Part shown: piece after piece, positions 1 to 56,463 of the stretch
How positions within the stretch are numbered: position 1 is the first letter of the stretch
How the letters are laid out: each line of letters starts with the position of its first letter
Assembly (NCBI GenBank): GCA_035765895.1
Contig: DASTWL010000069.1
Location: 1-56,463, forward strand
Direction: 5' to 3'
DNA length: 56,463 nucleotides
Origin: Verrucomicrobiia bacterium
GTDB taxonomy: Bacteria > Verrucomicrobiota > Verrucomicrobiia > Limisphaerales > DSYF01
Notes under the pieces: model-generated
Told to the model about the DNA's origin: nothing
What the model saw: only the letters and a program-made list of their open reading frames with translations
Databases searched by the model: none
Program-made: the position numbers and the translations under genes

Positions 1-2
1 AC

Positions 3-110
3 GACCCGACCGTGTGGCAACACGCCGAAGAAAAACTGAAGCTCAAGCAGATTCAACGCCTCCACCAATCCGCCACCGCCCTCGGCTTTAAACTCATCAC
101 CACCACCTGA
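3..110 (+). CDS. C-terminal end of a gene cut by the left edge
   Basis: An open frame enters from the left edge and stops at TGA 108-110, giving 35 residues that end in LGFKLITTT. It starts with DPTVWQHAEEKLK and is rich in Lys, Gln and Leu, which suggests a helical tail. The codon usage resembles the neighbouring genes. Similar short basic tails occur at the end of some transposases, but there is too little sequence to name a family, so no function is assigned. It converges on the minus-strand gene that ends at 129. Confidence 0.45.
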   Translation, partial: DPTVWQHAEEKLKLKQIQRLHQSATALGFKLITTT

Positions 111-128
111 ACTTACACGCCTAGTTTC

Positions 129-536
129 TTACGAGACCGCGTCCAACTCGTCAATGGCTGGTAAGTGTGCATACATGAATCCGGGTAGCTGGGCATCCCC
201 CAGCGCGAAACCAGTGTCATCAATCTGTCGTGAGTCGCGCAATCCGAGAAGCGCGCCGAGTGCAAGGCAGGCAAACGAGCGGAAAACAGCCGCCGCCTCT
301 CCGTGGTCGTGAAGGTCATGGTCTGAAAGCTCGCCGTCGCATCGGCGACGAATGAACTCGTAGTGCTGGCGTGACCAGTCCTTGGTCGCTCGGTGATATG
401 AGAAACCGACAATCGCCATCTTGATGTCGTCGTCATCCTCTCGATTGGGTGTGGTCAACTGACGCGCTGCGTCGCGGGCAACTGGAAACGCACTCAGCAA
501 CCTCGCGAACTCATCCATTGGCTCGATAGAGGGCAT
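129..536 (-). CDS. Hypothetical protein, about 135 residues
   Basis: A minus-strand frame that I do not recognise. I place the start at the ATG at 534-536 (protein MPSIEPMDEFARLL...), with a second ATG six codons later at 516-518. The frame stays open to 683, but that upstream part translates an intergenic repeat-like GC-rich segment and is unlikely to be coded. The protein is acidic at its start (EDDDD near residue 30). It has a central stretch with Trp, Tyr and His residues (DWSRQHYEFIRRR) and a moderately hydrophobic segment (FACLALGALLGL) that could be a helix of a soluble fold. No signal peptide is visible. It is isolated and faces the partial gene at the left edge. It could be the remnant of a small orphan or cargo gene. 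Confidence 0.5.
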   Translation of the reverse strand: MPSIEPMDEFARLLSAFPVARDAARQLTTPNREDDDDIKMAIVGFSYHRATKDWSRQHYEFIRRRCDGELSDHDLHDHGEAAAVFRSFACLALGALLGLRDSRQIDDTGFALGDAQLPGFMYAHLPAIDELDAVS

Positions 537-877
537 AGGTGCGAGCGGTCTAGACAGTATGGCTTTCGTTGAAGGTGGAAGGGGTGTCTGCTCTCCGGAG
601 CAAACGTGGGTTGCGCCGCGGGAGCGGCGCCGAGCCACCCGTTGTGGGACGCACGCCCCAGACAACGCAGGCACGAAGCGCAAACACCATGAAGACCTAT
701 CTACTCCGCCCGGCCCCGCCCGTCCAGCGCCAAACCCGCCGCGCGGCCAAGCCCGCCGCGGACGTCAGCCTTGGCCGGCCGCTGCCGCCCGCCGCGCCCA
801 GCCCGAACTTTCAGGAAAAGAACTTGCCTTGAGTTTTAATTACGGTAATTTCAGTTCAGACAGAAATAAACGACACC
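537..877. other. Intergenic region with GC-rich repeat-like segment
   Basis: This 341-bp gap separates the minus-strand orphan from the GbsR gene. From about 597 to 672 it holds a dense GC-rich tract with internal self-complementarity (GCGCCGCGGGAGCGGCGCC), resembling dispersed intergenic palindromes seen in Verrucomicrobiota; that resemblance is from memory and unverified. A 47-codon frame at 689-832 (starting MKTYLLRPAPPVQ) is Pro/Arg-rich and unsupported. The last 55 bases hold the probable GbsR promoter. Confidence 0.4.
824..851 (+). promoter_or_regulatory. Candidate GbsR-gene promoter with 13-bp palindrome
   Basis: TTGCCT (824-829) and TAATTT (846-851) are separated by 16 bases and lie 26 bases before the ATG of the GbsR/MarR gene, so they read as a sigma-70-type promoter. 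The perfect odd palindrome AATTACGGTAATT (838-850) covers the spacer end and the -10 box. MarR/GbsR proteins usually bind such short inverted repeats in their own promoter, so autorepression is likely. The box and palindrome are seen; the regulator pairing is inferred. Confidence 0.5.
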
Positions 878-1414
878 ATGCCAAAGCTGAGTCCAGTCCA
901 AGAAAAGTTCATCCTGCACTGGGGCGAGATGGGCACCAAGTGGGGCATCAACCGCACCGTGGCGCAGATTCACGCGTTGTTGTTCATCGCCGAGGCGCCG
1001 CTCAATGCCGACGACCTGGTCGCGACGCTGTCCGTGGCCCGGTCCAACGTCAGCAGCAGCCTGAAGGAATTGCAGGGCTGGGGCATCGTGCGCCGCGTCC
1101 ATGTCATGGGCGACAAGCGGGATCATTTTGAAAGCATGAAGGACGTGTGGGAGATGTTCCGCGTCGTGCTCGACGAGCGCAAGAAGCGCGAGATCGACCC
1201 GACTATCGCCATGCTCCGCGAGTGCGTGGCCGAGGCGGAAAAGGACAAGGCGACCAACGCATACACCGAGCAGAAGCTGCGCGAGCTGGCGGATTTTTTC
1301 GAGACGACGACGGCCTGGTATGGCCAGATCCGTTCGTGGCCGACGGCGGCGCTGAGCAAGTTTGTGAAGGCCGGTGACAAGATCCGCAAGCTGCTGGGCA
1401 TCGGGGGGGACTGA
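878..1414 (+). CDS. GbsR/MarR family transcriptional regulator
   Basis: A 178-residue DNA-binding regulator of the GbsR branch of the MarR superfamily. The winged-helix domain spans about residues 15-105 (GTKWGINRTVAQIHALLF, then the recognition-helix region VARSNVSSSLKELQ and a wing with GIVRRVHVMGDKRDHF). The GbsR family shows exactly this opening, MGTKWGINRT. The C-terminal part is helical with many charges (DERKKREIDP) and probably forms the dimer interface; no ligand-binding domain is fused. The ATG at 878 follows a clear promoter-like region. It lies upstream of the DCC/DUF2071/epimerase genes on the same strand but is separated from them by about 200 bp containing a palindromic repeat, so it may be transcribed with them or alone. 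Its ligand cannot be read from sequence. Confidence 0.9.
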   Translation: MPKLSPVQEKFILHWGEMGTKWGINRTVAQIHALLFIAEAPLNADDLVATLSVARSNVSSSLKELQGWGIVRRVHVMGDKRDHFESMKDVWEMFRVVLDERKKREIDPTIAMLRECVAEAEKDKATNAYTEQKLRELADFFETTTAWYGQIRSWPTAALSKFVKAGDKIRKLLGIGGD

Positions 1415-1495
1415 TGAATAGCCACGTAACAGCAGCATTGATTTCGTCCCATGGTGAACTTCCGCCTCCAACTTTGGATGCGCATTGGAGTAGTG

Positions 1496-1583
1496 AACCC
1501 ACCCCTGGCCCCTCCCAAGAGGGGAACGCGCATGCGATCCCCACCAGTCTGGCTCCCCTCCCAGGAGGGGGCAGGGGTGGGTT
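1496..1583. repeat. Intergenic inverted repeat (30-bp arms)
   Basis: Arms at 1496-1525 and 1554-1583 are reverse complements at about 27 of 30 positions. They start with AACCCACCCCTG and end with CAGGGGTGGGTT, and each arm holds its own smaller C-rich/G-rich hairpin (CCTCCC...GGGG). The 28-base centre carries GCATGC. It lies between the GbsR gene and the DCC gene. The form matches REP/MITE-like non-autonomous palindromes; no coding capacity. Confidence 0.75.
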
Positions 1584-1622
1584 GGCTCCCTGGAATGAAC
1601 ATTTTTTTGAGACCAATTTTCT

Positions 1623-2060
1623 GTGAATACCGAAATGCCAGTAAATGACGCCAGTGCGCGAGGCCGGGTGTTTTACGACGCCGAGTGCCGGTTCTGCGTC
1701 GCCGGCCGGCGGCGCTGGGGCGGGCTGTTCGAGCGGCGCGGGTTTGCCTGGGTGCCGCTGCAAACGCCGGGCACGGCGGCGCGGCTGGGCATCACGGAAA
1801 ACCAGTTGAGGGCGGAAATGTGGCTGCAACGGGCGGATGGTCGCACGTTCAGCGGCGTCGGAGCCTGGAGCGAATTACTGCGCCGCGTGTGGTGGTTGTG
1901 GCCGCTCGGAATGCTGATCGCCCTGCCGGGTTTCAATGCCTTGGCGCGTCTCCTCTACCGCTGGATTGCGCGGAACCGTCATTGTCTGGGCGGGAGTTGC
2001 CAAATTCATTCGCATCCACATCCGACACATCGCCACAGCGCCTTTCTGGAATTGCCATGA
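1623..2060 (+). CDS. DCC-family thiol-disulfide oxidoreductase (DUF393)
   Basis: A 145-residue member of the DCC1-like thiol-disulfide oxidoreductase family, named for the motif Asp-x-x-Cys-x-x-Cys, seen here as YDAECRFC at residues 18-25. The rest follows the family: GVGAWSELLRRVWWLWPLG, then a hydrophobic helix (about 97-117) and a C-terminal second cysteine pair (RHCLGGSC). The frame opens with GTG at 1623, with an ATG four codons later at 1635 as an alternative. The stop overlaps the next start (ATGA), so it is translationally coupled to the DUF2071 gene. Family members are thought to handle thiol redox; the substrate is unknown. With the epimerase and DUF2071 genes it forms a conserved-looking group. 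Confidence 0.9.
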   Translation: MNTEMPVNDASARGRVFYDAECRFCVAGRRRWGGLFERRGFAWVPLQTPGTAARLGITENQLRAEMWLQRADGRTFSGVGAWSELLRRVWWLWPLGMLIALPGFNALARLLYRWIARNRHCLGGSCQIHSHPHPTHRHSAFLELP

Positions 2061-2848
2061 CGACGAACCTCCCGCCCACCGGAGCCCCGCGCCTTCGCCG
2101 GTCATGCCTGGCGGTGCCGGAGGTGCGGGGGGTGATTGAGCGGCGCGTGCTGGTCAACTTTCGTTGCGCGCCGGCAACCGTGGCCGCGCTGCTGCCGCCG
2201 CCGTTCCGGCCCAAACTTGTGGGCGGATTTGCCGTGGCGGGCATCTGCCTCATCCGTCTCACGGCGCTGCGCCCGGCCGGTTTGCCCGCCAGCATCGGGC
2301 TCACCTCCGAGAATGCGGCCCATCGCATTGCCGTGGAATGGGAGGAAAACGGCATCGTGCGCGAGGGCGTGTTCATTCCGCGGCGCGATACGGATTCGTG
2401 GTTGAACCGGCTGGCGGGCGGGCGCCTGTTTCCGGGCGTCCATCAGGCCGCAGCCTTTCGGGTTTGGGAAACCGGCCAGCGGTTCAAGCTGGAAATGCGC
2501 GGCGCGGACGGCACGACATTCGTCCGTGTCTTGGCTCGGTTGACCGACACGCTGCCGCGCGGGTCGGTGTTTGGCACGCTGGCGGGAGCGACGCGCTTCT
2601 TTCAGGCGGGCGCGTTGGGCTGGTCGGCGCGCGCCACGACGGGCGCGTTCGATGGCCTCGAACTGGACTGCGACCTGGGGCACCTGGAGCCGCTCGCCGT
2701 CGAGCATGTCGCCTCGAGTTTCTTCAACGACGCAAGATATTTCCCGCCCGGCACGGCGGAGTTCGACAGCGCGTTTCTCATGCGCAACATCGCGCACCGT
2801 TGGATCGGGCGCGGCCGGATGGAATGCGGGGGAGGCGCGGCACCATGA
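2057..2848 (+). CDS. DUF2071 (YqjF-like) protein, first copy
   Basis: A 263-residue protein starting at the ATG that overlaps the DCC stop (ATGA at 2057-2060). The sequence (FRCAPATVAALLPPPFRPK, later FVRVLARLTDTLPRGSVFG) resembles the DUF2071/YqjF family, related in fold to acetoacetate decarboxylase, but only moderately; it is the more divergent of the two copies here. No signal peptide or membrane helix. The frame extends upstream to 1685, but that part is a shadow of the DCC gene. The stop overlaps the epimerase ATG (ATGA at 2845-2848). Function unknown; the operon setting suggests a shared small-molecule or redox role with the SDR39U1 epimerase. Confidence 0.75.
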   Translation: MTTNLPPTGAPRLRRSCLAVPEVRGVIERRVLVNFRCAPATVAALLPPPFRPKLVGGFAVAGICLIRLTALRPAGLPASIGLTSENAAHRIAVEWEENGIVREGVFIPRRDTDSWLNRLAGGRLFPGVHQAAAFRVWETGQRFKLEMRGADGTTFVRVLARLTDTLPRGSVFGTLAGATRFFQAGALGWSARATTGAFDGLELDCDLGHLEPLAVEHVASSFFNDARYFPPGTAEFDSAFLMRNIAHRWIGRGRMECGGGAAP

Positions 2849-3801
2849 ACCGGCGCATCGTCCTCGCAGGCGGCCGCGGCTTTCTGGGACAGGCGCTGGC
2901 GCGGTGGTTTGGCGGGCGCGGCTGGGAGGTTGTGATGCTGACGCGCACGCCGGCGCGGCGAACGGATGGCGTGTGCGAAGTGGGCTGGGACGGTGAAACG
3001 GTGGCCGATTGGGCCGCCACGTTGGACGGAGCGGCCGCGGTGGTCAACCTCGCGGGCAAGTCGGTGAATTGCCGTTACCACGAACGCAACCGCCGCGAAA
3101 TTCTGGCCTCCCGGCTTGGTCCCACGCGCGTTATCGGTGCCGCCCTCGCGCAATGCACCACGCCGCCACGCGTGTGGCTGAACGCCAGCACGGCGACGAT
3201 CTACCAGCACACGTTGGGTCCGGCGTGGGACGAGGCGGGTGAAGTCGGTGGGACGCCGGAGGCAAAGGACGAATTTCCCGTTGAAGTCGCCACGGCCTGG
3301 GAGCGGGAATTTTTCGATGCGCCGACACCAAACACGCGCAAGGTAGCGCTGCGCACGGCGATGGTGCTGGGCCGCGGGCGCAACAGCGTGTTCCCGATGT
3401 TGCGGCGGTTGACGCGGCTGGGGCTCGGCGGGCGCATGGGCAGTGGCCGGCAGTTTGTTTCGTGGATTCACGAGGCGGATTTCTGCCGGGCCGTGGAATG
3501 GCTCATCGCGCACGGCGAAATCGACGGAGTCGTCAACGTGGCGGCGCCGAATCCACTGACCAATGCGGCGATGATGCGGACGTTCCGCGAATTGTGCGGC
3601 ATGCCGTTCGGGTTGCCCGCGACAAACTGGATGCTGGAGATCGGCGCGGTTTTGCTGCGCACGGAAACGGAACTCATCCTCAAGAGCCGCCGCGTCGTTC
3701 CGGGGCGTTTGCTGGCCGGCGGGTTTGCGTTTCACTTTCCGACGTTCTGCGAGGCGGCAGGGGATCTGATGGGGCTCAAACCAAGGCAGCCAATGGCTTG
3801 A
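2845..3801 (+). CDS. TIGR01777/SDR39U1 family NAD(P)-dependent epimerase
   Basis: A 318-residue atypical extended short-chain dehydrogenase of the TIGR01777 (SDR39U1, YfcH-like) family. The N-terminal Rossmann fold shows GGRGFLG at residues 9-15. Family landmarks follow: VVNLAGKSVNCRY, NASTATIYQHT, EEFFDAPT-type linker, LRTAMVLGRG, and WIHEADFCRAVEWL. The usual YxxxK pair of classical SDRs is not obvious, as expected for this atypical family, so catalytic activity is uncertain. The start ATG overlaps the previous stop; the frame open from 2164 is only a shadow of the DUF2071 gene. The second DUF2071 gene follows after nine bases. The substrate is unknown. Confidence 0.92.
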   Translation: MNRRIVLAGGRGFLGQALARWFGGRGWEVVMLTRTPARRTDGVCEVGWDGETVADWAATLDGAAAVVNLAGKSVNCRYHERNRREILASRLGPTRVIGAALAQCTTPPRVWLNASTATIYQHTLGPAWDEAGEVGGTPEAKDEFPVEVATAWEREFFDAPTPNTRKVALRTAMVLGRGRNSVFPMLRRLTRLGLGGRMGSGRQFVSWIHEADFCRAVEWLIAHGEIDGVVNVAAPNPLTNAAMMRTFRELCGMPFGLPATNWMLEIGAVLLRTETELILKSRRVVPGRLLAGGFAFHFPTFCEAAGDLMGLKPRQPMA

Positions 3802-3810
3802 ACGGCACTG

Positions 3811-4647
3811 ATGTCAAATGTCATGCCCACCCAAAATCAAAACATCAGCCAAGCCGCCCGCGCACGGATGCTTTCGCTGCCCCGCGAACCGTTCCTCGTC
3901 GCGGATTGGCTGAACGTGATGATGATTCACCTCGAAGTGGACGCGGACACGTTGCAGGCGGTCACACCGTTTCAACTCGATCTCTGGCAGGGGCGCGCGT
4001 TTGTGACGCTGGTGGCGTTCACGCTGCGCGGGATGCATCCGCGCTTGGGCGGGCGATGGAGCCGATGGCTTTTCCGTCCGCTCGCGACGCATCGCTTCCT
4101 GAACGTGCGCACTTACGTCAAGCAGGACGGCGAAGCCGGGATTCATTTTCTCGCCGAGTGGCTGGACAGCCGGCTGGCAGTGGAACTTGGGCCGCAGGTT
4201 TTTGGGCTGCCGTATCGGCTTGGGCGCATTGAATATCAAAACGAATGGCAGTCAGGCGGGTTGCGCGGGCGGGTGGCGGATGCAGGGACGGGCGCGGTGC
4301 TGGCGTATCAAGCCGGAGCGGAGCCCGGCGCTCCGGCGTTGAGGGAGTGCGCCCCCGGCTCGCTGGACGAGTGGTTAATGGAACGTTACACCGCATTCAA
4401 TTGCATGCGCGGCCGGCGGTTGTTCTTTCGCGTCTGGCATGAACCCTGGCCGCAAGTCCCGGTCCTCGTCCGTCTCGCGGATCGCCGTCTGTTGACGGCT
4501 CATTGGCCGCTTTTTCATGACGCGCCGGTGGCGGGGGCCAATTACAGCCCCGGCGTGCGCGCGGTCTGGATGGGCTGGCCGCACCGGCTTGGTTGCGGGA
4601 CTTTCAGGCTGCCAACTATGGCTTGTCGGCCCGGGGCGGTTCGCTAA
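3811..4647 (+). CDS. YqjF family protein (DUF2071), second copy
   Basis: A 278-residue protein with typical DUF2071/YqjF features: an N-terminal ADWLNVMMIHLEVDADTLQ, then FVTLVAFTLRGMHPR, FLNVRTYVK and GIHFLAEWLDSRLAVELGPQVFGLPY, and a C-terminal ERYTAFNCMRGRRLFFRVWHEPWP. The start at 3811 is nine bases after the epimerase stop; a second ATG lies at 3823. No export signal. It ends the five-gene group; asnS starts 15 bases later and may be co-transcribed. Two DUF2071 proteins of different length in one operon suggest distinct ligands or a heteromeric complex (inference). Biochemical function unknown. Confidence 0.85.
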   Translation: MSNVMPTQNQNISQAARARMLSLPREPFLVADWLNVMMIHLEVDADTLQAVTPFQLDLWQGRAFVTLVAFTLRGMHPRLGGRWSRWLFRPLATHRFLNVRTYVKQDGEAGIHFLAEWLDSRLAVELGPQVFGLPYRLGRIEYQNEWQSGGLRGRVADAGTGAVLAYQAGAEPGAPALRECAPGSLDEWLMERYTAFNCMRGRRLFFRVWHEPWPQVPVLVRLADRRLLTAHWPLFHDAPVAGANYSPGVRAVWMGWPHRLGCGTFRLPTMACRPGAVR

Positions 4648-4662
4648 GACTTTGCGCACCTG

Positions 4663-6024
4663 ATGCGCACACTGATCAAACACGCCCTTGCCGCGACGGA
4701 GCCGCGCGAAACCATCACGCTTGGCGGCTGGGTTCGCACGCGTCGAGACAACAAAGGCTTCAGCTTTCTCGAACTCAACGACGGCTCCTGCCTCGCCAGC
4801 ATTCAAGTGGTGGCCGATGCGGGCATTCCCGGCTACGAGCGCATCGCGGAATTCACCACCGGGGCCTCGGCCATCGTCGAAGGCGCGCTCGTGGCGTCCC
4901 CGGCGGCGGGGCAGAAATGGGAGGTGAAGGCCGCACACATCCGGCTCATCGGCGGTGCGGACGCCAGCTATCCGTTGCAGAAGAAGGGGCACACGCTGGA
5001 GTTTCTGCGGAGCATTGCGCATTTGCGGCCGCGCTCGAACCTGTTTGGCGCCGTCTTTCGCACGCGCAGCCAGCTGGCTTACGCGGTGCACGAGTTCTTT
5101 CAGCGCCGCGACTTTGTTTACGTCCACACGCCGGTCATCACGGCGAGCGATTGCGAGGGCGCGGGTGAGATGTTCCGCGTCACAACGCTCAAGGGCAACA
5201 TCGACGATCAGCCGACGACGGATTTCTTCGGGAAAAAGGCTTATCTCACCGTGAGCGGCCAGCTCGAAGGCGAGACGTTTGCGTGCGCGTTGTCGAACAT
5301 TTACACGTTCGGCCCGACGTTTCGCGCGGAGAACTCGAACACGGCCCGGCACGCGGCGGAGTTTTGGATGATCGAGCCGGAGATGGCCTTCTGCGACTTG
5401 CGGGGCGACATGGATCTGGCCGAGGAGTTCATCAAGTCACTCGCCAAATATGCGCTGGAGCATTGCGCCGAGGACCTGGCGTTCTTCGCGAAGTTCGTGG
5501 ACAAGGGCCTGCACGAGCGGCTGAAGTTCGTCGTCGAACGGCCGTTTGTGCGTGTGCCCTACACCGAGGCGGTGGAAATTCTCACGCAGAGCGGGAAGAA
5601 GTTCGAGTTCCCGGTGGCTTACGGCCAGAACCTGCAATCCGAGCACGAGCGCTTCCTGACCGAGGAGCATTTCAAATCGCCGACGACGGTTTTCAATTAC
5701 CCGCGCGAGATCAAGCCGTTCTACATGCGCGTGAACGACGACGGCAAAACGGTCACGGCGATGGATGTGCTGGTGCCGGGCATTGGCGAGGTGATTGGCG
5801 GCGCGCAGCGCGAGGAGCGGCCCGACGTGCTGGAGCAGCAGATGCAGCACCACAAGCTGAATCCCGCCGATTACTGGTGGTATGCCGAGCTGCGGAAATA
5901 CGGCACCGTGCCGCACGCGGGCTTCGGCCTGGGGTTTGAGCGGCTGATCATGTTCCTGACCGGTGTGGCCAACATTCGCGACGTGATTCCGTTCGCGCGC
6001 ACCCCCGGCAATGCCGAGTTTTGA
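4663..6024 (+). CDS. asnS: Asparagine--tRNA ligase
   Basis: Charges tRNA-Asn with asparagine in the cytoplasm. The 453-residue length is usual for bacterial AsnRS. An OB-fold anticodon-binding domain covers about residues 10-115 ([20 protein letters not shown]), followed by the class II core: motif 1 around [20 protein letters not shown], motif 2 around [20 protein letters not shown], and motif 3 near the C terminus ([15 protein letters not shown]). The [13 protein letters not shown] stretch is typical of AsnRS rather than AspRS, as is the absence of a GAD insertion. The ATG at 4663 gives the correct N terminus. The downstream phosphatase frame overlaps the stop only if its upstream start is used. 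Confidence 0.97.
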
Positions 6025-6065
6025 AATTGAAACGGCGGGCGACCCGCGCTAAACCGGGTCAACCC

Positions 6066-6890
6066 ATGAACCCATCCGGCCGCCAGCCCGTCAGTCGTCG
6101 CGCCGCCCTTGTGCGGCTGGGCCGGCTGGGGCTGATGGCGGGCGTGCTGGGCCCGCTGGCGCTGCGGAGCTGGGCGAAGCCGGCGAAGTCCGAATTCAAA
6201 TTCCTCGTCGTCAATGACACCCACTACCTGACGGATGAGTGCGGGCGTTATCTGGCCGGGCTCGTGCGCCAGATGAACGGGGAAGGAGCGGACTTCGTGT
6301 TGCACGCGGGCGATCTCACCGACCAGGGCGAGCCCGCGCATCTGACGGCGGTGCGGAAGATTTTTGCCGGGCTGGACGGATCGTTTTATCCGGTCATTGG
6401 CAATCATGATTACCTCACACCGAAGGACCGGCACGGCTACACGGCCGCGTTTCCGCGCCGATTGAACTACTCGTTTGAACGCCACGGCTGGCAGTTCATC
6501 GGCCTCGATACCACGCAGGGTCAGGAGTATTTCAACACCCGCATCCAGCCGGCGACGTTCAAGGCGCTGGCCGGCATCCAGCGGCGTCTCGACAAGGCCA
6601 AACCGACGGTGGTGTTCACGCATTTTCCGCTCTGTGCCAGCGTGCGCACGCGACCCGTCAACGCCGACGATTTGCTGGTGCAATTCGACGGCTGGAACGT
6701 GAGGGCGATGTTCAGCGGCCACTTCCACGGCTTCACCGAATGCGAGCGCGGCGCGGCCCGGCTGACCACCGATCGCTGCTGCTCGCTCAAGCGGAACAAC
6801 CACGACGGCGCCAGGGAAAAGGGCTACTTCGTCTGCACCGCGAAGGCGGGGGAATTGGCCCGCCAGTTCGTCGAATACAAGGGCGTCTGA
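6066..6890 (+). CDS. Secreted calcineurin-like metallophosphoesterase
   Basis: A 274-residue metallophosphoesterase with all core motifs in order: NDTHY (D-x-H), HAGDLTD (GD-x-x-D), IGNHDY (GNH-D/E), FTHFPL and SGHFHGF (GH-x-H), the ligands of a dimetal centre. The N terminus has a Tat-type twin-arginine signal (VSRRAALVRLGRLG) followed by a hydrophobic stretch and AKPAKS, so the enzyme is probably exported folded with metal in place. I chose the ATG at 6066, because the frame from 6021 would put 15 basic residues before the signal and overlap asnS. The substrate (phosphomonoester, phosphodiester or pyrophosphate) cannot be told from sequence. The ABC importer genes follow after 74 bases. Confidence 0.88.
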   Translation: MNPSGRQPVSRRAALVRLGRLGLMAGVLGPLALRSWAKPAKSEFKFLVVNDTHYLTDECGRYLAGLVRQMNGEGADFVLHAGDLTDQGEPAHLTAVRKIFAGLDGSFYPVIGNHDYLTPKDRHGYTAAFPRRLNYSFERHGWQFIGLDTTQGQEYFNTRIQPATFKALAGIQRRLDKAKPTVVFTHFPLCASVRTRPVNADDLLVQFDGWNVRAMFSGHFHGFTECERGAARLTTDRCCSLKRNNHDGAREKGYFVCTAKAGELARQFVEYKGV

Positions 6891-6964
6891 GCGCGGGCGT
6901 GGCGGCGGCGGCGCGGTGGCGATTCGGGATTCCCAAAGGCGCGCCGGTGGGGTAGCTTGGCAGC

Positions 6965-8035
6965 GTGAGACACAGGAATGGATTTCCTGTTCGCGGCCTT
7001 GCCCGAGGTGTGCTTTGCGGGTGGATGGCCGCTTTTTTGTTCATCAGCCTCAACCTTCGCGCCGCGGAAAAAACCGTCATCCGCGTCGGTCATTTTCCGA
7101 ATCTGACGCACGCGCAGGGCGTCATCGCGCACGGGCTGTCGCGGGCGGGCCGCGGCTGGTTCGAGGAACGGCTCGGCACCAACGTTACCGTGCAGTGGTT
7201 CGTGTATAACGCCGGTCCAAGCGCGATGGAGGCCATCCTGACCAAGTCGCTCGACCTGGCCTACGTCGGACCCAACCCCGCCCTCAACGCCTTCATCAAA
7301 ACCGACGGGCAGGAAATCCGCATCGTGGCGGGCGCGTGCAGCGGTGGCGCGGCGTTGGTGGTGCAGCCGGACGGGCGCATCAAAACCGATGCGGATTTCA
7401 AGGGGCGCCGGGTGGCGACGCCGCAAATGGGCAACACGCAGGACGTGGCGGCGCGCGCGTGGCTGCGCAGCAAGGGTTTCAAGGTGACGCTCACCGGCGG
7501 CGACGTGCGCGTCATTCCCACCACCAACCCCGATCAACTCACGCTGTTCCAACGCGGTGATCTGGACGCGGTGTGGACGGTCGAACCGTGGGTGACACGG
7601 CTGGAACTCGAAGCCGGCGCGAAGGTGTATCTGGAGGAATCCTCGCTCTGGCCGGACACGGGCGGGCGCTACGTGACCACGCATCTGGTCACCAGCGTGC
7701 GTTTTCTCGACACGCAACGTGATTTGCTCGCGCGCTTCGTGGCGGCGCACGTGGAACTGACAGAATGGATCCGCGCGCATCCGGACGAGGCCCGCCGGTT
7801 GTTGAACGATGAATTGAAGGCCGAGATGGGCCGCGCGTTGCCCGAAACCGTTTTGACGCAGGCGTGGCGCCGGCTGGAATTTACCTGCGATCCCGTGCGC
7901 GCGTCGTTGCTGAAATCCGCCGCGGATGCGCAGCGCGTCGGGCTGCTGCGGGAAACGCCGGACCTCGCCCGGATTTATGTGCTGAATCCGCTCAACAGCG
8001 CCCTGCGCGCGCGCCAGTTGCCGGAGATCAAATGA
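6965..8035 (+). CDS. NitT/TauT-type ABC transporter, substrate-binding protein
   Basis: A 356-residue periplasmic solute-binding protein of the SsuA/TauA/NrtA group. The body shows family signatures: VIRVGHFPNLTHAQGVIAHGL at the start of the mature domain, VQWFVYNAGPSAMEAI, LDLAYVGPNPALNAF, and VDPDQLTLF-like TTNPDQLTLFQRGDLDAVWTVEPW. Such proteins bind aliphatic sulfonates, taurine, nitrate or related anions; which one is not visible. The start is GTG at 6965, giving a basic N terminus and a hydrophobic signal segment cut after about NLRAA. An ATG at 7025 would remove the positive charge. The stop overlaps the ATPase ATG (ATGA), so the three transporter genes form a coupled operon. Confidence 0.92.
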   Translation: MRHRNGFPVRGLARGVLCGWMAAFLFISLNLRAAEKTVIRVGHFPNLTHAQGVIAHGLSRAGRGWFEERLGTNVTVQWFVYNAGPSAMEAILTKSLDLAYVGPNPALNAFIKTDGQEIRIVAGACSGGAALVVQPDGRIKTDADFKGRRVATPQMGNTQDVAARAWLRSKGFKVTLTGGDVRVIPTTNPDQLTLFQRGDLDAVWTVEPWVTRLELEAGAKVYLEESSLWPDTGGRYVTTHLVTSVRFLDTQRDLLARFVAAHVELTEWIRAHPDEARRLLNDELKAEMGRALPETVLTQAWRRLEFTCDPVRASLLKSAADAQRVGLLRETPDLARIYVLNPLNSALRARQLPEIK

Positions 8036-8844
8036 CCACGCCTGTTGTCGCTCCTGTTGAACCGCCGGCGGCCAAGCTGGTGGTGGACGGCGTTTCCAAA
8101 CATTTCCAGACCCGCGAGGGCACCCTCGAAGCGCTCGGGCCCGTCAGCTTCAGCGTGCAGGAGGGGGAAATGGTCTGCCTCGTCGGCCCCAGCGGCTGCG
8201 GCAAAAGCACGATGTTGAACATCATCGCCGGCTTGGAAACGCCGGATGCCGGACGGGTGCTTGCCGATGGCCAGCCGGTTTCCGAACCGGGACCGGATCG
8301 CATGGTGTTGTTCCAGGAGCACGCGCTGTTTCCGTGGCTGACCGTGCTGGGCAACGTGTTGTTCGGGTTGAAGCTCAAGCCGAACCTGACCGACGCCGAG
8401 CGGCTGGAGGTGGCGCGGTTTTACTTGAAGCTGGTCGGGCTGGAAAAATTCGAGCAGGCGAACATTCACGAACTGTCCGGCGGCATGAAGCAGCGCGTGG
8501 CGCTGGCCCGGGCGCTGGCGCCCAACCCGCGGCTCCTCCTGATGGACGAGCCCTTTGCGGCGCTGGATGCGCTCACGCGCGAGCAGCTTTACGGGGATTT
8601 GCAGCACATCTTCGCGCAACGCCGCAAGACGGTGGTGTTCGTCACGCACAATGTCCGCGAGGCCGCGTGCCTCGGCGACCGCGTGCTGCTCTTCTCGCCC
8701 CGGCCCGGGCGCATTCACGAGGCGTTCGACATTTCCCTGCCGCGTCCGCGGGAAATCAACAACGTGCAACTGACCGAAACCGCCGCCGTGATCACGCGGG
8801 CGTTGAAGCGGCATCTCCAGCCGGCGGAGGCGGTGGGCGAATGA
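8032..8844 (+). CDS. NitT/TauT-type ABC transporter, ATPase
   Basis: A 270-residue ABC ATPase of the SsuB/TauB/NrtD type that powers the importer. Walker A GPSGCGKST lies at residues 52-60, the Q-loop is LFQEHALFPWLTV, the signature is LSGGMKQR, Walker B is LLLMDEPFAALD, and the switch His is in VFVTHNVREA. The C-terminal part (LFSPRPGRIHEAFDISLPRPR) is typical of this subfamily. The start overlaps the binding-protein stop and the stop overlaps the permease start (ATGA in both cases); the longer frame from 7864 is a shadow. Cytoplasmic side of the inner membrane. Confidence 0.95.
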   Translation: MTTPVVAPVEPPAAKLVVDGVSKHFQTREGTLEALGPVSFSVQEGEMVCLVGPSGCGKSTMLNIIAGLETPDAGRVLADGQPVSEPGPDRMVLFQEHALFPWLTVLGNVLFGLKLKPNLTDAERLEVARFYLKLVGLEKFEQANIHELSGGMKQRVALARALAPNPRLLLMDEPFAALDALTREQLYGDLQHIFAQRRKTVVFVTHNVREAACLGDRVLLFSPRPGRIHEAFDISLPRPREINNVQLTETAAVITRALKRHLQPAEAVGE

Positions 8845-9605
8845 GAAGCGCGGTGACGGCGGTCGTGTTCTTCCTCGTCCTTGTGGCGGCGTGGCAATGG
8901 CTGGTGGCCATTGGCGTGCTCTCCCACGTGTTGCTGCCCACACCGCTGGAGGTGGTGCAATACTACCTCACGGCGGTGCGCGATGGCACGATGTGGGACG
9001 CCGTTTCGGTCACGCTCCGGCGGCTGGCGGTGGGATACCTGGCCGGCGCGGCGCTGGGCGTGCCGCTCGGCTTCATCAACGCCCGCTTCCGGCTGTGTCA
9101 TGATTCCTTCGGCCTGCTGGCGCTGGGATTGCAGGCCTTGCCGAGCATCTGCTGGGCGCCCCTGGCGCTGTTGTGGTTTGGTCAGACCGAGTGGGCCATG
9201 TTTTTCATCGTGGTGATGGGCACGGTGTGGTCGGTGGCGCTGGCGACAGAATCCGCCGTGCGCAACCTGCCGCCGATTTACCTGCGGGCAGCCCGCACCA
9301 TGGGCTCCCGCCGGTTGCACCTGTGGGTGAACGTCATCGCGCCGGCGTCGCTGCCGTTCATCATCGGCGGCATGAAGCAGGGCTGGGCGTTTGCGTGGCG
9401 CTCGCTGATGGCGGCGGAAATTTACATCACGATCCTGAGCGGTTTCGGCCTCGGTCATCTGCTGCACTATGGCCGCGAACTCCACGCCATGGATCAGGTG
9501 TTTGGCATCATCATCGTCATCGTGGCCATCGGCCTGCTGGCGGACAAAATTTTGTTCGGCCCGGTGGAGCGCTTTCTTCATCACCGTTGGGGGACGAATC
9601 GGTGA
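8841..9605 (+). CDS. NitT/TauT-type ABC transporter, permease
   Basis: A 254-residue inner-membrane permease of the SsuC/TauC/NrtB group with about six hydrophobic segments: residues 4-24, then the regions around LAVGYLAGAALGVPLG, LALGLQALPSICWAPLALL, AMFFIVVMGTVWSVALA, FIIGGMKQGWAFAWRSLM and IIIVIVAIGLLADKI. The cytoplasmic coupling loop is RAARTMGSRRLHLWVNVIAPASLPFIIGG, the EAA-like motif of this family, which contacts the ATPase. The ATG overlaps the ATPase stop. It is the last gene of the transporter operon; malic enzyme begins about 150 bp later and the gap shows no strong terminator. Confidence 0.94.
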   Translation: MRSAVTAVVFFLVLVAAWQWLVAIGVLSHVLLPTPLEVVQYYLTAVRDGTMWDAVSVTLRRLAVGYLAGAALGVPLGFINARFRLCHDSFGLLALGLQALPSICWAPLALLWFGQTEWAMFFIVVMGTVWSVALATESAVRNLPPIYLRAARTMGSRRLHLWVNVIAPASLPFIIGGMKQGWAFAWRSLMAAEIYITILSGFGLGHLLHYGRELHAMDQVFGIIIVIVAIGLLADKILFGPVERFLHHRWGTNR

Positions 9606-9756
9606 GCAAGTTGGGCCGAAGGTTTATTCCGCGGCCGGGTTCCCGCCCGCAAAAAAAGCCAAGCCCTTGCCAAACGCCGCGTAGTATTGCCCGCCGCCCG
9701 CTTTAGCCTGTCACTGGACTGGCGTGGCCCGGAACGGGCGGGGCCAGGCATTGACC

Positions 9757-11442
9757 ATGAGCGCTTCCATTCCGTCGGCGCCCCGGCACTTGCGGGGTGA
9801 AACCATTCTGCGCGACCCGCGCCACAACCGCGACGCGGCCTTCACTTTGGCCGAACGTCACCAGCTCGGCCTCGAAGGCCTGCTGCCGCCGGCGGTCCTG
9901 ACCCTGGAGCAGCAGGTCGAAATGGAGCGGCAGAAGCTCCAGCAAAAGACCGACCCGCTCGAGCAATACATCGGGCTCGTGGCGCTGCTCGACCGGAATG
10001 AAACGCTCTTCTACCGGCTGCTCAGCGAGCACATGGACTGGCTTACGCCCATCATTTATACGCCCACCGTCGGCCTCGCGTGTCAGCGGTTCAGCCACAT
10101 CCTGCGCCGGCCGCGCGGGCTCTTCATCGGCCCGGAGGATCGCGGGCACATCGCGGACCGCCTGCGCAATTTCGCGCATCAGGACGTGCGGCTCATCGTG
10201 GTGACCGACAACGAACGGATTCTCGGGCTGGGCGATCAGGGCGCGGGCGGCATGGGCATTTCCATCGGCAAGCTCGTGCTGTATTCCGGCGGGGCGGGGA
10301 TTCATCCGCGGCACTGCCTGCCCATCAGCCTGGATGTGGGCACGGACAACAGCGCCCTGCTGGCGGACCCGTTTTACTGCGGTTACCGGGCGCGACGGTT
10401 GCGCGGTGCAGAGTATGACTCGTTGGTGGAGGAATTCGTTCGCGCCGTAAAGGCCGTCTTTCCCCGCGCGCTCCTGCAGTGGGAGGATTTCAAGAAGAAC
10501 AACGCCTTCCGCCTGCTGGAACGCTACCGCGAACGCGTCACGAGCTTCAACGATGACATTCAGGGCACGGCCGCGGTGACCCTGGCCGGAATTCTTTCGG
10601 CGCTGCGCCTGACGGGCCGGCCGTTGCGCGAACAACGGTTGTTGCTTGTGGGCGCCGGCGCGGCCGGCGTCGGCATCGGGCGGCTGGTGCAGTCGGCATT
10701 GCTGGCCGAGGGGCTCGACGAGGCCGAGGCGCGGGCGCGGCTGGTGTTTGTGGATTCCGAAGGGCTGGTCTGCGAGGGCCGGGCCAATTTGGATCCGCAT
10801 AAAAAGGAATTCGCCCTGCCGCGCGCGAAGCTGGCGGAGTTCGGGCTGGTCAAGCCGTTGCCGAAGTCGCTGGATAAAATCGTTGAAATCGTGCGGCCGA
10901 CGGTGCTCGTCGGCACCACCGGCACACCGGGCGATTTTACGCCGGCGGTGCTCCGGGCGATGGCGGCCCATTGCGAGCGGCCCATCATTTTCCCGCTGAG
11001 CAATCCGACCAGCCAGGCGGAATGCACCCCGACCGAGGCCCTGCAATATTCCGACGGCCGTGCCCTGGTGGCAACCGGCTCGCCGTTCGCGCCGGTGACG
11101 TTCAACGGGCGGCGTCACGTCATCGGCCAGTGCAACAACTGCTTCATCTTTCCGGGCATCGGGCTGGGCGTGATCCTCAGCGAGGCGAGCCGGGTCACGG
11201 ACAATCTCTTTCTGGCCGCGGCCCGGGCGCTGGCCGAGTTCACGGCGGCGCGGGCCGCGGAAGGCGCGTTGTTTCCGAGCTTGAAGGAGCTGCGCGCCGT
11301 GAGCCGGCTGGTCGCGTTCAAGGTGGCGCAAATGGCACGCGACGAAGGCGTCGGCCGCACGCTCGACGACGCGGCCATCGAGACCGAGCTGGATCAATTC
11401 ATCTGGAATCCGGTCTATCCCGAACTGCCATCCGAGAAATAG
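9757..11442 (+). CDS. maeA: NAD-dependent malic enzyme
   Basis: Oxidatively decarboxylates malate to pyruvate with NAD. The 561 residues match the large (SfcA/MaeA) class, about 565 in E. coli, not the smaller MaeB class with a phosphotransacetylase tail. Landmarks are [17 protein letters not shown] (catalytic Tyr), [17 protein letters not shown] (catalytic Lys), [28 protein letters not shown] and the dinucleotide fold [14 protein letters not shown]. Near the end FPGIGLG is typical. I use the ATG at 9757; a GTG at 9724 would add 11 residues that do not look like the family. It is followed by the sigma-factor gene. Cofactor preference for NAD over NADP is a family inference. Confidence 0.95.
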
Positions 11443-11553
11443 CCCGTGCACAATGCGGTGCGATGCCGTTTGTGACGCGCGGCGGGGAACGTGCGGACCG
11501 CTGCGTTGCCGGCGCGCGTCACGGAATTGTTGCCCGTGAATCGCCAAGGCCGC

Positions 11554-11582
11554 TTGACGGGGCGGCACCGCGTTTCCATATT
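11554..11582 (+). promoter_or_regulatory. Candidate promoter of the sigma-factor gene
   Basis: TTGACG (11554-11559) and CATATT (11577-11582) are 17 bases apart, close to the sigma-70 consensus in -35 and spacing, and lie 40 bases before the rpoD ATG. No operator-like symmetry is visible. Seen in sequence; activity not shown. Confidence 0.45.
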
Positions 11583-11621
11583 GCACCAAGCATTCACCAC
11601 CAACACGTTGCCGCACGCCGC

Positions 11622-13418
<1,797 letters not shown>

Positions 13419-13484
13419 GGACGGGCCGGAAATTCGTGCGTGTCCGCCGGATCCGCCGAATCTGCCGCCGTCCGGCAAATTGAC

Positions 13485-13512
13485 TTGTGACGAGCGCGGG
13501 GCGCCGCACAAT
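13485..13512 (+). promoter_or_regulatory. Candidate tRNA promoter
   Basis: TTGTGA (13485-13490) and CACAAT (13507-13512), 16 bases apart, end nine bases before the tRNA, followed by a GC-rich stretch as in stringently controlled discriminators. An overlapping TTGACT at 13480 is a better -35 by sequence but would need a 21-base spacer. Moderate support only. Confidence 0.3.
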
Positions 13513-13521
13513 GCCGGCGGC

Positions 13522-13597
13522 GGGCCCGTAGCTCAGCGGTTAGAGCAGGCGACTCATAATCGCTTGGTCCTCGGTTCAAATCCGAGCGGGCCCACCA
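13522..13597 (+). tRNA. tRNA-Ile2 (CAT anticodon, lysidine type)
   Basis: A complete 76-nt cloverleaf with encoded CCA. Acceptor GGGCCCG/CGGGCCC; D stem GCTC/GAGC; anticodon stem GGCGA/TCGCT around loop CTCATAA; T stem CTCGG/CCGAG with loop TTCAAAT. The anticodon is CAT, which by itself would be called Met. The anticodon arm and variable loop (AGGCGACTCATAATCGCTTGG) match the bacterial tRNA-Ile2 that TilS modifies to lysidine to read AUA; elongator tRNA-Met normally has a different anticodon stem. It lacks the unpaired first base of initiator tRNA. The call as Ile2 rests on body similarity recalled from E. coli. Confidence 0.85.
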
Positions 13598-13660
13598 CTT
13601 CACTCATCAATTGACGCGCCATTTTCCCGCAGGTGAGGTTGTGCGCATGGCTGTTTCCGT

Positions 13661-13703
13661 CACCCAAATGTGGTATGGCCGGTGTCGCGAGCGGGCTGTT
13701 AAC
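13661..13703 (+). promoter_or_regulatory. CACCC-N3-TGTGGTAT element, site 1 (GH-D gene)
   Basis: CACCC at 13661-13665, AAA, then TGTGGTAT at 13669-13676. After 21 bases comes GTTAAC (13698-13703), aligned with the -10-like hexamers of the other sites. The predicted transcript would start near 13710, about 115 bases before the ATG at 13827. Exact 13-base match to sites 3 and 4. Confidence 0.6.
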
Positions 13704-13826
13704 GTTTTGGCGCAAGGTCAAACCACGCCCACGCCGAAACCGTCGGATGACGTGCGCCCTCGATTCCGGGTTTCGTCCGCCGCATTCGCGCGGACCTGGC
13801 GGAGGCGGACCGTGCCCGATTTTACC

Positions 13827-15821
13827 ATGCATCACTCGTGTTCCAATTACCGGCTGTGCGCCCTGGCCCTGTTGGGCGGCGCGATTCTGGCCATGAACCC
13901 TTCGGTGTCCGCCTTGACGCTCTCCAATGATCTGGTGGTGGCGACCTGGAGCGAAAACGCCGGCGAACTGCGGCCGGAAGCGTTGTTGGATCAACGCACG
14001 GGCCGGAAGGTGGATCTGCGCGGCGAGTTGTTCAGCCTGGTGCTGACCAACGGGAACATTTTGCACAGCGCCAGCTTCACTGTGGTCGGTCCTGTGCGGA
14101 CGGAGCCGTTGGCCGTCAATTCCGGCGCGGCGCGTTACGCGGAACGGCTGCCCGGCCGGCAATTGGTGGCGGAACTGGTCGGTGACAATGGCAACGTGCA
14201 CGTCACCTGGCGCGGCATTTTGCGGGATGGCTCACGCTATTTGCGGCAGGAGTTTTCCTTTCATGCGGGCACCCAGGAAATTCCCGTGCACGGGATTCAA
14301 CTGCTGGAAGTGTCGTCCCTGGATGCGCGGGCGAGCGGCACGGTGGAGGGTTCGCCAGTCGTGACCGAGGACGCATTCTTCGGCATCGAACATCCGCTCT
14401 CCATCAACCGCGGCGAGATGGGCTTTGTGCGCTGCTTCCTGCCCCGCGGCACGGCCATCCGGCCGGGCGAAAGTTACACGGCCTCGCTGGTGGTGGGATT
14501 CTATGATCCCGGCCAGGAACGCCGCGATTTTCTGGCCTATCTCGAACGCGAACGCGCGCACCCCTACCGGCCGTTCCTGCATTACAACTCCTGGTATGAC
14601 CTCGGCTATTTCAACAAGTATGACGAGAAGGGCGCGCTGGATGTCATCAACGCCTTCGGCCAGGAACTCGTGGTCAAGCGCGGGGTGAAGCTCGATTCGT
14701 TTCTCTTCGACGATGGTTGGGACAACGACGCCACGCTCTGGCAGTTTGACAAGACCAACTTCCCGGATGGCTTTGCCAACGTGAAGGTGGCGGCCGAGAA
14801 ATACGGCGCCGATCCGGGCATCTGGCTTTCGCCCTGGGGCGGTTACGGCAAGCCCCACGAGGAGCGCATCAAATTCGGCCGGGAACAGGGCTTCGAAATT
14901 CGCGACAACAACTTTTCCCTGGCGGGCCCGAAATATTACGCGCGCTTCCGCGAACTGTGCGTGAGCGTCGTCCGGCAGTATGGCATCAACCAGTTCAAAT
15001 TCGACGGCATCGGGCAGAACTCGGGCACGGGCGGCGGCGGGGCCATGCGCGACTTCGACGCCATGCTGAAGCTGATTGCCGAGCTGCGCTCGCTGAAACC
15101 GGACATTTACATCAACCAGACCACCGGCACGTGGCCGTCGCCCTTCTGGCTGCTCTACGCGGATTCCATCTGGCGCGGCGGCGAGGACCATTCGTTTGTG
15201 CCCGGCACCGAACCCGAACGCGAACGCTGGATCAGCTACAAGGACAACGACGTGCATGATGAAGTGGTCGGGCGCAGCGATTTGTATCCGCTCAATTCGC
15301 TGATGCTGCACGGCATCATTTACGCCCAGAAGGCCCACGGGCTGAACTACGACACGAACAACATCCTGCGGTCGGAAATCCGCGCGTATTTCGGCAACGG
15401 CACGCAGTGTCAGGAACTCTACATCACGCCCCGGCTCATGACGCAACAGAACTGGGACGACCTGGCCGAGGCCGCCAAGTGGTCGCGCGAGAATGCGGAC
15501 ACGCTGGTGGACACGCACTGGATCGGCGGCGCGCCGGCCGAGCACCAGGTTTACGGCTGGGCTTCGTGGTCGCCGCGCAAGGGCATCCTCACGCTGCGCA
15601 ATCCGTCGGCCCGGCGGGCGGGCATCAAAATTGATCCGGCGAAGGCCTTCGAACTGCCGGCCGGGGCGCCGCAGCATTACACGATTGTCAGCCCGTTCCG
15701 TGACCAGCACTGCGCGGTGACCCGGCTGACGGCGGGAGTCGAAACGGAATTCTCGCTCGCCCCCTTCGAGGTGCTGGTGGTCGAGGCGCGGCCCGGTCAG
15801 AACCTGGGCCAGACAAACTGA
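13827..15821 (+). CDS. Secreted clan GH-D-like alpha-glycosidase (GH36-related)
   Basis: A 664-residue exported protein whose centre is a TIM barrel of the alpha-galactosidase superfamily (clan GH-D: GH27/31/36). After a signal peptide (MHHSCSNYRLCALALLGGAIL, cleaved near VSA) comes an N-terminal beta-sandwich (about 35-240). The barrel (about 245-560) has HYNSWYDLGYF, SFLFDDGWDND, GIWLSPWGGYGKP and INQFKFDGIGQNSG. Asp393 in the KFDG motif sits where clan members have the nucleophile, and IWRGGEDHSF is near the expected acid/base region. A C-terminal beta domain follows. Proteins like this are sometimes database-labelled enterotoxin, which I regard as misleading. The ATG at 13827 gives the signal peptide; the frame from 13611 is noncoding. 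Linkage specificity is unknown. Followed by a strong terminator. Confidence 0.75.
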   Translation: MHHSCSNYRLCALALLGGAILAMNPSVSALTLSNDLVVATWSENAGELRPEALLDQRTGRKVDLRGELFSLVLTNGNILHSASFTVVGPVRTEPLAVNSGAARYAERLPGRQLVAELVGDNGNVHVTWRGILRDGSRYLRQEFSFHAGTQEIPVHGIQLLEVSSLDARASGTVEGSPVVTEDAFFGIEHPLSINRGEMGFVRCFLPRGTAIRPGESYTASLVVGFYDPGQERRDFLAYLERERAHPYRPFLHYNSWYDLGYFNKYDEKGALDVINAFGQELVVKRGVKLDSFLFDDGWDNDATLWQFDKTNFPDGFANVKVAAEKYGADPGIWLSPWGGYGKPHEERIKFGREQGFEIRDNNFSLAGPKYYARFRELCVSVVRQYGINQFKFDGIGQNSGTGGGGAMRDFDAMLKLIAELRSLKPDIYINQTTGTWPSPFWLLYADSIWRGGEDHSFVPGTEPERERWISYKDNDVHDEVVGRSDLYPLNSLMLHGIIYAQKAHGLNYDTNNILRSEIRAYFGNGTQCQELYITPRLMTQQNWDDLAEAAKWSRENADTLVDTHWIGGAPAEHQVYGWASWSPRKGILTLRNPSARRAGIKIDPAKAFELPAGAPQHYTIVSPFRDQHCAVTRLTAGVETEFSLAPFEVLVVEARPGQNLGQTN

Positions 15822-15874
15822 GCCCGATTGGAAGTCCGGCATTCCGGCGCTTCGTGCGGGCCGGAGGGTGATTT

Positions 15875-15906
15875 AGAGCAGCCATGAAGGGCTGCTCTTT
15901 TTCTTT
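15875..15906 (+). terminator. Rho-independent terminator after the GH-D gene
   Basis: AGAGCAGCC (15875-15883) pairs perfectly with GGCTGCTCT (15890-15898) across a six-base loop, and a T-rich run (TTTTTCTTTT) follows. It lies 54 bases after the glycosidase stop and isolates that gene from the giant-protein promoter. Confidence 0.9.
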
Positions 15907-15959
15907 TCCAGGTTCGCCACAATGCCACGGGATTTGTCGTCCCGCAGTGTCATTGCACT

Positions 15960-16002
15960 CCCCCCAATGTGGTATTTAATCGTGAGAATTAGCGGGTATA
16001 AC
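15960..16002 (+). promoter_or_regulatory. CACCC-N3-TGTGGTAT element, site 2 (giant protein)
   Basis: CCCCC (15960-15964), CAA, TGTGGTAT (15968-15975): one base off the CACCC box, the second half exact. After 21 bases comes TATAAC (15997-16002), the best -10-like hexamer of the set. A start near 16009 fits a gene start at 16056 and rules against the upstream ATG at 16014. Confidence 0.6.
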
Positions 16003-16055
16003 AGGCCAAACAAATGTTCCCCCGACATCCTGTCGCATTTGTTCCAACCAATCCC

Positions 16056-19000
16056 ATGAAACCAACCCACTCCTCATCCGACCATCACCATTCTCTTGCA
16101 CGACTGTTTTCCCGTCTGCGGTTCATCACTCTCAGCTTGTGTCTCCTCTGCTCATGGCGGGCGGCGGCCGGCGGCACGTGGACGCCGCTGGCCCATCCCG
16201 CACCGGGCGGGATTTCCTTGATGCTGCTGCTGTCGGACGGCACGGTCATGTGCCAGAACGGCGGCAACACAACGTGGTATCGACTCACGCCGGACATTCA
16301 CGGCAGTTACGTTAACGGCACGTGGACGACGCTCGCGCCGATGCATGATTCGCGGCGGTATTATGGTTCGCAGGTGTTGCGCGATGGCCGGGTTTATGTC
16401 GCCGGCGGCGAATACGGCACCGGCGGCGGCAAGATGGAGCTTTATGATCCGTTGGCGGACGCGTGGACGCCACCCATGACGGTGCCGAACGGTCCGATTG
16501 ACAGTTGCACCGAGACGTTGCCGGACGGAAATGTGCTGCAAGGCAATGCGGGCCGGGACACGCGGATTTACGATGTGACGAACAACAGTTATTCGTCCGC
16601 CATCATGTCCCTGGGCGGTCAAGACGAGCCCTCGTGGGTGAAGCTGCAAGATGGGAGTTTTCTGACCCTGACGGACACGAACTCCGAACGGTTTGTTCCG
16701 TCGCTGAACCAATGGGTCGCCGACGGCAACGTGCCGACGACGCTCTTTGGCTACGGCTATGAAATCGGCGCGGCCTTGCTGCTGCCCGATGGCAAAGTCT
16801 TTTACATCGGGGGCACCAGCCATACGGCGATTTACACGCCCTGGACGAACATTGCTGGGGTTTACACGCCGGCCGGCACGACCAATGCCGGCACCTGGGT
16901 GGCCGGACCGGACATCCCTAACAACGATGGCGCGGTGGATGCGCCGGCGGCCATGCTGGTCAACGGCAAAATCCTTTGCTGCATGGCCAATACAACCACC
17001 AACTTCGGCTCGGCCTCGACATTTTACGAATATGACTACACGGCCAACAGCTTCACCCAGCTCAACGGTCCCACCGGCACGGCCGAGTTCGGGGCGGTGG
17101 CCTACGGCTGCACGATGCTGGATTTGCCGGATGGCACGGTGCTGTTGTCCAGCGGCAGCAGTCAGGTTTATTCCTACCAGCCCGACAGCGCTCCGTTGGC
17201 GGGTGCGGCGCCGGCGATTCTTTCAGTGACCACGAACCTGGACGGCTCGTTTCACGTGACCGGCACGCAGCTCAACGGCATTTCCGAAGGCGCGCATTAC
17301 GGGGACGATTCACAGATGAATTCGGATTATCCGGTCGCGCGCATCACGAATGGCGTGGGCAACGTGCTCTACTGTCGCACCTACAATTGGAGCACCTGCA
17401 ACCTCATGACCGGGACGAATGTGGTGACCACGGAAATGACGCTGCCGGCCGGCTTGCTGGCTGGAACGTATCCACTCGTGGTGACGGCGAACGGCATCGC
17501 CTCCGCGCCCTTCCTGCTGAGCATTCCTGGAACCCCGTTGCCGCCCGTGGCCAATTTGATGTTCACCGCCAAATCTCCGAATCAAATGGCCTTCCAGTGG
17601 AGTGCGATCGGATTGACGGAAGCGGGCTATGTGGTGCAACGCTCCACCGACGGAATTAATTTCAGCACGCTGGCCAGTCTGGGGCTCAACGTGACGAACT
17701 ACACAGACAACACGGTTACGCCGCTGGAGCAGTATTATTACCGCGTGATGGGCACCAACGCCTACGGCCTGGGCAAGGCGGCGATGATTTTTGCCGCCTC
17801 ACCGGCGTTGGTGAGCGTGCCTGCGCCGTGGCAGTCGGACGATGTCGGCGCCGTGCAGGGCAGCGGAGCGGTGGGCACGAACGGCGGCACGTTTACGGTC
17901 ATCGCTTCAGGCACCGGCATTGGCGCGGATGACGATCAGTTCCGCTTTGTGTATCAGCCGGTCGTGGGTGATGTGACCATCACCGCGCGCATCACGGGCA
18001 GCCAGAACTCCGGCAGCAACGCGCTCGCCGGTGTGATGATTCGCAGCAGTCTGGGATCGGACGTCGCCGGGGCGCTCATTGGTTATGATGCCGGCACCCA
18101 AAGCACGGTGTTCGAGCACCGGGCCGCCGCAGCCAAACAGGCGACCTACGGATTGAAAGTTTACGGCGAACCAGACGAGGATCTCAGTCGCAACGCAGGC
18201 GTCGCCATCCAATCGTTTGGGGCCGAGGCCGCCAGCACCCCGCTCTGGGTGCGACTCGTGCGCAATGGCAACGTGATCACGGGCTACACTTCGACCGACG
18301 GCACGAACTGGACCCAAGCCGGCGTCACGACGCTTGACGCGCTGGCGCCTGTCGTGGAAGTCGGCCTGGCGGTCAGCAGCGGAACCTACAATTTGCTGAA
18401 CACCTCGACCTTCGACAACGTCACGGTCACGGGAATGCCCGCGGTGATTCCGCCCCCGCTCGCCGAATGGAAACTGGACGAAACCAGCGGGACGGCGGCC
18501 AAAGATGCGGTGGACAGCTTTGACGGTCTTTACGAAAATATGGTGCTGAATCAACCGGGCGCCACCTTGAACACCGGCACAGCCGTGAGTTTCAACGGAA
18601 CCAACGCGGATGTTTCCATTCCGGCCTTGGGCCTGACGACCACGAATTTCACCATCACCGGCTGGGTGAAGCGCACCGGCGCCCAAACATCCTTCTCCGG
18701 GCTGGTCTTCAGCCGCAACGCCGGCAATCGCGGCGCGGGCCTGATGCTGGCCAACAACGGTGCGAACGTGGAACTGCGTTACAGTTGGAACGACGTCAGC
18801 AGCGAATGGAACGCGGCCACCGGCTTGAATCTGCCGGACGGACAGTGGGCGTTTATCGCACTCACAATCAGTCCGACGCGTGCCATTGTTTACCTGGCCA
18901 CGAATGGCGTGGTCAGCGCCGTCACCAACAACACCGCCCCCAGTGCGCTCACGTTGAGTGGGAACCTTTATTTTGGCTACGATGCCGCATCCTCCTCGCG

Positions 19001-21281
19001 CCGTTTGGTCGGGCAGATGGACGAAGTGGCCGTGTATAACCGAACCCTGACCGGGACGCAGATTGCCCAGCTTGCCGGCGCGCCCACCATTGTGGTTGCC
19101 TCGCCGGCGAACGGGTCCGAGTTTGCGACCACGGACAACATTCCCGTGACGTGCAACGTGGCGGGCACCAACGGACACACCGTCAACCTCGTGCAGATCC
19201 TGAGCAATGGGACGCCCGTGGGGCAGTCGAGTGTGCCGCCCTACACCGTGAATTTGAACAATCTGCCCGTGGGACCCAACGTGCTGACGGCGCGGTTGTT
19301 CTACGATTCCGGGCTCGCCGTGGTTTCCACGCCGGTCAGCTTGAGCATCACGTCGGGCTTTGCGGTGCCGTATCCGGGCCTGCTCGCCGCCTACGGGCCG
19401 GCCAGCTACTGGCGTTTCGGCGAAACCAATGGCAGCACAACGGCCGTGGACGCCATCAACGGCCACAACGGAACGGTGCAGGGGAGCGGCCTCGCGCTTG
19501 GCGTGACGGGTCCGCGCCCGCCCGCCTATCCGCAGTTTGACGCCACCAACACGGCCGCGCAGTTCAATGGAACGAGCAATTGGATCGCGTGCGGCACAGC
19601 CGCGTCGCTGGCGGGCACGGACGATTTCACCCTGGCCGCCTGGATCAAAACCACGGCCACGAGTGCCGGGGTGATTTTGCAACAGCGGGACGGTGGTTTT
19701 AACGGCGAATATGGCCTGTCCGTCAATGCGAATGGCACGGTGAACTTCTACCTGTATGGCAACAGCGCCTACCAATACAGCTTTGCCACTACCCAAACGG
19801 TCAACAACGGCCTGTGGCACTTCATCGTCGCCGAACGGAGCGGCGGCACCAATGGTTACCTCTACATTGACGGCGTGCGCGCGGCGTCGGCGACCGGCAC
19901 CGCCCGTGCCTTGGATGGTTCCATCGGCACTTACATCGGCCGGGACGTGCGCGATGGCGTCAACAACTTCAACGGGCAGATTGATGAAGTGGCCATCTTC
20001 GAGCGGGCCTTGACGGCGACGGAAATTGCCCAGCTCGCGAACACGAATCAATCGGTGCAGCAGTTCACCCTGGCCTACCTCGCGGGCGCCAACGGCACCC
20101 TGTCCGGCAATACCAACCAGACGGTCAATGACGGTGGCACCGGCACCGCCGTGACCGCCGTCCCCAACACGGGATACCATTTCGCCGGTTGGAGCGACGG
20201 TTCCCAGGCCAATCCGCGCACGGACAGCAACGTGACGAACAACCTCAGCGTCACGGCCAGCTTTGCCATCAACACCTACACCCTGACTTACACCGCGGGC
20301 GCCCACGGTTCTCTCAGCGGCACCCGTCCGCAAACGGTGAACTACGGCGCCAGCGGAACAGCGGTTACGGCCGTTCCTGACACGGGCTATTACTTCGCCA
20401 ATTGGAGCGATGGTTCAACGGCCAATCCACGGGCCGATGCGAACGTGACGAGCAACGTCAATGTGACGGCCTACTTTGCCAACGGGCTGCCGGCTCCGTG
20501 GGTGACCAACAAGATTGGCACCGTGGCCGCGGCCACGACGGCGAGCTATGCGAATGGATCCTTCACCGTTGCCGGTGCCGGAGCCAACATCTCCGGCCGG
20601 AGCGACAATTTCTGGTTCGTCAGCCAGCCGTGGACAGGTGATGTCACGATCACCGCCCGGCTCGTCAGCGAACAGAACACCGGTTCGGCCGCACTCGCCG
20701 GCGTCATGTTGCGCGAAATCACCGCGAGCGGTTCGCGTTGCGTGTTTATGGGGCTGAATCCGAATGGCGGCGCCCAGTGGGTGCGGCGAACGAAGACCGG
20801 CAACGCCAGTTCGAGCACGACGGTTTCCGGACCAACGGCGGCGTATTGGGTGCGCCTGACCCGCAGCAGCAACACGCTGGCCGGCTATCTTTCGGCCGAC
20901 GGGGCGACCTGGACGCAGGTGGCCAGCGTCACGTTCAGCCTGAATACGAGTTGCAGCGTCGGCATGGCCGTTTGTTCTGGTTCCAGTTCCACGCTGAACA
21001 CGTCCGTGTTCGATTCGGTGAGCGTGACCAACGCCGTCCTGACGCCCGCTGCCCAGGTTCTGCCGCTGGCACCGGCTGAACTCGGCCCGATCACATTTGA
21101 TGCCGATACGGTCCGCTTTGCCGTGACCGGGGAGACCAACAGCGTCTGGCAACTGGAGGAATCCGGCGACGGTGTAACGTGGAGCACGTTGCAATCCGTG
21201 ACGCTCATCAATGGGACGGTTCAGCAAAGCGAAGCGGATGACGCCCGGCCAATGCGGCTGTTCCGGCTTTCTGCGCCGTGA
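16056..21281 (+). CDS. Giant secreted kelch/LamG/InlB-repeat protein
   Basis: A 1741-residue exported multidomain protein. A signal peptide (LSLCLLCSWRAAA) is followed by a kelch-type beta-propeller like galactose oxidase (about 40-380). Next come an Ig-like domain of the DUF1929 kind (about 381-490), an FN3 domain (about 495-580), a DUF1349-like beta-sandwich (about 587-790), LamG domain 1 (about 800-1005), an Ig-like linker (about 1011-1100) and LamG domain 2 (about 1105-1325). Two tandem InlB-type repeats follow (about 1335-1475, each with the GYxFAxWSDGS motif), then a second DUF1349-like domain (about 1476-1655) and a C-terminal Ig-like domain. The propeller keeps a Cys (DSCTETLPDG) near the position of the galactose oxidase thioether Cys, but I cannot identify its partner Tyr, so oxidase activity is doubtful. 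More likely a glycan-binding surface protein. No PEP-CTERM or other sorting tail. Monocistronic, between two terminators. Confidence 0.85.
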   Translation: MKPTHSSSDHHHSLARLFSRLRFITLSLCLLCSWRAAAGGTWTPLAHPAPGGISLMLLLSDGTVMCQNGGNTTWYRLTPDIHGSYVNGTWTTLAPMHDSRRYYGSQVLRDGRVYVAGGEYGTGGGKMELYDPLADAWTPPMTVPNGPIDSCTETLPDGNVLQGNAGRDTRIYDVTNNSYSSAIMSLGGQDEPSWVKLQDGSFLTLTDTNSERFVPSLNQWVADGNVPTTLFGYGYEIGAALLLPDGKVFYIGGTSHTAIYTPWTNIAGVYTPAGTTNAGTWVAGPDIPNNDGAVDAPAAMLVNGKILCCMANTTTNFGSASTFYEYDYTANSFTQLNGPTGTAEFGAVAYGCTMLDLPDGTVLLSSGSSQVYSYQPDSAPLAGAAPAILSVTTNLDGSFHVTGTQLNGISEGAHYGDDSQMNSDYPVARITNGVGNVLYCRTYNWSTCNLMTGTNVVTTEMTLPAGLLAGTYPLVVTANGIASAPFLLSIPGTPLPPVANLMFTAKSPNQMAFQWSAIGLTEAGYVVQRSTDGINFSTLASLGLNVTNYTDNTVTPLEQYYYRVMGTNAYGLGKAAMIFAASPALVSVPAPWQSDDVGAVQGSGAVGTNGGTFTVIASGTGIGADDDQFRFVYQPVVGDVTITARITGSQNSGSNALAGVMIRSSLGSDVAGALIGYDAGTQSTVFEHRAAAAKQATYGLKVYGEPDEDLSRNAGVAIQSFGAEAASTPLWVRLVRNGNVITGYTSTDGTNWTQAGVTTLDALAPVVEVGLAVSSGTYNLLNTSTFDNVTVTGMPAVIPPPLAEWKLDETSGTAAKDAVDSFDGLYENMVLNQPGATLNTGTAVSFNGTNADVSIPALGLTTTNFTITGWVKRTGAQTSFSGLVFSRNAGNRGAGLMLANNGANVELRYSWNDVSSEWNAATGLNLPDGQWAFIALTISPTRAIVYLATNGVVSAVTNNTAPSALTLSGNLYFGYDAASSSRRLVGQMDEVAVYNRTLTGTQIAQLAGAPTIVVASPANGSEFATTDNIPVTCNVAGTNGHTVNLVQILSNGTPVGQSSVPPYTVNLNNLPVGPNVLTARLFYDSGLAVVSTPVSLSITSGFAVPYPGLLAAYGPASYWRFGETNGSTTAVDAINGHNGTVQGSGLALGVTGPRPPAYPQFDATNTAAQFNGTSNWIACGTAASLAGTDDFTLAAWIKTTATSAGVILQQRDGGFNGEYGLSVNANGTVNFYLYGNSAYQYSFATTQTVNNGLWHFIVAERSGGTNGYLYIDGVRAASATGTARALDGSIGTYIGRDVRDGVNNFNGQIDEVAIFERALTATEIAQLANTNQSVQQFTLAYLAGANGTLSGNTNQTVNDGGTGTAVTAVPNTGYHFAGWSDGSQANPRTDSNVTNNLSVTASFAINTYTLTYTAGAHGSLSGTRPQTVNYGASGTAVTAVPDTGYYFANWSDGSTANPRADANVTSNVNVTAYFANGLPAPWVTNKIGTVAAATTASYANGSFTVAGAGANISGRSDNFWFVSQPWTGDVTITARLVSEQNTGSAALAGVMLREITASGSRCVFMGLNPNGGAQWVRRTKTGNASSSTTVSGPTAAYWVRLTRSSNTLAGYLSADGATWTQVASVTFSLNTSCSVGMAVCSGSSSTLNTSVFDSVSVTNAVLTPAAQVLPLAPAELGPITFDADTVRFAVTGETNSVWQLEESGDGVTWSTLQSVTLINGTVQQSEADDARPMRLFRLSAP

Positions 21282-21308
21282 CGGGCGGACCGGTTGGGAC
21301 AGTGTCAG

Positions 21309-21350
21309 CCCTCGACCGAACCGCCGGGGATTCGGTCGGGGGTTTTGTTT
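21309..21350 (+). terminator. Rho-independent terminator after the giant gene
   Basis: CCCTCGACCGAA (21309-21320) pairs with TTCGGTCGGGGG (21331-21342), 12 pairs with one G-T wobble and a ten-base loop, followed by TTTTGTTT. It ends the giant-protein transcript 28 bases after its stop. Confidence 0.9.
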
Positions 21351-21365
21351 CAACGCGCAGTGCCT

Positions 21366-21408
21366 CCCCCGAATGTGCGATACCGGCGGCGGACTGCGTT
21401 GGGCTAGC
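21366..21408 (+). promoter_or_regulatory. Degenerate copy of the TGTGGTAT element before tdh
   Basis: CCCCC (21366-21370), GAA, TGTGCGAT (21374-21381). This matches site 2 except for two bases in the right half. The expected -10 position (about 21402-21408) reads GGCTAGC, a poor hexamer, so the promoter is uncertain. It lies 137 bases before the tdh ATG. Confidence 0.3.
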
Positions 21409-21518
21409 GTGGTCATCGCCAAAGAACGCTGGCCTGACTGCGTTCCTCCCGGAAACGGCAAGTCCCGCTGCGAGCGCGGAGGTGTTGTCGTGGGAGAATG
21501 ACTGATCCCCGTTCACCA

Positions 21519-22544
21519 ATGAAAGCACTGGTCAAAAAAGAGCGAAAACCCGGCTTGTGGCTGGAGGACGTTCCCGCGCCTGAAGTGGGCATCAACGACG
21601 TGCTCATCCGCGTGGACCGCACGGGCATTTGCGGCACGGATTTCCACATCTACAAATGGGATGCCTGGGCGCAGAAGACCATTCCTGTGCCGATGGTCGT
21701 GGGCCACGAATTCGTCGGCGAAGTCGTGCAGGTCGGCGCCAATGTGAAGGATTTTTTTCCGGGCGAAGTGGTCAGCGCGGAAGGGCACGTCGTGTGCGGG
21801 CGCTGCCGCAACTGCCTGGCGGGCCGGCGCCATCTGTGCGCGGACACCAAGGGCATCGGCGTGAACCGTCCGGGTGCGTTTGCAGAACTTATCGCGGTGC
21901 CCATGACGAATGTCTGGCACCACAAGCCGAACATTGACCGCGATGTGGCATCCATTTTTGATCCGTTCGGCAATGCGGTGCACACCGCGCTGTCGTTCGA
22001 CGTGCTGGGCGAGGATGTGTTGATCACCGGCGCGGGGCCCATCGGCATCATGGCCGTGGCCATTGCGAAACACGCCGGGGCGCGGCATGTGGTGGTGACC
22101 GACGTGAACGAGTTCCGGCTCGAACTGGCCCGCAAAATGGGCGCCACGGTGGCCTTGAACGTGAGCCGGGGTTCGTTGCGCGAGGTGCAGCGGCAGCTCG
22201 AAATGAAGGAGGGCTTTGACGTCGGCCTCGAAATGTCCGGCAACGCCGCCGCGTTCAGCGACATGATTGACAACATGGCGCACGGCGGCAAAATCGCGAT
22301 GCTGGGCATCCCCGCCGAGCCGATGGCCATTGATTGGAACAAGGTGGTTTTCAACATGCTCACAATCAAGGGCATTTACGGCCGGGAGATGTATGAAACG
22401 TGGTATAAGATGACCGTGATGCTGGAGAGCGGGCTCGACATCCGGCCGGTCATCACCCATCGCTTTCATTTCACCGAGTTTGAAAAGGGATTCGAAGTGA
22501 TGAAGACCGGCCAGTCGGGCAAGGTGATTCTCCATTGGCGGTGA
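21519..22544 (+). CDS. tdh: L-threonine 3-dehydrogenase
   Basis: Oxidises L-threonine to 2-amino-3-ketobutyrate with NAD; Kbl then cleaves the product to glycine and acetyl-CoA. The 341 residues equal the E. coli enzyme. Catalytic-zinc region [12 protein letters not shown] with GHEFVGEV, structural-zinc cysteines in [18 protein letters not shown] fold GAGPIGIMA, then [14 protein letters not shown] and [15 protein letters not shown], which distinguish Tdh from other medium-chain dehydrogenases. I choose ATG 21519 ([12 protein letters not shown]); a start at 21498 would add seven residues. Unusually, kbl is not next to it but 22 kb downstream; a cysteine-synthase homologue follows after 13 bases. 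A degenerate copy of the shared promoter motif lies upstream. Confidence 0.96.
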
Positions 22545-22557
22545 CCGCGCAATTCCC

Positions 22558-23520
22558 GTGAGCACGAATGCCATTCCCATTCCGCCGCGCGCCACGACCG
22601 TGCTGGGCTTGATCGGCAACACGCCTTTGGTGCCGCTGCGGTTTGCGTCCGAGGGCGTCACGATCCTGGCCAAGTGTGAATTCTTGAATCCCAGCGGCAG
22701 CATCAAGGACCGGCTGGCGAAGACGGTGCTCGTGGACGCCTGGCAGCGCGGTCTGGTGGGGCCGGATTCCGTGGTCCTCGAATGCACGAGCGGGAACACC
22801 GGCATCGCGTTGTCCATGGTGGGCGCGGCGCTGGGCTGTCACGTGACGATTTTGATGTCCGCCGGTGCCAGCGAAGAGCGGCGCCGGCTCATCCGGCAGC
22901 TGGGTGCGGAGCTGATTTTGTTTGAAAGCGAAGGGCGTTATCAGACGGGCATTGAAATGTCCCGGGCGATGGCGGCGGCGGATCCGCGCTACTTTTTGCC
23001 GCGGCAGTTCGAGAACCCCCTGAACATCGAGGATCACGAACACGGCACCGGCCAGGAGATTTTGCGGCAGGCCGACGGACCGATTGATGCGTTCGTCAGC
23101 GGATTCGGCACCGGCGGCACGCTCGCGGGCTGTGGCCGCGCCATCAAACATTGCTGGCCCAAGGCGCGCATCGTGGCGATGGAGCCCGCGGAGCAGGCGT
23201 TGCTGGCCGGAGAATGTCCGTGCTGCCACTACATCGAGGGCGTGGCGGATGGTTTCCTGCCCCCGCTGGTGCGCGAGGCACCGATTGACGGCGAGGTGAA
23301 GGTGCGCAGTGCGGAAGCGCTGGCCATGACGCAGCGGCTGCACCGTGAGTTTGGCCTGCTCGTCGGCACCTCCTCGGGCGCAAACGCCGTGGCCGCCCTG
23401 CGCGTGGCGACGGAACTGGGACCGCGCGCCACAGTCGTGACCATTTTGTGCGACCGCGCCGAACGCTACTTCAGCACCAGTTTGTTTGCCGGGGCCGACT
23501 CTGCCGCGCCCCGTTCGTGA
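22558..23520 (+). CDS. PLP-dependent cysteine synthase family protein
   Basis: A 320-residue fold-type II PLP enzyme of the O-acetylserine sulfhydrylase family. Lys50 in NPSGSIKDR is the Schiff-base residue. CTSGNTGIAL binds substrate, FGTGGTLAGCGR binds the PLP phosphate, and SSGANAVAAL and ILCDRAERYFST complete the active site. It may make cysteine from O-acetylserine or cleave or form cystathionine; CysK, CysM and CBS-like members cannot be separated safely here. The GTG at 22558 is the first in-frame start, 13 bases after tdh, so the two are probably co-transcribed. An unusual CPCCHYIEG stretch with three cysteines sits near residue 221. The DUF3472 gene follows after 20 bases. Confidence 0.9.
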   Translation: MSTNAIPIPPRATTVLGLIGNTPLVPLRFASEGVTILAKCEFLNPSGSIKDRLAKTVLVDAWQRGLVGPDSVVLECTSGNTGIALSMVGAALGCHVTILMSAGASEERRRLIRQLGAELILFESEGRYQTGIEMSRAMAAADPRYFLPRQFENPLNIEDHEHGTGQEILRQADGPIDAFVSGFGTGGTLAGCGRAIKHCWPKARIVAMEPAEQALLAGECPCCHYIEGVADGFLPPLVREAPIDGEVKVRSAEALAMTQRLHREFGLLVGTSSGANAVAALRVATELGPRATVVTILCDRAERYFSTSLFAGADSAAPRS

Positions 23521-23540
23521 TCGCCAATCCTTTCCCCCCC

Positions 23541-24818
23541 ATGAAGAAATTATTCGCCACCGCCCTGTTGTTTCTCCCGCTGTTGGCTGTTCGGGCAGAA
23601 ATGCGCATCCCGGCCGGCACGGCCTATCTCGAACCCGACCCCGACGGGGCGCGCGTGTCCGAGCGCCGCGGCATTACCGGCTGGCGCGATCCGCAACTGC
23701 AGGTGGTTTGGTTTGGCGACTTCCAGACGCCCGGAGAACTCAGTTGCGCGCTGGATGTGCGTTTGCCGGCCGGGCAGGAATCAAAGCTCCGTTTGAGCGT
23801 GGCCGGCACGTCCCGCGAGGCCACGGTGGTCGGCTGCACGAACACCGTGCGCGTGTCATTTGGTCCGTTCCGAATTGCGATGGCGGGTTACCAGCGTTTC
23901 ACGCTCGCGTCGCTGAATCCCGCCGGCGTGGGGGCCGGTGACATCGAGGCGCTGGTGCTCGATGGTCCGGCCACGCAGCAGGCGCATTTCAATCTCAAGG
24001 AACGGCGCAATGCCGCTTCGGTGCATCTCGCGTATCCCACGGGCGGCGCGACCAACGTTGACGCGTTCTATTGTGAAGTGACCGGCGTGGACACCCCGTT
24101 GTGGACGTATTTCGAAGCCTGCGGCTGGCATCGCGGCTATCTGGGCATGCAGGTGAACAGCCCCACCGAGCGGCGCATCATCTTTTCCGTTTGGGACAGC
24201 GGCAACGAGGGCGTCGACCGCAACAAGGTGGCGGCCGAAGATCGGGTGACGCTTGTCGCGAAGGGTGAAGGCGTGGACGCGGGCAGCTTCGGGAATGAAG
24301 GCACGGGAGGTCACAGCCATCTGGTCTATGATTGGAAAACCGGCGAGCGGCAGCGATTCATGGTCACCGCCAAAGTGAATGACCGCACCCATACCACGTA
24401 TTCCGGCTATTGGTTTCATCCGGAGCAGAAGAGGTGGATGTTGATTTCGAGCTGGAAGGCGCCCAAGGACGGCCAGTATCTCCGCGGACTTTACAGCTTT
24501 TGCGAAAACTTCGGCGGCAGCAACGGCGAGCTGCGACGCAAGGCGCTTTATGGCAACCAATGGTATCACACGACCGACGGTCAATGGCATGAACAGCTGA
24601 CGGCCAGGTTCAGCCACGACCCGACGGGCCGGGCCGACCGGCGGGATCGGTTCATGGGCGTTGAGGACGGTCAATTCTTCCTGTCAACGGGCGGCTTCAT
24701 TCCCGGCTACACCGAGTATGGAACCCTCTTCACACGACCTCCGACCGGTCCGGCCCCACCGGACTTCATGCCGGCGGAACTTTTCCAAGGCGGCAGCGCC
24801 GTGACCACGGGCCATTGA
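23541..24818 (+). CDS. Secreted DUF5077/DUF3472 protein
   Basis: A 425-residue exported protein: signal peptide MKKLFATALLFLPLLAVRA, then a DUF5077-like N-terminal beta domain (about 22-150) and a DUF3472 domain (about 160-400) with WTYFEACGWHRGYLGMQVNS, IFSVWDSGNEGVDRN, GTGGHSHLVYDW and YSGYWFHPEQKRWMLISSWK. These domains are common in glycan-degradation loci of Bacteroidota and Verrucomicrobiota; biochemical role unknown, perhaps carbohydrate binding. The ATG at 23541 gives the signal peptide; the longer frame from 23448 is a shadow of the cysteine-synthase gene. Its stop overlaps the next start by one base (TGATG), so it is coupled with the glycosidase that follows. Confidence 0.88.
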   Translation: MKKLFATALLFLPLLAVRAEMRIPAGTAYLEPDPDGARVSERRGITGWRDPQLQVVWFGDFQTPGELSCALDVRLPAGQESKLRLSVAGTSREATVVGCTNTVRVSFGPFRIAMAGYQRFTLASLNPAGVGAGDIEALVLDGPATQQAHFNLKERRNAASVHLAYPTGGATNVDAFYCEVTGVDTPLWTYFEACGWHRGYLGMQVNSPTERRIIFSVWDSGNEGVDRNKVAAEDRVTLVAKGEGVDAGSFGNEGTGGHSHLVYDWKTGERQRFMVTAKVNDRTHTTYSGYWFHPEQKRWMLISSWKAPKDGQYLRGLYSFCENFGGSNGELRRKALYGNQWYHTTDGQWHEQLTARFSHDPTGRADRRDRFMGVEDGQFFLSTGGFIPGYTEYGTLFTRPPTGPAPPDFMPAELFQGGSAVTTGH

Positions 24819-27007
24819 TGAAAATGGCCCTGTCAAGGTCGCGGCAGGCGGCGTGGCTGGCCGGCCTCGTGCTGGGGCTGCTGCCGTTTAAAATCCCCGC
24901 CGCCGACTGGCTGGTCGATCCGACGCCCTTCCGTGCGACCGTTGGAACCAACGCCGCCGGCGGCGAAGTGATTCTGGAAAACGGTCTGGTCCGTCGCGTC
25001 ATCAAGCTTGCGCCGAATGCCGCAACGGTGGCGTTCGACAATTTGATGACCGGTGAATCCATTTTGCGTGCGGTGCGGCCGGAGGCGCGGATTGAACTGG
25101 AGGGGAAAGGGTTTGATGTGGGCGGGCTGGTGGGCCAGCCGGTGCAAAACTATTTCGCCCCGGACTGGCTGGCGCAGATGCAGGCGGATCCAGCGGCATT
25201 CCGCTTTGTCGGTTTGCAAATGGGATCCGCCGAACCCCGCTTCCCGTGGCGGAAACATCCCGAATGGCTGTCGCATGAGGCTCCGTGGCCGCCACCGGGC
25301 AGGGCTGTGACACTGATGTTCGCCGCACCCGCCAACGCCGGTGCCGTGGAAGTCGAGGTGCACTACGAAATCTACGACGGCCTGCCGTTGATTGCGAAAT
25401 GGCTGACCGTGCGGAACCACTCGGCAAAACCGGTCATGCTCAATTCCCTGACCGTCGAACAGCTCGCGTTCATGGAACCGGAGTCCATCGTGGACGGTCC
25501 GGCGGCCAATTTTCGCGGAAGCTACCGCGCCTTTGATGCGTTCAGTGATTATTCCTTTGGCGGCAACATGAGCGCCACCGCCGACGCGCCCGCCATTCAT
25601 TGGACAAAGGACCCGCTCTACAAAACCCAGGTCTCCTACAATCTCGAAACGCCCTGTCTGCTGGAATGTTCCCCACCCATCGGACCGGAGCAGGAAATCG
25701 AGCCGGGCGGCGCTTTTGAATCCTTCCGCGTGTTTGAACTCGTGCATGACAGCACCGATCGCGAACGCCGGGGTCTGGCCGTCCGCCGGGCGTATCGCGC
25801 GCTCGCCCCGTGGGTGCAGGAAAACCCGATCCTCATGCACGTCCGCAGTGCCCGGCCGGACGCGGTGAAAACCGCCGTGGACCAGTGTGCCGAGGTTGGC
25901 TTTGAAATGGTCATCATGACATTCGGCAGCGGCTTCGACATCGAAAACGAAAGCCCGGAATACCTGGCACAGCTCAAATCGCTCGCGGATTATGCGCGGA
26001 GCAAAGGCGTGGCGCTCGGTGGCTATTCACTGCTCGCGAGCCGGTCCATTGATGCGAAAAATGACGCCATCAATCCAAAGACCGGCAAACCCGGTGGCAT
26101 GCGCTTCGGCGATTCGCCGTGTCTCGGCAGCGAATGGGGCGAAAATTATTTCCGCAAGTTGCGGCAATTCTTCGAACGGACCGGCTGCGGCGTTTTGGAA
26201 AACGACGGCTCATATCCCGGCGACGTCTGTGCCTCGACAAATCATCCAGGTCATGCCGGCTTGGCGGATTCGCAGTGGAAGCAGTGGAAAATTATTTCCG
26301 GATTTTATGAATGGTGCCGCGGGCGGGGCATCTATCTCAACGTGCCGGACTGGTATTTTCTGGCCGGCTCCAGCAAGACGGGCATGGGCTATCGCGAAAC
26401 CGACTGGTCGCTCCCGCGTGCGCAGCAGGAAATCATCGAGCGGCAAAACATATACGACGGCACCTGGGAAAAAACGCCGGGCATGGGCTGGATGTTCGTG
26501 CCGTTGACGCAATATCACGGCGGCGGGGAGGCGGCGACGATTGAGCCGCTGAAGGACCATCTCGAACATTATGAAACACGGCTGGCCAATCTGTTCGGGG
26601 CCGGCGTGCAGGCGTGCTATCGCGGACCGCGCTTGTTTGATGGTCCACAAACTGAAGCGGTCGTCAAAAGGTGGGTGGATTTTTACAAGGCGCATCGCGC
26701 GATTCTCGACAGCGACCTCATTCATCTGCGCCGTGCGGATGGCCGTGACTGGGACGGGTGGCTGCACGTCAACCCGCAGCTTCCGGAACGCGGTTTGGCG
26801 ATGTGCTACAATCCGCTGAACGTTCCGATCGAGCGCCACCTCAAACTGCCGCTGTATTACACGGGATTAACCAATGCGGTGGCCGTGCATTACGAGAACG
26901 GGGCGATTGAGAAGGTCAATCTGGACCGCGATTACTCGGCCGAGGTTTCGGTGAAAATTCCGGCGCATGGGCGAACCTGGCTGGTCCTTGGCCCGCCGGA
27001 AAATTAA
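24818..27007 (+). CDS. Secreted GH-D-like glycosidase, second type
   Basis: A 729-residue exported protein with a signal peptide (QAAWLAGLVLGLLPFKIPAA). An N-terminal beta-supersandwich (about 30-330) is followed by a barrel of alpha-galactosidase type: EMVIMTFGSGFDIENES, GGYSLLASRS, CGVLENDGSYPGD, YLNVPDWYFLAGSSK and TGMGYRETDWSLPR. Asp463 in ENDG is the candidate nucleophile by position. The C terminus (about 640-729) is a beta domain. It is distinct from the enzyme at 13827, longer and without a KFDG motif, and may belong to an uncharacterised GH36-like subfamily. The ATG at 24818 touches the DUF3472 stop; a TTG one codon upstream is possible. It converges with the MFS gene; no terminator is clear in the 74-base gap. 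Confidence 0.7.
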   Translation: MKMALSRSRQAAWLAGLVLGLLPFKIPAADWLVDPTPFRATVGTNAAGGEVILENGLVRRVIKLAPNAATVAFDNLMTGESILRAVRPEARIELEGKGFDVGGLVGQPVQNYFAPDWLAQMQADPAAFRFVGLQMGSAEPRFPWRKHPEWLSHEAPWPPPGRAVTLMFAAPANAGAVEVEVHYEIYDGLPLIAKWLTVRNHSAKPVMLNSLTVEQLAFMEPESIVDGPAANFRGSYRAFDAFSDYSFGGNMSATADAPAIHWTKDPLYKTQVSYNLETPCLLECSPPIGPEQEIEPGGAFESFRVFELVHDSTDRERRGLAVRRAYRALAPWVQENPILMHVRSARPDAVKTAVDQCAEVGFEMVIMTFGSGFDIENESPEYLAQLKSLADYARSKGVALGGYSLLASRSIDAKNDAINPKTGKPGGMRFGDSPCLGSEWGENYFRKLRQFFERTGCGVLENDGSYPGDVCASTNHPGHAGLADSQWKQWKIISGFYEWCRGRGIYLNVPDWYFLAGSSKTGMGYRETDWSLPRAQQEIIERQNIYDGTWEKTPGMGWMFVPLTQYHGGGEAATIEPLKDHLEHYETRLANLFGAGVQACYRGPRLFDGPQTEAVVKRWVDFYKAHRAILDSDLIHLRRADGRDWDGWLHVNPQLPERGLAMCYNPLNVPIERHLKLPLYYTGLTNAVAVHYENGAIEKVNLDRDYSAEVSVKIPAHGRTWLVLGPPEN

Positions 27008-27081
27008 AGACGAACGTCACAAGCGATAATCCCGGGCATTTCCTTCTTAAAGCTGCCGCACTTCGGTCAGGTTGGGAGCGC

Positions 27082-28455
27082 TTACGCCTGGCGGACAAAG
27101 TGAGTTTCAATTTCCTCCAGCGTCCGGCCTTTGGTCTCCGGCAACCACCACCAGACCAGCACCAACGTCACCGCCGAGCACAGCGCATAAGTCCAAAACG
27201 TGTTTCGCGGTCCGATCGTTCCGAGCAGGGCAGGGAAGGTCTGCGCCACCAGCAGGCAGCCGGTCCAGATGCAGAATGTGGCCACGGACATCGCGCGACC
27301 GCGGAGTTTGGCCGGGAAAATTTCCGAGCAGACAATCCACGGCAACGGTCCCATCGCCATCGCAAAGGCGGCGATGTAGAGGATGACAAAGCCCAGCAGC
27401 GCCGGAGAGTGGGGATTCGACGCATAGATGATCCCCACCGCCACCAGGGCCAACACCTGCACTGCGTTGCCGATCAGCAGCAGCGGCTTGCGTCCCGCCT
27501 TGTCCACAAACCCGATGGCGATGAATGTGGCGATGAAGTTGACCAGCCCGATCCACACTGAGCTGTTGAACGCCGCATTCGCGTTGCCGGTCGCATTTTT
27601 GAAGATCTCCGTCGAGTAATACATGATGGCGTTGATGCCGCTCAACTGGGAGCCGAACATCAATACCAGCGCGATCAATAACGGGAGCCGGTAGCGACGC
27701 GAGAACAACTCGCCGAACCCGCCTTGTTCCTGTTGCAGCACCGCCTGCACCGCTGCGATCTCGGAATCGGCGTAGCTCTTGCCGCCCATGCGATCCAGCA
27801 CGCGGCGGGCATCGCCTTCGCGCTTCGCCTGAATCAGCCAGCGCGGGCTTTCGGGAATCGGCACCAGCAGCGCAAGAAAGATGAAGGCCGGGATGGCCTC
27901 GGCCGCCAGCATCCAGCGCCAGCCGTAAGCCGCGTTCCACGCCGCGTCATCAGGCCGTTGAATCCAGCCGTTGATGAAGAGGGTGACAAAAATGCCCGTG
28001 ACGATGCCGAGTTGAAACAGGGAACCGAGCCGTCCGCGCCATTGCGGCGGGGCTATTTCCGCAATATAGACCGGACAAATCATCGAAGAGACGCCGATGG
28101 CGATGCCGCTCAAAACGCGCGCCGCGATAAATTGCCCGAACGTCTGCGGAATCGCCGACAGAATGCCGGCCAGCGCGTAGAGCACCGCGCAGAAATACAA
28201 CACGCGTCGCCGGCCAAATCGGTCGCTGATGAAGCCCGCGCTCATCGCCCCGGGAATGCAGCCGAGAATGGCAGACGCCGTCGCCAGTCCGATCCGCAGG
28301 GCATCGCGTTTCGCATCAAGTGCGAAATGGGTCTGGAGAAATGTGTTTGCGCCGTTGATGACAGCGGTGTCGTAGCCGAATAGAAATCCGCCGATGGCCG
28401 CGACGGCGCTGGCGAACAGGACAAACCGCAATGAACCATGGGTGGAGGCATGCAT
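27082..28455 (-). CDS. Sugar porter family MFS transporter
   Basis: A 457-residue inner-membrane sugar carrier (sugar:H+ symporter family) with 12 hydrophobic segments. Diagnostic motifs: GFLFGYDTAVINGA in helix 1, DRFGRRRVLY after helix 2, RVLSGIAIG, PESPRWLIQAKREG in the central loop, QLSGINAIMYYSTEIF in helix 7 (sugar contact), DKAGRKPLL, and PETKGRTLEEIE at the end. I use the ATG at 28455 (MHASTHGSLRF); the frame open to 28500 would overlap the isomerase gene. It is the last gene of a leftward operon: GntR, ROK kinase, isomerase-like, carrier. Substrate probably a hexose released by the nearby glycosidases (inference). Confidence 0.95.
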   Translation of the reverse strand: MHASTHGSLRFVLFASAVAAIGGFLFGYDTAVINGANTFLQTHFALDAKRDALRIGLATASAILGCIPGAMSAGFISDRFGRRRVLYFCAVLYALAGILSAIPQTFGQFIAARVLSGIAIGVSSMICPVYIAEIAPPQWRGRLGSLFQLGIVTGIFVTLFINGWIQRPDDAAWNAAYGWRWMLAAEAIPAFIFLALLVPIPESPRWLIQAKREGDARRVLDRMGGKSYADSEIAAVQAVLQQEQGGFGELFSRRYRLPLLIALVLMFGSQLSGINAIMYYSTEIFKNATGNANAAFNSSVWIGLVNFIATFIAIGFVDKAGRKPLLLIGNAVQVLALVAVGIIYASNPHSPALLGFVILYIAAFAMAMGPLPWIVCSEIFPAKLRGRAMSVATFCIWTGCLLVAQTFPALLGTIGPRNTFWTYALCSAVTLVLVWWWLPETKGRTLEEIETHFVRQA

Positions 28456-28466
28456 AACAAAGCCGT

Positions 28467-30224
28467 TCAGGTCCGCACAAAGGCCTTCATCGTCGCGCAT
28501 TCCTTCCCCACGGACGGGCCGTGCGGACGGATGGTGTAGGGGCCGACGGCGGCGGGGACGATGAACGTTTCCGCATAGTGAACCACGAAGGGGGAGAACG
28601 CCTCGTTCGGGCTTTCCACAATGGCTTCCTCACCTTCGACGAGGTTGAGCACATTGACTCCGCCCTGCGTGTCGTGCGGCACGATCTTTGTGAACCAGTG
28701 GCGGCGCGTCTCGATGAACTCCCGCTCGTGCAGGCCGGTGCGTTCTTCGCGCCAGCCGTCGCCGGAACGGAGCGGTTCGCAGCGGTTGATGAGTTCGCGC
28801 TTCACCCAGTCCGTTGTTCGCTCCCATTGAACGTTGGCGAGGCCATGTTCGAGGTGAATCGGACGCGGCTGGCCGTCGAGTCCCAGACGTCCCCAGTCCC
28901 ACAGCTTGAACGTGAAGAGGTAGGGCGTCGCGCTGATTTCGAGCACCATGGATTCCGCGCCGCTGCAATGAACCGTGCCGGCGGGAATGAGGAAATGGTC
29001 GTGCTTCTTGGCCGGGAACTGGTTCGCGTATTTCCCGGCCGGAAACGCAGCTCCGCCAGCCTGCGCGATTTCCAGGTCGCGCCGGAAGGCCGCCGGATCA
29101 ACGTCCTCCTTCAAGCCGAGATACACGCTCGCGCCGGGCCCGGCCTCCAGCAGGTAATAGCTTTCGTCCTGCGTGTAGTGCATGCCGAAATGTTGCTGGA
29201 TGTATTCCGTGAGCGGATGCACCTGGAACGACAGGTTCCCGCCGCCCATCGTGTCGAGGAAGTCGAAGCGGATCGGAAATTCGTCGCCAAAACGCGCGTG
29301 AACCTTGTCGCCGAGCAATGCGCGCGGCTGGTGGAAGACAAGGTCGAGCGACGGGAGTTCCATGCGCACCTCGCCAAAACCGAGGAACAGGCTGTTTTCC
29401 TCGGGAACACAATCAAAGCACCAGCCATAATTCTTCGGCGTGCGGTCGAGGTCGCACACCTCCTTCATCCACTGGCCGCCCCACGGCGCGGGATCGAAGA
29501 ACGGCACGACGCGAAATGGCCGTTTCACCGCCTCGCTCAAGCCTCGTCGCACGGCTTCGCCGTCGGCCAGTTTGGGTTCGGCGGGATTGTGGGTGTCGAG
29601 GACGTAATTCCAGCGGGCAATGAGCGGACGCTTCCAGCGGTCGGCCACGCGCCAATCCACGAAGAACGCCCGTTTGTATTTCAGGCTCGCGGCGAGCGTG
29701 CGGTTGTCAGCGCCGAGATTGCCGGTCTCGTTCCGGCGAAAGCGCTGCTGGGCTTCCCAGCGGGCGAGGTCGGCATAAACCAGAATGTGTCCCCATGCGA
29801 CAAGCGAAGCGCCGCAACCCACGATGAGCACCAGTCCTTCCTTGAGTTGCTCAATCTCGCGGCGCAAACGCCAGAGCGGTTCCGCGTCGAAAAAATGCAC
29901 CAGCGACAGGCCGCTCAGAAATCCAAACACGGGATCGTCGCCGCCCAGAAACGGCGCCACGAGCGCATCAATCTTCTTCGGCGGATACAGGGCGTCCCGG
30001 GCCGAGATCGTCAGCGCGGGCTGGAGTCGTTGTTGCAATTCGCGGAGCACGGCGGCTTCGTCCACGCCGGGATAACATTCGACGACCAGGATGGGTTTCT
30101 GCGCGCGGTGCGAGTTGAGGTCCTTTTGCAGTTGAGCCGCAATGGCGTCCCAGCCGACGACGCAGGCGTTGTCGCTCTCCGGGACGGTGACGAACGGAAG
30201 CTTGTCGTAATTCGAACGTCTCAT
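28467..30224 (-). CDS. Class I mannose-6-phosphate isomerase-like protein, long form
   Basis: A 585-residue protein with two parts. Residues about 300-585 form a cupin like class I phosphomannose isomerases: FLGFGEVRMELPSLDLVF, GGGNLSFQVHPLTEY (Gln-x-His zinc ligands), DESYYLLEAGPGASVYLGLK and HDHFLIPAGTVHCSG, interconverting mannose-6-P and fructose-6-P. Residues 1-260 resemble a nucleoside-kinase-type domain (ILVVECYPGVDEAAVLRELQQ, LVLIVGCGASLV), but the P-loop Gly-Lys-Ser/Thr is absent, so phosphoryl transfer is unlikely. This long architecture is known in some Bacteroidota. The start ATG at 30224 overlaps the ROK stop by four bases; the frame open to 30398 is a shadow. Likely links imported mannose or a related hexose to glycolysis. 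Confidence 0.82.
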   Translation of the reverse strand: MRRSNYDKLPFVTVPESDNACVVGWDAIAAQLQKDLNSHRAQKPILVVECYPGVDEAAVLRELQQRLQPALTISARDALYPPKKIDALVAPFLGGDDPVFGFLSGLSLVHFFDAEPLWRLRREIEQLKEGLVLIVGCGASLVAWGHILVYADLARWEAQQRFRRNETGNLGADNRTLAASLKYKRAFFVDWRVADRWKRPLIARWNYVLDTHNPAEPKLADGEAVRRGLSEAVKRPFRVVPFFDPAPWGGQWMKEVCDLDRTPKNYGWCFDCVPEENSLFLGFGEVRMELPSLDLVFHQPRALLGDKVHARFGDEFPIRFDFLDTMGGGNLSFQVHPLTEYIQQHFGMHYTQDESYYLLEAGPGASVYLGLKEDVDPAAFRRDLEIAQAGGAAFPAGKYANQFPAKKHDHFLIPAGTVHCSGAESMVLEISATPYLFTFKLWDWGRLGLDGQPRPIHLEHGLANVQWERTTDWVKRELINRCEPLRSGDGWREERTGLHEREFIETRRHWFTKIVPHDTQGGVNVLNLVEGEEAIVESPNEAFSPFVVHYAETFIVPAAVGPYTIRPHGPSVGKECATMKAFVRT

Positions 30225-31174
30225 TGGGCCGCTGTGAACAGACTGGCAACGCCGATCATGCCCGCGTCGTTGCCGAACGTGGCGGGCTTGATTTTCACCC
30301 GGCCCCAGGGGGTCCAGGCATGTCGTGCAACATGCCGGCGAATTTTGGGCAGAATGATGTTTGCACTGCGCATGATGCCGCCGCCGATGACGGCGCATTC
30401 GGGGTCGTAGGCATGGATTAAATTGACCAACGCCGCTGCCCAGAGGCGGATGGCCCGCTCGCGCAATTCAATGGCCACCGGGTCTCTCCCGCGGGCGGCA
30501 CGGAACACGGCGGCGTAATCCAGAACCGTTTCACGCGCCAGCCGGCTCGCGGTGAAACCCGGATGTGCCGCTGCCTGTGTGGGCAATGCCCAGGTGGAGG
30601 CTTCAGACTCCGCGCAGCCGAGATTGCCGCAAAGACACTCGCGGCCCGGCCAGATGGTCGTCAGATGTCCGCCGAGGCAGCCGGCCTGACCGTGCTGACC
30701 CCGCAGCGGAACACCGTCAATGATCGCGGACGTGCCGATGCCGGTGCCCAGTGTCATCATGACCACGCTGCGATAACCGCGCGCGGTGCCCAGGTTCCAT
30801 TCGCCGGCCAGCGCGGCGTTGGCGTCGTTGCAAATGCGCGTCGGCAGGCCGAGCAAACTTTCAACGAGCCGCGGAACGTCCAGCGACTTTGCGTCGTCGA
30901 ATTTGCCGGCCGGCGTGGACAGGATTCTTTCCGAGTGCGGCTGGATGATGCCGGGAAACGCCAGCCCGAAACCGGCCAGCTCCGACATTTTCCGGCCGCT
31001 TTGCCGGCACAAAACGCGGGCGGCCCTTTCGATGCGCTCCAGCGCATTTCGCAGGCCCAAATCAACGCGGGCCTCGATTTCGCGCCGTGCCAGCAGGCGT
31101 TCGTTGCGCACGAGGCCGAGTTTGAGTTTCGTGCCGCCGACGTCGCAGGCCAGGATGAGCGGCGTCCGTTTCAT
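30221..31174 (-). CDS. ROK family sugar kinase
   Basis: A 317-residue ROK-family hexokinase. The N-terminal ATP-phosphate motif is DVGGTKLKLGL (from residue 11). FGLAFPGII and the catalytic Asp region CNDANAALAGEW follow, then TLGTGIGTSAIIDG. The zinc-binding ROK signature CLCGNLGCAE lies near residues 178-190. A second glycine-rich phosphate motif (AVIGGGIM) is near the end. It phosphorylates a hexose such as glucose, mannose or an N-acetylhexosamine; the context with a phosphomannose-isomerase-like gene favours mannose or glucose. Four-base overlaps join it to the GntR gene upstream and the isomerase gene downstream. Confidence 0.93.
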   Translation of the reverse strand: MKRTPLILACDVGGTKLKLGLVRNERLLARREIEARVDLGLRNALERIERAARVLCRQSGRKMSELAGFGLAFPGIIQPHSERILSTPAGKFDDAKSLDVPRLVESLLGLPTRICNDANAALAGEWNLGTARGYRSVVMMTLGTGIGTSAIIDGVPLRGQHGQAGCLGGHLTTIWPGRECLCGNLGCAESEASTWALPTQAAAHPGFTASRLARETVLDYAAVFRAARGRDPVAIELRERAIRLWAAALVNLIHAYDPECAVIGGGIMRSANIILPKIRRHVARHAWTPWGRVKIKPATFGNDAGMIGVASLFTAAQ

Positions 31175-31947
31175 GAATTTCCCACTCCGTCCCGGCGCAA
31201 ATCCAAGGTGAGCGTGAACCGCCCGCTCACGTAATGGACTTGTGCGAATTCAATGGGGCGGCCGCCGGCATCGAAAACCGTGTGCGTGCGCAACAGCAGC
31301 GGTTCGCCCGGTTTGGTTGCCAGCAGTCCGGCCATCGTTTTGCTGGCGGCCACGGCGGTAAAGTCTTCGCGGGCCTGTTCGGCAACGACGCCGGTCTCGG
31401 CTTCGATGACATCGTAAAGCGGGCGGGAAAAATCCTCGCGCCCCGTCAGCCCGAGGCGGGGATGAAACCAGGAACGCGTATGCAATACGGGCTGTCCGTT
31501 CCAGCCGCGCACGCGGTCCAGCCGCCAGAGCTTCGTTCGGGCGTCAATTTGCAGCGCGCGGGCGGCGATTTCATCCGGCCGCACCGGCTCAAAGCGCTGA
31601 CGAAAGTTTTCGACGCGAATGCCCTTGCGGCCCATTTCGCGCGAGAAGCTGCGCCAGGCGCCGATGCCCGACTCGGCGGATTGCGGGCGGACACGCGTGC
31701 CCACGCCCGCCTTGCGTTCCAGCAGGCCGTCATGAACCAGGCGCGCGATGCCGGCGCGCAACGTGCCCCGGCTGATGCCCAACCGGGCGGCGAGGGAAAG
31801 CTCATCCGGCAACAATGCGCCCTGCTGGTATTCCGGCTGGCGGATCAGGTTGAGCAAAAACACACGCACCTGCGCGTGCAGCGGCATCGCACTGGCGTGA
31901 TCGAGTCGCGCAGGCGCGGTGACGGATACGGATTGTGTTTTAGGCAT
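31171..31947 (-). CDS. GntR family (HutC-type) transcriptional regulator
   Basis: A 258-residue repressor. The winged helix-turn-helix spans about 20-85 (MPLHAQVRVFLLNLI, LPDELSLAARLGISRGTLRAGIARLVHDGLLERK). The C-terminal UTRA effector domain covers about 100-250 (RLDRVRGWNGQPVLHTRSWF, RPLYDVIEAETGV, EPLLLRTHTVFDAGGRPIEFAQVHY). UTRA domains of this group bind sugar phosphates or small acids. The ATG at 31947 is preferred; the frame upstream to 32103 runs through the intergenic mobile repeat. It heads the leftward sugar-use operon and faces the GH38 gene. The palindrome at 32217-32236 is its likely operator. Confidence 0.93.
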   Translation of the reverse strand: MPKTQSVSVTAPARLDHASAMPLHAQVRVFLLNLIRQPEYQQGALLPDELSLAARLGISRGTLRAGIARLVHDGLLERKAGVGTRVRPQSAESGIGAWRSFSREMGRKGIRVENFRQRFEPVRPDEIAARALQIDARTKLWRLDRVRGWNGQPVLHTRSWFHPRLGLTGREDFSRPLYDVIEAETGVVAEQAREDFTAVAASKTMAGLLATKPGEPLLLRTHTVFDAGGRPIEFAQVHYVSGRFTLTLDLRRDGVGNS

Positions 31948-31986
31948 GGGTTGCGGGGTGGTGTTTAGCCGGAACATGCAGTTGAA

Positions 31987-32135
31987 ATGGGGAGCGCGCC
32001 CGCCTCGAGCGCGGTCAGCCGCGTCCTCGCGGCTGACATTGGCGCTCGAAATGGCCCACCCGCTTGGTGCCTGTCTATCGTTGTGTTCGGCGCGAGGGCG
32101 CACCGAACGGCAGCCGGGGCGGCTGCACTCCCCAT
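31987..32135. repeat. MITE-like palindromic element between divergent promoters
   Basis: A 149-bp element flanked by 20-bp imperfect inverted repeats (ATGGGGAGCGCGCCCGCCTC at the left, the complement of ATGGGGAGTGCAGCCGCCCC at the right, 16 of 20 matching). Inside, GTCAGCCGCG (32014-32023) pairs perfectly with CGCGGCTGAC (32028-32037), and an outer arm CGAGCGC/GCGCTCG (32006-32012 and 32042-32048) extends the hairpin. No coding capacity. It separates the GntR gene from the GH38 promoter. With the flanks the whole 31948-32254 gap (307 bp) is accounted for by this repeat and the promoter/operator. Confidence 0.7.
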
Positions 32136-32197
32136 GCCTTCAACAGCGTAGTTCTGCTTCTGATGTGACCGACACGCGCGCTGAAACGATTGGTGCA

Positions 32198-32236
32198 TTG
32201 ACAACGCAGCCAATACTTGTCTAAATGTTTAGACAA
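32198..32236 (+). promoter_or_regulatory. GH38-gene promoter with GntR-type operator
   Basis: A consensus TTGACA (32198-32203) is followed after 17 bases by CTAAAT (32221-32226). The palindrome TTGTCTAAATGTTTAGACAA (32217-32236; 9-bp arms, 2-bp centre) covers this -10 and the probable start point. The size and symmetry fit HutC-type GntR operators, and the GntR gene is the nearest regulator. Binding would block the GH38 promoter. The first ATG of the GH38 frame (32225) lies inside the operator, which argues for the start at 32255. Confidence 0.65.
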
Positions 32237-32254
32237 AGCAACCCAAATCCTTTC

Positions 32255-35200
32255 ATGCGCCCAATTGCATTCCTGTTCCGCCGGCTCCCCACGTTCGCAC
32301 TGTTGGCGGCCGTTTCTGCCTGCGCCGCCGACAGCCAGCTGCTCTGGCAAATCGGGAGGCCGGACCGCGCCAACGCTGAATTTGCGCTCGCGCCCCGCGG
32401 CTATGCGCAGTTCAAAGACGACGCGGTGTTTGTGGTGGGGCAAACGGATCCCCAACAGGGCTGGCCATACGTGCAGCCCGGGCCGGTGGATGCCTGGGCA
32501 GGCAGCCAGCTGCATACGTTCACCGTGGTGTTTGGAATCGTTCAACCGGTGGCCGGTGGCATGTGCCGGCTCGTGTTCGACCTGCTCGACACCCAGCACC
32601 AGGCCCCGCCCCGCTTGCGCATCGCCATCAACAGCCAGGCGTTTGACCGGCAGCTGACGGCGGGCGCGGGCGATGCGTCCGTGGAGGGAGATCCGGCGCA
32701 GGGTCGTCCGCAGCATTTCGAAGTGGAGTTTCCCGCGGACCTGCTTCAGGCCGGAAACAACATCGTTACGATCACCACCGCGGAGGGTAGCTGGATGCTT
32801 TACGATTGCGTGGCGTTGGCAGCGCCAGCTGGCCTCGCAACGAAGCCCGTGGACCGGGCGGTGATGGTGCGTTCGGTTGAGGCGCAGGCTGCGTTGCTGG
32901 AGCGGGACGGAAAATTATTCCAGCCGCTTGAAGTGACGTTGCTGTCCATCGGTGAGACGCGTGCTGCTGCCGTGAATCTCGACGACGCGGAAGTGGGCCG
33001 GGTGACTTTGAAGGGGGGCGTGCAACAGCTCGAAGTGCTTGCTCGCGAAGTTGCCAAAGAAAGCAAAGCCACGCTCTCGCTCGTCATCGACGGCAAAATT
33101 CAGGCGAGCCAGACGGTGACGCGCCAGCCGGTCCGCAAGTGGGAGGTTTACATCCTGATGCATTCACACACGGACATCGGCTACACCGATCTCCAGCCGA
33201 ACATTGAGCAGAAGCAGGCGCACAACGTGCTGCGCGCCCTGGAACTGATTCGGCAGACAAAAGATTATCCCGTGGGCGCCCGTTTCAAATGGAACCTGGA
33301 GGTGATGTGGACGGCGGATCAGTTTTACCGCATCGCGACGCCCGGGCAGAAGCGGGAATTTGAACAGGCCGTGCGTGACGGTTACATCGGCGTGGACGCG
33401 ATGTATGGCAACCTGCTGACCGGTTTGTGCCGTTCCGAGGAAATGATGCGACAAATCAGCCTCGCCACCGACCTGGGCCGTCATTGCGGCGCCACCGTGG
33501 ATTCGATGATGATCAGCGACGTGCCGGGTCTGACGTGGGGTATCGTCCCGGCTTTGGCGTCGCACGGGGTGAAATACATTTCCGACGGACCCAACGCCTC
33601 GCGCACGATGGCTGGCGACCGCATTGGTTATGTGCGCGTGCAATGGGAGAACCATCCGTTTTACTGGCTTTCGCCTTCGGGCACCGAACGGGCGCTTTAT
33701 TGGGGCTCGCAAGGCGGCTATTCCTTCGGACACCATTTTTCTTCGCTGAAGGAGGGTCTGCCGTTTTTGTTGAACCGGCTGGAGGAACAGCAATATCCGT
33801 ATGACATCGTGCAGTTGCGTTGGACCAAAGGCGACAATGGTCCGCCCGACGAAGGCGTGATGCCGTTCGTGCGCGACTGGAATGCAAAATACGCCTGGCC
33901 CAAGCTGGTCATCGCCACGACGAGCGAGGCGTTCCACGCTTTTGAAAAGCGCTACGGTGCCGAGTTGCCCACGTTCCGCGGCGACCTGACGCCGTATTGG
34001 GAAGATGGGGCGGGCTCATCCGCGCGCGAGACGGCGCTCAATCGCCATTCGGCCGACCGCCTGGTGCAGGCGGAAACGATTTGGGCGCTGCGCCAGCCGG
34101 GCCAATTTCCGAATGATGAATTCGCCGGCGCGTGGAAAAACGCCGCGCTCTACAGTGAACACACGTGGGGGGCCTACAACAGCATCAGCCAGCCGGACCT
34201 GCCGTTCGTGAAGAAGCAGTGGGCCTACAAGCAAGGCTACGCGCTCAAGGCCGATCAGCTTTCCCATGAACTGCTCAACCGGGCACTGGACGCGACCGAA
34301 TCCGCTGCCTCAAAATCCGTGGACGTTTACAACACGGCGTCGTGGGCGCGAACCGACCTGGTGACGTTGCCGAAGGAAACAACGGGCGATGCAGTGACGG
34401 ATGCATCCGGCCGGCCCGTGCCGTCCCAGCGGCTTTCCACCGGCGAACTGGTTTTTCTCGCCCGGAATGTTCCGCCGCTCGGCGCCGAGCGTTTTACCAT
34501 TTCGTCCGGCGCGCCCACGGCCGGTGGGAAAGCCACGGTCGACGGCATGACCCTTTCCACACCCCTGCTTACCGTGAAGTTGGATGAGCACACCGGCGAC
34601 ATCGTCAGTCTGCGTGCGCACGGCATCGACGCCGAACTCGCTGATGGTTCGCTCAACAATTACCTCTACCTGCCGGGGCACGACCTGCAAGGCGTTCAAC
34701 CGAGCGGCCCGGCGCGCGTCACCGTCAAGGAATCCGGTCCGCTCGTCGTCTCGTTGGTGGCCGCATCCGACGCGCCCGGCTGCAACCATCTGGCGCGCGA
34801 GGTTCGGCTGGTGGACGGCCTCGACCGGGTGGAGATCAGCGATCTGATTGACAAAAAGGCCGTGCGCTCCGTCGAGGGCGTGCATCTCGGGTTCAGCTTC
34901 AACATCCCGAATCCGGCGGTGCACATCAACAGCCCGGGCGCGATTGGCGAACCGGAGAAGGATCAGCTTCCGGGCGCGTGCAAAAACTGGTTCAGCGTCG
35001 AACGCTGGGTGGACATTTCGGGTTCGAACTATGGCGTGACGTGGTCCACGGACGACGCGCCGCTCATGGAACTGGGCGGGCTGACGGCCAACCTGCCGCG
35101 CAGCCAGCCCGACCCCAATGCGTATCTCAAACACATCGAGCCGTCGGCGAAGATTTATTCGTGGGTCATGAACAATCATTGGCATACGAACTATCGGGCC

Positions 35201-35581
35201 GACCAGGAAGGGCCGACCTGGTTTCGCTATGCAATACAGGTGCATGGCGCCTACGATCCCGTCGCGGCCACGCGCTTTGGCGTGAACAGCACCGAACCGT
35301 TGCTTGTCGCGCCGGCGGCGGGGGACGCCCCGGTTGGGTCGATGCTGAACATCGAGCCGGCCAGCATTGTGACCACGGCGTTCAAACCCAGCGACGACCG
35401 CAAGGCGCTCATCGTGCGGCTCTATAATCCCACCGGCACCACGCAGCACGCGCGCTTGAAATGGAACCGTCCGGTCCGCCACGTCTGGCTCTCCAGCGCC
35501 TGCGAAGAACAGGGTGGGGAAGCGCCGGCCACCATTGCGGTGCCAAAGCTCGGCATGGTCACACTGCGCGTGGACGAATGA
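32255..35581 (+). CDS. Secreted GH38-like alpha-mannosidase family protein, 1108 residues
   Basis: An exported protein, possibly lipid-anchored (LAAVSAC resembles a lipobox; an ordinary cut at CAA is also possible). Residues about 30-290 are beta domains without a clear family. From about 298 comes a GH38-type catalytic (beta/alpha)7 barrel: MHSHTDIGYTD with the metal ligands His305 and Asp307, NLEVMWTADQF, and MISDVPGLTWG with Asp422 at the nucleophile position. The C-terminal half (about 680-1108) is the usual GH38 beta-sandwich series. The enzyme should cleave alpha-mannosides or a related sugar from complex glycans. The ATG at 32255 is used because the upstream ATG at 32225 sits in the operator. 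The stop overlaps the HupE-like gene (ATGA). Confidence 0.78.
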   Translation: MRPIAFLFRRLPTFALLAAVSACAADSQLLWQIGRPDRANAEFALAPRGYAQFKDDAVFVVGQTDPQQGWPYVQPGPVDAWAGSQLHTFTVVFGIVQPVAGGMCRLVFDLLDTQHQAPPRLRIAINSQAFDRQLTAGAGDASVEGDPAQGRPQHFEVEFPADLLQAGNNIVTITTAEGSWMLYDCVALAAPAGLATKPVDRAVMVRSVEAQAALLERDGKLFQPLEVTLLSIGETRAAAVNLDDAEVGRVTLKGGVQQLEVLAREVAKESKATLSLVIDGKIQASQTVTRQPVRKWEVYILMHSHTDIGYTDLQPNIEQKQAHNVLRALELIRQTKDYPVGARFKWNLEVMWTADQFYRIATPGQKREFEQAVRDGYIGVDAMYGNLLTGLCRSEEMMRQISLATDLGRHCGATVDSMMISDVPGLTWGIVPALASHGVKYISDGPNASRTMAGDRIGYVRVQWENHPFYWLSPSGTERALYWGSQGGYSFGHHFSSLKEGLPFLLNRLEEQQYPYDIVQLRWTKGDNGPPDEGVMPFVRDWNAKYAWPKLVIATTSEAFHAFEKRYGAELPTFRGDLTPYWEDGAGSSARETALNRHSADRLVQAETIWALRQPGQFPNDEFAGAWKNAALYSEHTWGAYNSISQPDLPFVKKQWAYKQGYALKADQLSHELLNRALDATESAASKSVDVYNTASWARTDLVTLPKETTGDAVTDASGRPVPSQRLSTGELVFLARNVPPLGAERFTISSGAPTAGGKATVDGMTLSTPLLTVKLDEHTGDIVSLRAHGIDAELADGSLNNYLYLPGHDLQGVQPSGPARVTVKESGPLVVSLVAASDAPGCNHLAREVRLVDGLDRVEISDLIDKKAVRSVEGVHLGFSFNIPNPAVHINSPGAIGEPEKDQLPGACKNWFSVERWVDISGSNYGVTWSTDDAPLMELGGLTANLPRSQPDPNAYLKHIEPSAKIYSWVMNNHWHTNYRADQEGPTWFRYAIQVHGAYDPVAATRFGVNSTEPLLVAPAAGDAPVGSMLNIEPASIVTTAFKPSDDRKALIVRLYNPTGTTQHARLKWNRPVRHVWLSSACEEQGGEAPATIAVPKLGMVTLRVDE

Positions 35582-36804
35582 CGGACCGGCTGGCAATCCT
35601 ATTGTCGGCCGTTCGCCGTCGCGCGTGGTGGTCGCGGGTGGCCCGCTGGCGCGTGGTCCGTCCGGGTTGGATCGGACTCGCGCTGTTGCTGGCCGCGTTC
35701 CCCGCGTCGGCGCACCTGCCCACCATGGCCTCGGCGCAGATGACGATTGTCTCAAATGGCACGTTCACGCTGGATTTGACCTTCGACGTGCCGCCGTTTG
35801 TCCTCGGCGTCACACCGCAAGCGGCCACCGACACTGAGATGAACGTGTGGCTCGACGGCCCCACCAACGCCATCGGCTTGAGCCTGGACGCAGCGCAGGC
35901 GCAATTTCAGCGCGAATTCTCGGTCACGACCGACCAGGGGACAGGGCAGCTGGATACGATCATTTTTCCCAGCGTCGCCGATTTGGAGCGTTACAAGGAG
36001 TCCCTGACCATCGTCCGATTGCCGGTGATGTTGATGCTTTCGGCCGAGGGGCATCTGCCGCCGTCGGCTCACCAGGTGTCGCTTTGTTTTCCCGAGATCA
36101 TGGGTGTGGTCGCCGTCACGGTGGATCGTCCGGGACAGGAGCCGGCGACGCTGGTGGCCAATGCGGGCGAGGTCACCCGGCCGATTCCGTTGCAACTGGA
36201 AGGCGGTGCCGCAAATTCAAGCGTTGCAGAACCGGGTCGCTGGCTGGTCGCGCGCCAATACCTCGTGCTGGGGTTCACGCACATTTTGCCGGAAGGCACG
36301 GACCACATCCTGTTTGTGCTGGGCTTGTTTCTACTAAGCTGCCGCATCAAGCCGTTGCTGGCGCAGGTGACCGCGTTCACGGTGGCGCATTCCATTACAC
36401 TGGGGCTCGCGATGTATGGCATGATCCGGCTGCCGTCGTCAGTGGTGGAACCGCTCATCGCCGCTTCCATCGCATTTGTGGCCGTGGAAAACATCTGCAC
36501 GCCGGAACTGAAACCCTGGCGCCCCGTGGTGGTGTTTGGCTTTGGGCTCATCCACGGTCTTGGTTTTTCCAGCGTCCTGCTGTCGCTTGGCCTGCCGCGC
36601 CAGGATTTTGCCACGGCGTTGATTTCCTTCAACGGCGGCGTGGAACTTGGCCAGTTGACGGTGATCACGGCGGCGTTTCTGGTGGTCGGCTGGTGGCGCG
36701 GGCGGAAATGGTATCGCCGTGCGGTTGTCATTCCGGCGTCAGCCTTGATCGCAGGCACGGGCATGGTGTGGACCGTGCAGCGAATCCTGCTGGCCATTCG
36801 GTGA
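35578..36804 (+). CDS. HupE/UreJ family membrane protein
   Basis: A 408-residue protein with a signal segment (GLALLLAAFPASA), an extracytoplasmic domain rich in beta structure (about 48-240), then about six membrane helices with the HupE/UreJ_2 signature: GFTHILPEGTDHILFVLGLFLL, AFTVAHSITLGLAM, FVAVENICTPELKPWRP, FGLIHGLGFSSVLL and FNGGVELGQLTV. The conserved His, Asp and Glu in these helices are thought to carry nickel or another divalent metal. Its presence in a glycosidase operon is unusual: the ATG overlaps the GH38 stop (ATGA), so the two are translated together. A link to metal-dependent GH38-like or sulfatase enzymes is possible but speculative. The longer frame from 35461 is a shadow. 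Confidence 0.85.
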   Translation: MTDRLAILLSAVRRRAWWSRVARWRVVRPGWIGLALLLAAFPASAHLPTMASAQMTIVSNGTFTLDLTFDVPPFVLGVTPQAATDTEMNVWLDGPTNAIGLSLDAAQAQFQREFSVTTDQGTGQLDTIIFPSVADLERYKESLTIVRLPVMLMLSAEGHLPPSAHQVSLCFPEIMGVVAVTVDRPGQEPATLVANAGEVTRPIPLQLEGGAANSSVAEPGRWLVARQYLVLGFTHILPEGTDHILFVLGLFLLSCRIKPLLAQVTAFTVAHSITLGLAMYGMIRLPSSVVEPLIAASIAFVAVENICTPELKPWRPVVVFGFGLIHGLGFSSVLLSLGLPRQDFATALISFNGGVELGQLTVITAAFLVVGWWRGRKWYRRAVVIPASALIAGTGMVWTVQRILLAIR

Positions 36805-36857
36805 AAGGGTTTTCACCCGTATGTGGTATGTTTCGCCCGCTCCCTGAGACGTATTAT
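36800..36857 (+). promoter_or_regulatory. CACCC-N3-TGTGGTAT element, site 3 (GH2 gene)
   Basis: CACCC (36814-36818), GTA, TGTGGTAT (36822-36829), then after 22 bases TATTAT (36852-36857). An inverted repeat GGTGAAA/TTTCACC (36800-36806 and 36811-36817) overlaps the CACCC box and the HupE stop codon. Predicted start near 36864, about 31 bases before the GH2 ATG. Confidence 0.6.
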
Positions 36858-36894
36858 TCGCCCGCAAACCCATGGTTTTAACCCGGACAAATTC

Positions 36895-39360
36895 ATGAAT
36901 TGGGCAGCCGCCCGCCGTTTGGTCCTTGCCGTTGCGATGGGCGCGATGTCGCAGCTGCTTGGTCTTAACGCGAAAGCGACCGCCGCACTTTGGAACCAGG
37001 GCTGGGTTTTTCACCTGGGAGATACGGCTCAGAACGCGCCGGACGATGGCTGGGACAAAGTGGTGCTGCCGCACACGCCGCGCATTGAACAGCCGATGGA
37101 GGCCGGCCATCACTTCCAGGGGGTGTGCTGGTATCATAAACATTTTCGCACGGAGCCCGGCTGGCGCGGCAAAAAAATCCAGCTTCGCTTTGACGGGGCG
37201 ATGCAGATGGCCGAGGTCTGGCTCAATGGCCAATCGCTGGCCGTCCATGAGGGCGGCTATTTGCCCTTCACCGTGAACCTCACTCCGGAGCTGAACTGGA
37301 AAGGGGACAACGTCATCACGGTCCGTCTTGTTAATCGAGATCAGCCAGACGTGCCGCCCGGCAAACCGCTCAAAAATCTCGACTTCACGTATCAAGGCGG
37401 CCTTTACCGTGACGTGCATCTGATCGTGACCGACCCGTTGCATATCACCGACGTCTTCGAGGCAAATCGCATTGCCGGCGGCGGGCTGTTTGTTCGCACG
37501 GAATCCGCCGATGCCACGAATGCCGCCTTTTTGCTGCAAGCCGATGTGCAAAACGATTTGCCGGCGGCCGCGGCGGCGCAAGTCCTGTTCACCATTCTGG
37601 ACGCGCAAAATCGAATGGTGGCAACGGCCGGCACGGCGGCGGAAACCATTTCCGCAGGGGACCACCTTGCCTTCACAGCGAAGGTCGTAGTCGCTCGACC
37701 ACAGCTCTGGCATCCTGATCATCCGTTCCTTTACACACTCAAGGCTGAACTGCGTCGCGGACGGAAGATGCTTCAGGCGGAGAAAACACGTTTTGGCCTT
37801 CGCACCCTCGCTTATGACGACCAGCGGGGCTTTGTCATCAATGGTGAATCGCTGACGATCCGCGGCGCCAACCGGCATCAGGATTTTCCGTGGCTCGGGA
37901 ACGCCGTTCCGGACAACGCGCAGTATCGCGATTTGAAACGTCTCAAGGACGCGGGCTTCAATTTCCTGCGTTTGGCGCATTACCCCCAGTCCCAGGCGGT
38001 GATGGACGCGTGCGACGAGTTGGGGTTGATGGTTTCGGTCTGCACGCCCGGCTGGCAATGGTTCAAGGCGGACGAAACGTTCACCGATCTCGCCAAACAA
38101 AACATCCGCGACATGGTGCGCTGGCATCGGAATCATCCCAGTGCCATCATGTGGGAGGTCAGCCTGAACGAAACCTACGGCCACGACCAATTCTACGCCG
38201 AATGCGCGCGCATCGCCCGCGAAGAATATCCCGGCGGCCAGCTGTTCACCGCCGGCGACAGCTATGCGAGCAAGGACGTGAGCCACTACGATGTGCCGTA
38301 TGCCGGCTGGGGCGGATTTTATGAGCGCGGTGCCGCGCCCGGTTTTGAAGCCCGGAAACGCTCCTTCGCCCGTGAATACGGCGACTACGAATTCGGCGGC
38401 GAACACAGCACCACCCGCGTGGCCGTCGGCGCGGGCGAAACGGCGTTGCTGCTCCAGGCGTGGAATTTCATCTGGTCCCACAACCGCAACGCCGCCATGC
38501 CGTGGCTGATCGGCGACTGCCTCTGGGTGGGGGTGGATCACTTTCGCGGATGCAGCGAGCAGAATCCCATCAGCCGTTGCGGCGTTCTGGATTACCTGCG
38601 CCGGCCAAAATTCTCGTATTCTTTTTTCCAGAGCCAGCGCGACGTGAACCAACCGGCCATCTTCATCGCCAACTATTGGACGCCGCGGTCATCACCGACG
38701 AAGGTGGTGGTTTTTTCCAACTGCGAGGAAGTCGAGTTGCGGGTGAACGGCAAAACCGTTGCGCGACGGAAGCCCGATGCCGGCCCCGACTCCGATTACG
38801 GCGTGTGGCATCCCGAGGCCGACCCGGTTTACATGGCCAGCGGCAAAAACGTCCGTGACGACGAAGCCGCCACGGCGAATTCGCTGAAGCAACAAAAGGG
38901 CGAAGAATATCGGGCGATGTTTGACGGCGGCAATGCCCGGCACATGGCGCATCCGCCGTTCACCTTCGCGCCGGTGCCTTACGAAGCGGGTGAACTCAAG
39001 GCCGTCGGCTACGTGAGGGGGAAGCAGGTTTGCGAATTTGTCCGCCGCACACCGGGTGTGCCCGTGGCACTAAAGCTGGAAGTGGAAACCTGCGGGCGCG
39101 ATCTCACCGCCGATGGCACGGACGCGGTATTCGTCCGCGCCCGGATCGTGGACAAGGATGGCCAGACCGTGCCGACAGCCGAGTCGTTGGTGACCTTTTC
39201 CGTGGATGGCGCGGGCCGAATGGTCAGTCCCGCCGAAGTCAAAGCCGAAGCCGGCGTGGCCACGCTGCTGTTGCAGGCAGCGGGCAGGGCTGGGAAAGCA
39301 AAAATCTCCGCCCGCGCCGGGGGATTGACCGATGCGCTCCTTGTGGTGCGTTCAAAGTGA
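36895..39360 (+). CDS. Secreted GH2 glycosidase (beta-galactosidase type)
   Basis: An 821-residue exported family 2 glycoside hydrolase. Signal peptide (LVLAVAMGAMSQLLGLNAKA); GH2 sugar-binding jelly roll (about 35-170; GVCWYHKHFRTEPGW, EVWLNGQSLAVHEGG); Ig-like domain (about 175-290; RPQLWHPDHPFLYTL); catalytic barrel (about 295-580) with GANRHQDFPWLGNA, acid/base Glu426 in SLNETYG and nucleophile candidate Glu494 in AREYGDYE. Then a DUF4982-like domain and a C-terminal invasin/Ig-like domain (about 730-821). Likely cleaves beta-galactosides, but GH2 also holds beta-glucuronidases and mannosidases. The ATG at 36895 agrees with the predicted transcription start; the frame from 36823 would begin inside the promoter element. 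Confidence 0.9.
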   Translation: MNWAAARRLVLAVAMGAMSQLLGLNAKATAALWNQGWVFHLGDTAQNAPDDGWDKVVLPHTPRIEQPMEAGHHFQGVCWYHKHFRTEPGWRGKKIQLRFDGAMQMAEVWLNGQSLAVHEGGYLPFTVNLTPELNWKGDNVITVRLVNRDQPDVPPGKPLKNLDFTYQGGLYRDVHLIVTDPLHITDVFEANRIAGGGLFVRTESADATNAAFLLQADVQNDLPAAAAAQVLFTILDAQNRMVATAGTAAETISAGDHLAFTAKVVVARPQLWHPDHPFLYTLKAELRRGRKMLQAEKTRFGLRTLAYDDQRGFVINGESLTIRGANRHQDFPWLGNAVPDNAQYRDLKRLKDAGFNFLRLAHYPQSQAVMDACDELGLMVSVCTPGWQWFKADETFTDLAKQNIRDMVRWHRNHPSAIMWEVSLNETYGHDQFYAECARIAREEYPGGQLFTAGDSYASKDVSHYDVPYAGWGGFYERGAAPGFEARKRSFAREYGDYEFGGEHSTTRVAVGAGETALLLQAWNFIWSHNRNAAMPWLIGDCLWVGVDHFRGCSEQNPISRCGVLDYLRRPKFSYSFFQSQRDVNQPAIFIANYWTPRSSPTKVVVFSNCEEVELRVNGKTVARRKPDAGPDSDYGVWHPEADPVYMASGKNVRDDEAATANSLKQQKGEEYRAMFDGGNARHMAHPPFTFAPVPYEAGELKAVGYVRGKQVCEFVRRTPGVPVALKLEVETCGRDLTADGTDAVFVRARIVDKDGQTVPTAESLVTFSVDGAGRMVSPAEVKAEAGVATLLLQAAGRAGKAKISARAGGLTDALLVVRSK

Positions 39361-39504
39361 AACCCGGATGGCGCTGGTATAACCTGATGGTGGCATTTCT
39401 GGCTGCTGCGGCAGCAATATCCTGTGGCTAGTCCCTGTTCACAGTCTGCCATGGCGCGGTGGCGTCAATAAATCCGAAGCAGATTCGGTTCTGAAAACAA
39501 AAAC

Positions 39505-42159
39505 ATGAAAACCTGTTCAACCAACCGTTTTGTGGCCGCCACGTTGCTGGCGGTGCTGCTCGCATTGCCGGCGCGCGCCGAGAATCAGGTCAAGGAAATC
39601 GTCGTCGTCTTCAAGACGCATTACGACATCGGCTACACCGACCTTGTCACGAACATCCTCACCCGCTACCGCACGACGTTCGCTGACCGGGCGCTGGCGG
39701 TGATCGAGCAGTCGCGGTCGCTGCCGCCGTCGCAACAATTCACCTGGACGGTGCCAGGCTGGCCGTTGAAGGAAATGCTCTGGCCGGGCCAGACGCCGGA
39801 GCGGCGCGAAAAATTATTGCAGGCAGTGAAAGAGGGCCGGCTGGCCGTCATCGCCATGCCGTTCAGTATCGAGACAGAAACGCTCGATCTGGAAGACTTG
39901 GTGGAAGGCATGACCTATTCCGCAAACCTCACGCATGAACTCGGCCAGCCGCTGCCGCGGGCGGCGAAAATGACCGACGTGCCGGAGCACACCTGGGTTC
40001 TGCCGACGTTGCTCAAGCACGCCGGCGTGAATTTTTTGCAGGTTGGCTGCAACGGCGGCAGCAAGCCCATGCAGGTGCCGCCGCTGTTTTGGTGGGAAGG
40101 CCCGGACGGCTCGCGCCTGCTCACGGCTTACTCGCCGGAATACGGCACGCCGTTGCTGCCGCCCGAGGACTGGCCCTATCCCGTGTGGCTGGCCGTGATC
40201 ATGACGGGCGATAACCATGGCCCGCCAACGGCAGCGGAAGTGAACAAGCTGATTGTGCAAGCCGCCAAGGAAATGCCCGACGTCAAAGTCAAATTCGGCA
40301 GGCTGGAGGATTTTTACAATGCGTTCATGGCGGAAAACACCAGGGACATCCCCGTCGTGCGCGGCGACATGCCGGACACGTGGATTCACGGCTTTGAATC
40401 CATGCCGGTTGAAACCAAGACCGGCTGCAATGTCCGTCCGCTTGAAGGCGCGGTGGCAATGCTCGATACGGAACTGCGGGCCGCCGGATTGGAAACCGCT
40501 CCACTCGCACAACCGCTGGCGCGCGCCTACGAAAACAGCCTCCTCTACAGCGAACACACGTTCGGTTATTACGGCAGCCAGCCCGGCGGTTTCTGGTATG
40601 GCGACGAATGGAAACAAAAGCTCGCCGAAGGCAAATACGCGCGGTTCCTGCAATCGTTCAATGACAAGCGCGCCTACCTCCACACCACCGAAAGCATCAT
40701 CACCAACGCGCTGGACGAGCGGATGCAACGGCTCGCACAAAGCGTGGACGCCGACGGCCCGCGCATCGTCGTGTTCAACCCGCTGCCGTGGGCGCGCGGC
40801 GGCGAGGTGCAGGTGAACGTGCCGGACGACGGTTGTTCCAGCGTGCGCGATCTGGCCAGTGGAAAAATCCTGGACGCCGTGGTGACGGCCGGCAGGACCT
40901 TGCGCTTCTTTGCCGGCGATGTTCCGGCGGGAGGCTACAAGACGTTCCAGCCGGTGGCGGGCCGTTCGCCGGCTTCCGTTGCATCCGGCGGCCAGGGCGT
41001 GATTGAGAATGCATTCCTCCGCCTCAAAGTGGACGCGGCGCGCGGCGGCATTGTTTCGCTTGTCGATTTGAAAACCGGCCGCGAACTCGTTTCGCCGAAA
41101 GACGAAAACGCCCTGGGCGCTTACCTGCACGAACGCTTCGCCAAGACGAACGTGGATGCGTTTACGAAAGCTTACACGCGCGGCTGGGCTTCACATCCCG
41201 GCAGCGATTTCGACAAGCCGATTCCGCCGGCGCTGCAACAGCCTTACGCCGCGATCAAGCTGACGAACTGGACGGTGGCAACGCAGACCACGCCGTTGGC
41301 GAAAACGATTGTCCTTCATTCCGCCGCCGCCGCGCCGCTCGCAGAATCCGTCACCCTCAAATACACGCTGTCCGCCCGCCAGCCGTATCTCGACATGGAA
41401 TGGACGATTGACGACAAGACGGCCGATCCGCTGCCCGAGGGCGGCTGGCTCTGCTTCCCGTTCAACTTGGAGCATCCAAAATTCGAACTTGCGCGCCTTG
41501 GCTCGCTGATTGATCCGGCCACGGACATCATTGACGGCGGCAACCGCCATCTGCTCTGCCTCAACTCCGGCATGACCGTCGCCGGCCCGGACGGTTTCGG
41601 CGTGGGACTTTGCCCGCTTGACTCGCCGCTGGTGAGCCTGGACGAGCCGGGTTTGTGGAAATTTTCGCTGCACTACGCGCCCAAACGGGCCCGGGTGTTC
41701 ATCAACCTTTACAACAATCAATGGGACACGAATTTCCCGCTCTGGCAGGACGGCTCGTGGAATTCGCGCGTGCGCCTCTGGGTTGTGCACGGCGGCGACG
41801 CGGCGAAAAACATCATCACCCCGTCCTGGGAGGCGCGTGAGCCGCTGGTTGCGACTTATGTTGACGGCGGCCGTGGAAAACTTCCGGTTTCCAAAACTGG
41901 GTTGCAGCTCTCGCGTCGCGGCGTGTTGGTGACCTTATTTGGTCCCGATCCCTACAGCGACAAGACGCTGCTGCGCGTTTGGGAACAGGCCGGAAACTCC
42001 GGGGCACTGACAGCAAAGCTGCCCGCTGATTTCAAGGCAACCAAGGCGGTGCCCGTAAATCTGCGCGGCGAACCGGCGGGTGACGCAGTGAAAATCCGCA
42101 ACGGCAGCTTCGAGTTCAAGCCGGGCGCCTTCGCCCCGGCGAGCTTCCGGCTGGAATGA
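39505..42159 (+). CDS. Secreted DUF5054/GH38-like protein, 884 residues
   Basis: An exported protein (signal peptide ending ALPARA) whose N-terminal catalytic-like barrel begins at once: FKTHYDIGYTD with His39 and Asp41 equivalent to the GH38 metal ligands, and AKMTDVPEHTWVLP with Asp158 at the nucleophile position. This arrangement is characteristic of the DUF5054 family, a relative of GH38 alpha-mannosidases. A helical bundle (about 290-420) and beta-sandwich domains follow (RIVVFNPLPWARGGEVQVNV, GVIENAFLRLKVDA, WLCFPFNLEHPKFELARLG). Compared with the GH38-like protein at 32255 it lacks the long N-terminal beta domains. Specificity unknown. It lies 144 bases after the GH2 gene and overlaps the next gene by four bases (ATGA). 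Confidence 0.78.
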   Translation: MKTCSTNRFVAATLLAVLLALPARAENQVKEIVVVFKTHYDIGYTDLVTNILTRYRTTFADRALAVIEQSRSLPPSQQFTWTVPGWPLKEMLWPGQTPERREKLLQAVKEGRLAVIAMPFSIETETLDLEDLVEGMTYSANLTHELGQPLPRAAKMTDVPEHTWVLPTLLKHAGVNFLQVGCNGGSKPMQVPPLFWWEGPDGSRLLTAYSPEYGTPLLPPEDWPYPVWLAVIMTGDNHGPPTAAEVNKLIVQAAKEMPDVKVKFGRLEDFYNAFMAENTRDIPVVRGDMPDTWIHGFESMPVETKTGCNVRPLEGAVAMLDTELRAAGLETAPLAQPLARAYENSLLYSEHTFGYYGSQPGGFWYGDEWKQKLAEGKYARFLQSFNDKRAYLHTTESIITNALDERMQRLAQSVDADGPRIVVFNPLPWARGGEVQVNVPDDGCSSVRDLASGKILDAVVTAGRTLRFFAGDVPAGGYKTFQPVAGRSPASVASGGQGVIENAFLRLKVDAARGGIVSLVDLKTGRELVSPKDENALGAYLHERFAKTNVDAFTKAYTRGWASHPGSDFDKPIPPALQQPYAAIKLTNWTVATQTTPLAKTIVLHSAAAAPLAESVTLKYTLSARQPYLDMEWTIDDKTADPLPEGGWLCFPFNLEHPKFELARLGSLIDPATDIIDGGNRHLLCLNSGMTVAGPDGFGVGLCPLDSPLVSLDEPGLWKFSLHYAPKRARVFINLYNNQWDTNFPLWQDGSWNSRVRLWVVHGGDAAKNIITPSWEAREPLVATYVDGGRGKLPVSKTGLQLSRRGVLVTLFGPDPYSDKTLLRVWEQAGNSGALTAKLPADFKATKAVPVNLRGEPAGDAVKIRNGSFEFKPGAFAPASFRLE

Positions 42160-44549
42160 ATGTGAACAATCGCCAGCCCCGGGAGGCAAAGCAAAAGAAG
42201 AACATGATTAAGGCGATTGCTGCCAGCTTTGGCTTGTTTGCCTTTGTCCCGTCGCTGCGGGTGGCGGCGGTTGAGCCGCCAGCCCGGACGGACGCTTCCA
42301 CCGCCGGCAAGTGGCTGCCGGCCAAACCACCGGTGCATGACCAGATGCGACCGCTCGTGTGCCGGTATGATGGGGCAAGGCTCGTCGCCGGTCGGGAATT
42401 CACCAACGGCGTTTTGCGGGCCGGCTCCAATCGTTGGACGTGCCTTGTGCAAGAGCGCCCGGTGGCTGGCGAGCCGGATGCGCGCGACTTGACGGCGACG
42501 TTCACACTGGCTGAAGGAGCGGCAAAGTCGGCGGGCGTCGCCGTGGCGTTCGATTTCGCGAGCTGGAGCACGAACCACTACGTGCTCATTCCCGCTTCCG
42601 TTTACAACGGCAACCGCCTGCGCACCGTGGCGCGCGGTTACAACGCGGGCCTCGACCGGGGCGATTATTACCGCAAAGATTTGCCGCTCACGCAAACATC
42701 CGTCCCGCGCCTGGCCGTCGAAGCCGGCGCGCCGTCGAAGTTGGAAGTGGCCGCGTGCAACACCGCGACCCCGGCGGTCTGCATTTTTGACCCGGTGAAA
42801 AAACGCGGATTCATTTTGCTTGCCGAGCAGGCGGGCCGCCATGCGTCCGGTGATTTCATTCGCAAAGCCAGCGGCGAAATCATGGACAACGCCTTTGCCG
42901 TCGAGGAAAACGCCGGACGTTCGCACGCGACCGTGGTTGTAAGTGCACCGGGCGTGCGCGAGCGGAAGCCCGAATTCATCGGCTTCAGCGCCAGCCCGGA
43001 TCGCGGCCTGGATTTGCGGGCCGGCGACGAAATTGTTTTGCACTTGCGCGTTTATTCATTCGCCACGCCGGACATTCCAGGATTGCTGGAAGAATTCATG
43101 TCGGTGCGCAAGGCTGTTACAGGTCCGAACCATCCGCGTGATTTGGTTCCTGCCAGCCAGGTCGAGAAGTGGATGACGGACCGCATCGACAGCCGGTTTT
43201 ATGACAGCGCCGCCAAGTTCTATTGTCCCGAAAACGCCCCATGGATCGCGTTTGGCTGGATTGGCGGCTGGATTGACACGTTTCCAATGCTGGCGCTCGG
43301 TGACGCGATGCACTTGGAGCGGGTCAGCGGGACGTTTGATTACGGCCTCAAGGCGCAGGAGGCGTCGGGTTATTTCCATTATGCAATCGATGCGAAGGGC
43401 AACGTCACTTTTCGCGATCCCGCGCCGGACATGAACCTCGCGCGCACGAGTGGCGACACGCTGTTCTGGATGATCAAGCAATTCCAGCTGCTCAAGGCGC
43501 AGGGCCGGGGCGGCGCCATCAAGCCAGAATGGGAAGCGGCGATGAAGAAACTCGCCGATGCGATGGTTGCCACCTGGAAGAAAGACGGCCAGTGGGGCAA
43601 GCTCATCAACGTCAACACCGGCGAAGTCGGCGAATACAACACCACGGGTGGCGCCATGATCATCGGCGGGCTCGCGCTGGCGTCGGACTATTTCAAAAAT
43701 CCTGAATACCTAAGGATCGCCTGCGAAGCGGCCCGCTATTATTACCGGCGCGATTTTGTGGGGCAGGGTTTTACCACCGGTGCGTGCGCCGACATTTTAC
43801 AGAACGCCGAATCCGAAACCGCCGCCGGTTTCATGACTGCGCTGATGGCACTTTACGAAACGACGGGCGACCCGGCATGGCTGGAGAAATCGCGCAATCT
43901 CGCCAACCTGGTCGCGACATGGACTGTGTCCTACGATTACGAGCTGCCGAAGTCCACCGAACTCGGCGGGCTCGACGCAAAGCTCGCGGGCGTGGTCTGG
44001 GCCAGCACGCAAAACAAACACGGCGCGCCGGGCATCTGCACCAGTTCAGGCGATCCGCTGTTCAAGATTTATCGCGCCACGGGTGACATCCGTTACGCGG
44101 AGCTGATGCGTGACATTGTCCACGCGCACGGCGAGAGCATCCGGCCCGGTGGGTATACCAATGAACGGCTCACCTACTGCGATGCGGACAGCCGCGGTGC
44201 GCGCGGCAATTCCGTCACCGGCTGGAACGAGTGCAACGGAGCGCTGATGGCGTTGGAATTGCCGGGAATCTATTTGCAGACCGACACGGACAGATTCTTC
44301 GTCTTTGATTCCGTCGAGGCGAAAGTTGTGAAGCGCGATGCGACGGGCGTGACGTTCACCGTGACAAACCCGACACAATATCCAGCGCAAATTTCGGTGT
44401 TTGGGGAATCTTCGACGCGGGCCCGTCGGCCGTTGGGCTGCACCGCCTTTTTGCGCTGGCCGCGCATTGCGTTGCCAGCCGGTCAGCGCGGCCTGTGGCA
44501 TGTGGATGAGCAAGGCAGCTTGGCACCGGTGCTGTTGAACCTGAAATGA
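42156..44549 (+). CDS. Secreted (alpha/alpha)6-type putative glycosidase
   Basis: A 797-residue exported protein I cannot place in a named family. Start ATG 42156 overlaps the previous stop; an in-frame ATG at 42204 gives a neater signal peptide (MIKAIAASFGLFAFVPSLRVAA) and may be the real one. Residues about 60-310 are a beta-sandwich (VLRAGSNRWTCLV, VAFDFASWSTNHYVLIPASVYNGNRLR). About 340-700 is a helical toroid with repeated helix pairs and aromatic loops (IAFGWIGGWIDTFPML, GAMIIGGLALASDYFKNPEYLRIA, GFMTALMALYETTGDPAWLEKS, FKIYRATGDIRYAELMRDI), followed by a short C-terminal beta domain. The order resembles GH127/GH142- or heparinase-like folds. It could be a hydrolase or lyase that acts after the GH38-like enzyme encoded upstream. 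Confidence 0.6.
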   Translation: MNVNNRQPREAKQKKNMIKAIAASFGLFAFVPSLRVAAVEPPARTDASTAGKWLPAKPPVHDQMRPLVCRYDGARLVAGREFTNGVLRAGSNRWTCLVQERPVAGEPDARDLTATFTLAEGAAKSAGVAVAFDFASWSTNHYVLIPASVYNGNRLRTVARGYNAGLDRGDYYRKDLPLTQTSVPRLAVEAGAPSKLEVAACNTATPAVCIFDPVKKRGFILLAEQAGRHASGDFIRKASGEIMDNAFAVEENAGRSHATVVVSAPGVRERKPEFIGFSASPDRGLDLRAGDEIVLHLRVYSFATPDIPGLLEEFMSVRKAVTGPNHPRDLVPASQVEKWMTDRIDSRFYDSAAKFYCPENAPWIAFGWIGGWIDTFPMLALGDAMHLERVSGTFDYGLKAQEASGYFHYAIDAKGNVTFRDPAPDMNLARTSGDTLFWMIKQFQLLKAQGRGGAIKPEWEAAMKKLADAMVATWKKDGQWGKLINVNTGEVGEYNTTGGAMIIGGLALASDYFKNPEYLRIACEAARYYYRRDFVGQGFTTGACADILQNAESETAAGFMTALMALYETTGDPAWLEKSRNLANLVATWTVSYDYELPKSTELGGLDAKLAGVVWASTQNKHGAPGICTSSGDPLFKIYRATGDIRYAELMRDIVHAHGESIRPGGYTNERLTYCDADSRGARGNSVTGWNECNGALMALELPGIYLQTDTDRFFVFDSVEAKVVKRDATGVTFTVTNPTQYPAQISVFGESSTRARRPLGCTAFLRWPRIALPAGQRGLWHVDEQGSLAPVLLNLK

Positions 44550-44716
44550 CGCGGGGGTGGTTGCCTGACCATCACGTTTGGGCTCCTTGCGGTGGAGGAG
44601 TGACGGAAAACCTGGCAGGGTCGTGCCATCGTCATCCGCGCACCGGCCCTGGTCGCAGCCCGGGAATCTTCTGGACGGTGGAGCGGAGGTTGCTGGCGGT
44701 GCGTTGGCGCTGCTTT

Positions 44717-44758
44717 CACCCTTTTGTGGTATTCCGGGCAGCGGCGCTGCCCGATAAC
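44717..44758 (+). promoter_or_regulatory. CACCC-N3-TGTGGTAT element, site 4 (kbl)
   Basis: CACCC (44717-44721), TTT, TGTGGTAT (44725-44732), then after 20 bases GATAAC (44753-44758). The spacer holds a perfect 8-bp inverted repeat CGGGCAGC/GCTGCCCG (44735-44742 and 44746-44753) without a following T run, a possible second operator. Predicted start near 44765, about 34 bases before the kbl ATG. Confidence 0.6.
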
Positions 44759-44798
44759 GTGATTGCCACGACCTGAACTGGCGCCCTACGTTTTGTGT

Positions 44799-45980
44799 AT
44801 GTTCACCAACAAGTCCCATTTAGAAACCCAGCTTGCGGACATTCGCAAGGCCGGCACCTACAAGAACGAACGGGTCATCATCACGCCGCAGGGCGCGACC
44901 ATCCGGGTGGCCGACGGTCAGCCGGTGCTGAATTTGTGCGCCAACAATTACCTCGGCCTCGCGCAGCATCCCGCCGTTGCCGCCGCCGCGAAGGCGGCGA
45001 TTGATGAATGGGGCTACGGTTGCGCCAGCGTGCGGTTCATCTGCGGCACCCAGGGTGTGCACAAGGAACTGGAGCAGAAACTGAGCGGGTTTCTCGGCAC
45101 CGAGGACACGATTCTCTATTCCTCGTGCTTCGATGCGAACGGCGGCTTGTTCGAGACGCTGCTCGGCGAGCCGGATGCGATTATTTCCGACGAACTGAAT
45201 CACGCCAGTATCATCGACGGCATCCGCCTCTGCAAGGCGCAGCGACACCGCTATAAAAACAACGACATGGCCGACCTCGAAATGAAATTAAAGGCGGCGG
45301 CCGGCTGCCGTTTCAAAATGATCGCCACCGACGGCGTGTTTTCGATGGATGGCTACATCGCGAATTTGAAATCCATCTGCGACCTCGCCGATCGTTATGG
45401 CGCGCTGGTGATGGTGGATGATTCGCACGCGGTTGGCTTTGTCGGCAAAACCGGCCGGGGCACGCATGAATACAACGGCGTGATGGGGCGCGTGGACGTC
45501 ATCACCGGCACCCTCGGCAAGGCGCTGGGTGGTGCCAGCGGTGGTTACACCAGCGGGCGCCGCGAAATCATTGAACTGCTGCGCCAGCGGTCGCGGCCGT
45601 ATCTGTTCTCCAACACGCTGGCTCCGGGCATCGCGGGCGCGTCGCTGAAGGTGCTGGAATTATTGAGCGGCTCAACCGAATTGCGCGACAAACTCGAGGC
45701 GAACACGAAGTTTTTCCGCGAGGGCATGGGCAGGCTCGGCTTCAACCTCCTGCCCGGCACGCATCCGATTTGTCCGGTGATGCTCGGCGACGCCGCGCTA
45801 GCCGGCAAATTCGCCGACGCGATGTTGCAGAAGGGCGTCTATGTAATCGGCTTCAGTTATCCGGTGGTGCCTCAAGGCAAGGCGCGCATTCGCACCCAGA
45901 TTTCCGCCGCCCATTCGCGGGCGGATTTGGAGCTGGCGATCAATGCGTTTGCCGAGGTGAAACACGAATTGAAACTGTGA
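44799..45980 (+). CDS. kbl: 2-amino-3-ketobutyrate CoA ligase (glycine C-acetyltransferase)
   Basis: Cleaves 2-amino-3-ketobutyrate with CoA to glycine and acetyl-CoA, the step after threonine dehydrogenase. The 393 residues match the alpha-oxoamine synthase family. [33 protein letters not shown] and [22 protein letters not shown] are Kbl-like. [21 protein letters not shown] and Lys241 in GTLGKALGG (the PLP Schiff base) follow. It is separate from tdh by about 22 kb. The ATG at 44799 ([12 protein letters not shown]) is chosen since the frame start at 44763 lies at the predicted transcription start. Its stop overlaps the GTG of the beta-helix gene (GTGA), so kbl is coupled with a secreted glycan protein. 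Confidence 0.95.
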
Positions 45981-48232
45981 GCTCGTTTCCTGTTGCCGGG
46001 ATGTTGCTGGTCGTTGGGTTTCACGCGGTGAACGTTGGCAACGCGGCCGAATTTCACGTCGCCGTCAACGGGAACGATGCGAACGCCGGCGCCCAAAACA
46101 CGCCGTTCCGCACCATCCAGCATGCGGCGGACCTGGCGCAACCGGGCGATGTCATCACGGTGCATGAGGGGGTTTACCGCGAGCGGGTCACTCCTCCACG
46201 TGGTGGCACGTCGGACAAACAGCGTATCGTTTACCGGGCCGCGCCGGGCGAGCAGGTCGTCATTACCGGTTCAGAGCCGGTCAAGGGCTGGGAGCGCGTC
46301 ACGAATGACACGTGGCGGGTGACGATTCCCAATGCCTTCTTCGGCAAGTTCAATCCCTACGCCGACCTCATCCATGGCGATTGGTATGGCAGCAGCCGGC
46401 CGAATCACACGGGCGCGGTTTATCTGAATGGCGACTGGCTGACGGAGGCGGCACGCCTGGATGAAGTATTGGCCCCGGCTGGCGGCAAGCCACTATGGTT
46501 TGCAACGGTGGACGGTGCAGACCGCGGCGACTATCTGCTTAACATGGCTTCGTTCGCCATCGGCAAACACCGCATCGCAGCCGACGCCTTTGCCGCCCGG
46601 AGCGGCGAGCTTCACGCGGCGCCGTGCACGGAGGGTGGCAATTGCATCGGCTGGATTCGGAGCGGCAGCTGGCTTCGATTTGACGCGGTCGATTTCTCGG
46701 GCGCAGACCGGATGGAATTCCGCGCGGCCTCAGTCACGGACGGCGGCGACATTGAAGTTCACCTGGATGCGCCGGACGGCGAATGGATCGGCACTGCGTC
46801 CATTGCCGGCACGGGCGACTGGCAGAAATGGAATTCCTTCCTGACACGCATCAAGCCTGTCCGCGGGGTGAAAACGGTTTTTCTCGTCTTCAAGGCGCAC
46901 CAATCCGGGGGCACGAATACCACCATCTGGGCCCAATTCCCAGGTGTGAATCCGAACGGACAATCCGTGGAAATCAACGTCCGCCGGACGGTATTCACGC
47001 CGGAGAAGACCGGCATCAACTATCTCACCGTGCGCGGTTTCGACCTGCGCAACGCCGCCACGCCGTGGGCGCCGCCTACGGCCGCGCAGATTGGCCTCAT
47101 TTCCGCGTATTGGTGCAAAGGTTGGATCATTGAGAGCAATCGTATCAGCCATTCCACCTGTAGCGGCGTGGCTCTCGGCAAATACGGTGATGAATGGGAC
47201 AACCGCGCCGAGTCCGCCGAAGGCTATGTCGGCACGCTCACACGCGCGCTGACGAATGGCTGGAACAGGGCGACCATCGGCAGTCACATCGTCCGGAACA
47301 ACGAGATTTCCCACTGTGAGCAAACCGGCATCGTCGGCAGTCTCGGCTGCTCGTTCAGCGCCATCACCGGCAACGACATTCATGACATCCATGTCCGGGG
47401 ATTGTTTGGCGGCGCGGAGATGGCCGGCATCAAGTTTCATGGCGCCATTGATGTCATCATCAGCCACAACCACATTTACCGCTGTGGGTCCGTTGCCGGC
47501 ATCTGGCTCGACTGGATGGCGCAAGGCGCTCAAGTGACGGGAAACCTCCTGCACGATAACAGCTCGCAGGACATTTTCTTCGAGATGCAGCACGGGCCGG
47601 TTCTGGTGGCCAACAATCTGTTCCTGTCGAAGCCCCGCTCGTTTGAATTGAATTCACAGGGCATCGCTTTCGCGCACAACCTGATTCTGGGGCCTATCAA
47701 AAGCTATCGTGGTGATACGCGCAGCACGCCGTTTCATCCCGCGCACAAGACGGATGTGGCCGGACTTTATCCTGCCGCCGGGGGCGACAGTGGCGATCAC
47801 CGCCTTTACAACAATCTTTTCCTCGCGCCCAGCAGCCTTCAGGCACTGGACAACACGGCGTTGCCCTGCGTGGCCGCCGGCAACGTGTTCACCACGGGAA
47901 CGCAGCCCTCAAAATTCGACACCAGCCCATTGCTCAAGCCTGATTTTGACCCGGGCGTCCGGTTGACGCAAAAGCCGGACGGCTGGTATCTCACGCTGCG
48001 CGAAGACAGGGCCTGGCGGGATGAAGTAAAACGCCAGTTGGTGACCACGGGCCTGCTCGGCAAGACCAGGGTTTCCCATTGCACTTACGAAAACCGCGAC
48101 GGCACGCCGCTGAAGATTGACGCTGATTATCTTGGTCAGAAGCGTGACGAGCACAACCCGTTTCCCGGTCCCTTTGAAAATATTGGAAATGGCCCGCAGG
48201 AAATCAAAGTCTGGCCGGTTGCTTCCGAGTGA
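45977..48232 (+). CDS. Secreted parallel beta-helix protein with inserted CBM6/35-like domain
   Basis: A 751-residue exported protein of the pectate-lyase-like superfamily. The GTG at 45977 overlaps the kbl stop and gives a signal peptide ([18 protein letters not shown]); an ATG at 46001 would shorten it. The helix opens with the DUF1565-type motif [21 protein letters not shown] (about 28-50). A beta-sandwich resembling CBM6/35 (about 193-310; [43 protein letters not shown]) interrupts it, after which the coils resume (about 340-570; [43 protein letters not shown]). A C-terminal domain of unknown type follows. Could be a lyase or a glycoside hydrolase on sulfated or pectic polysaccharide; catalytic residues cannot be assigned. 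Confidence 0.78.
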
Positions 48233-48246
48233 ACCGCACTGCCGAC

Positions 48247-50076
48247 ATGAAAATTAATCTGGCAACGCTGCTTCTGGGAATTTTTCTGGCCGGGACGGTC
48301 CGACCATTGGCCGTGCGCGCGGCGGACTATGACGGGGCGGCCTGGGGCTTGGTTCCAGGCCGCACGCAGGACTGCACCGCTGCGTTTCAGACAGCGGTGG
48401 ATGAACTGAGCCGCCAGCCCGGTTCGACGCTCAAGCTCGCGCCCGGCGTTTATCATTTTCATGCGGCGCATGCCCGTCAGCGGATCGATTACCAGTCGAA
48501 CACCACCGTCGTATCACCGCGCCGCTATGCGATTCTCGTGGAGAATGCCAATCGCCTGACGATTGACGGCCAGGGGGCGACGCTGCTGTTGCACGGCGAA
48601 ATGACCGCGCTCGGCATTGATGCCTCCGAGAGGGTGACGCTCAAGAACATCAATATCGATTGGGACCGGCTGCTGACGTCGCAGGCCAAAGTCGTGGAGC
48701 AGCGACCGGACTGGCAGGTCATCGAACTGGACACGAATCGGTTTCCCTGCACCGTGGCCGATGGAAACCTGCAAATGATCGTTGAGGGAAACCAATCAAC
48801 TGTTTGGGCGACGATGGAATGTGACGCGGGCACCGGCAGGAATCTGGGAGACGGCGGCGGCATCCGGCGCGCGGAGGCCATCGCGCCGGGCCGATTCAAG
48901 ATCTGGGGCGCGCGGCGCGTGGAAAAAGTCGGGAACCTGCTGGTCCTGCGGCATCATTTGCGCAGCCACGCGGGAATTTTCGTTCATAATTCCCGAAGCG
49001 TTTCACTCGAAAACGTCGAGCTGTGGGCGTCCTGTGGGCTGGGGATGCTCTTTCAGCACAGCCGCGATGTGGTGCTGCGGAAAACTTCCGTCCGCCCACG
49101 CCCCGGCTCCGGGCTGGTGGTGGGGCCGAAGGACGACGGTTTCCATTTCTCCGGCTGTGCCGGCAAGATTTTCATCGATGGCTGCCGCATCGAGGGCACC
49201 CCCGATGACCCCATCAACATCCACGGCACGTGCCTGCCCGTGGACGGCCAGATGGCGGGCAACACGATTGCCGCGCATTTTGGCCATGGCCAATCCATCG
49301 GCCAGGCCTGCTGGGGGAAACCGGGGGACATGGTCTCGGTGTTGGATCGCGAAACGCTGTTGCCGGTGGAGCGAAACGTGGTCAGAGCATTCCGTTTAAT
49401 CGACCCGCGCAAGGTGGAGATTATTTTTGAAAAACCCTTCGCCCGTGCCGTCACTTCCCGGCAGGCGCTCGAGAATCTCTCGGACACGCCCAGCGTGACC
49501 ATCCGCCACTGCTGGTTTGGCAACAACCGCGCCCGCGGCATTCTCTGCTCAACGCCGCGCCAGGTCGTCATCGAGGACAACACCTTCGCGATTCAAGGGG
49601 CGGCGATTCTTATTCCCGGCGATGCCAATGGCTGGTTCGAATCTGGCGCCGTCACTGATGTAACGATCCGCCGCAATGTGTTCGAAAACTGCCTCATCGC
49701 GCCAACCCAGTTTTCCGACGGTGTGATTGCGATCTGGCCGGAAATCCAGCGGGATGTGCCCGGCAGATTTTTCCATCGCAACATCCGGGTGGAGGACAAC
49801 ACGTTTCAGGTCTTCGATCGTCCGATCCTTTACGCGCGCAATGTGGATGGTCTGACTTTCCGTGGGAACCGGATTGTCCGCACTGATTTCCGGCCGCCAT
49901 GGCACCCGAACCACGATGCGATTTATCTCCGGCACTGCCGCGCCGTTCGCGTGGGCAAGAACCGGACTGAAGGCGAACTCTTGAGTTACGACGTCGCGCA
50001 TCCGGACACACCGGCCGCCGAAGTCAAGATCGAGGCGGGTTCGATCTTCCACTTAAGTCCGGAAACTGCGAACTGA
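48247..50076 (+). CDS. GH110-like alpha-galactosidase, secreted beta-helix
   Basis: A 609-residue exported parallel beta-helix enzyme related to GH110, which removes terminal alpha-1,3-galactose from blood-group-B-type and algal galactan structures. Signal peptide MKINLATLLLGIFLAGTVRP to VRA. Conserved GH110-like blocks are VTLKNINIDWD, VGPKDDGFHFSGCAGK with Asp296-Asp297, GTPDDPINIHGTCL with Asp320-Asp321 (the aspartate pairs are the likely catalytic area), and then NNRARGILCSTPRQVVIEDN with GAAILIPGDANGWFESG. The length fits the family. A GTG at 48229 overlapping the previous stop is an alternative start; the ATG at 48247 gives a cleaner signal. GH95 follows after 10 bases. Confidence 0.85.
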   Translation: MKINLATLLLGIFLAGTVRPLAVRAADYDGAAWGLVPGRTQDCTAAFQTAVDELSRQPGSTLKLAPGVYHFHAAHARQRIDYQSNTTVVSPRRYAILVENANRLTIDGQGATLLLHGEMTALGIDASERVTLKNINIDWDRLLTSQAKVVEQRPDWQVIELDTNRFPCTVADGNLQMIVEGNQSTVWATMECDAGTGRNLGDGGGIRRAEAIAPGRFKIWGARRVEKVGNLLVLRHHLRSHAGIFVHNSRSVSLENVELWASCGLGMLFQHSRDVVLRKTSVRPRPGSGLVVGPKDDGFHFSGCAGKIFIDGCRIEGTPDDPINIHGTCLPVDGQMAGNTIAAHFGHGQSIGQACWGKPGDMVSVLDRETLLPVERNVVRAFRLIDPRKVEIIFEKPFARAVTSRQALENLSDTPSVTIRHCWFGNNRARGILCSTPRQVVIEDNTFAIQGAAILIPGDANGWFESGAVTDVTIRRNVFENCLIAPTQFSDGVIAIWPEIQRDVPGRFFHRNIRVEDNTFQVFDRPILYARNVDGLTFRGNRIVRTDFRPPWHPNHDAIYLRHCRAVRVGKNRTEGELLSYDVAHPDTPAAEVKIEAGSIFHLSPETAN

Positions 50077-50086
50077 TCTTTGCCTA

Positions 50087-52450
50087 ATGTTCACGCACAC
50101 CAAAATCGTCCGTTCGTTGGCAGGGCTTGGCTCCGCCGTATTGCTCGGGTTCAACGCGGGCGCCGGTTCGCCGTTGCCACCGGACGCCGCGCTGAATCTC
50201 AAACTCACCGCCCCGATCAAGACGTGGGACGAGGCGGTGCCGTTGGGCAACGGCGCCATGGGCGTTTTGCTTTGGGGCGAGGGGAATGTGCTGCGGCTTT
50301 CGTTGGATCGCGGCGATTTGTGGGACGAGCGCCCATCCAAGGCGTTCCTGCGCGTGCGGGATCGATTTAACTGGGCCACGATGCAGCAGCTCGTCGCCAG
50401 CAACCGCATGGGCGAATTCAATGACGTTTTCGATGCCAACTACGATTACAATGGTCCGCCGACCAAGCTTCCGGCCGGGCGGGTTGAAATCACGCTGGAT
50501 TCATCGCAATCCATCGAGGCCTTCGAGCTGAATCTGGCAACGGCCGAGGGCGTGGTGCAGGGAAAGACGGGGGAATTGGCGCGGGCCTTTGTCAACGCGG
50601 CCGATGTGGCGCATCCCGTTGCGGTGTTGCTCCTGCAGGGGCCGCCGTTGCAGGACGTGCGCCTGAAAACCCCGGCTTCGGTGAAGCAACTCGGCTACGC
50701 TGAGCCGCGAGCCGGCGAGGCGGAAGGCATGCGCTGGTTTGAACAACCGGGGGCCGAAGGGTTTTCCTACGCCCTTTGCGTCGCATGGAAGCGGGCGGGC
50801 GATTCCACGCTGATGGCCGTGACGGTCGCAACCAGCACAGAGGGCAAACATCCCCAGGCGGTGGCGGAAACTCGGGTCAAGACCGCGCTCAAAGCCGGTT
50901 ACCAGAAACTTCTGTCCAAACATGCCCGCTGGTGGGACGAGTTCTGGGAACATTCCAGCGTCCAGGTGCCCGAGATGGACATGCTGCGACAGTATTATCT
51001 CGTTCGCTACTTCTACGGCGCGGCTTCACGACGGGGCGCGCCGCCGATGCCGTTGCAGGGCGTGTGGACGGCCGATGCCGGTTCGCTGCCGCCGTGGAAG
51101 GGGGATTACCACAATGATCTCAACACGCAGATGACGTATCTGGCCTATCGCACCTCTGGCGACTTCGATGAGGGGCTCTGCTTTCTGGACTATCTCTGGG
51201 ACCGGCTGCCGGTGTTCCGCAAGTTCGCGGGAGACTTTTACAACGCGCCCGGCGCGGCGGTGCCCGGCGTGATGAGCCTCGCAGGTCAACCCCTGGGCGG
51301 GTGGGGGCAATACAGCCTGTCGCCGACGATGGGCGCATGGAACGCGCATTTATTCTATTTGCACTGGCGCGCGACGGATGATGAGCGTTTCCTCCGCCGC
51401 CGGGCGTATCCATTTTGCCGCGCGATCGGCACGTGCCTTCGCGCGTTGCTCAAGCCGGATGCCAGTGGCGTGCTGGTGCTTCCGTTGTCCAGTTCGCCGG
51501 AGTTTTTTGACAATTCCCGCCGCGCCTTCCTCAAACCGGACAGCAACTACGACCTTGCCTGCATGAAAATGCTCTTCCTCTCGCTGGCGGAAATGGCCGA
51601 TGCCGTCGGCAACAAGGAAGAATCCGCCGGGTGGGTGGCAACGGCAAAGCAGCTGGGCGATTTCCACATGAAACCGGACGGAACACTGTTGCTCGACGCA
51701 ACCACGCCGCTGCCGGGCAGCCATCGGCATCTGTCGAATCTTATGGGGATACACCCGTTCAATCTCATCACGGTGGACGGCGGTGAGCGCGACCGGCAGG
51801 TCATTGCCGCGAGCCTGAAGGATTGGGACCGCCAGGGCACCGGCGCGTGGTGCGGTTATTCTTTTTCCTGGATGAGTTGTCTCCGCGCCCGCGTGGGCGA
51901 CGCCGAGGCCGCGTTGCGCAATCTCGATGTTTACGCTCATGCGTTCACGCTGCGGAACGGCTTCCACGCGAACGGCGACCAGACCCAGTCCGGCTTCAGT
52001 GGTTTTACCTACCGCCCCTTCACGCTGGAGGGGAACTTCCTGGCGATGGAAGCCGTCCATGAAATGTTGCTGCAAAGCTGGAGTCCGACGCCCGGCCGGC
52101 GGGACACGGAAGTCGTCCGCCTCTTCCCGGCGACGCCGTGGCGCTGGCACGAGGCGTCATTTGAAAACCTTCGCGCCGGGGGCGGATGGGTGGTTTCCGC
52201 GCGCCGGGAAAATAATGCCACTTCTTGGTTCAAAATCACGGCCCGCCACGGCGGGGTGCTGCGCCTTCGGGACAACTTTGCCGGACGGACGCCACGGTGG
52301 AGCCGCTCCGGCGTGATCAAGGTTGGTGATAATTTCGAAATTAGGATGAAGGCAGGCGAAAGCCTGGAGGCGGAATTGCCCAAGCCGCCGGCTACTCCGC
52401 TGGCGCCGGAAAATGCCGCCGTGCCAGTGATCATTCGCCGGCAGCGATGA
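50087..52450 (+). CDS. Secreted GH95 family glycosidase (alpha-L-fucosidase/galactosidase)
   Basis: A 787-residue GH95 enzyme acting on terminal alpha-1,2-L-fucose or, in some members, alpha-L-galactose. Signal peptide (RSLAGLGSAVLLGFNAGA); N-terminal GH95 domain (WDEAVPLGNGAMGVLLWG, LSLDRGDLWDE); (alpha/alpha)6 barrel with LQGVWTADAGSLPPWKGDYHNDLNTQM (Asn343 and Asn346 region, base activation) and the acid Glu472 in SSSPEFFDN. The GAWCGYSFSWMSCLRAR and NGFHANGDQTQSGFSG segments and a C-terminal domain (VVRLFPATPW) complete it. Compared with classical fucosidases the Asn motif is HNDLN rather than HxNIN, so specificity may differ. It ends the beta-helix/GH95 run; a 297-bp gap follows. Confidence 0.88.
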   Translation: MFTHTKIVRSLAGLGSAVLLGFNAGAGSPLPPDAALNLKLTAPIKTWDEAVPLGNGAMGVLLWGEGNVLRLSLDRGDLWDERPSKAFLRVRDRFNWATMQQLVASNRMGEFNDVFDANYDYNGPPTKLPAGRVEITLDSSQSIEAFELNLATAEGVVQGKTGELARAFVNAADVAHPVAVLLLQGPPLQDVRLKTPASVKQLGYAEPRAGEAEGMRWFEQPGAEGFSYALCVAWKRAGDSTLMAVTVATSTEGKHPQAVAETRVKTALKAGYQKLLSKHARWWDEFWEHSSVQVPEMDMLRQYYLVRYFYGAASRRGAPPMPLQGVWTADAGSLPPWKGDYHNDLNTQMTYLAYRTSGDFDEGLCFLDYLWDRLPVFRKFAGDFYNAPGAAVPGVMSLAGQPLGGWGQYSLSPTMGAWNAHLFYLHWRATDDERFLRRRAYPFCRAIGTCLRALLKPDASGVLVLPLSSSPEFFDNSRRAFLKPDSNYDLACMKMLFLSLAEMADAVGNKEESAGWVATAKQLGDFHMKPDGTLLLDATTPLPGSHRHLSNLMGIHPFNLITVDGGERDRQVIAASLKDWDRQGTGAWCGYSFSWMSCLRARVGDAEAALRNLDVYAHAFTLRNGFHANGDQTQSGFSGFTYRPFTLEGNFLAMEAVHEMLLQSWSPTPGRRDTEVVRLFPATPWRWHEASFENLRAGGGWVVSARRENNATSWFKITARHGGVLRLRDNFAGRTPRWSRSGVIKVGDNFEIRMKAGESLEAELPKPPATPLAPENAAVPVIIRRQR

Positions 52451-52747
52451 TCCCAATTGCCGTTGAGTGCATTGCCGGCTCCCCATTATGGGGGATTTCC
52501 CGGCCTGACAATGTTGAATAGGCTTCAGGGACGCAAGCCGACGGCCCTTGGCGATGGCCATTTGAAGCAGCATGCAAAACAACATCCCAGCAGGAGCTCC
52601 AATTGTCTTCCGTCGAAGGTTGCACGATGCGAGTCCGGTGGCGCCCGTATCGCTTCCGGCGGGTTGCGAAAAGACCGATGCGTTGTTCCGGAACCGCGAG
52701 GCAACTGATTCCCGGTCGCATTGGCATTTAAAAACCTCCATGACATC
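52451..52747. other. Gap between GH95 and the sulfatases
   Basis: A 297-bp gap with no convincing gene. CCCC/GGGG arms around ATTAT (about 52483-52496) could form a weak hairpin without a T run. No clear sigma-70 promoter or copy of the TGTGGTAT element was found. It probably holds the sulfatase promoter, but I cannot locate it. Confidence 0.3.
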
Positions 52748-54331
52748 ATGGCGATCATAAAAAGACCCATCATCCCGGTTGCGTTTCTCCTTTTCACAAT
52801 GGCGCTGGCCGCGGCGCAGAAACCGAACATCCTGTTCATCATGGCCGACGACCACGCGTGGCAGGCCGTCAGCGCCTACCATGAGTCGCGCCATTTGATC
52901 CAGACACCAAACATCGACCGGCTGGCGCACGAGGGCATGCGTTTCGACCGTTGCTTGGTGAACAATTCGCTCTGCGGGCCGAGCCGCGCGTCCATCATCA
53001 CGGGCACCTACAGCCATTTGAACGGCTTTTACAACAACGCCAACTGCCGGTTTGACGGGTCGCAGGTCACGTTCCCCAAGCTGCTTCAGCAGGCGGGTTA
53101 TCAGACCGCGATGGTTGGCAAATGGCACCTGGGATCCAATCCGACCGGCTTCGATCACTGGGAGATTCTGCTGGGGCAGGGCGTTTACTACAATCCGCCG
53201 ATGCTGCGCGATGGGGAGCGCGTGAAACATCAGGGTTACGTGACCGACGTCATCACCGACCTTTCGCTGGACTGGCTCAAGCAGCGCGATCCGAACAAGC
53301 CGTTCATGCTGCTCTGCTGGCAGAAGGCGCCGCATCGCAACTGGCAGCCCGCGCTGCGCGATCTGGATTTTGACCACGACCGCAAGTATCCGCTGCCCGA
53401 CAGCCTGTTCGATGATTACGCCGGGCGCGGCCTCGCCGAGCGCAATCAGAACATGACCATAGCGCAGACCATGCAGTTGAACTACGACAACAAGCTCACG
53501 CCACCGCCGGGTCTGACGCCGGAACAAAAGCGGACTTGGGACGCCTACTACACGCCGCGCAATGAGGCGTTCCGGAAGCAGAACCTGTCCGGGCGCGCGC
53601 TGGTGGAGTGGAAATACAACCGCTACCTGCACGATTACCTCGGGTGCATCAAGGGCGTGGATGACAATGTGGGCCGGCTGTTGCGCTACCTGGACGACAC
53701 GGGCCTGGCCACGAACACCATCGTGATTTACTCCTCCGATCAGGGCTTCTTCGTCGGCGAACACGGCTGGTTCGATAAACGCTGGATTTTTCAGGAATCC
53801 GCCCGCACCCCGCTGCTCATCCGCTGGCCGCAGGTCATCCAGGCGGGCAGCGTGAATTCAAATCTCGTGGCCAACATTGATTTCGCCGAGACGCTGCTCG
53901 ACGCGGCGGGTTTGCCGGTGCCGGCCCGGACGCAGGGCCGCAGCCTTTTGCCGCTGTTGCACGGCACGACGCCGGCGGACTGGCGCACGGCGTTCTACTA
54001 TCATTATTACGAGTATCCCGACGAGCACCACGTCCGCCCGCATTACGGCCTCATCACCGACCGTTACACGCTGGTGCGCTTCTACAAACCGGACGTGGAA
54101 ATCCCCGACGCCGGGCCCTGGTCCGTGGCCTCCATTCCGAATGATTACTGGGAGCTGTTCGACCGGGAGAAGGATCCGCAGGAGATGAAAAGCGTTTTCG
54201 GCGATCCCGCCTACACCGACGTGCAGGCGAAGCTGATGCAGGAAGTGAGCCGCCAGCGCGCCGTCTTGAAGGAACCGGCGCAGGACGAATTGAAGGCCTA
54301 CGGCTTTCAGCCCAGGAAGCCGGCGCAATGA
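52748..54331 (+). CDS. Secreted S1 sulfatase
   Basis: A 527-residue S1-type sulfatase. Signal peptide ([15 protein letters not shown]), then [15 protein letters not shown] with the metal aspartates. Cys76 in CGPSRAS is the residue converted to formylglycine (C-x-P-x-R rule). [27 protein letters not shown] and the helical [13 protein letters not shown] segment are as in the family, and the long [16 protein letters not shown] end is common in carbohydrate-sulfatase subfamilies. The ATG at 52748 gives the signal peptide; a TTG at 52721 would add nine residues. The second sulfatase follows after 28 bases. The exact sugar position cannot be told. Needs a formylglycine-generating enzyme from outside this window. 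Confidence 0.93.
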
Positions 54332-54359
54332 GCCGCGAACATCAACCCGCACCTTGCTT

Positions 54360-55919
54360 ATGAATGGATTCTCCAGCTGCGCCCTTTTGCTGGCGGGGCT
54401 GCTGGCCGGACCCGTTGGGGCTGCCACGCCCAAACCGAACATCGTGTTGATCTACGCGGATGATCTTGGGTTCGGCGATTTGTCATGCTACGGCGCTCAT
54501 CGGGTGGCCACGCCCAACGTGGACCGGCTGGCGCGCGAAGGGTTGCGCTTCGTCAACGGCTACGCCACCTCGGCCACCTGCACGCCTTCGCGGTTTTCCC
54601 TGTTGACGGGAGAATACGCCTTCCGCCAGTCCGGCACTGGCGTGTTGCCGGGCAATGCGCCGCTCATCATCCACGCCGGCACCTTGACGCTGCCGGGCAT
54701 TTTGCAGCGCGCGGGCTACACCACTGCGGCAATTGGCAAATGGCATCTGGGTCTGGGCGCGACGAATGCGGCGCTCGACTGGAACGGCGACATCCAGCCA
54801 GGGCCGTTGGAGGTCGGCTTTGATCATTGTTTCCTCATTCCGGCCACACCGGATCGCGTGCCGTGCGTTTATGTCCAGGACCATCGCGTCCGCAATCTCG
54901 ATCCGGCCGACCCCATTCGCGTCAGCTACGGAAAACCCATTCCCGGCGAAGTCACCTATAAAACCGTTGATCCTGGCACGCTGAAAATGACTTCGGACGC
55001 CGGCCACAACAATGCCGTGATCAACGGCATTGGACGCATCGGTTACATGACGGGCGGTCGGGCGGCGTTGTGGCAGGATGACAAGATCGAAGACGAACTG
55101 GCGCAGCAGGCCGTGCAGTTCATTGAAAAGCAGAAGGACCATCCGTTCTTTCTCTACTACGCCTCACACGACATTCATGTGCCGCGCGTGCCAAACAAAC
55201 GTTTTGCCGGTAAAACCGGCATGGGGCCGCGCGGCGACGAAATTGCCGAGTTCGACTGGGCCGTGGGCCAGATTCTTCAGACGCTCGACCGGCTCAAGCT
55301 CACCGACAACACGCTGGTGATTTTGAGCAGCGACAACGGTCCGGTGCTCGATGACGGCTACAATGACGACGCGAACGAGAAGCTGGGCGATCACCGGCCG
55401 GCGGGGCCGTTGCGCGCCGGCAAATACAGCATCTTCGAAGGCGGAACCCGGGTGCCGTTGATTGTGAAGTGGCCGGGCCAGGTCAAACCCGGCGTGTCCG
55501 AGGCGCTGGTCAGCCAGGTGGATTTTGCGGCATCCCTGGCGGCATTGACGGAGCAGGGGCTGGCGCCAGCCGACGTGCCCGACAGTGAAAACGTGCTGCC
55601 CGCATTGCTGGGGCAATCCGCCACCGGCCGCGTCAGTCTGGTGCAATACGATCAGCGCCGCGAACGGGCCTTGCGGGCCGGCCATTGGAAATTCATTCCG
55701 CCGGGCGCCGCGAGCGACGGCCTGGGGCCCTGGCAAAACGTTAAAATTCCGGCACCGGGCCTGTTGTTTGATCTCGCGAAAGACCCGGGCGAAACCAACA
55801 ACCTGGCCGGCGCCTTTCCCGACAAGGTGGTCGCCATGGCGGCTGAGCTGGCGGCCATCACGGCGAAGCCGCCGGCCCGACCGGCCACGCCGAATCAACC
55901 GGTTGCGAGCAAAGAATGA
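54360..55919 (+). CDS. Secreted S1 arylsulfatase-type sulfatase
   Basis: A 519-residue sulfatase with signal peptide (CALLLAGLLAGPVGA) and the usual core KPNIVLIYADDLGFGDLSCYG. Cys74 in CTPSRFS is the formylglycine site, followed by LLTGEYAFR, IGKWHLGLG, FFLYYASHDIHVPRVPNKRF, VILSSDNGPV, GKYSIFEGGTRVP and DFAASLAAL. The GDHRPAGPLRAGKYS stretch is typical of the arylsulfatase-A-like bacterial subfamily. The ATG at 54360 is used; a TTG two codons upstream is less likely. Its stop is 40 bases before the third sulfatase start, so the three probably form one transcript. Confidence 0.92.
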   Translation: MNGFSSCALLLAGLLAGPVGAATPKPNIVLIYADDLGFGDLSCYGAHRVATPNVDRLAREGLRFVNGYATSATCTPSRFSLLTGEYAFRQSGTGVLPGNAPLIIHAGTLTLPGILQRAGYTTAAIGKWHLGLGATNAALDWNGDIQPGPLEVGFDHCFLIPATPDRVPCVYVQDHRVRNLDPADPIRVSYGKPIPGEVTYKTVDPGTLKMTSDAGHNNAVINGIGRIGYMTGGRAALWQDDKIEDELAQQAVQFIEKQKDHPFFLYYASHDIHVPRVPNKRFAGKTGMGPRGDEIAEFDWAVGQILQTLDRLKLTDNTLVILSSDNGPVLDDGYNDDANEKLGDHRPAGPLRAGKYSIFEGGTRVPLIVKWPGQVKPGVSEALVSQVDFAASLAALTEQGLAPADVPDSENVLPALLGQSATGRVSLVQYDQRRERALRAGHWKFIPPGAASDGLGPWQNVKIPAPGLLFDLAKDPGETNNLAGAFPDKVVAMAAELAAITAKPPARPATPNQPVASKE

Positions 55920-55959
55920 ACGGCGTGCGCGGGCGAGATTCCGTCGGCTCTGTTTTGAA

Positions 55960-56463
55960 ATGAATCGTTCTCGAACCAACTCCCGTTCTGGGGCCGCGCT
56001 CTCTTGGGCGCGCGTGTGGTGCTTGGTTGGAGCCATGGTGGGTGGCGCCGGGCCGGTCCACGCCGCGCCGCCGGCGCATCCCAACATCATTTTCATCCTG
56101 GCCGATGATCTCGGTTGGGGTGATTTGGGGGTGTTCTACCAGAATGACCGCCGTGCGGCCGCCGTGCGCAGCCGGCCTTGGATGGTGACTCCCCATCTGG
56201 ACAAGCTGGCGGCGGCGGGGGCGCAACTCCGGGATCACTATTGTGCCGCGCCGGTTTGCGCGCCCTCGCGGGCGTCGCTGCTGCTGGGCGTCAGCCAGGG
56301 CCATGCGAATGTGCGCGACAACCAGTTTGACAAGGCGCTGGAAAACAACCACACGCTGGCCACGGTGCTCAAGCAGGCGGGTTACACCACTGTGGCGGTG
56401 GGCAAATGGGGATTGCAGGGCGATGACCCCGCGGCTGACAATCCCGCGGCGTGGCCGGCCTTC
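55960..56463 (+). CDS. Third secreted sulfatase, cut by the right edge
   Basis: A frame starting with ATG at 55960 that stays open to the window end (168 codons, no stop). Signal peptide (WCLVGAMVGGAGPVHA), then PNIIFILADDLGWGDLGVFYQ. Cys100 in CAPSRASLLLG is the formylglycine site and GKWGLQGDDPAADN the next family segment. After the first motif comes an insertion (NDRRAAAVRSRPWMVTPH) that distinguishes it from the other two sulfatases. The rest of the gene lies outside. Confidence 0.88.
   Translation, partial: MNRSRTNSRSGAALSWARVWCLVGAMVGGAGPVHAAPPAHPNIIFILADDLGWGDLGVFYQNDRRAAAVRSRPWMVTPHLDKLAAAGAQLRDHYCAAPVCAPSRASLLLGVSQGHANVRDNQFDKALENNHTLATVLKQAGYTTVAVGKWGLQGDDPAADNPAAWPAF

Follow-up and report, generated by a model that had tools for sequence, protein, structure and literature searches.

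A GbsR-type regulator, a shared operator and a putative modular regulon across bacterial phyla

Comparison of a five-gene locus from a Verrucomicrobiia bacterium with its relatives points to an autorepressed modular regulon, in which a GbsR-type repressor and a shared operator would control a pool of genes across phyla (probability roughly 0.9). Protein families, operator conservation, promoter placement, the recurrent pool, distant operators and a regulator cysteine were computed here, and the proposed regulation is well supported by comparison. A fuller account, in which a self-repressed unit built from a pooled module would perform membrane chemistry on a hydrophobic molecule, is favoured on balance.

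The window locus and its protein families

All five open reading frames reported at 878-4647 of the window (the whole 56,463-nucleotide stretch analysed) were confirmed and assigned to families by profile (Table 1), DUF2071a at a score below the cut-off. The tight coupling that the original prediction had read in four of them, from DCC to DUF2071b, is borne out by two 4-bp overlaps (ATGA; DCC/DUF2071a and DUF2071a/SDR39U1) and a 9-bp spacing between SDR39U1 and DUF2071b. gbsR is separated from DCC by 208 bp, a gap that contains a dispersed repeat holding two CCCCTCCCARGAGGGG cores (1509-1525 and 1555-1571).

Table 1 Features of the locus, with positions in the window.
Feature	Position	Strand	Basis
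-35-like TTGCCT of the gbsR promoter	824..829	+	sequence; TTG placement across loci
Palindrome of the original prediction, AATTACGGTAATT, between -35 and -10 and running into operator 1; not conserved	838..850
-10-like TAATTT, overlapping the operator 1 left arm; spacer 16 bp	846..851	+	sequence; placement inferred
Operator 1 (putative), ATTTCAGTTCAGACAGAAAT, 1 mismatch to ATTTCTGTnnnnACAGAAAT	848..867		conservation upstream of gbsR
gbsR, GbsR/MarR-type regulator, 178 aa, Cys116	878..1414	+	ORF, profiles, models
Dispersed repeat, approximate extent, between gbsR and operator 2	1499..1600		sequence comparison
Operator 2 (putative), TTTTCTGTGAATACCGAAAT, 2 mismatches, contains the GTG start of DCC	1617..1636		scan; GTG frame checked
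DCC1-like thiol-disulfide oxidoreductase, PF04134, DxxCxxC, 145 aa from GTG	1623..2060	+	ORF, profile, frame check
DUF2071a, divergent, acetoacetate-decarboxylase (ADC) fold, 263 aa	2057..2848	+	ORF, profile, model
SDR39U1 / TIGR01777 NAD(P)-type oxidoreductase, 318 aa	2845..3801	+	ORF, profiles, structure match
DUF2071b, 278 aa	3811..4647	+	ORF, PF09844

The DCC product scores 69.1 bits against PF04134 (cut-off 27.8), and the DAECRFC read in its sequence matches DxxCxxC, the motif of DCC1-like proteins. The SDR39U1 product (P0004) passes TIGR01777, the family of YfcH and ThyD, with 223.4 bits against a cut-off of 207.35; it carries a C-terminal DUF1731 match of 40.5 bits, matches the human SDR39U1 structure 4b4o with an E value of 2.5e-40, and scores 144.6 bits against ThyD, short of the cut-off of 400. 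Here it lies within a GbsR-linked set. Sequence searches of DCC, DUF2071a and DUF2071b against solved structures returned chance rows only.

The two DUF2071 genes, whose presence in one operon the original prediction had stressed, do not make up the core of the module: they belong to distant subfamilies (hhalign probability 5.5%), and a recent duplication as the source of both is unsupported at this value. DUF2071b scores 114.3 bits against PF09844, above the gathering score of 27, whereas DUF2071a stays below it at 24.6 bits, its orthologue in locus L018 reaching 29.3. DUF2071a is also among the rarer members of the gene pool described below, with 13/109 loci in a count that missed the window's own copy. 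Its model (pLDDT 86.6) gives a VIA Z of 20.0 against 3c8w, with the next other fold at 7.3, and shares its fold with the ADC superfamily (ADC, Swit_4259 and MppR; Z 18.6-20.0) at 7-18% identity. None of the columns that are invariant across nine DUF2071a sequences is a lysine, a comparison made at the level of columns and not by mapping the ADC position residue by residue. The accessible part of PMC4520260 states that the Schiff-base lysine of ADC is not conserved in DUF2071 (PF09844), so these barrels need not be enzymes.

Operators at the gbsR promoter and the DCC start

The regulator had been proposed to act through a 13-bp palindrome in its promoter. The palindrome AATTACGGTAATT does exist (0.03 matches expected in the window with one mismatch allowed), but upstream of gbsR it is exact in 1/28 loci, the window itself, with up to three mismatches at about the same place in six others of the 28. 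The palindrome was therefore rejected as operator. What is conserved is the inverted repeat ATTTCTGTnnnnACAGAAAT at 848-867, which overlaps both the palindrome and the -10 box and reads TTTCAG-TTCAGA-CAGAAA in the window. After removal of duplicates with the same last 100 residues (109 to 104 loci, 102 with sufficient upstream DNA), this operator was found upstream of gbsR in 98 of 102 distinct loci with at most 3 mismatches of 16, 26 of them exact, against 0/102 for the reversed pattern. A TTG, read as part of a -35 box, stands 24 or 25 bases before it in 61 of these 98 loci (38 + 23). Since the consensus was written after viewing the first 28 loci, those loci are no independent test, which comes instead from 75 of the 80 named loci introduced below and from the distant sites.

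With the same tolerance of three mismatches, a second operator site is present in 52/104 loci, compared with 0/104 for the reversed pattern. A separate null used for operator 2 came from the same loci and contains true sites. Across 53 such second sites, a GTG occupies the base at which DCC begins in the window in 28 and opens a frame of at least 80 aa in 23, the window counted among them; no such frame is opened in, for example, L036, L039, L044 and L045, the last of which ends with its contig. The idea of a start-codon operator common to all loci, regardless of the gene behind it, was dropped on these counts.

A recurring gene pool and distant operator sites

Conservation of the neighbourhood, by which the original prediction had proposed to judge the module, is evident. 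Named loci were selected solely on their GbsR (the 80 best among at least 571 GbsR relatives); one or more module genes follow within the next 8 kb in 70 of the 80, and in 65 of the 75 that are new relative to the first set; L095, L099, L100, L113 and L124 duplicate L015, L025, L014, L021 and L044. A module gene was called at a match above 25 bits, a rule that counts weak DCC matches (35-55 bits) such as occur in some planctomycete and proteobacterial loci. By this rule 10/80 loci have no module gene; two of them have less than 50 bp of downstream DNA, and L118 has a DCC match left out by the offset rule. According to record titles, the relatives span Verrucomicrobiota, Planctomycetota, Proteobacteria, Acidobacteriota and other phyla, and L104, titled Acidobacteria, clusters with the order relatives in the GbsR tree.

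The downstream pool comprises DCC, SDR39U1, the two DUF2071 types, a second SDR, an SRPBCC-membrane family and small membrane proteins, to which Proteobacteria add DUF4166, DoxX_3 and DUF2269; Methylobacterium has an SDR fused to DUF4166. Gene order and content vary between loci, and such varied content makes one fixed pathway unlikely. In a same-genus genome (G001), gbsR can be read only in fragments that lie in different frames, and the last three genes are missing; either this assembly is faulty or the module can be dispensed with. A light or photolyase (LitR-like) module was dropped, as the presumed photolyase, a 464-aa family, proved to be a membrane protein that carries a Polyketide_cyc2 domain.

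As the original prediction had supposed, the module appears to be undescribed: no description was found in the literature searched, a coverage that largely excludes subscription journals. DUF393/DCC was met there in a heliorhodopsin transcript and in a proteomics table, in the portions of those sources available. PA3458 of Pseudomonas was rejected as a related regulon, since its motif differs and the accessible text of the paper has no mention of GbsR (PMC8070244).

Operators also occur far from gbsR. In the window's genome, where the reversed pattern has 0 matches, a third operator is located on a different contig (G000:C61), where it precedes a 136-aa membrane protein. Seven distant sites in order relatives were inspected among the matches listed, chosen for 0-1 mismatch or as a lone 2-mismatch site (G042); five head a 130-139-aa membrane family (profile 193-202 bits; G000, G040, G008 behind the second SDR, G048 and G042), and the other two, in G034 and G037 with one mismatch each, head no module gene. 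G042 has the operator at its membrane gene, yet GbsR was not found in this genome (86% complete). Among proteobacterial sites, inspected exclusive of the 2-mismatch sites G060:C84:85289 and G062:C26:10691, an exact site in Jeongeupia heads DCC (49.6 bits), an exact site in a gamma MAG heads a TM protein, SDR39U1 (TIGR01777, 345 bits) and DUF4166, and a 1-mismatch site in Chitinolyticbacter heads a TM+SDR39U1 fusion (318 bits); a 2-mismatch site, G063:C2, heads no module gene in a genome with 4 reversed-control matches. SDR39U1 genes from genomes that lack this GbsR had no operator within 900 bp upstream in 4/4 cases (best 7-8 mismatches). The SDR39U1 gene of G032:C51 also lacks it although the regulator is present in that genome, and none was seen at G029:C145, near a contig start.

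Scattering of the genes, which the original prediction had held would count against a module, is seen only partly: genes enter and leave the cluster, but several of those located elsewhere carry the operator. That unrelated orphan genes simply lie beside a MarR gene, where chance or hitch-hiking has retained them, would fit the variable order and content and the loss in G001; we give this reading very little credence, given an operator conserved across phyla and distant operators before the same families.

The regulator, its relatives and a proposed mechanism

The window GbsR scores 41.1 bits against MarR_2 (cut-off 27) and agrees with a MarR winged-helix protein that has C-terminal helices like those of MJ223. 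Its best solved relative by sequence is 1ku9 (MJ223; profile E 5.4e-16), and its model (pLDDT 75) retrieves 5jbr and 1ku9 first in Foldseek, with E about 1e-6 and a TM of just 0.42-0.46. The best NCBIfam match is CudC (NF047500) at 49.8 bits, far below the curated cut-off of 218. CudC belongs, with GbsR and OpuAR, to the osmostress repressors of the same family, and this match is what speaks for an osmostress regulon answering choline or glycine betaine; such a regulon is very improbable, because the module contains no choline or betaine gene and the osmostress-linked group was described from Firmicutes (PMC6207618, in the part available).

The closest studied relative found is CydE, represented by Rhizobium and Pseudochrobactrum rows with 43-44% identity that stand before cydD and cytochrome bd genes. 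In the accessible text of PMC6096048, CydE is a GbsR-type repressor of cydAB in Alishewanella that has two binding sites in the cydE promoter and was footprinted on TATTTCAGAAATTTCTGAAAGTTCA; this site (TTTCAG-N6-CTGAAA) and operator 1 of the window have the geometry TTTCWG-N6-CWGAAA in common. Kinship and geometry would suit a CydE-like regulon, with sulfate or respiratory state as the signal for the repressor and the module serving the quinone pool or electron transport, but we consider it improbable. The CydE-type proteins, compared through three rows (L177 and L179 beside cyd genes, L176 by tree alone, Alishewanella CydE itself left out), form their own clade apart from the window (100/100, branch 0.95, in a tree whose deep forks are weak), reach 44% identity with the window GbsR at best, and have best sites reading TTTCAG-N6-CTGAAA or near it. 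The window targets, DCC, SDR39U1, DUF2071 and membrane genes, are unlike the cyd targets of CydE; there is no cyd gene among the five genes and no cyd protein among the seven proteins scanned from 878-6890.

Cys116 is present in 93 of 104 GbsR relatives, counted after identical rows were dropped (from 109), and is absent from all three CydE-type rows. Our first guess, a tentative one, is that it acts as a redox switch sensing an oxidant or electrophile; it may instead be structural. Many MarR proteins bind small molecules. Within the same regulon, the repressor could be a ligand sensor for a substrate or product of the module, with Cys116 merely structural, a reading that we hold to be a contender at clearly less than even odds. 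The 11/104 relatives without the cysteine agree with it, as do the known signals of GbsR-type proteins, which are small molecules (choline and glycine betaine, and sulfate for CydE; PMC6207618 and PMC6096048, in the parts available); on the other side, near-invariance of Cys116 in the clade and its absence from the CydE-type rows call for a reason.

Repression, signal, substrate and chemistry are what we infer from these comparisons. Up to 2018 four members of the GbsR family had been studied, all of them repressors (PMC6207618, accessible part), and the locus would be a transcription unit silenced by its own GbsR-type protein. A dimer of the 878-1414 product is expected to occupy two sites: 848-867, where the inverted repeat TTTCWG-N6-CAGAAA lies over the -10 box, and 1617-1636, where a second copy lies over the DCC start codon. 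On a cellular signal GbsR would leave the DNA, so that repressor and module would be made together.

The window module would be one assembly drawn from a pool that accompanies this regulator and operator in several phyla. DCC, SDR39U1, two ADC-fold DUF2071 barrels and membrane partners most likely cooperate at the membrane, probably joined elsewhere by SRPBCC/DUF4166 and DoxX-type proteins. YodB, CatR and MhqR, likewise small repressors of MarR type, govern genes of thiol and quinone stress and have DoxX-type targets in their regulons; they differ from the window GbsR in belonging to other MarR branches, with other operators and firmicute targets. The redox or small-molecule pathway suggested by the original prediction remains plausible in view of DCC, the NAD(P)-type SDRs and the repressor cysteine. 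Its putative substrate would most likely be hydrophobic and small, resembling a lipid, quinone or isoprenoid, with a reductive or detoxifying role for the module. A membrane-associated NADPH/thiol pathway acting on such a molecule is a speculative assignment for the chemistry. Similarly conjectural is the wider picture of a one-cysteine GbsR that controls, across phyla, a plug-in membrane NADPH/thiol kit by which oxidative or electrophile stress is answered with the repair or modification of a hydrophobic molecule.

Through a single operator and regulator found in several phyla, links would arise between families with no function assigned, DUF2071, DCC/DUF393, SDR39U1, DUF4166 and DUF2269, and with membrane families that lack a Pfam match. 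If this is correct, SDR39U1-type enzymes, DUF2071, DUF4166 and DUF2269 would gain their first regulated context; at some loci, the window among them, a single DNA word would double as second repressor site and as the point where translation of the first structural gene begins. To our knowledge, human SDR39U1 has no assigned function; its bacterial counterpart belongs to the GbsR-linked set, whose regulation would put the function of these proteins within reach of a test. A de-repressed mutant of a cultured beta-proteobacterium such as Duganella, Jeongeupia or Chitinolyticbacter would be expected to switch on the whole set and open its chemistry to metabolomics.

Putative operators at the gbsR promoter and at the DCC start

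The original prediction placed a 13-bp palindrome, AATTACGGTAATT, in the regulator promoter, but as a conserved element it failed, occurring exactly in 1 of 28 regions upstream of orthologous gbsR genes in the order Limisphaerales (the window alone). The recurring element is instead ATTTCTGTnnnnACAGAAAT, present at ≤3 mismatches in all 28 order loci and exact in 11. In the window, this operator 1 overlaps a −10 box (TAATTT), with TTGCCT 16 bp ahead of that box. Because a test was needed beyond loci where the operator had already been seen, 80 named loci (the best 80 of 571 relatives; 75 new) were chosen by GbsR protein alone. Across 102 distinct loci, the operator was found upstream of gbsR at ≤3 mismatches in 98 and at 4 mismatches in the remaining four, while the reversed pattern, scanned as a control, was found at ≤3 mismatches in none. 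Of these 98, 61 have a TTG for the −35 box, placed at −25 or −24. Within the window by itself, two operator matches at ≤3 mismatches are seen vs 0.11 expected.

In 52/104 loci (reversed pattern, 0/104), the interval separating gbsR from the gene behind it contains a second operator, which often takes the form ATTTCTGTGAATACnGAAAT in order loci. In a recount of 53 second sites, base 7 begins a GTG in 28 and opens a frame of at least 80 aa in 23, including the 145-aa DCC of the window, whose start is therefore taken as 1623, not 1635. The site is retained even where the GTG opens no 80-aa frame, for instance in L036, L039, and L044, where the next gene is not DCC; this retention speaks for a putative operator rather than merely conserved coding sequence. 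Operator 2 of the window lies 202 bp after the gbsR stop, vs 16–43 bp in most order loci having such a site; the intervening dispersed repeat has 13 genome matches at ≤1 mismatch (reversed control, 0).

In the same-genus genome G001 (locus L013, contig C57, ~18276–19239), gbsR reads as three fragments that do not share a frame. The two operators can be made out at 2 and 1 mismatches. An intact DCC (72% identity) adjoins asnS there, and DUF2071a, SDR39U1, and DUF2071b are absent.

A variable gene pool behind gbsR

All five genes named in the original prediction are present on the + strand. DUF2071a scores 24.6 in Pfam, under the cut-off of 27, and its model adopts an acetoacetate decarboxylase (ADC) fold by a wide margin (Z 20.0 to 3c8w and 19.2 to Swit_4259; next other fold, 7.3). 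The DUF2071 proteins are only distantly related to each other. For SDR39U1, the match to 4b4o, the structure of the human protein of that name, has an E-value of 2.5e-40. The short gap before asnS could allow co-transcription with the module; asnS also comes after DCC in G001, and none was seen behind the module in genome G028.

Features of the window and related loci, with the number of 109 gbsR genes having a same-strand HMM match to the module member within 8 kb downstream
Feature	Position	Strand	Basis or remark	Loci (of 109)
Operator 1, ATTTCTGTnnnnACAGAAAT element	848-867		sequence; ends 10 bp before gbsR ATG	
GbsR/MarR regulator	878-1414	+	ORF and family search	
Dispersed repeat, CCCCTCCCARGAGGGG cores	1499-1600		separates gbsR from operator 2	
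Operator 2	1617-1636			
DCC	1623-2060	+	ORF and family search	56
DUF2071a	2057-2848	+	weak PF09844 match and modelled fold; count omits window copy (ORF picker chose longer overlapping frame)	13
SDR39U1	2845-3801	+	ORF and family search	38
DUF2071b	3811-4647	+	ORF and family search	28
asnS	4663-6024		starts 15 bp after DUF2071b	
141-aa membrane family				23
Membrane protein with SRPBCC (Polyketide_cyc2) domain				17
Second SDR				14
136-aa membrane family				11
Methyltransferase				3
SDR-DUF4166 fusion, 608 aa	L178 6286-8112, Methylobacterium oryzae plasmid		immediately follows the GbsR and DUF4166 genes	

The wide variation in gene content behind gbsR weighs against the proposed reading, as do the state of the G001 locus and the GbsR-picked loci lacking a module gene. 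At least one module gene occurs in 62 of the 70 distinct loci having at least 5 kb downstream. Among the GbsR-picked loci (best 80 of 571 relatives), 10 have no module gene by the counting rule; in two of them the available DNA stops immediately, and in L118 the offset rule excluded a DCC match. Duganella carries gbsR, DCC, membrane, DUF4166, TM+SDR39U1, SDR+DoxX_3, and DUF2269 genes in that order, and the 185-aa GbsR of Methylobacterium, whose operator is exact, is followed by DUF4166 and the SDR-DUF4166 fusion. One ORF (L126 8736–9767) contains parts of DUF2071a and SDR39U1, as a fusion or an assembly error.

Distant operator sites

The assembly to which the window belongs as contig C69 (G000; 4.64 Mb, 96 contigs) contains three sites at ≤2 mismatches: the pair in the module and a further site at C61:24528, 28 bp ahead of a 136-aa membrane protein gene; the reversed pattern gave none at this threshold. 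Of seven distant sites inspected among the matches listed for the order, five precede a member of this membrane family (in G000, G040, G048, G042, and G008, the last with the second SDR in between; profile 193–202 bits). No module gene follows the remaining two sites, one in G034, whose sole GbsR match is at 39%, and one in G037, which lacks any such match. In Proteobacteria, exact distant sites head DCC on another contig in Jeongeupia and TM, SDR39U1, and DUF4166 genes in a gamma MAG, and a 1-mismatch site heads a TM+SDR39U1 fusion in Chitinolyticbacter. A 2-mismatch site in G063 heads no module gene, and the reversed control has four matches in that genome. For SDR39U1 genes from genomes without this GbsR (n = 4), the 900 bp upstream contain no site (best, 7–8 mismatches). 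Those of G032:C51, in a genome with GbsR, and G029:C145, near a contig start, also have none (best, 6 mismatches), which counts against an absolute rule. In two genomes, a 468–481-aa protein without a meaningful Pfam match adjoins the operator-linked 136-aa membrane gene (L086 6719–8164; L087 4532–5938).

The regulator and its proposed working

A family study reports that the four GbsR-family members studied are repressors and that some groups have unassigned neighbours (PMC6207618). For Alishewanella CydE, one footprint, TATTTCAGAAATTTCTGAAAGTTCA, matches the present operator in geometry, unlike a second footprinted site (PMC6096048); this shared geometry is the best outside support that the repeat is a GbsR-type binding site. 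A single cysteine, Cys116, located in the long helix 100–122 of the GbsR model, is conserved in 93/104. It is missing from the GbsR-type proteins that precede cyd genes (L177 and L179) and from their relative L176, whose sites are TTTCAG-N6-CTGAAA or near it. These proteins group together with 100/100 support at the end of a long branch, the deeper tree forks being weak.

Judging from sequence, a GbsR dimer would most likely use the two operators to shut off both the module and the gbsR promoter, and some signal would most likely free it. The combination of one conserved cysteine with a thiol-disulfide protein and SDRs of NAD(P) type hints at an oxidant or electrophile as this signal; the main rival is a ligand. 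The products include NAD(P) oxidoreductases, small membrane proteins, and DUF2071 (ADC fold) and SRPBCC barrels, which could offer room for hydrophobic ligands. Since the products share these features, we infer that the module may act at the membrane to reduce a lipid- or quinone-like molecule.
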